DNA from: Sulfurovum sp.
GTDB lineage: Bacteria > Campylobacterota > Campylobacteria > Campylobacterales > Sulfurovaceae
Reading direction: 5' to 3'
Length of the DNA: 37,729 nucleotides
NCBI GenBank assembly: GCA_030949325.1
Contig: JAUZSQ010000011.1
Span: 1-37,729, forward strand
In this document: positions 1 through 37,729 of the stretch, piece by piece
Numbering within the stretch: the stretch's first letter is position 1
How the letters are laid out: each line of letters begins with the position of its first letter
Position numbers and translations under genes: made by a program
The notes under the pieces: model-generated
What the model was told of the DNA's origin: nothing
Databases searched by the model: none
The model's input: the letters and a program-made list of their open reading frames with translations, nothing else

Positions 1-131
1 TCTGTACCATGACGCAGAGACTTTTGACATGCTTTTACCTCATAAGGTGTGTTATCTACAGGCATAGGTGTACATCCTCCTAAAAATAGCAATAAAGGGA
101 GCATCAGACGTAAAGATAATCTTCGCATCAT
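1..131 (-). CDS. Lipoprotein, N-terminal part (runs off the window)
   Basis: Only the first 43 or so codons are inside the window. The start reads MMRRLSLRLMLPLLLFLGGC: a positively charged n-region, a leucine-rich hydrophobic core and a lipobox ending GGC, so the product should be a lipid-anchored envelope protein with Cys20 as the acylated residue. The mature part begins TPMPVDNTPYEVK, which I do not recognise. Its start codon overlaps the stop of the upstream gene (ATGATG over TGA), so it is translationally coupled and is the last visible gene of the tpx-side operon. Function unknown. Confidence 0.75.
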   Translation of the reverse strand, partial: MMRRLSLRLMLPLLLFLGGCTPMPVDNTPYEVKACQKSLRHGT

Positions 132-517
132 TCACCCCAATCTTCATTTTGGCGTTTGGACTTATGCTTGTCTTTTTTATACGAAGTCGCATTTTTGAGC
201 TTTTGTAAACGGTTGAGATTACTCATCTCAGCATCCCTCATATCCTCAAAGTTTTTCTCTGTAAACGCTTCATTGAGACAGGTGCCTTCATGAAGCCTAG
301 AAATATAGGATTGAAGCTGTTGATGGTACTCAGAATATAAGCTAACCGTAGCTTTTTTATCTAACTTTACTTTCAATTCATGTAACTTATCTGTAAACTT
401 TTTGGCAATCATATTTTCATTTCGTAACATACGAAAAATATTCTTGGCTACCTTATCCAGCTCTGAAATATATTTTTGTCTCATAAATTTGTCTATTTGT
501 TTTTGCGTATATGCCAT
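128..517 (-). CDS. Hypothetical charged helical protein
   Basis: 129 residues, rich in Lys, Glu, Asn and Leu, with no signal peptide or membrane segment and a predicted mostly helical, coiled-coil-like character. The C-terminus is strongly charged (SYKKDKHKSKRQNEDWGE). I do not recognise the family. It starts 5 bases after the stop of the L,D-transpeptidase gene and its own stop overlaps the start of the following lipoprotein gene, so it is very likely translated as part of the same operon. The context (cell-wall enzyme and lipoprotein) hints at an envelope-related role, which is inference only. Confidence 0.65.
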   Translation of the reverse strand: MAYTQKQIDKFMRQKYISELDKVAKNIFRMLRNENMIAKKFTDKLHELKVKLDKKATVSLYSEYHQQLQSYISRLHEGTCLNEAFTEKNFEDMRDAEMSNLNRLQKLKNATSYKKDKHKSKRQNEDWGE

Positions 518-522
518 AATAT

Positions 523-1164
523 TTACCGTATTGTAATAGGTACACCCTCAGAAACGGCGTACCATAATGATTTCATTGCTGTATTCGTTACTGCAACACA
601 GCCTTGTGTCCAATCTTTGGACAAGGTATAAGTATCTTGTTCTCCATTGGCATTCCATTTAGGCTGTGCATGAATAGTAATATCCCCTCCTGCACTCACC
701 CCTCTTTTTTTGGCACTTTTTTTATCAGATGGACGAGGGTAAGAAATGCATAAAGAACGATAATACTTAGGAGAACAAATCTTTCTATATATAAAGTACT
801 CCCCTTCAGGGGTACGATTATCACCCCTTTCTTCTTTGTGTCCTATAGGATTTTTACCCAAAGAAATAGGCAGAGTCTTGACTACAAAGCCTTGCTTATA
901 AAGATACATCTTTCGCTCTTTTTTAAGCACTAGAATCTTATCTATCCCTGTAGCTACTTTATAATCTGTGGCATTAAGTAACTCTTCTTTACACACATCC
1001 AAAGTATATCTGTCTTTGGGTACAGAAGAAGTACAAGCTGTAAAAAGTAAAGCAAAAGGTAAGGTAAAAAAGAAAAGAGAGGGAAGTACCCCAAAAGGAG
1101 TACTTAGAAGAGAAAGCATAGAGAGATTAACACGCTGCCTTAGCTGCGGCAATCGCTTCTTCAT
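523..1164 (-). CDS. L,D-transpeptidase (YkuD domain) lipoprotein
   Basis: YkuD-fold enzyme. The family cross-links or modifies peptidoglycan stem peptides in the periplasm through an acyl-enzyme on a cysteine. The protein shows the domain entry ILVLKKERKMYLYKQG, a strand with SLGKNPIGHKEERGDNRTPEGEY, the histidine in DITIHAQ and the catalytic motif DWTQGCVAVTN, which is the long-loop variant rather than SHGCIRL. An N-terminal hydrophobic stretch ends in FTAC, a loose lipobox. The open frame extends to 1227, but that would overlap tpx by about 100 bases. I chose the ATG at 1164 because it gives a Lys-Lys-Arg n-region and has a weak GAAGAA upstream. ATG 1119, just after the tpx stop, is the alternative. 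Downstream of tpx in one operon. Confidence 0.82.
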   Translation of the reverse strand: MKKRLPQLRQRVNLSMLSLLSTPFGVLPSLFFFTLPFALLFTACTSSVPKDRYTLDVCKEELLNATDYKVATGIDKILVLKKERKMYLYKQGFVVKTLPISLGKNPIGHKEERGDNRTPEGEYFIYRKICSPKYYRSLCISYPRPSDKKSAKKRGVSAGGDITIHAQPKWNANGEQDTYTLSKDWTQGCVAVTNTAMKSLWYAVSEGVPITIR

Positions 1165-1642
1165 AGTTTGGTTCTTCTGTAATTTCAGGTACAGTTTGTT
1201 TATAAGTGATTTTACCATCTTTTCCAATTACAAAAATCACTCTAGCAGTTACACCAGCCAAAGGACCATCAGCAAGAAGAACACCATAAGCGTTTGCGAA
1301 GTCTTTGTTTCTAAAGTCTGAACATACTTTGATATTTTCAATTCCAGCAGCACCACACCATCTAGCAGCTGCAAAAGGTAAATCCATAGAAACTGTAATG
1401 ACTTCAACACCGTCTAGTGACGCTGCTTCTGTATTAAATCTTCTAGTCTCTGCGTCACATACACCTGTATCTAATGAAGGTACTGCGATAACGAGTTGTA
1501 CTTTACCTTCTCCTCCGATTTGCTCATCTTGAAGCATTGGGTTACAGTTGACTACTGTTGTCACGGGAGCTGTGTCACCTACATTGATTTCTGTTCCACC
1601 AAGGTTACATACGATGTCGTTTTTAAATGTTACTGTTGCCAT
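1127..1642 (-). CDS. tpx: Thiol peroxidase (atypical 2-Cys peroxiredoxin)
   Basis: Reduces hydrogen and alkyl peroxides in the cytoplasm or periplasm, using thioredoxin as the usual electron donor. The 171 residues match the family length. The peroxidatic cysteine Cys62 sits in the signature PSLDTGVCDAETRRFN, and the resolving cysteine Cys96 in SMDLPFAAARWCG. The fold-typical VGDTAPVTTVV is near the N-terminus. The start is fixed by an AAGGAA ribosome site 5-10 bases upstream. It heads a minus-strand operon with the L,D-transpeptidase and lipoprotein genes and is divergent from topA. A TrxC-like thioredoxin near the other end of the window is a possible partner (inference). Very confident. 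Confidence 0.97.
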   Translation of the reverse strand: MATVTFKNDIVCNLGGTEINVGDTAPVTTVVNCNPMLQDEQIGGEGKVQLVIAVPSLDTGVCDAETRRFNTEAASLDGVEVITVSMDLPFAAARWCGAAGIENIKVCSDFRNKDFANAYGVLLADGPLAGVTARVIFVIGKDGKITYKQTVPEITEEPNYEEAIAAAKAAC

Positions 1643-1680
1643 TTGAATTCCTTAAAATAATTTGTAAACGCATTATGTCT

Positions 1681-1709
1681 TAAATACACTAAGATTATTC
1701 TTGTATCAA
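1681..1709 (-). promoter_or_regulatory. Probable sigma-70 promoter of tpx
   Basis: On the minus strand the sequence gives TTGATA (1709-1704), a 17-base spacer and TATTTA (1686-1681), about 40 bases before the tpx start. The -35 is one base off consensus and the spacing is optimal. Seen in sequence; activity is inferred. Confidence 0.55.
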
Positions 1710-1742
1710 AGCATTTTCCCTTAATATTTATATCAAATGTGT

Positions 1743-1748
1743 TACAAT
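1743..1748 (+). promoter_or_regulatory. Candidate -10 box for topA
   Basis: TACAAT lies 32 bases before the topA ATG. No good -35 is visible at the right distance, which is common in Campylobacterota, where the upstream region is T-rich rather than TTGACA. A TAAGGTAG ribosome site follows at about 1767-1774. Confidence 0.4.
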
Positions 1749-1780
1749 GCCAAAAATCACTTCTATAAGGTAGAAGATTT

Positions 1781-3985
1781 ATGAAAAATTTAATTATCGT
1801 TGAGTCACCTGCAAAAGCCCGAACCATCACCACTTTTTTGAGTAAAGACTATAAAGTCATTGCTTCCAAAGGGCATATACGCGATTTGCCCAAAAGTACG
1901 TTTGGTATCACTATAGATGAAAATACAGGTGACCTTGTCCCCAAGTATTCTATCCCTAGAGAGGCTAATCCTATCGTCAAAGAGTTAAAGAAGTTGGCAA
2001 AACAAGCAGAAACTATCTTTATCGCCACCGATGAAGACCGTGAGGGTGAAGCCATTGGCTACCATATCGCCAAAGCCATAGGCAAAGAACCTACAGAGCT
2101 TCCTCGTATTGTCTTTCACGAGATTACCAAGTCAGCCATACAACATGCACTTGAAAATCCTCGTAAAATAGATATGGACTCTGTAGATGCACAGCAAACC
2201 AGACGGATGCTAGACCGTATTGTGGGCTATAAGCTCTCTCCTTTACTTGCAAGTAAGATACAAAAAGGCTTAAGTGCAGGAAGGGTACAAAGCTCTACAC
2301 TCAAAATTGTCATCGAAAAAGAACGTGAAATTAAAGCCTTTAAAGCCGAAGAATATTGGACGATAGACACCCTCTTTGAGAAAAATATTGAAGCGTCTAT
2401 TTATAATTATAATGGGCTAAAGATAGAAAAACTCACTATCAAAAATGAAGCCGATGCCACAGAGATTGTCAGCGAAGCCAAATCCGAATCTTTTCATGTA
2501 CTTTCGATAGACAAAACCAAACGTAAGACCAAAACCCCTCCACCATTTATGACCTCTACTTTACAACAAACAGCCTCTACCCAATTGGGATTTTCTCCCA
2601 AAAAGACGATGATGGTGGCACAAAAACTCTATGAAGGTGTCAAGACTGACCAAGGGACTATGGGAGTCATCACCTATATGAGAACCGATTCTATGAACCT
2701 TTCCAAAGAAGCTGTAGAATCGGCGCGTGCATACATCAAAGAACACTATGGAGACAAGTATCTCCCAGCCAAAGCCAAAAACTATGTCACCAAATCCAAA
2801 AGTGCGCAAGAAGCCCATGAAGCAATACGCCCTACTCTAGTCCATTTTGATAGTAATATGGCAGGGGAATACCTCTCTGCTGATGAACTCAAGCTCTACC
2901 GACTCATCTATACACGCTTTTTGGCATGTCAGATGACAGAAGCTGAATTAGAATCTCAAAGTATCTTGTTTAAGGGTGATAAATGTACCTTCAAAGCTTC
3001 AGGAAGAAAGCTTCTTTTTGATGGTTTTTATAAAGTCACAGGACACAGTGACAAAGACAAACTCTTGCCAGACCTCACTAAAGGTCAAGCCGTAAGTCTT
3101 GATAATATTACACAAACTCAGCACTTTACTGAGCCACCTGCACGTTATAATGAAGCCAGTCTTATCAAAAAGCTAGAATCTTTGGGTATTGGTCGTCCAA
3201 GTACCTATGCCCCAACGGTGACTACACTCCAAACGCGTAAATATATCGAACTAGAAAAGAAACGTATTCATCCTACAGAGATTGCTTTTACGGTGATTGA
3301 AATGCTAGAAGCACACTTTGCTGACATCGTAGATTCGAGCTTTACAGCCAAGATGGAAGAGACCTTAGATACCGTAGCTGAGGGAACAACTTCATGGCAA
3401 ACGATTCTCAAAGACTTTTATACCCCATTTTTGGAAAAAGTAGAAGAAGGTAAAAAGAATATCAAGAGTCTCAAAATTGCCATTCCTACAGGCGAAAATT
3501 GTCCTAAATGTAAATCGGAACTGCTTTTACGCAAGGGACGTTATGGAGAGTTTATCGCTTGTTCTAACTTTCCCAAGTGTAAATATACCAAAAATACCGA
3601 TGGCACAGAGATAGAAGGACCCGAAGAGACTGACCAAAAGTGTGAGAAATGTGATTCTATGATGGTGATTAAAAATTCTAAAAGAGGCAAGTTTCTTGCC
3701 TGTTCTGCCTATCCTAAATGTAAGAATGCCAAATCACTCGAAGCACCCAAAGAACTCACGGTTCCTTGTCCTGAATGTGGAGGAAAGTTGCATGAAAGAG
3801 AAGGCAGACGTGGTAAATTCTTTGGCTGTGTCAATTATCCTAAATGTACATTTATTGCCAACTTTGAACCTACAGATAAAAAATGTCCCGAATGTGATTA
3901 CATCATGGGGAAAAAAATGCTTAAAGCAGGAGAAACCTATGAATGCTTTAAATGTAAAACCAAAATTAAACCAGAAGTAAAATAA
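1781..3985 (+). CDS. topA: DNA topoisomerase I
   Basis: Type IA topoisomerase that relaxes negative supercoils by nicking one strand through a 5'-phosphotyrosine. The 734 residues begin with the Toprim domain (LIIVESPAKARTI, then the acidic triad motif ATDEDREGEAI). The catalytic tyrosine is Tyr299 in GVITYMRTDS. GLSAGRVQSS and GIGRPSTYAPT are further family motifs. The C-terminus has four zinc-ribbon repeats, each with CPxC/CxxC pairs (from about residue 573 on), of which the first three end in the typical F/Y-PKC. The start follows an AAGG ribosome site. Its TAA stop shares a base with the bioB ATG. topA followed by bioB is also the arrangement in Campylobacter. No damage seen. Confidence 0.98.
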   Translation: MKNLIIVESPAKARTITTFLSKDYKVIASKGHIRDLPKSTFGITIDENTGDLVPKYSIPREANPIVKELKKLAKQAETIFIATDEDREGEAIGYHIAKAIGKEPTELPRIVFHEITKSAIQHALENPRKIDMDSVDAQQTRRMLDRIVGYKLSPLLASKIQKGLSAGRVQSSTLKIVIEKEREIKAFKAEEYWTIDTLFEKNIEASIYNYNGLKIEKLTIKNEADATEIVSEAKSESFHVLSIDKTKRKTKTPPPFMTSTLQQTASTQLGFSPKKTMMVAQKLYEGVKTDQGTMGVITYMRTDSMNLSKEAVESARAYIKEHYGDKYLPAKAKNYVTKSKSAQEAHEAIRPTLVHFDSNMAGEYLSADELKLYRLIYTRFLACQMTEAELESQSILFKGDKCTFKASGRKLLFDGFYKVTGHSDKDKLLPDLTKGQAVSLDNITQTQHFTEPPARYNEASLIKKLESLGIGRPSTYAPTVTTLQTRKYIELEKKRIHPTEIAFTVIEMLEAHFADIVDSSFTAKMEETLDTVAEGTTSWQTILKDFYTPFLEKVEEGKKNIKSLKIAIPTGENCPKCKSELLLRKGRYGEFIACSNFPKCKYTKNTDGTEIEGPEETDQKCEKCDSMMVIKNSKRGKFLACSAYPKCKNAKSLEAPKELTVPCPECGGKLHEREGRRGKFFGCVNYPKCTFIANFEPTDKKCPECDYIMGKKMLKAGETYECFKCKTKIKPEVK

Positions 3986-4836
3986 TGTCAAAACAAATAT
4001 TTTTATGTGCTATCAATAATATCCTTTCAGGTACTTGTGCCGAAGATTGTAAGTTTTGTACGCAATCTGTACGCTACCATGCTAACATAGAACGATACAA
4101 CTACAAGAAGATTGAACAAATTGTAGCAGAAGCGAAACTGGCACAAGCACATGGAGCCTTAGGATACTGTCTCGTTACAGCAGGTAAAGGTCTCGATGAT
4201 AAAAAGGTAGATTTTGTAGCACGAACAGCACAAGCCATCAAAAAAGAAGTTGAAGGACTCAATTTGATTGCTTGTAATGGAACAGCCAATAAAGAACAAC
4301 TACGCTATCTCAAACAGCATGGCATTGATAGCTACAACCACAACCTAGAGACATCAGAACGTTATTACCCTGAGATTTGTCAAACCCATGCATGGTCAGA
4401 ACGCTATGAGACATGCCAAAATGTCAAATCTGTAGGACTAAGCCTCTGTTCTGGAGGTATATTTGGTATGGGTGAACTTGCCCAAGACAGAGAAGATTTA
4501 CTCCAAGCCATCGCTTCACTCTCTCCAGAGTCCACACCACTAAACTTCTATCACCCTAACCCTGCCTTGCCTATTAAGACACGCAATATTGAACTTGATG
4601 AAGCTATCAAGATTATTGAAAAAGCGCGTAAACTCTTGGGTGAAGAACGCTTACTTATGGTAGCAGGTGGTAGAGAATTACTCTTCAATGGCAAAGAAAA
4701 TCTCATGTTTAACGCAGGAGCTAATGCCATGGTCATAGGCAATTACCTCACCACTGAAGGTATTGCTATTCATTCAGATAAATCTATGCTCAATACCCTA
4801 GGCTATGAGGTAGCCACCAGTTGTGATACCCAATAG
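3985..4836 (+). CDS. bioB: Biotin synthase (short epsilonproteobacterial type)
   Basis: Radical-SAM enzyme that inserts sulphur into dethiobiotin. The [4Fe-4S] motif CAEDCKFC supplies Cys18, Cys22 and Cys25. Candidate ligands of the auxiliary [2Fe-2S] cluster are the cysteines in LIACNGTA and SLCSGGIFGMGE, with an arginine in VAGGRELLF. YNHNLETS is the usual BioB substrate-site motif. At 283 residues it is shorter than the E. coli enzyme (about 346), lacking the N-terminal helices before the barrel and having a short tail. The ATG overlaps the topA stop (TAATG), so expression is coupled to topA, and the 3' end overlaps the antiporter gene by 14 bases. No other biotin gene is in the window. 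Confidence 0.95.
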   Translation: MSKQIFLCAINNILSGTCAEDCKFCTQSVRYHANIERYNYKKIEQIVAEAKLAQAHGALGYCLVTAGKGLDDKKVDFVARTAQAIKKEVEGLNLIACNGTANKEQLRYLKQHGIDSYNHNLETSERYYPEICQTHAWSERYETCQNVKSVGLSLCSGGIFGMGELAQDREDLLQAIASLSPESTPLNFYHPNPALPIKTRNIELDEAIKIIEKARKLLGEERLLMVAGGRELLFNGKENLMFNAGANAMVIGNYLTTEGIAIHSDKSMLNTLGYEVATSCDTQ

Positions 4837-5989
4837 TATTACACTCATACTTGTTCTTTCTGTACTGATTTGGTCTAGCCCTTATATTGCCAAAACATTA
4901 CGCTTACCTATTCCCTCTGTTGAAATCATCTTAGGTTCTATTGTCGCATACTTTGGTCTAGTAGGTCACCATGAACACTTTGACCTCATTGCTGAGATGG
5001 GATTTTTGTACCTCATGTTCTTAGCAGGGATGGAAGTAGATTTAAAAAAGCTACTCAACAGCCCTAAAGATGTGATTCGTAAATCCATGCTTTTTCTCTT
5101 GATTATGAGTATTTTTTCTCTTAGTTTTGGGTTTATTTTTGGACTCCATACTATTGTTATTATCTCTATGCCTCTCATTTCCATAGGATTACTAGCTAGC
5201 CTCTCCAAAACCTATGGTAAAGAGACTCCATGGATACAACTAGCCTTTATCGCAGGGGTATTAGGCGAAGTCATTAGTATTGCTATACTCACGGTATTTG
5301 ATGTCGCGAGTAAGACAGGATTCAATTTTGAACTTCTACTTCAGATTACGTATTTGATACTTTTTATCATTGTTATCTATATTTTATATAAGATACTGCA
5401 TTGGGTTTTTTGGTGGCTTCCCGAACTCAAAGAAATACTCATCCCCAAAGTAGATACCTCTTCCCAAGATGTTCGCTTAGCCATGTCACTGTTTTTTATA
5501 TTGATTGCCGTGATGTTAGCGTTAGAACTAGAACTTGCCCTTGGGGCATTTATCGCAGGTATTGCTATCTCTGCATTCTTTCATCATGAAAAAGCCTTAG
5601 AAGCAAAGATGTCTAGCTTGGGCTTTGGGTTTCTTGTACCCCTGTTTTTTATTCATGTAGGTGCTTCTTTTGACCTCAAAGCACTGCTACTAGAAGGCGT
5701 AGTCTCTGGTGCTTTACTCATCATGGTACTGATGCTTATCTCTAGGTTACTAGCAGCCATTGTCTTACGCAGTATTTCAGGTGCTAGAGATGCCCTACTC
5801 ATCGCACTCTCACTCTCCATGCCCCTCACACTCCTAGTCGCAGTTGCTACGATAGGATATGAAACCAAACTCCTAGACTTACTCACCTACTATCAACTCA
5901 TTTTAGCCAGTATCTTTGAAATCCTACTATCCATGACCAGCATCAAAATATTGGAATCTCAAAGGAGAAGGAATAGTGTCAAAAAGTAA
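4823..5989 (+). CDS. CPA2-type cation:proton antiporter (Na+/H+ exchanger domain)
   Basis: 388 residues of almost continuous hydrophobic segments (about 11-12 transmembrane helices) with family features such as the MGFLYLMFLAGMEVDLKKL segment near residue 60 and ALGAFIAGIAISAF in the transport core. It is a Kef/NapA-like carrier, exchanging Na+ or K+ for H+ across the inner membrane. There is no C-terminal RCK/TrkA-N domain, so it is not a full KefB/C channel. The frame opens with GTG at 4823, preceded by GAGG about 12 bases upstream. It overlaps bioB by 14 bases, which implies translational coupling. Ion specificity cannot be read from sequence. Confidence 0.9.
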   Translation: MIPNSITLILVLSVLIWSSPYIAKTLRLPIPSVEIILGSIVAYFGLVGHHEHFDLIAEMGFLYLMFLAGMEVDLKKLLNSPKDVIRKSMLFLLIMSIFSLSFGFIFGLHTIVIISMPLISIGLLASLSKTYGKETPWIQLAFIAGVLGEVISIAILTVFDVASKTGFNFELLLQITYLILFIIVIYILYKILHWVFWWLPELKEILIPKVDTSSQDVRLAMSLFFILIAVMLALELELALGAFIAGIAISAFFHHEKALEAKMSSLGFGFLVPLFFIHVGASFDLKALLLEGVVSGALLIMVLMLISRLLAAIVLRSISGARDALLIALSLSMPLTLLVAVATIGYETKLLDLLTYYQLILASIFEILLSMTSIKILESQRRRNSVKK

Positions 5990-6211
5990 CTTTCTTATCT
6001 AAAAATCCCCTTCTATCTTCTTATAAAAATATTTGGTTAAAATCATACCTTTCTACACAACTCAAAGTTCCATGCCCATCATATCCCCCGATTTGCTCTT
6101 TAAAAGCAACAAGTATAATGTACCCCATAACCAGCACCAAAAAAAGTAAATCATTATTCCAAAAAAAGCAATAAAATGCTAAAATATAAATAATAAAGCA
6201 AGGGGTATAAA

Positions 6212-7420
6212 ATGAGTAGAAAAAGAAAAACATATAGTGCAGAGTATAAAGCCAAATTAGTAGTGGAAGTTCTGAGAGAAGAAAGGACCCTCAATGAGAT
6301 AGCCAGTAGTTATGAAGTTTTACCTAAGAGTCTCCAAAATTGGAAAAAGCAATTTTTAGAAAATGCTTCACTAGCATTTGATAAAAGTGCAGTGGTCAAA
6401 GAGTATAAAGAACAGATTGAAACTCTTGAAAGAGAGAAAGATGCAACTTCAAAAAAGCTGGGTGAAGTGATAGTAGAAAGAGACTTCGTCGTGGGAAAGC
6501 TAAAAAGCTCGGTATCCTCTAAAAGTAGAAAAGAACTACTGGAAACTGGGCTTGAAATATCCAAAAATACACAGCTAAAACTATTGAGTATTCCTAAGAG
6601 TTCAATCTATTATAAAGCAGTAGTACCATTCAGTAGTGATACAGGTCAAGAGATACTCAATGTGATAGATAAAATCTATACAAAGTATCCCTATTATGGA
6701 CATAGAAGAGTGCATAAACTGTTAGGTAGATTTGGCTTTACCATCGGACGAAAGAAGGTTAGGACTGCAATGAAGCTCATGGGTATCATCGCCTTATATC
6801 CGAAGCCTAAGACAACCATAGCCAATAAAGAGCATCAGAAATATCCATATTTATTGAAGGCATTTAAGAATGATAAAAATCAAGTGGTTATTGATAAACC
6901 CAATCAAGTTTGGAGTACCGATATTACCTATATCAAATTGGACAAAGGCTTTGTCTATTTGGCTGCAGTCATTGATTGGAACACCAAAAAGATACTCTCT
7001 TGGAAGCTCTCAAATACGATGGATGTATCACTCACAACTGGGGTACTGAAAGAAGCCTTGGAGAAGTATGATAAACCTGAGATATTTAACACAGACCAAG
7101 GTTCTCAATATACAGCAAAAGAGCATATTCAAATATTAGTTGATAACAATATCTCTATTTCAATGGATGGAAAAGGAAGAGCCACAGACAATATTGTGAT
7201 TGAGCGTTTTTGGAGGTCACTCAAATATGAAGATGTCTATCCTCAAAGCTACTCGACCATCAAAGAAGCTAGAACGGGGATAGGAAAGTATATCAATATT
7301 TACAACACAGAAAGACTTCATCAAACTTTGGACTATGCTACTCCTGATGAAATGTATTTTAAAGGGGTGAATAATCAGGTATTTCAGAGTAGGGAAATGT
7401 TACTAGATGTAGCATCCTGA
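6212..7420 (+). CDS. IS3-family transposase, OrfA and OrfB fused in one frame
   Basis: 402 residues. Residues 1-55 form the OrfA helix-turn-helix (KTYSAEYKAKLVVEVL..SLQNWKKQF), followed by a leucine-zipper-like coiled coil (about 57-95), then the IS150-type HTH_21 segment (YGHRRVHKLL) and an rve integrase core. The catalytic triad is Asp237 (WSTDITYI), Asp295 (NTDQGSQYT) and Glu331 (IERFWRSLK), with the classical 35-residue D-E spacing. The ribosome site AAGGGG lies 6 bases before the ATG. Most IS3 members make OrfAB by -1 frameshifting. Here the full protein is in the zero frame, yet a phased A_AAA_AAG heptamer is present at 6451-6457 (see findings). Looks intact. Confidence 0.95.
   Translation: MSRKRKTYSAEYKAKLVVEVLREERTLNEIASSYEVLPKSLQNWKKQFLENASLAFDKSAVVKEYKEQIETLEREKDATSKKLGEVIVERDFVVGKLKSSVSSKSRKELLETGLEISKNTQLKLLSIPKSSIYYKAVVPFSSDTGQEILNVIDKIYTKYPYYGHRRVHKLLGRFGFTIGRKKVRTAMKLMGIIALYPKPKTTIANKEHQKYPYLLKAFKNDKNQVVIDKPNQVWSTDITYIKLDKGFVYLAAVIDWNTKKILSWKLSNTMDVSLTTGVLKEALEKYDKPEIFNTDQGSQYTAKEHIQILVDNNISISMDGKGRATDNIVIERFWRSLKYEDVYPQSYSTIKEARTGIGKYINIYNTERLHQTLDYATPDEMYFKGVNNQVFQSREMLLDVAS
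6451..6457 (+). promoter_or_regulatory. Phased A6G slippery heptamer inside the IS3 transposase
   Basis: The codons read TCA AAA AAG, so A_AAA_AAG is in the exact phase required for -1 slippage. A ribosome slipping here would add Ala-Gly and stop at the TGA at 6463-6465, giving an 84-residue OrfA-like protein instead of the full transposase. The motif is seen; its use is inferred. Confidence 0.45.
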
Positions 7421-7468
7421 GGTGGAATAAGGAATTGGATTTTATTGGTCTTGACTTTGGGGTACATT

Positions 7469-7723
7469 TTAATGTGTACCAATACGCATTAAAACAACCT
7501 CATCAATACTACTCTCTATATAAATAATGAGCATATCTCCACCTAGATGAAATTCTCTACAATCTGTATAGTTTCCAGAAAGAATATGGTCTTTTGATTG
7601 AGGAGGAAGAGGATTATTTTCTCTGAAGGCATTGATATAAGATACAAACTTTTCAAATTGACTATCGCTAAGTTTAGTATCTCTAAAGTCTTTCAAAAAC
7701 TTTTTATGTCTTCTTATCCTCAT
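7469..7723 (-). CDS. YafQ/RelE-type mRNA interferase toxin, 3' end lost at the IS3 junction
   Basis: 84 residues with the YafQ pattern: MRIRRHKKFLKDFRDTK at the start, then a PLPPQSKDHILSGNYTDCREFHLGGDMLIIY core and a LMRIGTH end. YafQ toxins cleave translated mRNA on the ribosome with several histidines and a C-terminal segment that normally continues after G-T/S-H with about four to six more residues including a phenylalanine. Here the TAA comes immediately after that histidine, at the boundary with the insertion sequence, so the last residues are missing and activity is doubtful. The ATG overlaps the stop of an antitoxin remnant upstream (AAATGAGG), the usual arrangement of such loci. Confidence 0.72.
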   Translation of the reverse strand: MRIRRHKKFLKDFRDTKLSDSQFEKFVSYINAFRENNPLPPQSKDHILSGNYTDCREFHLGGDMLIIYIESSIDEVVLMRIGTH

Positions 7724-7798
7724 TTTCTCTCTAACTCATCAAAAGAAAAATCTTCAACATTAATCCCTTTTGTTGTACTCTAAAGTCCCTTCTATCAT
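7720..7798 (-). pseudogene. Antitoxin remnant of the YafQ-type locus
   Basis: The frame ending in TGA over the toxin start reads GINVEDFSFDELERK, a typical acidic RelB/DinJ-like C-terminal tail. Upstream it runs into TAG at 7780-7782. A second frame starting at ATG 7798 reads MIEGTLEYNK and would join the first if one A of the AAAA run near 7776 were removed, giving only 25 residues. Since RelB/DinJ antitoxins are about 80 residues with an N-terminal DNA-binding part, this gene is truncated whichever frame is used. The isotype is uncertain. Confidence 0.5.
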
Positions 7799-7862
7799 TA
7801 TCTAACAATTATACCACTCTTCTAAAAGGGATGATTAGAGCATCACTTTAAGTAAATTTAAT

Positions 7863-7888
7863 TATAATTATGTCTTTAATTTTAGGAG
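7863..7888 (+). promoter_or_regulatory. -10 box and ribosome site of the envelope protein gene
   Basis: A perfect TATAAT (7863-7868) is followed by AGGAG at about 7884-7888 and the ATG at 7895. No clear -35 hexamer is visible. The sequence upstream is AT-rich. Confidence 0.5.
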
Positions 7889-7894
7889 TTTTTT

Positions 7895-8374
7895 ATGCAC
7901 CCACTTTTTTTTGCTTTGTTATTACTTTCTTCTCTGGTTCTTTCTTCTTCTGCTCAGGAGCATGAAGACGGTTGGGAGCTTGGACTTTCTATAGGGTATG
8001 CTAACCTTACTACTGAGAATGATGAGGGTACGAATGTCCATCTGCATTTGATGAGACACCTAGAGGGTGATGACTGGGAGAAGTATGTTTCTCTAGGTCT
8101 AGGGTTTGAAATTATTGCTAGTGATGAAACACATTATGCAACGATGATTACTGTAGCTGTACATCCTATAGAAGATTTGACTCTAGCCTTCTCCCCTGGT
8201 ATCGTATGGGCGAAGCATGAAGGTGATTGGGAAGTTGATTATGCTACGCATATTGAAGCTTCTTATGTCTTTGATGTCTCTGAGCATTTTCATATAGGTC
8301 CAGTCGTAGGCTATTCTACAAGCCAAGAGGGTAAGCATTATACAGTGGGGATACATTTGGGTTTTCCTTTGTAG
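7895..8374 (+). CDS. Exported beta-rich protein, probable small outer-membrane barrel
   Basis: 159 residues. Residues 1-20 (MHPLFFALLLLSSLVLSSSA) form a Sec signal peptide with likely cleavage after SSA. The mature part alternates hydrophobic and polar residues in strand-like stretches (WELGLSIGYANL, VSLGLGFEII, YATMITVAVHP, LTLAFSPGIVWA, HIEASYVF, FHIGPVVGYSTS) and ends HYTVGIHLGFPL, a C-terminal strand finishing in Leu. This is the look of an 8-stranded outer-membrane barrel. It is acidic and histidine-rich in the loops (HEDGWE, HLMRHLEG), so metal binding is possible. No family recognised. It is monocistronic between the toxin remnant and ksgA. Confidence 0.75.
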   Translation: MHPLFFALLLLSSLVLSSSAQEHEDGWELGLSIGYANLTTENDEGTNVHLHLMRHLEGDDWEKYVSLGLGFEIIASDETHYATMITVAVHPIEDLTLAFSPGIVWAKHEGDWEVDYATHIEASYVFDVSEHFHIGPVVGYSTSQEGKHYTVGIHLGFPL

Positions 8375-8458
8375 CCCAAAAATATTCCTAAACAACTATA
8401 GAGGATTATTATGCTAGAATACTTTAAGATAGCTATACTATGAAGGTTTTATTAGAGC

Positions 8459-9318
8459 ATGATAATTGATAATTTATCCGAATTTGCTTCCAAGAGATTT
8501 GGTCAAAACTTTTTGAAAAGTAATAAATATCTACATAAAATCATCCAATCGATGCCCAATGACAACCTACAAGTTGCAGAAATTGGTCCTGGTTTAGGTG
8601 ATTTAACCAAGGAACTCTTAGGAGTTCGAAATGTCACAGCATTTGAGGTTGATAAAAGATTATGTGAGCATCTATCTACTGAGTTTAAAGCGTCTATTGA
8701 TAATGGGAGCTTAACCCTACAGTGTGGAGATGTGCTTGAGCGTTGGGGAGAAGGAACTTTACTAGATGAACCGTATCATCTTGTAGCCAACCTTCCCTAT
8801 TATATCGCGACCAATATTATTTTAAAAGCATTTAAGGATACACATTGCCAAAGTATTTTGGTTATGGTACAAAAAAGAAGTGGCTATTAAATTTTCTGCC
8901 AAAGTCAAGCAAAAAGCGTTTTCTTCGCTTTCTGTTTTGGCACAAAGCGTCGGAAAAGCCACACTCTGTTTCGAGGTTGAGCCTGAAGCATTTGTTCCTG
9001 CACCCAATGTCACTTCTGCCGTGCTTTTAATAGAAAAAAACCCTTTCAAGGGATGATGAAAAGTTTGAAGCGTTTCTAAAAATTGCATTTATGCAACCTC
9101 GCAAAAGACTTGCCAAAAATCTCTCTAGTGCTTTTTCTAAAGATAGTATTACTCAACTCTTTACCGAGTTAGGTTTAGATAATAATCTACGACCTCATGA
9201 AGCTGAGACATCGATTTATCATCATATATACAATGAACTTAAGGATAAGTTAGATGGAAAACAACAACAACCAAAACGGAAACTCTCAAAATCAAGAATC
9301 AAAAACGCAAAACAATAA
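8459..9318 (+). CDS. ksgA: 16S rRNA dimethyladenosine transferase, two frameshifts as sequenced
   Basis: KsgA/RsmA dimethylates the two adjacent adenines in the 3' loop of 16S rRNA, using S-adenosylmethionine. The first frame shows FGQNFLKS, the SAM motif EIGPGLGDLT and NLPYYIAT (111-118). The middle piece (FSAKVKQKAFSSLSVLAQS, then CFEVEPEAFVPAPNVTSAV) and the last piece (FLKIAFMQPRKRLAKNL) continue the family in two further frames. Removing one A from the A6 at 8871-8876 and one from the A7 at 9034-9040 restores a single protein of about 285 residues. Both changes are +1 in A runs, suggesting sequencing error. The 3' end overlaps the RNase J start by 65 bases. The ksgA-rnj neighbourhood is the same in Helicobacter. 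Confidence 0.92.
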
Positions 9319-11357
9319 TAGCCAAAGAGAGCGAAGACCCAACCCACATAGACAAAATAAACCACAAACCCAAAATGCTACACAACAAGGGCAAAATGGC
9401 AACAAAAAACCCAGAGAACATGCTGATATCAATGGGAATATACAAGAAAAGCCTACACCAAATGGCAACAAGAAGCCGCATCCACAGCAAAATAGAAACA
9501 AAAATACCAATCAGCCTCACAAGAAAGCACAGCACAACCATAGCAATAAGCCACAAAAGCATACAGGCAATAAAAACAGAGGCAGACGTAAGAATGTAAC
9601 CACTGTCAATGATACGATGAGAGCTTCGATGGAGGAGAATGCACGTACTAAAGATTCTACTATGAATCCTTGGAAAAAGATTGATATGTCTGCTAAAGGA
9701 AAGATACGTTTTACCCCTCTAGGAGGATTAGGTGCAATTGGTGGAAACATGGCTGTTATGGAAACTGAAACGACTGCTATTATCATTGATGTAGGTATGT
9801 CTTTTCCTGATGAGACGATGCATGGTGTAGATATTCTCGTTCCTGATTTCTCTTATTTACATGCCCTCCAAAAAGAAAAAAGATGTCTATTGTATCATTA
9901 CCCATGGTCACGAAGACCACATTGGTGCAATACCTTACCTCTTTAAAGAGTTACAGTTCCCTATCTATGCAACGCCTCTAACACTTGCGATGATAGAAAA
10001 CAAATTTAATGAACATGGATTGAGCCAATACACCAAGAACTTCAATTTTGTCACGATTAGAAAACAGTATCAAATTGGTGATATGCTTATCGAGTGGATG
10101 CACAATACGCATTCTATTATTGATGCCTGTTCTTTGGCTATTGAAACTTCAGCAGGAACGATTATCCATACCGCTGACTTCAAAGTCGATCACACACCTG
10201 TAGATAACTATACTATGGATTTACGCCGTTTTGCTCATTATGGTGAAAAAGGGGTACTTTGTCTTTTCTCTGATTCTACAAACTCACACAATGCAGGTTA
10301 TACCAAAAGTGAAAAAGTCGTAGGAAAAACCTTTGATACGCTCTTTAACCTTGCCAAAGGAAGGGTCATTATGTCCACTTTCTCATCCAATGTACACCGT
10401 ATTTTCCAAGCGATGGAAAGAGCGGTACATCATGGGAGAAAGATTTGTGTTATCGGTCGTTCTATGGAGCGTAATATCGAAACAAATCGTGCTTTAGGAT
10501 TTGTAGATATTGAAGATAAGCACTTTATTGAAGTCCATGAAGTACCAAAGTATTCGGACAATGAAGTACTTGTAGTCACTACTGGTTCACAAGGTGAGAC
10601 CATGGCAGCACTCAACCGTATGGCATCAGATGAGCATAGACATATCAAGCTTAAGCCAAGCGACACCGTTATTATTTCTGCCTCTGCTATCCCAGGTAAT
10701 GAAGGTTCTGTCTCTGGACTTATGAACAAGCTTATCAAAGCAGGAGTGACCGTACGTTATAAAGAATTTGACAATATCCATGTCTCAGGTCACGCTTCAC
10801 AAGGGGAACAACAACTTATTTTGAGACTGATTCAGCCTAAATTCTTCTTGCCCGTGCATGGAGAATATAATCATATTGCCAAACATGCCAGAACAGCTGT
10901 AGAGTGTGGAGTAGATGAGAGAAATATCTTATTGATGAGTGATGGTGACCAAATAGAACTCACCACCAAGTACCTCAAGAAAGTCAAAACAGTAAAATCG
11001 GGTAAAACCTTTATTGACAACCAAAATAATATGACTATCGAAAATGACGTAGTCGTAGATAGACAAAAACTTGCAGAAGATGGTATCATTAATATCGTTG
11101 CACAAGTATCACAAAGTAACCAAAAAATCGTAGGGAACCCTGTTATTACTACCCATGGACTCATCTCCGAGAAAGCATTAAGAAGCTTCCAAAAAGAGAT
11201 AGAAGGATTACTTGAAACCCTGTTCCTCAATATCAAACCAGAATCCCTTAAAAATCCAAGAGATATAGAAAATGATATAAAATCTGTTGTAAGAAAACAT
11301 GTCATACGCACCAAAAAACGTTACCCAATTATTATTCCTACTATTTTTATAGTATAA
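9254..11357 (+). CDS. rnj: Ribonuclease J, one frameshift as sequenced
   Basis: Metallo-beta-lactamase/beta-CASP nuclease with 5'-3' exo- and endonuclease activity, the main RNA decay enzyme in this phylum, which lacks RNase E-based decay. Residues 1 to about 135 are an unstructured Asn/Gln/Lys/Pro-rich extension, as in Helicobacter RNase J. The catalytic part then starts at IRFTPLGGLGAIGGN. The zinc motif ITHGHEDHIGAIPYL appears after the frame change, followed by beta-CASP motifs (STFSSNVHRI) and HVSGHASQGEQQL and LPVHGEYNHI. The frame breaks at the A6 run 9876-9881; with one A fewer it reads QKEKDVYCIITHGHEDH and gives about 700 residues. The gene is normally essential, so an artefact is likely. 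Confidence 0.95.
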
Positions 11358-11378
11358 AATAATAAATATTATAAGTTT

Positions 11379-11399
11379 AAGCTATTTTTAATAGCTTTT
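11379..11399 (+). terminator. Hairpin terminator after RNase J gene
   Basis: AAGCTATT (11379-11386), loop TTT, AATAGCTT (11390-11397), then TT. It lies 22 bases after the RNase J stop. The stem is AT-rich (8 bp), so it is a moderate terminator at best. Confidence 0.5.
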
Positions 11400-11444
11400 A
11401 CGCTAATATTCTCTCCTTAAAACCATTACTTAAGGAAAGATATT

Positions 11445-12003
11445 ATGAAAAAAAACCCTCTTAGCGTTACTCTCTCTTTTCATCCTACTTATTGTTACTT
11501 GTATCTATCAAAAAACCTCTAGTATTTATGAAATGCAACAGACAGATGAGACTCCCATCACTCTATTTTTAGTAGAGAAAGAATCTCCTGTACTTGTCAA
11601 AGTCATCGTACCTATTATCCCTGTAGAAGCTATACTCATCCCTATTCCAAAACCCATTGAAGTAGAAGTTATTGTACCTCCAAAACCCCAAGCTATTCTT
11701 AACCCTACTCCTGCGATAGTAGTAAAGAAGCATAACGTTATTCTTGAAGAAGACAAAGAAAAAATACTAGAGTATTTACTTTCTAGTCTTGACGAGCGAG
11801 ATTTGGCACTCTTGGATAGAGACCAAGCCTTAGAAGCATTAGACTTACTCATGAAAAGGGTTTTAAACGATAGAAGTATCGCCATAGAAGAGATGGATAA
11901 AGTCATCTTAGGCATAGAGACACAACAAAAACGACTGATGATTGAAAGAGACAAAGTGAGTCAAGATAGAGAAATAAACCACACCCAAAACAAAGGAAAA
12001 TAA
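11445..12003 (+). CDS. Membrane-anchored coiled-coil protein, frameshift in the start region
   Basis: The long frame from 11533 lacks a proper start. The real start is probably ATG 11445 behind TAAGGAAAG: with one A removed from the A8 run (11448-11455) it reads MKKTLLALLSLFILLIVTCIYQ, a signal anchor or lipoprotein-like segment, and continues in the long frame to 12003 (about 185 residues). The middle is Pro/Val/Ile-rich (VIVPIIPVEAILIPIPKPIEVEVIVPPKP), and the C-terminal 80 residues are an acidic amphipathic helix (LEEDKEKILEYLLSSLDERDLALLDRDQALEAL). It is followed after 2 bases by the HhH protein gene, so the two are co-expressed. Unrecognised family; a periplasmic scaffold role is a guess. 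Confidence 0.65.
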
Positions 12004-12005
12004 CC

Positions 12006-12551
12006 ATGTTAGAAATTGCATCACAAATTGCTATTTGTTTAGTTATCGCAGGAATCATAGGATTCATTATCGGATATATAGTAGCCAAGACTGCTAACAA
12101 AAAGTCTTCTACAGCCAAAACAGAAACACCTACAGAAGAAAAGAGTGAAGAAACTAAAGAAGTCATCGCACTCAAGGAGATGCCTATTGACCTAGCCACT
12201 CAAGAAGTCATAGATGCCGTAAAAAATCTTGATGCCCAAGAAGAAATCAAAGAAGAAGCTAAAATAGAACCAATAGAACCAATAGAAGAATTAGTACTAG
12301 AACAAGTGATAAAACAAGTTATGACAAAGCCTCAGCTCATAGAAAGCCCTGATACACCTAAAGATACACTCTCTCAAATCAAAGGTATCGGTCCCAAATT
12401 AGAAGAGAAACTCAATCTAGCAGGTATCTTTTACTTTGAACAAATTGCCAATTGGAACGATGAAAATATCGCATGGTTAGAAGAAAATACAGCCTTTGCA
12501 CATCGTGCCAAAAAAGACTTCTGGGTTTCTCAAGCTCAAGATTTACGCTGA
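12006..12551 (+). CDS. Membrane-anchored helix-hairpin-helix protein
   Basis: 181 residues. Residues 5-27 form one transmembrane helix (IASQIAICLVIAGIIGFIIGY), followed by an acidic, Glu/Lys/Thr-rich linker and a C-terminal helix-hairpin-helix module at about 122-181: LSQIKGIGPKLEEKLNLAGI, then FYFEQIANWNDENIAWLEE and WVSQAQDLR. This C-terminal module is shared with small proteins annotated as predicted flap-endonuclease-like 5' nucleases, but no nuclease residues are visible, so nucleic-acid or protein binding is all that can be said. The ribosome site AAAGGA is inside the end of the preceding gene. Its 3' end overlaps the convergent DUF2339 gene by 16 bases. Confidence 0.8.
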   Translation: MLEIASQIAICLVIAGIIGFIIGYIVAKTANKKSSTAKTETPTEEKSEETKEVIALKEMPIDLATQEVIDAVKNLDAQEEIKEEAKIEPIEPIEELVLEQVIKQVMTKPQLIESPDTPKDTLSQIKGIGPKLEEKLNLAGIFYFEQIANWNDENIAWLEENTAFAHRAKKDFWVSQAQDLR

Positions 12552-15049
12552 TGTACTTTACTAGGTGGCAAGGGTACAAAATACCCTATCACAAGTAGCA
12601 GTGACCCCACGACCAAAAATGATACAATCCTCTCCAAGCTTCCCGAATGGGCTAGTTCTACAAAAAAGAGTTTGAGTACCACGATGAGGAGTAAGCCAAA
12701 CCCTCCCAACCATAGAGGACGGTTTGCGTAACGTTTAGACAGAAGCATAATGACAATAGCGATGATACTCCAAAGGATAGAAAGTCCTGTTTGTAAATAG
12801 CTGTCATTCCATAGAGGGATGATACGGTATGTTACCCCCTTGATAGATATGCACACTTCTAGCAAATAGTGTACTGAGTATCAAGATAGACATGATAGAA
12901 GATAAGACATACAATATGCTTCTAGTCTGAGATGTGAAGGCTTGATTGTTTTTGACTATCCAATAGAAGATAAGTGACATTACAAGTATTTGTATCATGT
13001 CAAGGGTATTTAATAGTGGCAGATAGCTGTCTATAGGAGATGGCAGAAGAAAAAGAGCCAAATATTCCCAAAGAAAGAGCCACAAGACCATGATTCCAAC
13101 ACCCATGAGTTGATAGCTATTCTGTAGAGGAGCAAAAAAAGATTTATAGCTATGAACGCGTAGTAAAGCCATACTCGTAAGCAAGGGTATCATGACAAGG
13201 GCTATCATATTGAGCATTTGGCTATGATAGAGGATGTTAATATGATACTGTAATTCTAGGGTAAATAGTATCACGATAAACCAAAGACCTATGAGATGAA
13301 TCTCCTTTTTAAAATACCAAAGTTTTGCGTAGCGATAGAGCATGATGAAATGCAAGATAAACAAGCCACCTAATGCAAATATTCCCACGCCTTCAAAGGG
13401 ATGGAGTATCCCCACTAAGCTATTGCTTTGTACCATATATATCCATATACCTAGGACTAGCGTCCCTTGTAGTGTACTCACAAGAAGTTGCCATGCGATA
13501 AAGTGTGTGAGCAACATAAGTAATGATGCCCCCACAAGTAAGGCTATCAAAAGCTCTTGATAGTGAGGATAGGCAAAATAAGCATAAGAAAAAGTATCAG
13601 CACCTTTAAACCACAAAATCATAGCAAAAAACAAAAAGACTTTGGCTAAAAATCTGTCAAAAAAAGGAAGCTTTTTGGGATGGGTATCGAGTAAATATGA
13701 CCCTAGCAAAGAAGCAATAATCACGATAATATAGCCCAAATAGTCTCCAAAGGTAGCACCTTGAATAGAGAGAGACTCATAATAAATACAAAGAGAGAGG
13801 AAAAGTAAAAATTCTCCAGCATAACGTGTCACTTTGCGTGATTGCTTCAGTGATAACCAAATCATACCAGCACTCTCTAGTGACCATAACACAGCAGTCA
13901 CATCAGCATCAAAGATATACGGTATCGAGATAGTTCCAAATACCACAGACAATGCCAAGAACGACTGAGCCAATAAGACACTTCGCTCTTTATCCTTCAA
14001 CAGTCTATAAAGCAGTAAATAAACCAAGCCCAAGAATACCGCACTATAGGCTTCCCCATACTCAAAGAGATGTACCAATTTTATCTGTAAAGGAAAGGCA
14101 ATCACTGGTAGACCAAAGACAAGCGTCCCATCGACAAGATTTTTTGGCTCAAAAGGATGTTTGAGTGTAAAGAGTATAGTAATAGCAAGATACATAAAAA
14201 AGTAGAGTATCAAAAAAGGTTCGGTAGAGGTAAAAAGTTCAGGCGTATAATGCAATATTCCCCACATAGAAGTAATCACAAAAGTAAACACGAAACCCAA
14301 GAGGTTTAACACACGCCAAGAACGATACCACGCTACAGAAAAGACCCCTAGGTTTAGCAAGGTGTAATAACTAAAGAGTAGCACAGAAGAACCCTCACCC
14401 GTTGAGGTCAAAAGAGGTACAAGAAAGCCCCCAGCTGTCGCAAAGAATGCCAAGGCTAAGGCATTTTCTATCACAGCCAAGACAGACCCTAGTATCACTA
14501 TAAAAAACATCAATATAAATGCCGTATCAAGAGAAAGCAAATCATAAAACTTGGAAGTGGCATAGATAAGAAGATAGAGTATCGCAATACCAAGCCCCTG
14601 CAATATCTGCCCATACGCCCCTTCTCTCTCCCTAAGCCTCCACCCTAAGACAATCAACACCACAGCTACTACAGCGACAAACCACAAGCGTATCTCCATA
14701 CTAATGACCGAATGTTCAGACGCATACTTCACCAAAAATGCCAAACCAATAAAGAGTATTACACTCCCTACACGCACCAAAACATTCCCCCCTGTAAAAT
14801 AGTCTTTGATAAAGGAAAATATCTTAGAGGGTTCTTGTATTTGGGGAATAGTGTTTTTTGGTAACGGTAAAGGGATAGGTTTTTTTTCTTTTTGAATTTC
14901 TAGGCTAGGAGAGGGGATATTCTCTATCTTTTTGTCTTTAGTTTTCTCTCTTGCTTCGTCCTCAGCATATATTCAAGCTTTTTTATCCTACTTTGTAAAG
15001 TAAAAATCCAAATGATTAAAATGATTATCCATAGTGCTGTGCTATTCAT
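12536..15049 (-). CDS. DUF2339 polytopic membrane protein, two frameshifts as sequenced
   Basis: Very hydrophobic protein with more than 20 predicted membrane helices. The family signature FTGGNVLVRVGSVILFIGLAFLVKY is intact near the start of the main frame. The true start is probably ATG 15049, behind AGGAA, reading MNSTALWIIILIIWIFTL, a first helix followed by a short coiled coil and a Lys/Pro/Glu linker. To join this to the main frame one base is missing near 14965-14972. At the other end the C5 run at 12835-12839 carries one base too many: corrected, it reads YQGVTYRIIPLWNDSYLQTG and continues to 12536. Total about 836 residues. Function of the family is not established; it may act in the envelope. 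Confidence 0.85.
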
Positions 15050-15117
15050 AGGGTATTCCTTGGTATAAAGCAATAGCATATCAAGAATATACTTAAACTA
15101 TCTCTGAAGTTTTACAT

Positions 15118-15146
15118 TTGACAAGCGTACCGTATTACAGTACAAT
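15118..15146 (+). promoter_or_regulatory. Near-consensus promoter and likely operator of yefM-yoeB
   Basis: TTGACA (15118-15123), a 17-base spacer and TACAAT (15141-15146): a perfect -35 and a -10 one base off. Two GTAC cores (15127-15130 and 15140-15143), 13 bases apart, lie in and next to the spacer. YefM-YoeB complexes are known to bind TGTACA-type palindromes, so this is a plausible autoregulatory site. The promoter is seen; the operator is inferred. Confidence 0.7.
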
Positions 15147-15171
15147 TAAATAAAGTTTTGAAGGAAGACCT

Positions 15172-15438
15172 ATGACACTCTCTGTAAATCAATTTCGGGC
15201 AAATTTAAAATATCATGTGGATAATACCATCAATAACCACGAACCTCTAACCGTTAGTAGAAAAAATGGTGAATCTTTTGTGGTACTCTCTTTAGAAGAT
15301 TATAATAGAGAACAAGAAACACTTTATATTATTCAAAATCAAGAATTGATGCAACAAATAGGAAAATCTATACAAAGTTATAATAGTCATCATGGATATA
15401 CTCCAAGCCAAGATGAATTACACTTAGACAATGAATAA
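15172..15438 (+). CDS. yefM: YefM/Phd-family antitoxin
   Basis: 88 residues with the Phd/YefM N-terminal DNA-binding fold: MTLSVNQFRANLKYHVDNTI, then HEPLTVSRKNGESFVVLSLEDYN, where the strand and the EDY motif are typical. The C-terminal tail (SHHGYTPSQDELHLDNE) is the flexible acidic part that wraps the toxin. It neutralises YoeB and represses its own operon. Its TAA overlaps the toxin ATG (TAATG), giving coupled translation. A strong promoter with two GTAC cores precedes it. Intact. Confidence 0.92.
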   Translation: MTLSVNQFRANLKYHVDNTINNHEPLTVSRKNGESFVVLSLEDYNREQETLYIIQNQELMQQIGKSIQSYNSHHGYTPSQDELHLDNE

Positions 15439-15698
15439 TGAGGTCTTTAACTTTTGAAGGTGATACATGGGAAAAATATGAAACATTAAGCAAAAACGAT
15501 AAGATACTCCATAAAAACCTTTGTAAGATACTCAAACAACTGCAAAGAGATGACCCAACACAGGGGTATGGAAAACCTGAAGCACTGAAACATTCTCTTA
15601 GTGGATTATATTCAAGAAGACTTTCTCAAAAAGATAGATTGGTCTATAGTTTTACCGATATATCAATTCATATCTTTGCTATTGGTGGGCATTATTAG
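15438..15698 (+). CDS. yoeB: YoeB mRNA interferase toxin
   Basis: 86 residues, RelE superfamily, YoeB branch. Ribosome-dependent mRNA cleavage. Family motifs are in place: WEKYETLSKNDKILHKNLCKIL at the N-terminus, then GKPEALKHSLSGLYSRRLSQKDRLVY and the C-terminal GGHY. The catalytic residues known from E. coli YoeB (Glu46, Arg65, His83, Tyr84) correspond to Glu48, Arg67, His85 and Tyr86 here, so the toxin looks active. Coupled to yefM. Convergent with rplT, with a gap of about 44 bases holding no strong terminator. Confidence 0.94.
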   Translation: MRSLTFEGDTWEKYETLSKNDKILHKNLCKILKQLQRDDPTQGYGKPEALKHSLSGLYSRRLSQKDRLVYSFTDISIHIFAIGGHY

Positions 15699-15742
15699 AA
15701 TACCCCGAAGGAAAAACTCCTCCAAGGTATGATTAGCGAAAA

Positions 15743-16099
15743 CTATTTAGCAAGTGCTACTTTAGATGCTTCAGCTATTTGTGTGAACGATTCAGGGAAG
15801 TTCATTGCCATATCAGCAAGGATTTTTCTGTCAAGTTCGATGTTTGCAAGTTTGAGACCATGCATAAATGTTGAATATGTCAAACCATTCAATCTAGTTG
15901 CAGCATTGATACGCGTAATCCATAATCTTCTGAAATCTCTTTTCTTTTGTCTTCTATCTCTATAAGCATAGACCAATGAACGTTCGAGTTGCTCTTTGGC
16001 TTTTCTAAAGTGTTTTCTTCTACCACTGTAGAACCCTCTAGCTTGTTTTAATAGTTTTTTATGTCTTCGTGTTCTTACGACACCTGTTTTTACTCTCAT
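15743..16099 (-). CDS. rplT: 50S ribosomal protein L20
   Basis: 118 residues, highly basic and of the family length, reading [20 protein letters not shown] at the N-terminus and [20 protein letters not shown] in the rRNA-binding globular part. It is an early 23S rRNA assembly protein, and in several bacteria a translational regulator of its own operon. It lies 99 bases downstream of rpmI. The gap contains a CCCC/GGGG hairpin (about 16162-16175), which could be a regulatory or attenuation element. Its usual upstream partner infC is about 5 kb away. Confidence 0.98.
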
Positions 16100-16161
16100 G
16101 GTTATCCTTTACCTTATCTATATGTAGAATCGGTGTTAAGCATTTTCTCTGCCTAAACTTG

Positions 16162-16175
16162 CCCCTAATCGGGGG
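16162..16175 (-). promoter_or_regulatory. GC-rich hairpin between rpmI and rplT
   Basis: CCCC-TAATC-GGGGG, a compact GC stem in an AT-rich context, sitting between rpmI and rplT. It might be a processing or L20-autoregulation element. Only the base pairing is seen. Confidence 0.3.
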
Positions 16176-16198
16176 ATATTCTCTCAAAGATGTTTAAC

Positions 16199-16390
16199 TT
16201 AGTTAATCATCTCTTTGATATTTTTTGCATCAGCTGAATCAACATATTTTGCACTTTTCATAGTTCGGTGATGCTTGGCATCGACTTTGGTAAGAATGTG
16301 ACTTCTATACGCTGTTCCTCTTTTGATTTTACCGCTTTTTTTGACTTTAAAACGCTTTACAGCACCTTTAACGCTTTTCATTTTTGGCAT
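16199..16390 (-). CDS. rpmI: 50S ribosomal protein L35
   Basis: 63 residues, basic, with the L35 pattern [20 protein letters not shown] and [14 protein letters not shown] small component of the large subunit. First gene of the rpmI-rplT pair; the ribosome site AAGGGAG precedes the start by about 7 bases. The promoter lies just after the stop codon of the upstream kinase gene, so the pair is not dependent on read-through from infC. Confidence 0.97.
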
Positions 16391-16454
16391 AAGCTTACTC
16401 CCTTGGGATATTTTTTCAATGTGATAGAGACTATTTCATAGAAAATTGGAGTGC

Positions 16455-16483
16455 ATTATACCCAAACTTTCCCAAATATTTAA
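16455..16483 (-). promoter_or_regulatory. Probable promoter of rpmI-rplT
   Basis: Minus strand TTAAAT (16483-16478), 17 bases, TATAAT (16460-16455). The -10 is perfect. It lies at the very end of the histidine kinase gene, about 65 bases before rpmI. Confidence 0.55.
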
Positions 16484-18477
16484 TGTGACTCATCTAAAAG
16501 AAGTTTTAAATTTTTTACTATCATTTTTGTTGGTAAAACAATAAGGAGTAATTCCCCTTTTTCAGACAGCTTTTGTAGTCGTCCAGCTTCGTTGGATATC
16601 TCTTTGAGTCCGATATTAGAACAAACACCTTTTAAGATATGGAAGTCTTCTATCAGTGAAGCGGTATCTTTATGTTTAAAGCTTTTTTCAATACGTTCAA
16701 TATAAACTTTGATACTTTCTAATGCTTTGGCAAACAGTCTATTGGCTACTTCGGGTTGAAAATTCTGTTCTAAATGTTTCTTTGCAATGATTCTCATATC
16801 TAGTCCCGAAAGGTTTTCAGGAATGCTAGGCATGACTTCAACAGTAGAAAACCCTTTGTTAACCAATTTTAACAGTGTATTTTCAATATCTATTTTGTCT
16901 AATGGCTTTTGGATAAAATCATTCATCCCCGCATCTTGGGCTAGACGCTTATCTTCTTTATACACACTGGTACTCATACAAATAATAGGTATCTGCGTAT
17001 CAAATTTGCGTATCTCTCGTGTCGCTTCTACTCCATCCATCACAGGCATAGACATATCCATTAAAATAGCATCATACTGTTTGGCTTTGGCTTTGGCTAT
17101 CGCTTCTTTCCCATTGACTGCTGTATCACACGCAATACAGAAAAAGCTATTGAGCATTTCTTTTTCATATTCTCTATGGAGTTCTATAGATTCAACAATC
17201 AAAATATCTAATTTGGAATAATCAATCACGACTTTTTTAGCTAAAAATAATTCAAAATATATCCTATCTATCTCTTTGACAAAGCGTTGAGAAGAGATAG
17301 GCTTATGTATCACTTGGTCAAATTCAAAAAAGAGTTCATCATTGTCTTCTTCTGAAAATGCAAGTAATTTTATCTTAGGATTAATCGCCTTGAGTGTACC
17401 TGCAATATAGGCCGTATTATTTTTAAATATATCAATATCAAAGATAGCCATATCATAAAACTTTCCACTAACTATCATCTGAATGAGTGCTGTACTCATA
17501 TCATTATTGATGATACTATAGTTTTGGAAATTCACGCCTAGACCCATAAAGTCTTGTGAAAGCGTATTGATAAATTCATCTTTCTTAGCAACCATCAGGA
17601 TATTTGCACCTTGGAGTTCCTTGCCTATCTCTTTTTTACTAGATTTTTCAACAATCAGTGACACAGAAAACTTACTTCCCCTATCGGTCGTAGTATCAAC
17701 AACAATATCTCCATCCATCAAATGTGCAAGTTGTTGGGAGATATACAATCCCAAACCTGTATCCTCTGTGCTGTCTGTAGAATCAAAAGGCTCAAAGAGC
17801 ATTTTGAGCCTCTTTTTAGGGATACCATTGCCCGTATCATCGACATTGATTGTTATCTTTACTTTATTGTTCTCTAGCTCTTTTACCTCTTTGACATAAA
17901 AATGAATTGAACCTTTTTTCGTACATTTTACAGCATGGGAAAGTAAGTTAGTAAAAATCTGTTTTACCCTTTTGCTGTCTGAAATCACAGAATAATCCAA
18001 AAGAGGAATATCGACAATAAAGTGTATTTTATCAGATATTTTTGACTTCATTAGCCTAGCACATTCATTGAGTGTATCATCCAAATCGAACTCACTTAAA
18101 GACAAAGCAATGCTATTGTCTTCAAATTTTGCCATATCAAATACGTCACTCATCAGAGACGTAAGATGGTCTGAGCTTTGGATAATCTTATGCAAATACT
18201 TTTTTTGTTTGTTGCTCAAAGCTGTTTCATCAAGAAGTGCAGTATATCCCAACATCACACTCAATGGTGTAAGAAGCTCATGACTGACCGAATTAATAAA
18301 TCTTTTTTCATTCCCTACTAATCTTTCTAGTGCTTTATGAATTTTAATAGACTCTGCTTCAATCCGTAAAGTCTCTTCTTGTACGACTCTAACCTCTTTA
18401 AGAAGGTCTGCTTTAATGCTAGAATCTGGAAGAATATTGATTAATTCTTCTACTATTTCAATAGGTTGTATAGACAT
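16480..18477 (-). CDS. Sensorless hybrid histidine kinase (HisKA-HATPase-REC-REC-Hpt)
   Basis: 665 residues, no membrane segment. Residues 1-58 are a coiled coil, then HisKA with the phospho-acceptor His66 in SVSHELLTPLSV. The ATPase domain has the N-box NLLSHAVKCTKKG, the G1 box DDTGNGIP and the G2 box TEDTGLGLY. A first receiver-like domain (about 290-400) seems to lack the usual acidic pocket and may be inactive. A second is canonical (ILIVES..., AILMDMSMPVMDG, CMSTS, IQKPLD), and a C-terminal Hpt has FHILKGVCSNIG with the transfer histidine. This is the phosphorelay layout of BarA-like kinases but cytosolic, so the signal is internal or comes from a partner. Divergent from MutS7. The AAGGAA ribosome site supports the start. 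Confidence 0.92.
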   Translation of the reverse strand: MSIQPIEIVEELINILPDSSIKADLLKEVRVVQEETLRIEAESIKIHKALERLVGNEKRFINSVSHELLTPLSVMLGYTALLDETALSNKQKKYLHKIIQSSDHLTSLMSDVFDMAKFEDNSIALSLSEFDLDDTLNECARLMKSKISDKIHFIVDIPLLDYSVISDSKRVKQIFTNLLSHAVKCTKKGSIHFYVKEVKELENNKVKITINVDDTGNGIPKKRLKMLFEPFDSTDSTEDTGLGLYISQQLAHLMDGDIVVDTTTDRGSKFSVSLIVEKSSKKEIGKELQGANILMVAKKDEFINTLSQDFMGLGVNFQNYSIINNDMSTALIQMIVSGKFYDMAIFDIDIFKNNTAYIAGTLKAINPKIKLLAFSEEDNDELFFEFDQVIHKPISSQRFVKEIDRIYFELFLAKKVVIDYSKLDILIVESIELHREYEKEMLNSFFCIACDTAVNGKEAIAKAKAKQYDAILMDMSMPVMDGVEATREIRKFDTQIPIICMSTSVYKEDKRLAQDAGMNDFIQKPLDKIDIENTLLKLVNKGFSTVEVMPSIPENLSGLDMRIIAKKHLEQNFQPEVANRLFAKALESIKVYIERIEKSFKHKDTASLIEDFHILKGVCSNIGLKEISNEAGRLQKLSEKGELLLIVLPTKMIVKNLKLLLDESH

Positions 18478-18501
18478 ATTTATTCCTTTTTCATGAAGAA
18501 T

Positions 18502-18507
18502 ATTATA
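18502..18507 (-). promoter_or_regulatory. Candidate -10 box of the hybrid kinase gene
   Basis: A perfect TATAAT on the minus strand, 25 bases before the kinase start. No clear -35. It lies in the 140-base divergent gap shared with the MutS7 gene. Confidence 0.4.
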
Positions 18508-18617
18508 TCAATAGTATCTAAAATATGGCATAAATCAGAGAATCTAAAAGTTTTTATCTATTATTGTGTTTATCTTAGTTAAAATCTTAACTCTATAACC
18601 AAAGAAGGGTTCGCTTC

Positions 18618-21548
18618 GTGAATAAAATCGCTGAAATACTGTCTCAAAAAAAGAAACTTCTCACAGAAATATACTTTGAATTACAGCTTCATTTTGAAGA
18701 GAAATATGGTAAAGATACGCTCATTCTTATCGAGATAGGCACATTTTATGAAGTCTATGAAGTCAACAATGATGAGATGAAAATAGGCAAAGCCAAAGAA
18801 GTCGCTACCTTACTCAATATTCAGCTCACCCGTAAAAACAAATCCATCCTTGAAAACTCATTCTCCAATCCTCTCTTAGCAGGAGTGCCTACTGTCTCTT
18901 TGGAGCGTTATCTTTCACGTCTGATTGACAGCAAGAAATATACCATTGTCGTAGTCAAGCAAAAAGGTGAAGTCCCCAATATCCAACGTTATGTCTCCAA
19001 TATTATCTCTCCTGGGACAAACTTTGACTATATTAGCGAAGCCAAAGAAAACAATATCGTCTCCTTACTCATTGATGAAAATGCAGGAATATTTTCTGTA
19101 GGATACGCAGCCATTGATGTCTCTACTGGCAAAACCATTTGCAATGAAATTCACTCTAGCCGTGATGATAAAACCTATGCACTTGATGAAGCCTTTAATT
19201 TATTGCAAACCTATAACACTGCAGAAGTGATTATTACCTTGGACAGTAAAGAGATTGACGAGACGTGGGTCATACAATACCTAGAGCTTAAATCCTTGCA
19301 CCATATCATCAATACCAAGCGTTTTAAAATTGTCTTTCAAAATGCCCTTTTTGTGCGTATCTTTGCTATCAATTCCTTTCTCTCTGCGATTGAGTTTTTG
19401 GACTTGGAACGGCATCCTTATACGACAGAATCGTTGAGTATTTTGATAGATTTTATTATTGAACATGATGAGACTATTATCGAAAAGATGAACAAGCCAC
19501 AATTCTTGGGTAACAGACGTTCGATGTATATTGGTAATAATGCGATGGAACAGCTCTCTGTCATCTCTAGGAATCCTGCTGATACTACCTTGCTTTCTCT
19601 CATGGACAAAACCTCTACAGCCTTTGGTAAACGCCTACTTAAAGAACGCCTACTCAATCCTATTATGGACAAAGAAATTTTAGAAAAACGTTATGATTTA
19701 AGCGAAAAACTTCTGCCTCATATCAATCGTTTCAAAACCCATCTCAAACAAATCTATGACCTAGAACGTATTACTAGACGTATCAAGTTACGCAAACTCC
19801 ACCCCGTAGAACTTACCTATATTGCTGGTTCTCTTGATGCTATTTTAGCACTCATACAAGATGCGTCCAAAGAAGGGATTCCTCTGGATGCTAGTCTGTA
19901 TGATGAGACCATAGAGATGTCCAAAGCCTTAAAAGAGACTTTCAATTTGGATATTTGTGCCAAGTTTCGTATTGAGCAAATTAGTGCAAACCTCTTTAAC
20001 CAAGGTATCCACCCTACTATTGATACTCTCCTTGGCAAACAAGCCTTAGAAGTGGTCAAAATACAAACCGTCGCAGACTATATAGAATCCTTCTTTGACA
20101 AAACACAAACCTCTACTAAACAAGCACCTTATACCAGTGTGTCTTATATGGAAAGTGAGGGATATTATCTACATCTCACCAAAAATAGGTTTTCACTTAT
20201 CGAAAAAGTACTCAAAGAGGCTTTTGTAACTATTGATAATCAACACCATTTTTGTAAAGACTTTCATTATAAATATCTCAAAAATACGGTCAAAATTCAC
20301 GCTCCACTCTTTGAAAATATTACGCGTAATTATGAATCAGCACAGATAAAGTTGGTCTCTCTTGTCAAAACACGCTACCATCAAAGCCTTGATGTCTTAG
20401 AGCATCGTTTTTCTCTTTTGCTCGATACTCTCATAGATTTTATCGCAAGTATTGATGTGGCTATCTCCAATGCAGAGTGTAGCCAAAGCATGAATCTCTC
20501 TCGTCCTATCCTAGAGAAAGGTTCTTTTTTTGAAGTCGTGGGATTACGCCATCCGATTATAGAATCCAATGACGAAAGAGGTATCTATGTCCCCAATGAT
20601 GTCTTCTTGGGGCAGAACAATCAAACCAAACACAACCATATTACCCTCAATGCTAGTGAAGGTGAAGATGTCTTGGGCGTACTGCTTTATGGGATAAACT
20701 CTTCGGGGAAATCCTCACTGATGAAGAGTATGGGTTTGTGTGTGATTCTTGCCCAAGCAGGGTTTTTTGTCCCTGCTGTAGAACTACGTTTTGGTCTGTA
20801 TGAAAAGCTGTTTACGCGTATTGTCTCACAAGACAATTTGTACAAAGGCTTATCTACCTTTGCTGTAGAAATGATGGAACTCAAAAATATCTTTAACCGT
20901 AGCAATGCACATACGCTCGTCTTAGGTGATGAGATTAGCCAAGGGACAGAAACAGAATCTGCCCTTGCCATTGTGTCAAGTAGTATCTTGAAACTCATCT
21001 CCCTAAAGACGCATTTTATCTTTGCTACCCATTTACACCAACTCAGTACCGTAAGCCAACTTCAAGAGGTCAAAAACCTTATTTTCTTGCATTTGGGTAT
21101 CAAATATGATGAAGCAGAAGATACACTCATCTATAATCGTGTCTTGCAACTAGGCATGGGAGACAGTCTCTATGGGTTAGAATTTGCCAAGTCATTACAC
21201 ATGGACAAAACATTTTTACAAATGGCACAAGACATACGAGATTCCCTACATAAAAATACTTCACAAATCAAAAAGTTACGTCAGCAAAAAAGCAGTAAAT
21301 ACAATAAAAGTCTCTATCTGAGTACCTGTGCCTTATGCGACAAAACTGTAGAAGAAGTCCATCATATCTCAGCCCAAAAAGAAGCCAATGCACAAGGCAA
21401 TATCACCCACTTTCACAAAAATCATAAATACAATCTCATCCCTCTATGCAAAAGCCATCACAAAATGGTACACGAAGGCAAAATATTTATCTCAGGATTT
21501 ATGATGACAGATGAAGGATTGAAATTGCATTATGAGGTGAGAGACTAA
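18618..21548 (+). CDS. MutS7-type mismatch-recognition protein with C-terminal HNH nuclease
   Basis: 976 residues. The N-terminus has a MutS mismatch-reading domain with the Phe-x-Glu motif (FYEVYE, Phe43/Glu45). The connector, lever and clamp regions follow, then the ABC ATPase: Walker [10 protein letters not shown] (692-700), Walker B LVLGDE (Asp771/Glu772), [11 protein letters not shown], and [10 protein letters not shown]. After the ATPase comes an HNH/zinc nuclease: CALC (904-907), VHH, and [11 protein letters not shown] (Cys944, His947/948). This fusion is the hallmark of MutS7, known from Campylobacterota, giant viruses and octocoral mitochondria. It would recognise mismatches and cut DNA within one polypeptide, without MutL/MutH. 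GTG start behind AAGAAGGG. The gene is convergent with infC, 11 bases apart. Intact. Confidence 0.93.
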
Positions 21549-21559
21549 AAGTCCTCAGC

Positions 21560-22112
21560 CTACTTCTTAAGTGGTGTCACATACATATTGATATAACGTC
21601 CTTCTTGACTAGGACGACTCTCAAGGTTACCTACATCTTCTAACATAGGCCATACACGGTTGAGTACATCTACGCCCCATTCAGGGTTTGCCATCTCACG
21701 TCCTCTTAAGAAGACACGCAATTTGACGTGTTTGCCTTTTTCTAAGAATTCACGTGCATGTTTGACTTTATAACTGATGTCATTTTCGGCAATTTTACAA
21801 GAAAACTTGACCTCTTTGACTTCAATCTTTTTTTGATTTTTACGGGCTTCTTTTTTCTTTTTTTCTAGCTCATATTTATACTTACCATAGTCCATGATTT
21901 TGGCTACAGGAGGCTTGGCATCTGGTGACATGAGTACAAGGTCTAAGCCTTTTTCATTGGCAATATCCATTGCTTGCATCACGAGAGATGATACCAAACT
22001 GTTCACCATCATCACCAAGAACTCTAAGTTCTGGGATTCTGATAGCATCATTCATGATGGTATCATCTGCTTTTTTTCTACCTCTATTATTTCTATCGTT
22101 TTGTCTGCTCAA
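21560..22112 (-). CDS. infC: Translation initiation factor IF-3, one frameshift as sequenced
   Basis: IF-3 keeps 30S subunits free and checks the start codon. The main frame contains [32 protein letters not shown] and the C-domain [12 protein letters not shown]. The N-terminal domain lies in another frame: [43 protein letters not shown]. Dropping one base of the TT at 21974-21975 joins them and gives about 183 residues. The only start in the right place is TTG at 22112 (reading TTG AGC AGA), with AAAAAGG 6 bases upstream, overlapping the thrS stop (TTGA). A non-ATG start recalls the AUU of E. coli infC, which allows IF-3 to control itself. Coupled to thrS. Confidence 0.93.
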
Positions 22113-23925
22113 ATTTTGCCTTTTTGAAGTTGTTTACCCAATTTTACCATAAATTCATCTTGTGTAAGATTATACTGTTCTTTATTTCGTCTATCACGGA
22201 TAGCGACACTTGCATTTGCTACCTCTTCATCCCCTATAATCACGACATAAGGCACACGCTGTTTCTCTGCATTTCGTACACGTTTATTCAGAGAATCATT
22301 CTTGTCATACACCTCTGCATCAATATCGCTATAAAGTAAGGCTTTCTTCAAACTATTTGCATACGCCACATGACTTGAAGAGATAGGAATAATAATCACT
22401 TGCAAAGGGGCTAAGAAGAAAGGAAACTCTCCTGCATAATGCTCAGTTAAAATTCCAATAAAACGTTCAAATGAACCTAGAATCGCACGGTGAATCATTA
22501 CTGGTTTTTTGCGTGTATTGTCTTCGCCTACATATTCTACATCAAAACGCTCAGGAAGATTAAAATCGACTTGAATCGTACCACATTGCCACTTACGTCC
22601 AATAGCATCTGTGATTTTGATGTCTATCTTTGGACCATAAAATGCTCCTCCACCCTCATCTATTGTGTAAGGCAATGTATTGCCATCAAGTGCATCTTTT
22701 AGCCCTTGAGTAGCCAATTCCCATACAGCATCTTCACCAATCGCTTTTTCTGGTTTGGTGGCGATTTCCATCGTGTATTCAAAGCCAAAGAGTTTCATCA
22801 CAGCATCTACAAATTCAACCACTTCCAAGACCTCAGAAGCAATTTGATGGGGTTCACAAAAGATATGTGCATCATCTTGTGTAAACTCACGTACACGAAG
22901 CAACCCATGAAGTACACCAGATTTTTCATGACGGTGTACCACTCCATACTCATAATAACGTAAAGGCAAGTCACGGTAAGACTTTTGTGCTTGTTTAAAG
23001 ACCAAGATATGCCCCAAACAGTTCATCGGCTTGATGCCATATTCTTGCTCATCAATGGTAGTAAGGTACATATTATCACCATAACAGGCATAATGTCCAG
23101 AAGTTCTCCACATATCAGCTTTTAGAATCTCTGGTCCACGCACAGGTTGATACTCACGTCTGAGGTGTGCTTTATGTAAGATAGTCTCTAGTTTATAACG
23201 AAGCTTTGCCCCTTTTGGCATCCAAAAAGGAAGCCCTGACCCTGCTTCTTCGTTGAACATAAAGAGTTCCATTTCACTACCAATCTTACGATGGTCACGT
23301 TTTTTGGCTTCTTCCATCATGTGTAAGTGTGCTTTGAGTGATTCTTTATCGGCAAAAGCAATACCATAAATACGCGTAAGCATCTCAGCCTTTTCATCAC
23401 CACCTAAATACGCACCAGCAACACGTGTAAGCTTAAAGTTATGTAAGAAACGTAAAGCAGGAACATGAGGACCACGACAAAGGTCTTCAAACTCCCCTTG
23501 CTTGTAGATGCTTAAGCGTATCATCTGTAATACGTTCCATTACCTTTAGCTTCAAATCATCATCAGCAAATTTTGGCTAAGGCTTCGGCCTTACTTATCT
23601 CATACTTTTCAATTTTATACTTTTTTTTGATAAGAGACTTCATCTTTTTTTCAATGGTTTTAAGGTCAGATTCACCTATCTGCTCATCTATTCTGAAGTC
23701 ATAATAAAACCCCTCTTCTATCACAGGTCCCACAAAAAACTGTGAGTTTGGATAGAGTTCGGTAATGGCTTGAGCCATAAGGTGTGCTGTAGAATGACGT
23801 ACTATCTCCAAAGATGCCTCAGAGTTGTCATATTCTATGGCTGTAGCTGTAGGGTTTTCCCCTGCACTTTGTGTGTCTAATATATTGCCTTGGTCATCAA
23901 TGTAACCTATCAAGTTTTCGCTCAA
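22109..23925 (-). CDS. thrS: Threonyl-tRNA synthetase, two frameshifts as sequenced
   Basis: Class II synthetase charging tRNA-Thr. The first frame (from TTG 23925, MSENLIGYIDDQG) has the editing-domain start IVRHSTAHLMAQAI. The second has LCRGPHVP, AGAYLGGDE, the catalytic core ELFMFNEEAGSGLPFWMPKG, RPR-like GLLRVREFTQDDAHIF, GPKIDIKITD and the anticodon domain. Between them the DNA reads in frame KFADDDLKLKVMERITDD if one base is removed from the T4 (23571-23574) and one from the TT at 23512-23513. About 604 residues; like Helicobacter ThrRS it lacks the N-terminal TGS domain. TTG start behind AAAGGG. First gene of thrS-infC. Essential gene, so the breaks are probably sequencing errors. Confidence 0.95.
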
Positions 23926-23958
23926 ATTAACCCTTTACTGTATTTATTATACCCCATG

Positions 23959-25017
23959 TTACCCATACTCATTCTTAGGTAAGTCAGCATAGAACACATG
24001 GTATTCTCCCTCTGCTTTTTTGGCTACATACATGGCTTCATCTGCATATTTACGCAAAAAGGTTTCCGATTTACTGTCATCAGGAAAAAGACTAATCCCA
24101 ATACTCAATTCAATCAAAACCGAAACTTTTCTAATTTGATGACGACCGATGGTAACTTGTTCTAGTTTCTCAATAAATTTTGCCAAAAAAGCTTTCTTTC
24201 TTTTGGTGATAATCACAAATTCATCTCCTCCTAGCCTAGCCAACATATCACCCTCATCAAGACTACTCTTCAAGCGTCTTGCCACTTCAATCAGTACCTC
24301 ATCACCCACATCATGCCCATGCGTATCATTAATGACTTTAAACTTATTCAAATCAATAAACAATAAAGCAAAAAAAGCCTTTTCTTTCAGAAGATTCATC
24401 ATATACACATCATAATGCTTTCTATTGGCCAAACCTGTCAAAGTATCATAGTTGGCTTCATAATTGGTACTAATCAACGATTCATGCAAACTCTCTTGTG
24501 TTTGATACATCTGTCGCATACGTTTCAAATAGACAAAAGGAATCACTAAGGTAATCATGGCAAAAGTTAGTAATACCTTCTCTTGTCCTACCCAATAGAG
24601 AGAAATCCACCACAGTGTCCCCCACGAGACAAAAGACAAACTCAAAGTAAAAAATACATATCCCCAACCAAAACTTACGCCACTTTCCATGACGATAAGG
24701 ACATACAAAGGCAATAAATAGATACCTTCCTCCCCAAGAAAGAAAATACCAAAAGTTAAGACTATCACATCAAATAAAAGTAACATAGATTTACGTAAAC
24801 CACTCATAAAATAAGGAAACTTAATGAGTATAAAATAATGAAATACAGAAAATATAAATAAAGTAACACAGAGTATTTTTAGGATAAAATAGTCTGAATT
24901 TTCGTTCTCATTGCTAATATTCACAAAAACAAAGAGACCCAAAGTCATGAGTACTACAACAAAAAGGTGAGAAAGTGCATGTCTTTTTTCTTGCTTATTC
25001 CCTTTGTCTATATTCAT
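23959..25017 (-). CDS. Membrane-bound diguanylate cyclase (GGDEF)
   Basis: 352 residues. The N-terminal half (about 15-175) has six or so membrane helices without a recognised ligand domain, then a short coiled linker and a GGDEF domain from NYDTLTGLANRKHYD. The catalytic signature is intact: ARLGGDEFVI (GGDEF at 263-267), with the substrate-site LFIDLNKFKVINDTHGHDVGDEVL. It should make cyclic di-GMP from two GTP. The RxxD inhibitory site, expected a few residues before GGDEF, is replaced by EGDMLARL, so product inhibition is not obvious. Downstream of nrdA on the same strand, with an inverted repeat between them. The ribosome site AGAGAGGAAGG is strong. Signal unknown. Confidence 0.92.
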   Translation of the reverse strand: MNIDKGNKQEKRHALSHLFVVVLMTLGLFVFVNISNENENSDYFILKILCVTLFIFSVFHYFILIKFPYFMSGLRKSMLLLFDVIVLTFGIFFLGEEGIYLLPLYVLIVMESGVSFGWGYVFFTLSLSFVSWGTLWWISLYWVGQEKVLLTFAMITLVIPFVYLKRMRQMYQTQESLHESLISTNYEANYDTLTGLANRKHYDVYMMNLLKEKAFFALLFIDLNKFKVINDTHGHDVGDEVLIEVARRLKSSLDEGDMLARLGGDEFVIITKRKKAFLAKFIEKLEQVTIGRHQIRKVSVLIELSIGISLFPDDSKSETFLRKYADEAMYVAKKAEGEYHVFYADLPKNEYG

Positions 25018-25053
25018 AAGAATATTCCTTCCTCTCTTTAGTGTAATTTATAA

Positions 25054-25083
25054 CTAAGTTTAGCACAAGAAGTTAAAACTTAG
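25054..25083 (-). terminator. Inverted repeat after nrdA, possible weak terminator
   Basis: CTAAGTTT (25054-25061) pairs with AAACTTAG (25076-25083) over a 14-base loop, 5 bases after the nrdA stop. No clean U-run follows on the minus strand, so it may equally be an operator for the diguanylate cyclase gene, whose candidate TTATAA box lies directly beyond it. Confidence 0.35.
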
Positions 25084-25088
25084 CTATT

Positions 25089-28000
25089 TTACTGACATCC
25101 TACACACTCTTGGCTTCTATCTTCTACATCTCCAGAACTCTCAGGAGATTGACTTCTTAGATAATAGGTAGATTTGAGTCCAAACTTCCATGCATTCATA
25201 TAAATCTCATTGAGATATTTACCCGAAGCTTTGTCTAGGGTAATAAAGATATTGAGACTCTGCCCTTGGTCTAGCCACTTTTGACGAATCGCCCCTGCTT
25301 TGATGAGGATATTTTGATCCAAATCATACGCAGGAGTGTAATACTCCCATGTATCAGCAGAAAGATTGGGTGCTACCACAGGAATGAGACCTGAAAGATT
25401 TTCTTCAAACCATTTTCGCTTATACACGGGTTCAATCGCTTGGGTCGTACCTGTGAGAATAGAAATCGAACTCGTAGGAGCAATCGCCATCAAATAGCCA
25501 TTACGCATACCATCACTTTTGACCTTTTCTTTGAGTCCTAACCAATCATGACTATATCCAAATAGCCCTCCTCTATCTACCAATTTACACGCCTCAGCAT
25601 TGGCTTTGTCTATAGGGAAAATCCCTTGACTCCAATCTGAACCTTCAAAAGTAGGATATTTTCCTTTTTCAAGTGCCAAGTTAGAAGACGCTTCAATCGT
25701 ATAATAAGAAAAAGACTCCATCACTTCATCTATCTTCTCAAAATGCTTCGCAGACCCCCATTTTATCTTGGACTCTGCCAACATTTGTGCCTCACCCATC
25801 ACACCCAAACCAATAGAACGTGATTTGGCATTGGTCTTTTTGACTTTGGCAAGAGGATAAAAATTGAGGTCAATGACATTGTCAAGCATCCGTATCGCAA
25901 TAGGCACTACCCGTTCCAAATCTTCTCTGGTATGTACCTTAGAGAGGTTGACAGAAGCCAAGTTACACACAGCCGTATCCCCATCAGTCTTTTCTTTATC
26001 TACTATCCAAATTTGCTTACCATTAAGACTGTCCAATGCCGTAATCTTCTTCGCAGGTTTTGTCGTACCATTGCCCACTGTGAGCATCTCATTTTCATCA
26101 TAGGCTTCTACACTCCCATCATCAAAAGTAAATCGTGTTTTATAGGTATTTGGACTGGTATTTTGAAATATTTCTGTACATAAGTTGGTACTTCGTATCA
26201 CCCCAACATGCTTATTAGGATTGGCACGGTTTGCCGTATCTTTGAAGGTCAAGAAAGGATTACCCGTCTCAAAATATGAACGTAACATCTCTTTCCAAAG
26301 CTTCTTCGCAGACACCGTCTCTCTCGTAATCTCATCATCAGAGTTTTCAAGCTCTTCATAACGTGCTTCAAAGGCTTCACCATACAAGGTGGTCAGTTCA
26401 GGCACTTCAAAAGGGTCAAAAAGCGTCCACATTTCATCTTTTTGCACCCTATCCATAAAGATATCATTCAGCCACAAAGCAGGAAATAAATCATGGGCAC
26501 GTCGTCTCTCTTCTCCAGAGTTTTTCTTTAAGTCCAAAAAATCACGTATATCCATATGCCACGGTTCGATATAGACAGCGATTGCGCCCTTTCTCGTACC
26601 CAATTGGTCAACAGCAATCGCCACATCATTTACAATTTTCAAAAATGGTACAATCCCTCCAGCTGCGTGTTTGTGTCCATCAATATAAGAACCCATACCA
26701 CGCACCAAAGACCAATCCCAACCGATACCACCACCAAATTTAGAAAGTAATGCCATCTCTTTAAAGGCATCAAAGATACCTTCAATATTATCAGGAGTTG
26801 ACCCGATATAGCAGTTATGTACATTCACTCCTGCTACAGAATAAGAATGATCATCTTCTACTTCAATATTATACACTTTTTCTTCAATATAAGATTCTGT
26901 TTTATCAATAATTTTCATAAAATATTCATTTTTGAACCAAAAATATCTTAACGTAGATTTGACATTAAGATTTATATCTAAATGAATATTCTTAAGGTTC
27001 TTATTGACATCTATCACAAAACTTTTATCTTCTCTTACGCCTATTTTAAGATGAGAGGCTTTAATTGTAGCAAATTTATGTTTTTGAGCATCTTCTTTCA
27101 TGTATGGAGAAAGACCACAACGCAAAGCAATTTCAAAAAGTTGTTGTATCAATTTTTGATTTGACATTGTGAGTTGATAGCCCTCTTTTAACGCACATCC
27201 GTCACCACGAATAGCAGCAACCAAGAGCCACTTTTGTACTTTTGGATTTGCAAATAATATATCATTATTAAGTATTTTTTTATCAAACCCTGTACCTACT
27301 AATTTATAGAAGAAGAGAGCAATAATTTTACTATGTACAATAACATTCGTACTATTATCTTTATTTACATTAACACAAACTTTCACATCAAAAATATCTT
27401 CTAAAATTTGCCTTGTCTCTTCTATATAAGAAACTTCTTTGCTTCCAAAAGTGAAAGTAATAGAATTTTTCTCTTTTGAGATATGTCCTTCTGCCAAGAA
27501 ATAGCCCATTAAAAGCATAAAGTCTTTTGAGAGTTTAATTTTATTGCGTACAGATTGAATTTGATTGCTTAGAAAGCTTCTTTCCACAGCATAGAAAGAC
27601 TTACTCGTTCTTTTAAACATCATCTTTCCATCAACTTCAATAAGATTTTTTGTTTGTACATAATCAGAAATATAAATGGTATCTTTGCCTTCATATTGGG
27701 GATAAGAAACGGAAACAAAATCACCTTTATCTAAATCTTCCATTTTATGCCAAGTAGAGGAAAAGTCTTTGTCTAAAAGTTCACAATCTTTTTTATATTC
27801 ACCTTTAAGGCTGAAACATCTTTTGGATTGACCTTGATTTAAAATACAATTACCTAATTTTCTAATGCACTTAATATCCTCTTTCTTCAAAGCCAAAACA
27901 GGATGTTCTTCGGTAGCATCCAAAGATTTTATCAAACCATTAATATCCAAAGAGATTAAATTTCGTGCATAATCTCTTTCAAAAAGTTCATAGACTTTCA

Positions 28001-28745
28001 TAAAACGATTTTTATGCGTAAGCACCATATCACCTAATTCTATCTTATCAATGGCTTTATAACCCTCAATTGTTCTTACTTCTGTACCTTTAGTAAAACA
28101 GCTCGATAATTGGTGACGGGGTGTCCTAGCATTGGAAAGTGTAGGTGTTGCAGCCATGACTTCAAACTTACTCAAAATGTCATAGAACTTCTTTGCCCAT
28201 GTTTGACAATCAAACTCATTTTGAGCCAAGAACATTGCCACACCCATAAAGAGTTGCTGAGGGAGTTCTATGGGACTACCATTTCCGTCTTTGAGTAGAT
28301 AACGGTCATAGAGTGTTCTAATGCCCAAATAGGTAAACTGTAAATCCCGTTCGGGTTTGAGATAATCATTGAGTTCATCAAGGTCATATTTGTCTTTAAG
28401 CCCCAAGACAATACGCCCCTCTTTTTCACCTCGAATAAAATAATCACGCAAATGCTGATAGCCTGTAAAACCTGTAGCCTTATGATAAATATCATACAAA
28501 AATAGACGAGAAGCGACAAAAGTCCAATCGGGTCTATCAATATCTATCTTATCCACAGCCGTTTTTATAAGTGTTGTTTGTATCTCTTCAGAAGTAATCA
28601 TATCCCGAAATTGAAGTTTGGCATCAACTTCAAGTTCACTTTGGCTCACCCGAACCAATCCTTTGACTGCATCTGCTGTATATTTTTGTATTTTGGATAC
28701 ATCTAGTGTCTCAACACGTCCACTTCTCTTGACAACTCTAATCAT
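25089..28745 (-). CDS. nrdA: Class I ribonucleotide reductase alpha subunit with in-frame intein
   Basis: Reduces ribonucleoside diphosphates to deoxy forms, with a radical supplied by NrdB (not in the window). 1218 codons; after removal of residues 216-644 about 789 remain, the normal size. An ATP cone is at the N-terminus (VVKRSGRVETLDVSKI). Active-site features are STNLCTEI (Asn, Cys, Glu), VCNLASVNLSK with the redox partner cysteine, the radical-path tyrosines in STYYLRS and a C-terminal CVGCQ thiol pair. A segment of about 55 residues between NLCTEI and VCNLAS is longer than in E. coli NrdA. The ATG follows AGAGGAG. Divergent from the monooxygenase-aldolase pair. Needs protein splicing for activity. 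Confidence 0.96.
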   Translation of the reverse strand: MIRVVKRSGRVETLDVSKIQKYTADAVKGLVRVSQSELEVDAKLQFRDMITSEEIQTTLIKTAVDKIDIDRPDWTFVASRLFLYDIYHKATGFTGYQHLRDYFIRGEKEGRIVLGLKDKYDLDELNDYLKPERDLQFTYLGIRTLYDRYLLKDGNGSPIELPQQLFMGVAMFLAQNEFDCQTWAKKFYDILSKFEVMAATPTLSNARTPRHQLSSCFTKGTEVRTIEGYKAIDKIELGDMVLTHKNRFMKVYELFERDYARNLISLDINGLIKSLDATEEHPVLALKKEDIKCIRKLGNCILNQGQSKRCFSLKGEYKKDCELLDKDFSSTWHKMEDLDKGDFVSVSYPQYEGKDTIYISDYVQTKNLIEVDGKMMFKRTSKSFYAVERSFLSNQIQSVRNKIKLSKDFMLLMGYFLAEGHISKEKNSITFTFGSKEVSYIEETRQILEDIFDVKVCVNVNKDNSTNVIVHSKIIALFFYKLVGTGFDKKILNNDILFANPKVQKWLLVAAIRGDGCALKEGYQLTMSNQKLIQQLFEIALRCGLSPYMKEDAQKHKFATIKASHLKIGVREDKSFVIDVNKNLKNIHLDINLNVKSTLRYFWFKNEYFMKIIDKTESYIEEKVYNIEVEDDHSYSVAGVNVHNCYIGSTPDNIEGIFDAFKEMALLSKFGGGIGWDWSLVRGMGSYIDGHKHAAGGIVPFLKIVNDVAIAVDQLGTRKGAIAVYIEPWHMDIRDFLDLKKNSGEERRRAHDLFPALWLNDIFMDRVQKDEMWTLFDPFEVPELTTLYGEAFEARYEELENSDDEITRETVSAKKLWKEMLRSYFETGNPFLTFKDTANRANPNKHVGVIRSTNLCTEIFQNTSPNTYKTRFTFDDGSVEAYDENEMLTVGNGTTKPAKKITALDSLNGKQIWIVDKEKTDGDTAVCNLASVNLSKVHTREDLERVVPIAIRMLDNVIDLNFYPLAKVKKTNAKSRSIGLGVMGEAQMLAESKIKWGSAKHFEKIDEVMESFSYYTIEASSNLALEKGKYPTFEGSDWSQGIFPIDKANAEACKLVDRGGLFGYSHDWLGLKEKVKSDGMRNGYLMAIAPTSSISILTGTTQAIEPVYKRKWFEENLSGLIPVVAPNLSADTWEYYTPAYDLDQNILIKAGAIRQKWLDQGQSLNIFITLDKASGKYLNEIYMNAWKFGLKSTYYLRSQSPESSGDVEDRSQECVGCQ
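26814..28100 (-). mobile_element. Intein with LAGLIDADG homing endonuclease in NrdA
   Basis: 429 residues in frame (NrdA residues 216-644). Starts CFTKGTEVRTIEGYKAIDKI (splicing block A, Cys1) and has SLDATEEHPVLAL (block B with the His). It ends VYNIEVEDDHSYSVAGVNVHN, with the penultimate His, terminal Asn and then Cys+1. Two LAGLIDADG-type motifs are present: LLMGYFLAEGHI and LLVAAIRGDGCA. The extein junction is HQLSS / CYIGST, so Cys+1 is the conserved active-site cysteine matching E. coli NrdA Cys225 (FSSC). All splicing residues are present, so it should splice. The endonuclease acidic residues (E and D) are also kept, so it may still be mobile. Confidence 0.95.
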
Positions 28746-28782
28746 AAAAACTCCTCTGAACTGAAAAACCGATTCTACTGAA

Positions 28783-28849
28783 ATTATCCTTGTGTTTTTG
28801 TTAAAAAGTGTGTAAAATAAAAGTGATTAAATACTCACACAAGGAAAAT
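28783..28849. promoter_or_regulatory. Inverted repeat between nrdA and the monooxygenase gene
   Basis: ATTATCCTTGTGT (28783-28795) is repeated inverted as ACACAAGGAAAAT (28837-28849), 12 of 13 positions matching. The right arm includes the AAGGA ribosome site of the monooxygenase gene; the left arm gives GATAAT towards nrdA. It could be a shared operator or a coincidental ribosome-site pairing. Confidence 0.3.
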
Positions 28850-28853
28850 CACG

Positions 28854-29141
28854 ATGACAATAACAAAACGTGTCACATTTATAGCCAAAGAGGGTCATGA
28901 GGAGAAGCTAAAAGAGCTATTATCAGCAATGGTTATTCCAAGTAAAGCAGAAAAAGGCGTACTCTTTTATGAGATATTTCAATATGCTGACAATCCTAGG
29001 AAATTTATGGCTTATGAAAGTTGGGAAAATGAGGAAGCACTTGATGGACATAAAGCTTCGGCACATTATGCTGTGTATAAGTCTAGCTATGAGCCGTATT
29101 GTGAGCATAAATATTCGGACAATTTAGAAGTATTGGTCTAA
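28854..29141 (+). CDS. Small monooxygenase (ABM/YgiN-like dimeric alpha-beta barrel)
   Basis: 95 residues matching the antibiotic-biosynthesis-monooxygenase fold: TKRVTFIAKEGHEEKLKELL, then EKGVLFYEIFQYADNPRKFMAYESWENEEALDGHKAS, then HYAVYKSS. Members such as YgiN act on quinols, others on small aromatic compounds or as heme-degrading enzymes; the substrate here cannot be told. ATG 28854 has AAGGAAAATCACG upstream. Three bases separate it from the aldolase gene, so they form one operon divergent from nrdA. Intact and confident for the fold, not for the reaction. Confidence 0.85.
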   Translation: MTITKRVTFIAKEGHEEKLKELLSAMVIPSKAEKGVLFYEIFQYADNPRKFMAYESWENEEALDGHKASAHYAVYKSSYEPYCEHKYSDNLEVLV

Positions 29142-29144
29142 ACG

Positions 29145-30295
29145 ATGCAAAACTTATGGGATGATGCCAAAGCATCGGAGTGTAAAACAGATTTGGAGAT
29201 GAGAGTCTATACTTCCAATCTCTTAGGACAAAGTGACGCGTTGGTGCTTCATGGTGGAGGCAATACTTCCGTTAAGTCTATAGTAGAGGGCGAAGAAATC
29301 CTCTATGTCAAAGGCTCAGGCTGGGATTTGGTGTCTATAAAGGCAGAAGGTTTTGCTCCTGTCAAGATGGCTACCTTGCTAGATATGGCAAAGATGAAAA
29401 ACCTCTCAGATACCGATATGGTCTCAGGACAAAAAAAGGCGATGATAGACGCTACGGCTCCGAACCCCTCAGTAGAAGCCATCCTTCACGCACTCATACC
29501 CTTTAAAGTCGTTGACCATACCCATGCTGATGCGATAGTGACCATCTCAAACAGTAAGAAAGGACAGACTTTGATAGCTGAACTCTTTCCTCGTTTTCTC
29601 ATCGTGCCTTATGTCATGCCTGGCTTTATCTTGGCACAAAAGATTTATGAGATGACAGAACAATCACTTTGATTGGGAGTCTTGTGAGGGCATGATTTTG
29701 CACAATCATGGTATCTTTACCTTTGATAATGATGCACAAAAATCCTACACCAAAATGATAGAAGCCGTGAGCTTAGCCGAAGACTTTTTAGAAGAACATG
29801 CTCCTATTACCCTAAATGAATGTGAAGCCACAAACTTTTACATAGAGGATTTATCTATATCTAAATTTATGCACATCAATCCAAAGCCCTCTAGCCCTAC
29901 ATTACGCTTCACAAGATGATTTGAGAACCAAAGTCACAAGAGGAGTCTTGACCCCAGAACACATCATCCGAACCAAAAGAGTCCCTTGGGTCATAGACAA
30001 TGAAGACGTAGAAGATGCCTTGCGACATTTCAAAGTAGCCTACCAAGCCTATTTCTCTGCCTACAGCAACACTGAAATCATGCTTGATAGCAACCCAAAA
30101 TACGCCGTCATCAAAAACTTCGGAGTCATAAGCTTTGGCAGAACCCAAAAAGAAGCAGATGTCATCAACGATGTCATCTCCCACACCATGACAGCAGTCC
30201 TACGAGCCGATAAATTGGGTGGATATAAGAGTATCTCTATCGCTGATAGCTTTGATATGGAGTACTGGGAATTGGAACAGAATAAATTGAAGTAG
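29145..30295 (+). CDS. Class II aldolase/adducin-family protein, two frameshifts as sequenced
   Basis: Zinc-dependent aldolase fold. The first frame has LVLHGGGNTSVK (phosphate-binding loop), YVKGSGWDLVSI, and the zinc histidines in VDHTHADAI. The second has MILHNHGIFTFD with a further zinc histidine. The third (HYASQDDLRTKVTRG, IRTKRVPWVIDNED, KYAVIKNFGVISFGRTQKEA) is a C-terminal extension like that of the aldolase-dehydrogenase group. Removing one T from TTT 29668-29670 and one base from AAATTT 29863-29868 restores one protein of about 382 residues. The substrate is unknown; such proteins often cleave phosphorylated sugars or oxidise sugar acids with a partner. Second gene after the small monooxygenase. 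Confidence 0.85.
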
Positions 30296-30412
30296 GAAAA
30301 TACGTGCTTAAATAGGACTATATTAAACCTTGACAAAGGAGAAAATTATCCTTCTATCAAAGTTATCTACTTTATTCTTTCCCTATCCAATTCTCCAGAC
30401 TTCAACTTCTCT

Positions 30413-31819
30413 TTATATTCCTTCGAGTGCTTTACTTACATTGTTCCGAAGTAGATACAGTCCAATGAGGTTGGGTAGTGCCATGCCTAGCATGAGCATA
30501 TCACTCAGATTGACTAAATCTCCCAAATCTTCTATCATGGCAGAACAAACGATAATGACCAAGAAGACGACTTTAAATATCATCGAACTTTTGGAGCCAA
30601 AGAGGTATGTCCATGCTCTTTCGCCATAGTATGACCATGCAATCATCGTAGAAAAGGCAAAAAGTGTCACACATAGAGCCAAGACAGAAGGAAACCAAGA
30701 GATGACTGTAGCATACGCAGCCGAGGTCAAAGCAGCCCCTTGCTTGGCTTCGATAATCCCTGCGAGTTCGGAAGTCCCTCCACTATACACGCCTGTTGTG
30801 ACAATGACGAGTGCTGTCATGGTACAAATAAGGACTGTATCAATAAAAGGCTCATATAAGGCTACCAAGCCTTGGCGTACAGGGTATTTCACTTTGGCAG
30901 GAGCGTGAGCAATAGGAGCAGACCCAAGACCAGCTTCAGAAGAAAAGGCAGCCCGTTTGAAGCCTTGTACCATCACACCTACCATACCACCTGCTACGGC
31001 TGTGGGGGCAAAGGCTTCTTGAACAATGAGCATTATCGCATCAGGAATAAGTGCAAAATTGACGACGAGTATATAGATAGATGCAGAAAGATAAATCGTG
31101 ACCATTAAAGGGACGATTTTTTCAGTAGTTTTGGCTATAGATTTGACACCACCGATAATTACAGCACCAACAAGTATCGCAAGAATGAGTCCATACGCCC
31201 AAGGGTAGGCTTCAAAAAAGGCGATTTCTCCTTTGACAGCCCCTAGAGATTGGGATACTTGAAAGGCATTTCCTCCCCCTAAAGCACCACCCATCATAAA
31301 TACAGCAAAGACCACAGCCAAGACTTTACCTAGTGTTCCCATGCCTTTTTCTTTGAGTCCTTCTGCGAGGTAACGCATACCTCCACCCATGACAGAGCCA
31401 TCAGGTAAAAAGGTTCGGTATTGCAAGGAGAGGGTCACTTCTGTAAATTTGAGTGTCATAGAGAAGAATCCTGCGACTATCATCCAAAAAGTAGCCCCCA
31501 CACCACCAATCATAATCGCCACAGCCACACCAGCGATATTACCAAGCCCCACAGTAGCTGAGAGTGCGGTAGTCAGTGATTGAAAAGGGGTAATGAGTCC
31601 TTTATCGTCTTTGGTTCTATATTTACCTCGTAAGATTGCAATAGAATGACCCAAAAAAGAAACATTGACAAAGCCCATTTTGAAAGTAAAGAATACAGCT
31701 CCAACGACAAGCCATGCTACTAAAAAGGGAATACTTAAACCCTCTACCGAACCAAATAAAATATCAAAAAATAAAATACCTTCTAAAAAACCAGAAAGTT
31801 GCTGTACTACTTCACCCAT
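30413..31819 (-). CDS. Sodium:alanine/glycine symporter (AGCS family)
   Basis: 468 residues, about 11 membrane helices, inner membrane. Signature segments of the family are present: ALSATVGLGNIAGVAVAI (helix with Na+-site residues), the conserved GGGMRYLAEGLKEKGMG region and KRAAFSSEAGLGSAPIAHA. It carries alanine, glycine or D-alanine inward with Na+. The start at 31819 has AAAGGAT upstream. The 117 bases between it and the aldolase stop hold no other gene. The neighbour upstream is an IS4-like fragment whose end lies about 40 bases from the start and may alter its promoter. Intact. Confidence 0.95.
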   Translation of the reverse strand: MGEVVQQLSGFLEGILFFDILFGSVEGLSIPFLVAWLVVGAVFFTFKMGFVNVSFLGHSIAILRGKYRTKDDKGLITPFQSLTTALSATVGLGNIAGVAVAIMIGGVGATFWMIVAGFFSMTLKFTEVTLSLQYRTFLPDGSVMGGGMRYLAEGLKEKGMGTLGKVLAVVFAVFMMGGALGGGNAFQVSQSLGAVKGEIAFFEAYPWAYGLILAILVGAVIIGGVKSIAKTTEKIVPLMVTIYLSASIYILVVNFALIPDAIMLIVQEAFAPTAVAGGMVGVMVQGFKRAAFSSEAGLGSAPIAHAPAKVKYPVRQGLVALYEPFIDTVLICTMTALVIVTTGVYSGGTSELAGIIEAKQGAALTSAAYATVISWFPSVLALCVTLFAFSTMIAWSYYGERAWTYLFGSKSSMIFKVVFLVIIVCSAMIEDLGDLVNLSDMLMLGMALPNLIGLYLLRNNVSKALEGI

Positions 31820-31952
31820 ATCTATCCTTTGTGCCTAATATTTAAATATTTTACTCTATTCAATACCTTAGCCAAAAAGCAAAGCCAAAATATAAGCCAT
31901 AGGTCATGAGACAACTACTATAATCTTAAACCAAAAAACATAAAGTTATCCC

Positions 31953-33237
31953 ATGACAGAAATTATAACACTCTTAAGATGTATCGCACCTATAATTGCA
32001 AAAAACAAGCATAAACAACTAGAAATAATCATCCAAGCCTTGCTCTCAATGCGAGGAAGAATCACAATGTTAGGATTGAGTAGATGGAGTGAAAAAGGAG
32101 GGAGTTATCGAACTATCACACGCTTCTTTCATTCAAAGATAAATTGGGAAGAAATCAATTGGATGTTTATCAAAACGCATTTAATCAAAAAGGGTTCAGT
32201 CTATCTTTTGGGTGGAGATGAAGTAGTAGTAAGCAAAAGTGGGAAGCATACTTATGGGGTAGATAGGTTTTATTCTTCTATCCAAAACCAAGTGATACAA
32301 AGTTTGGCATTTCTCAATCTTTCGTTGATAAGTGTAGAAACAAGAAAAGCTTATCCACTAAGTACACAACAAATAGTTCGAGAGAAAAAGAAGGTTGTAT
32401 CAAAGATAAAAGTGTGAAGAAGAGTAAGAAAAAGAAGCATAATAAAGTCGGAAGACCTGTAGGAAGTGGGAATCAAGATAAAAAAGATATTGAACTCTCA
32501 CCCTATCTAAAATTTGTCAAAGAGTCCGTAAATAAGGCACTTAAACGGATTGACAAGCATATTGATATTGTTTATTTTGTCTTTGATGGAGCATTTGGAA
32601 ATAATCCTGCTGTACAAATGGTGAGGCAATGTGGATTACATATCATTTCTAAACTTCAAAAAACTCTGCACTGCTATTTCCTTATAGTGGAGAGTATGCA
32701 GGAAGAGGATCTCCTAGGAAATATGGAGATGCTATTGACTATGATAATCTTCCAGAACCCTATCTAAAATCAGATACCATAGACGAAGATAAGAATATCC
32801 AAACAAGAATTTATCAAATGGAAATGCTACATCGTAAGTTTGCAGATAGGCTCAATGTTGTAATTATTCAAAAGATAAATTTAAGCACAGGTAAAATTGC
32901 TCATGTAAATCTCTTCTCTACAGATTTGACATTGGACTATGAAAAGATTATTGATTACTATTCACTTCGTTTTCAGATTGAATTTGTCTTTCGAGATGCC
33001 AAACAATATTGGGGAATGGAGGATTTTATGAACATTAAGAAAACACCTATCCATAATTGGGCAAATCTCTCTACTTTTATGGTCAATTTCTCTCATGGAT
33101 TACGTCAAAACTCTACTATGAAAGAGATGAGTATTCTTGACCTGAAAGCCCACTACCATGGGCTTAAATACGTCAAAGAGGTATTTAAATTAGCTTCCAT
33201 TTACAATACCTTAGCCAAAAAGCAAAGCCAAAATTAA
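31953..33237 (+). pseudogene. IS4-like DDE transposase, broken by two frameshifts
   Basis: Three frames in series. Frame 1 has LLGGDEVVV (first Asp) and FLNLSLISVETRKAYPLS. Frame 2 has IVYFVFDGAFGNN (second Asp). Frame 3 has IVYR-type features: YYSLRFQIEFVFRDAKQYWG, which fits the IS4 YREK motif Y-x2-R-x3-E-x6-K and supplies the catalytic Glu. The joins sit at the A5 run 32385-32389 and the A6 run 32658-32663, each one A too short for continuity (the gap then reads KNSALLFPYSGEYAGRGSP). About 430 residues if restored. Either a dead copy or an assembly consensus of several copies. Position assigned from motifs; family sub-group not certain. Confidence 0.78.
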
Positions 33238-33640
33238 AGATAGGTCATTGAGATAACTGCTATAATCTTAAAGCCAAAAAACATAAAGTTATCCCATGAC
33301 GGAAATTATAACACTCTTAAGATGTATCGCACCTATAATTGCAAAAACAAGCATAAACAACTAGAAATATCATCCAAGCCTTGCTCTCAATGAAGAAGAA
33401 TCACGAATGTTAGGATTGAGCAGATGGAGTGAAAAAGGATGAGTTGATCTATAATTGCACGGTTCTTTCATTCAAAGATAAATTGGGAAGAAATCAATTG
33501 ATGTTTATCAAAACGCATTTAACAACGAAGGGTTCAATCTATCTTTTGGGTGGAGATCAAGTAGTAGTGCAAAAGTTGGAGCATTTCACTCGCATACCAT
33601 TTCTAATCTTTAACCATCTCAATAATAAGTAAGTGCTACT
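33238..33640 (+). pseudogene. 5' fragment of a second IS4-like copy
   Basis: Repeats the leader and the first part of the transposase gene (ATGACGGAAATTATAACAC at 33296, matching MTEIITLL) but with many single-base losses and substitutions relative to the upstream copy, e.g. one A fewer in the poly-A after attgc, and an altered block at 33439-33460. It still contains LLGGDQVVV before similarity fades around 33620. Not functional. Confidence 0.75.
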
Positions 33641-33649
33641 ATACATGGT

Positions 33650-33722
33650 AGGCGAATAGACAGTTGAGTAAGAGACTAAGCCAGATTTGTGGTAGCTGGT
33701 ATGTCGCGTGAGATCGAATACA
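33650..33722 (+). pseudogene. Eroded tRNA-His(GTG)-like sequence
   Basis: The stretch GCCAGATTTGTGGTAGCTGG resembles the anticodon arm of tRNA-His (loop with GTG), and TGTCGCGTGAGATCGAATA the variable and T arms. The D arm (cagttgagtaagag) is recognisable but indels disrupt every stem, and no clean acceptor helix or CCA exists. A pseudo-tRNA or a badly read real one. Confidence 0.4.
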
Positions 33723-33783
33723 AAACATAAAAGCCAAAGTGGTAATGAACCTAGTATCGGACCCAGATGAATGAAGTCAAGTC

Positions 33784-33867
33784 ACATCGTGGCTCGATTT
33801 GATAGAGCATGAAGACTTAGGATCTGAGGGTTAGATGGTCCGAGTCCTCTCAGAAGTGGTAGAGCCA
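33784..33867 (+). pseudogene. Eroded tRNA-like sequence (loop CTTAGGA)
   Basis: ATAGAGCAT followed by GACTTAGGATCTGAGGG, then GGTCCGAGTCCTCTC, then AGAGCCA: D-arm end, anticodon arm, T arm and a CCA-like end in the right order. The anticodon loop matches that of the intact tRNA-Leu(TAG) nearby, but the short D arm is more like a class I tRNA such as Lys, so the isotype is undecided. Stems are broken. Confidence 0.4.
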
Positions 33868-33903
33868 TGTAACTAAAGCGTTAGTTTATTATTTATATTG
33901 AGT

Positions 33904-33988
33904 GCGCCCATGATTGCTCAGCATTTGGACTAGAGCATCGCCCTTCTAAGAAGCGAGGGTCTTGGGTTGAATCTAATGAGTGTAGCCA
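33904..33988 (+). pseudogene. Eroded tRNA-Arg(TCT)-like sequence
   Basis: Starts GCGCCCATGATTGCTCAG, has GGACTAGAGCAT, an anticodon loop CCCTTCTAAG with TCT, then GGGTTGAATC as T loop and a final AGCCA. These are the segments of tRNA-Arg(TCT) in order, but extra and missing bases disrupt acceptor and T stems. Pseudo-tRNA or sequence error. Confidence 0.45.
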
Positions 33989-34025
33989 CACTATGTACAA
34001 GAAACACTGCAAAGTGTAATCACAT

Positions 34026-34110
34026 GCGGATGTGGTGAAATTGGTATACACGCCAGACTTAGGATCTGGTGCTTTACGGCGTGGAGGTTCGAGTCCTCTC
34101 ATCCGCACCA
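34026..34110 (+). tRNA. tRNA-Leu(TAG)
   Basis: 85 bases with the acceptor GCGGATG/CATCCGC, encoded ACCA end, type II long variable arm (TGCTTTACGGCGT), anticodon stem CCAGA/TCTGG with loop CTTAGGA (anticodon TAG), and T arm GGAGG-TTCGAGT-CCTCT. All stems pair, so this one is intact, unlike the three tRNA-like sequences just upstream. It reads CUN leucine codons. Confidence 0.95.
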
Positions 34111-34320
34111 TCTACAAAGCCCGTACACACGGCGTTTAATCAACTTTTAAAATTCGGGGGATACCTACTCATAAAAAACACTCTTTTTATCACCTACCCA
34201 GCATTATAAATCTCATTCAATTTATCGATAAAGTCGGTTCAATTAACTCTCCTTCCCCTTCCCACGCAAGAGCGATGAGGAACGAGAGGCAGTCTTTCTT
34301 CGGTAAAAAATTCTCTGTAG

Positions 34321-34342
34321 GGGCAGACCTCTGTGTCTGCCC
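34321..34342. repeat. Palindrome 1: 8-bp stem, 6-base loop
   Basis: GGGCAGAC-CTCTGT-GTCTGCCC, a perfect 8-bp stem, preceded by TAG. This GGGGCAGACC-type palindrome resembles dispersed REP/MITE-like repeats seen in many bacterial genomes; other copies would have to be sought in the rest of the genome. Confidence 0.6.
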
Positions 34343-34382
34343 TTGATATGCGATAAAACTTCAATATTCATCATGCGCTCAA

Positions 34383-34404
34383 GGGTAGAGACATGGCTCT
34401 ACCC
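34383..34404. repeat. Palindrome 2: 8-bp stem, 6-base loop
   Basis: GGGTAGAG-ACATGG-CTCTACCC, a perfect 8-bp stem of the same design as the palindrome 40 bases upstream (GGGyAGAs). Confidence 0.6.
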
Positions 34405-34608
34405 CTAAGAACACCCCTACCCTATTACTCCTCGGTCACTTTATCTAAGACTTAATTCATCATCTTTTGTGCTTTTATCAATACCTCTTTAGAGGCTGGG
34501 TAAGAAAAATGTTACGACTTTTTGGCATCCTCCCAAACAACTACACACTTCCCAATAAATTCAATAAAAATTAGCATAAATGAAAGAAAAGAAGTAAAAT
34601 AAGAGACT

Positions 34609-35214
34609 CACTCAACAAAAGCAATGTATTGAGTGAACTCAACCACTATGCACTAAAAGTACATAGGTTGAGTGTAACGGACTGAAAGTCCTAGCTGACG
34701 CGTAGATTACTTTCCTCTCTTATTCCAATATCATATTAGCTAAATCTTTATTTGATGGATTTCTATGATGTTCAAGATACTCATTAACCATCTCTTGACT
34801 TACATTTCCCGTACTCCATGCTCCATATCCTATCGCCCAAAAATGCTTTCCCCAATATTGTTTTGATAGTTCTTTAAACTCTTCCTGTAACTTTCTTGAA
34901 CTTCGTCCTTTTAACTTCTTTACTATATCACTCACTGACACTTTTGGAGGATACTCTATATGCATATGGACATGGTCTTTACTTACCACTCCCTTTAATA
35001 TTCTAATATCTTCGGCATCACATATTTGTATAATTATCTCTCTGCATCGCTTTTGTATATCACCTTTCAAAACTCCATACCTATATTTTGTTACCCATAC
35101 TATATGTACTTGTATTTGGCTTATTGTGTGATTTCCATTTCTCATTCCACATTCTAACTTTTAACACATTCCTAGAAGCTAAAGCCTTGCACTAAAGTGC
35201 ATAGTTTTGACTAG
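34609..35214. mobile_element. IS200/IS605-family element (TnpA only)
   Basis: One HUH transposase gene flanked by subterminal hairpins, as single-strand-transposing IS200 elements have. On one side are CACTCAA/TTGAGTG (34609-34635) and CTCAAC-CA-CTATG/CATAG-GTTGAG (34638-34672). On the other is an imperfect hairpin bounded by CTAG (35172-35214). Both inner loops contain CACTAAA(A)GT. Cleavage sites cannot be assigned, so the ends are approximate. Confidence 0.7.
34720..35145 (-). CDS. tnpA: IS200/IS605 Y1-HUH transposase TnpA
   Basis: 141 residues of the Y1 transposase fold, which moves single-stranded DNA by a phosphotyrosine. The HUH motif is HVHMH (in VVSKDHVHMHIEYPP), and the catalytic tyrosine is the one in EMVNEYLEHH near the C-terminus. 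The N-terminal strand TISQIQVHIVWVTKYRYGVL is typical. No TnpB or IscB follows. Reading frame intact, so possibly active. It is divergent from the DDE transposase gene with 106 bases between. Confidence 0.93.
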   Translation of the reverse strand: MRNGNHTISQIQVHIVWVTKYRYGVLKGDIQKRCREIIIQICDAEDIRILKGVVSKDHVHMHIEYPPKVSVSDIVKKLKGRSSRKLQEEFKELSKQYWGKHFWAIGYGAWSTGNVSQEMVNEYLEHHRNPSNKDLANMILE

Positions 35215-35251
35215 CGTGACTAGGACAATAAATACCGTAAGAGGTAAAAAG

Positions 35252-36817
35252 ATGATACTAAAAAAAACTTTATAGAACTCTTAAACTACTACGCAATCAA
35301 GTATGCAAGAAGAGCTGATTTAACGCCAGAAATAAGATTAGATATTTCCTATCAAGCATATGAAGCACAAAAAGCAAAAGAGTATGGAGCTATCACAGAA
35401 TTAGCTATAGAGTACAACATTTCTAGGAGATTTGTCTATATGCTCATAGAGAGATTACAACGTTTACTCCCTTTGGTATTTACTACATATCAAACAATGA
35501 AGAAACTCAGTAAAAAGAAATCTTTTCAAAGATATTAAGCTACAGATTTGAAGGAGCTTCTAGTCTTGGAGCTATCTCTACAATGATGAAGCGTGAGAAG
35601 TTGGATTATTCTGGTGCTAGTACTATCGGTAGAAGTTTATCAGCGATGGGTGCATTAATCCCAAGTATAGAATCCATACCTATGGATAAAAGCTTTCAAA
35701 TCACAGCGCTTCTTGATGAGATATTTATAGGTTCAACTCCGATTCTTATAATGGTTGAGCCTAAAAGTACCGCGATACTCAATATACAATTGGCTGAGGA
35801 TAGAAGTGCTAAGACTTGGTCAAAACATATTAACTATTTGACATCTAACCGAGATATAGAAATCAATAATACAGTAAGTGACCAAGGAACAGGATTACTT
35901 ACAGGAATCAAAGATAGCTTGATTGGGGTTCACCGACAGCCTGATACATTTCATGCCCTCTCCCATAGATTAGGTGACTTTGTACGGATATTTAGGGCAA
36001 AGGCTTATGGCTCTATAGCAAGTGAATACGAGCGTGAAGAGGTATGTTTATCCAGAATAAGCCAAAAAGTATTTGATGAAAAGCAAAGCTATACGATGAG
36101 GCTTGTGTGAAGACAATTGAAGCGATTGAATTGTATGAAAACTTTAGCTATTTATACAAATATGCGATAAAACAACTTAATCCCTTTCACTCCAATGGAG
36201 AGATTCGTGATGCTAATTGGGCAAGAGGAGAGATAGAGACAGCCATTGAACTGATGGAACTCTTAGAACATACAAAGGTAAATAAAGAGGTTAAGAGTAT
36301 CAAAAAGATTCTTCCTGATTTGCTAGACTACTTTGAGCAGACGAAAGAGGCTATAAAAGTCTGCAAAGCATTAGGGGTAAGTAATGATGCGATAAAGAAT
36401 CTTAGCTTAGAGTGGCAATGGAATAAGGCTGTTATCAAAGCTAAAAAGAGTGATAGAAAGAGAAGAGCAAAAGAGAAAAGAGCTATATATGCTGAAAATT
36501 CTAAGCAAATCTTAGGTGATACATATGAGGATATTAAAGAAAAAGTATTTAATGAGCTAGATAATATCATTCAAGCTTCATCTATAGTTGAGAACATCAA
36601 CTCTATCTTACGCCCCTATTTAGACCGAGCAAGAAATCAGGTGACCCCAGAGTTTCTCAACCTTTTTGCATTTTATCATAATCATAGACGATATGTTCAG
36701 GGCAAACGAAAAGGTAAAACACCGATGGAGATACTCACCCATAAAAAGCAAGATAAAGATTGGATAGAGCTTTTGACTGAGGCTATTGAGAGTAAAAATA
36801 AAGATTTCTTTCTTTAG
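35252..36817 (+). pseudogene. Large DDE transposase of unassigned family, three frameshifts as sequenced
   Basis: Four frame pieces make about 520 residues. From ATG 35252 (behind GAGG) the N-terminus is helical with a helix-turn-helix (GAITELAIEYNISRRFVYMLIERL). Then follow FEGASSLGAIS and a DDE core: ITALLDEIFIGSTPILIM (first Asp), NNTVSDQGTGLLTGI (second Asp), a long charged helical insertion of about 200 residues, and SSIVENINSILRPYL (probable Glu), followed by FYHNHRRYVQGKRKGKTPMEIL. The joins are at A8 35260-35267, AAA 35528-35530 and around 36090-36098, each one base short. I cannot place it in a named IS family. No inverted repeats found. Confidence 0.7.
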
Positions 36818-37108
36818 TTAGATAGTTGCTTTTAGAATAGATTATTGTTAATTTTTTAGATTTCCTCTGGTACTTAGGGGGGAGGTATGGTCTATTTTAA
36901 GTGTGCACTACTTTTAGGGGGTTGGGGAGGATGCCGACTTTTTCATTTATTTTTTTGTACATATAGAGTGTACATGGTGTAAATACTCATGCTTCGGGGT
37001 ATAAAGTTTGAATACTTCAAAAATAACAGTGAGTTTACAAATGGAGTAAGCATCAAAGAAATCATAGTATAATGTACCCCAAAATCACGACCCCCAATAC
37101 TCTAATAC
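36818..37108. other. Non-coding stretch with a solitary IS3-like end
   Basis: No gene is visible. It contains G-rich runs (36880-36935) and, at 37069-37095, AGTATAATGTACCCCA followed by AAATCACGACCCCC. The first part is identical over 16 bases to the outer left border of the IS3 element at 6113, and the rest resembles that element's right inverted repeat. Confidence 0.55.
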
Positions 37109-37540
37109 TTAAACAAGACTTTTAGCCCATATTGTAAGTTCTACTTGTGAGAGTTGACGGCTGATACGGTTTATTTCTTCACCTTTTTTAAAAGCAATGA
37201 TAGTAGGCAAAGCACTTACATTATGTTCTTGGGCTACTTTTTGCTGTATATCAGCGTTTATTTTTAAAAACCTTACACTGGAACCAAAGCCTAGGGCAGC
37301 TTCTTCATAGTCATCATACATTGCCATACAAGGTCCACAACTCGTAGAATAGAAGTCAACCAATACGGCTATGTCACTATGGGCTATATGTATAGCACAA
37401 CTTTCATCCGTGACCTCAATAGGAAAGGGATCATCTAAATCTGCTTGACATTGTGTACAAAGTATTAGTGTATTTTCGACTTTACTTTGAATGCTGTTTA
37501 CCTTGTTGCATTCAGTACATACCATGTTGAACATTTCCAT
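37109..37540 (-). CDS. Thioredoxin with N-terminal zinc ribbon (TrxC-like)
   Basis: 143 residues. An N-terminal zinc ribbon with CTECN and CTQCQ pairs (about residues 8-34) precedes a thioredoxin domain, the architecture of thioredoxin 2. The active site is TSCGPC, so the usual Trp of WCGPC is Ser, which may change the redox potential or partners. VSALPTIIAFKKG keeps the cis-proline. It may supply electrons to peroxiredoxins, e.g. the Tpx of this window (inference). Start ATG 37540 follows AAAGG by 6 bases. An IS3-like end lies 15 bases beyond the stop. Confidence 0.88.
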   Translation of the reverse strand: MEMFNMVCTECNKVNSIQSKVENTLILCTQCQADLDDPFPIEVTDESCAIHIAHSDIAVLVDFYSTSCGPCMAMYDDYEEAALGFGSSVRFLKINADIQQKVAQEHNVSALPTIIAFKKGEEINRISRQLSQVELTIWAKSLV

Positions 37541-37598
37541 ATATAGCCTTTAAATAAAATATGAAAGAAGTATACACTTTTCTCAAAAAAAACGACTT

Positions 37599-37729
37599 AT
37601 GTCCATACCTTTCTACACAACTAACTCAAAAGAAGGAGTCAAGTTCAAGCGTCATGGCGATTTTATAATAATGAAGAAGTAACAATTCCCTCACTCAATG
37701 ACCCCATCATAGAAGAAGTGGTAGAGCAA
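37599..37729 (+). CDS. 5' end of an unrecognised gene, possibly frameshifted (runs off the window)
   Basis: From ATG 37599 the frame reads MSIPFYTTNSKEGVKFKRHGDF and then stops. If the T4 run at 37661-37664 had one more T, it would continue FYNNEEVTIPSLNDPIIEEVVEQ to the window end, a coherent acidic protein sequence. No ribosome site is obvious. An alternative start at ATG 37561 in another frame gives MKEVYTFLKKNDLCPYLSTQL. Unknown function; divergent from the thioredoxin gene. Confidence 0.4.

Follow-up and report, generated by a model that had tools for sequence, protein, structure and literature searches.

A predicted mobile class 1 intein directly before the Cys225 codon of the ribonucleotide reductase gene nrdA in a Sulfurovum genome

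Inteins of ribonucleotide reductases (RNRs) have been described in number, with ca 80 curated by 2009 (PMC2795772), and insertion at conserved, functional places is reported as the rule for all inteins tested (PMC2814812). The same source argues, as a general rule, that constraint on the insertion site hinders immunity to homing (PMC2814812). An RNR intein located between catalytic residues is known from Aquifex aeolicus NrdB and is reported to splice in E. coli, although it occupies the other RNR subunit than the intein described here and lies between di-iron ligands (PMC8772380). Within nrdA itself, inteins are reported for the Campylobacter phages CP220, CPt10 and IBB_35 (PMC3653736, PMC3322345). 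In our comparison none of the three phages carries an intein at the equivalent of E. coli NrdA Cys225, the extein match being continuous over residue 216 in all of them; in CPt10 the junction (TNLC/CLAGDT...VHN/CEIS) follows the Cys439 equivalent by one codon, and in IBB_35 the extein match breaks at residue 288. The hosts of these phages belong to the same phylum as the bacterium studied here.

The stretch of DNA that we analysed (the window, 37,729 nt, Sulfurovum sp., contig JAUZSQ010000011.1) contains an intein-bearing nrdA with the features given below, where site-a inteins are those inserted directly before the equivalent of extein Cys216.

25089..28745, minus strand: nrdA precursor ORF, class I ribonucleotide reductase large subunit with intein, 1218 aa, from profile matches
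26814..28100, minus strand: intein of 429 aa, Cys1 to Asn429, precursor residues 216-644, CFTKGT...VNVHN
28098..28100, minus strand: intein Cys1 codon, first nucleophile, Cys in 50/50 site-a inteins
27903..27914, minus strand: splicing block B, intein residues Thr63-x-x-His66
26814..26876, minus strand: splicing blocks F and G, intein residues VYNIEVEDDHSYSVAGVNVHN
26811..26813, minus strand: +1 Cys codon of the C-extein, extein Cys216, equal to E. coli NrdA Cys225 by alignment

With NF006279, which we take to be the Campylobacterota-type NrdA model, the ORF scores 1507.8 bits (cut-off 1082), and the Pfam domains found in its 1218 residues are the ATP-cone, both large-subunit domains and LAGLIDADG_3. 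The GC content is 0.292 in the intein vs 0.405 in the extein. Joined, the exteins make up 789 aa, which agrees with the spliced product foreseen in the initial annotation; the range given there for the element, 26811..28100, is exact at its upper end but takes in the +1 Cys codon at its lower end, the intein itself starting at 26814. The splicing residues C1, T63, H66, D417, H428 and N429 are all present, and Cys1, Thr63, His66, His428 and Asn429 are common to the window intein and all 50 site-a inteins. Cys1, T63/H66 in block B and a C-terminal VHN, ending in Asn and followed by Cys at +1, mark the element, judged by its residues, as a cis-splicing intein of class 1 that includes a LAGLIDADG homing endonuclease. 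Neither the whole protein nor the intein by itself brought the Intein_splicing profile (PF14890) up to its cut-off; PT-HINT and Hint_2 also missed theirs with the whole protein and slightly exceeded them when the intein was taken by itself. A search of the host genome for sibling copies of the intein gave one match, the intein itself.

In E. coli NrdA, residues 225 and 462 form the redox pair, 439 carries the thiyl radical and 298 is located in loop 2. Alignment with this protein (nrdA of NC_000913.3) equates extein Cys216, Cys427 and Cys498 with Cys225, Cys439 and Cys462, these three cysteines of a class I NrdA all being present, and Thr288 with Val297, adjoining Arg298. The +1 Cys is thus the Cys225 equivalent, and the intein sits exactly before it, as had been proposed. 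An intein at this codon is an already known kind of insertion. The same position, directly before the Cys216 equivalent (site a), is occupied in 50 of the 120 listed homologues (the best 120 of 175), which together with the LAGLIDADG_3 and NF006279 scores confirms that the identification as an intein goes beyond chance. Two further sites are filled in relatives and empty in the window.

26595..26597, minus strand: site b, extein Thr288 codon, from the homologue alignment
26178..26180, minus strand: site c, extein Cys427 codon (E. coli Cys439), from the homologue alignment

Among the 120 listed homologues, 13 proteins have inteins before the Thr288 equivalent, and our script assigned 13 to the Cys427 equivalent, including P0039; as the homologue search used the Cys225 intein as query, these counts are uninformative on the use of sites b and c alone. 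The site c insert of P0039 (105 aa) and a site d insert in P0109 were not intein-like on reading and were dropped, and the inserts at site c in P0023 and P0033, whose last residue is Gln at the boundary drawn by the script, were retained. Sites a, b and c are all filled in P0002, P0003, P0011, P0014, P0023, P0025 and P0033, and the inserts of L050 measure 429, 370 and 400 aa.

The host genome (G000) is a MAG of 2.53 Mb in 115 contigs, 93.36% complete and 4.36% contaminated. The intein-bearing nrdA is its single match to the RNR large subunit (PF02867), NrdB is represented by one match, a 325-aa ORF, and neither a second RNR large subunit nor NRDD/NrdD was found in this 93.36%-complete MAG. Dependence of the host on splicing, as claimed in the initial annotation, is therefore well supported: if the missing genome part hides nothing, de novo synthesis of deoxynucleotides requires a spliced NrdA. 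The endonuclease part is defined by two motifs.

27483..27515, minus strand: LAGLIDADG motif 1, intein residues LLMGYFLAEGH, acid Glu204
27198..27221, minus strand: LAGLIDADG motif 2, intein residues VAAIRGDG, acid Asp300

LAGLIDADG_3 (PF14528) reaches 36.2 bits in the ORF (cut-off 22.5), and the two motifs carry the acids E204 and D300 of a LAGLIDADG homing endonuclease. Both acids are kept in the window intein and in 46/50 site-a inteins, and the earlier statement that splicing blocks and both LAGLIDADG motifs are intact holds for these acids and for every splicing residue named above. Compared with the intein of G019, another genome of the genus, dN is 0.19 and dS 1.82 in the endonuclease part, and dN 0.15 and dS 1.05 in the N-terminal splicing part, dS being near saturation; splicing and endonuclease activities both look selected. 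A decayed or mis-assembled element, its precursor left unspliced and NrdA activity coming from a gene missing in the assembly, might be suspected in an incomplete MAG of 115 contigs with frame-broken genes elsewhere (gyrB). We find this hardly credible, since the nrdA frame is open over all 429 intein codons, the splicing residues and endonuclease acids are kept with low dN against dS, no other large subunit or NrdD turned up in the MAG and the same arrangement recurs in G019.

The distribution of the intein in the genus is sporadic. Of the 36 further genus genomes compared, 26 have an empty site, in line with the proposal to look for empty sites in close relatives, G019 is occupied, 7 gave no match and two (G005, G010) are cut by contig ends. 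Altogether the intein is present in 2/78 genus genomes, our own included, and three further matches in these 78 genomes, at 26-28% identity, are located elsewhere. A Cys225-site intein in NrdA was found in 4/398 genomes sampled from the order (G000, G019, G102 and G252, junctions read), with a weak match elsewhere in G261, and a class sample of 397 genomes gave matches only in G000, G019 and, weakly, G261. None of 23 genomes belonging to other families in the order has the Cys225-site intein; among them, G046, G047, G056 and G059 show long NrdA frames that are broken at other positions.

The DNA directly 5' of the intein stands out in its codon choice.

28101..28122, minus strand: 22 nt of N-extein abutting the intein on its 5' side, coded with unusual synonymous codons, putative co-conversion tract, from the window ranking

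When non-overlapping windows of the gene were ranked for unusual codons, these 22 nt came 1/107 in G000 and 2/107 in G019, a footprint found by looking and in two carriers that are perhaps not independent; G003, one of the 24 empty alleles, also ranks 1/107, with an excess of 0.041 vs 0.300 and 0.156 in the two carriers. In G000 and G019 the 95th percentile is not reached by the 22 nt 3' of the intein, nor by either flank of the unoccupied sites b and c. The Ser-Ser pair before the insertion is encoded by AGY-TCN in 24/24 empty genus alleles with full gene, by TCG-AGC in G000 and by TCT-TCG in G019. Over the 22 bp round the site our sequence differs from the 24 empty alleles at 7-11 positions (median 10), all synonymous, compared to 4-10 differences for G019 (median 8) and 0-8 among the empty alleles themselves (median 4). 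The claim that the site cannot mutate to escape homing is therefore unsupported in the form given, because the peptide is fixed but DNA variation there is plentiful. The 12 nt CAATTATCGAGC adjoining the intein are identical in G102, a member of another family, whose four kin are all empty at the site and show TCN-AGY in G075 and G128, not in G089 and G115. The high rank of the 5' tract in both carriers suggests co-conversion during homing, and its codons may represent a short tract from a G102-kin-like (TCN-AGY) donor; CAATTATCG beside the intein in P0002/P0003 nrdA DNA would favour this reading. As a general mark of carriers, 5' recoding was ruled out: the Ser214 codon is TCN in the carriers G000, G019 and G102, and AGY in the carriers L050 and G252.

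The nearest relatives of the window intein, those of P0002/P0003, are 82% identical to it, yet are hosted by NrdAs that are just 67% identical (P0003: extein 67.2%, intein 82.0%). NrdAs with 92-94% identity to that of the window (G019, P0007, P0033) contain inteins of 59-75% identity (P0033: extein 93.8%, intein 58.9%). The extein tree groups our sequence with G019, P0007 and P0033 at a support of 100, and in the intein tree it joins P0002/P0003 at a support of 70 only. Tested as clades that were named after the trees had been seen, own+G019+P0007 is rejected by the intein data (p-AU 3.0e-5) and own+P0002+P0003 by the extein data (p-AU 1.6e-31); the trees omit the near twins P0005 and P0013 as well as rows with exteins of <700 aa. 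This conflict shows horizontal movement of the intein from one nrdA gene to another. Descent of both the G000 and the G019 intein from a single insertion by vertical inheritance was considered and is rejected by the intein data on the first of these clades. A phage or plasmid vector was likewise rejected because no close copy occurs in the viral, phage and plasmid collections scanned: a single-sequence scan of viral_contigs gave no match, matches turned up in 26 phage and 4 plasmid records, none of them above 30.8% identity over the full length, and a family-alignment scan yielded 91 relatives, of which 80 were kept, with a best full-length identity of 32% and NrdA-like flanks in 8/80. As to gene order, of eight window genes looked for in 10 kb of G019 and of G003, nrdA alone turned up. 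Silent divergence between G000 and G019, taken by itself, amounts to pS 0.62 in the intein and 0.59 in the extein, values that are compatible with vertical descent.

We consider it very probable that the window carries a mobile class 1 intein before the Cys225 codon that splices, homes, moves horizontally and is hard to lose. According to its residues, the intein would excise itself after translation to leave the 789-residue NrdA. The endonuclease would cut empty nrdA alleles and repair would copy the element in with some 5' flank; the conflicting trees show that the element has moved horizontally from gene to gene. Its loss would be difficult, as nothing short of a precise deletion gives back the sole large subunit found. 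The locus is a tidy example of a selfish element that occupies a catalytic codon in an essential enzyme, with no second gene for this enzyme detected, and carriers, empty alleles and conflicting trees together provide material for studying homing in Campylobacterota.

The least expected feature, absent from the initial annotation, is a group of four cysteines.

27783..27869, minus strand: Cys4 module, intein Cys78, Cys85, Cys95 and Cys106, from the homologue alignment

These residues are positioned between block B and Trp117, ahead of the endonuclease; the module seems to be placed inside the splicing domain, and we infer that it may bind metal. Of all features of the intein, it alone is relevant to the redox or metal response raised as a speculation in the initial annotation. 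All four cysteines are kept in 30/31 closest site-a inteins, the sole loss being P0033, in which both endonuclease motifs are ruined and the splicing residues kept; a search with P0033 returned no further losses. In P0012 and P0038 the motif-1 acid is lost and the module kept. Written as a regular expression, the pattern occurs in 37/127 homologues (36 RNR proteins and the unrelated P0091), in 3/32 rows of alignment A2, including a viral NrdA, and in 0/5000 shuffles of the window intein. A tie between the module and the state of the endonuclease was considered, and no association is shown by the counts in 50 site-a inteins (acids intact: 32 with and 14 without Cys4; acids broken: 2 with and 2 without). 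That NrdA-Cys225 inteins carry a Cys4 metal-binding module that reads homing-site DNA or lets metal or redox gate RNR maturation is a tentative idea, which we hold to be rather doubtful; if true, it would represent a bacterial intein-zinc finger composite, the finger being set into the splicing domain after block B and ahead of the endonuclease.

An intein that has been domesticated as a redox- or metal-responsive switch, gating NrdA maturation through either the Cys4 module or the Cys225 that it shares with the enzyme, and retained for this role, would fit a +1 nucleophile that aligns with Cys225 and a module that nearly all close relatives retain. It would also have precedents, as a mycobacterial DnaB intein is inhibited when zinc binds a catalytic cysteine (PMC7360933), a DnaB intein has been presented as a sensor of oxidative stress (PMC6195587) and better iron loading is reported with the R2 intein of Aquifex (PMC8772380). 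However, the Cys225-site intein occurs in just the two genus genomes and four sampled order genomes named above, it moves horizontally with its endonuclease kept, and P0033, for all the 93.8% identity of its NrdA, does without the module while its splicing residues are kept. Because presence is sporadic and movement horizontal, a needed switch is disfavoured and in our view very unlikely, and we retain the mobile intein as the preferred explanation.

Among described and deposited sequences, the closest are the NrdA inteins of P0002-P0033 and L050 (JAMOOQ010000042.1, a Campylobacteraceae MAG), which share the codon and the splicing residues of the window intein and come from metagenome and Campylobacterota proteins of other lineages; the 31 site-a relatives compared are 43-82% identical to it, and several have second and third inteins at the sites b and c that are empty in the window. 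The annotated NrdA/intein ORF of Tenacibaculum phage PTm1 (AP019524.1) matches at the same position, but with ~30% identity and with its NrdA split over two ORFs. Regarding the Cys4 module, the DNA recognition region of PI-SceI is an accessory part in the HINT domain, as the module seems to be (PMC8966425), and the zinc fingers of HO and WHO are likewise accessory parts of intein-type endonucleases, although these are C-terminal in proteins without exteins (PMC8966425, PMC7282813). Neither Cys225 as an intein site nor the Cys4 module is named in the passages of open papers that we consulted, and as the search covered open papers we claim no novelty for either. The window intein is a further example of a known insertion type, to which the flank footprint and the Cys4 module add modest interest.

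A second intein of the Sulfurovum genome was found in gyrB (G000, contig C104, locus L059), containing an HNH-like stretch:
1338-3023 of L059, gyrB intein, junctions LVEGDSAGG/CWSAET...VFVHN/SAKQGRD
Because this gyrB is spread over three ORFs, there are frame errors in the gene or in the assembly. On contig C52 of the same genome, an RHS-like ORF ends in a HINT-like stretch (L060, 1746-2306), the match having an internal stop; this stretch does not belong to the NrdA-type inteins. In the window, a class II aldolase-like gene (29145-30295, plus strand) seems to be split over three consecutive ORFs in differing frames, and seems to be decayed or mis-sequenced:
29145-29672, plus strand, first ORF
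29692-29919, plus strand, second ORF
29921-30295, plus strand, third ORF

Three inteins per NrdA were found in a Campylobacteraceae MAG (L050, JAMOOQ010000042.1) and in the homologues P0002, P0003, P0011, P0014, P0023, P0025 and P0033, located before the Cys225 equivalent, before the Cys439 equivalent and adjoining the Arg298 equivalent. The homologue P0091 carries an intein with the four-cysteine module, inserted before CYGTGY in a host protein without a Pfam extein domain. The intein-bearing NrdA of G102, a genome from another family of the order, is accompanied on contig C68 (L164, L165, L168) by a second, divergent NrdA, 30-38% identical to that of the window. In Tenacibaculum phage PTm1 (L144, 2353-5765) NrdA is divided between two ORFs, the first of them associated with intein sequence, and is possibly a split-intein gene.
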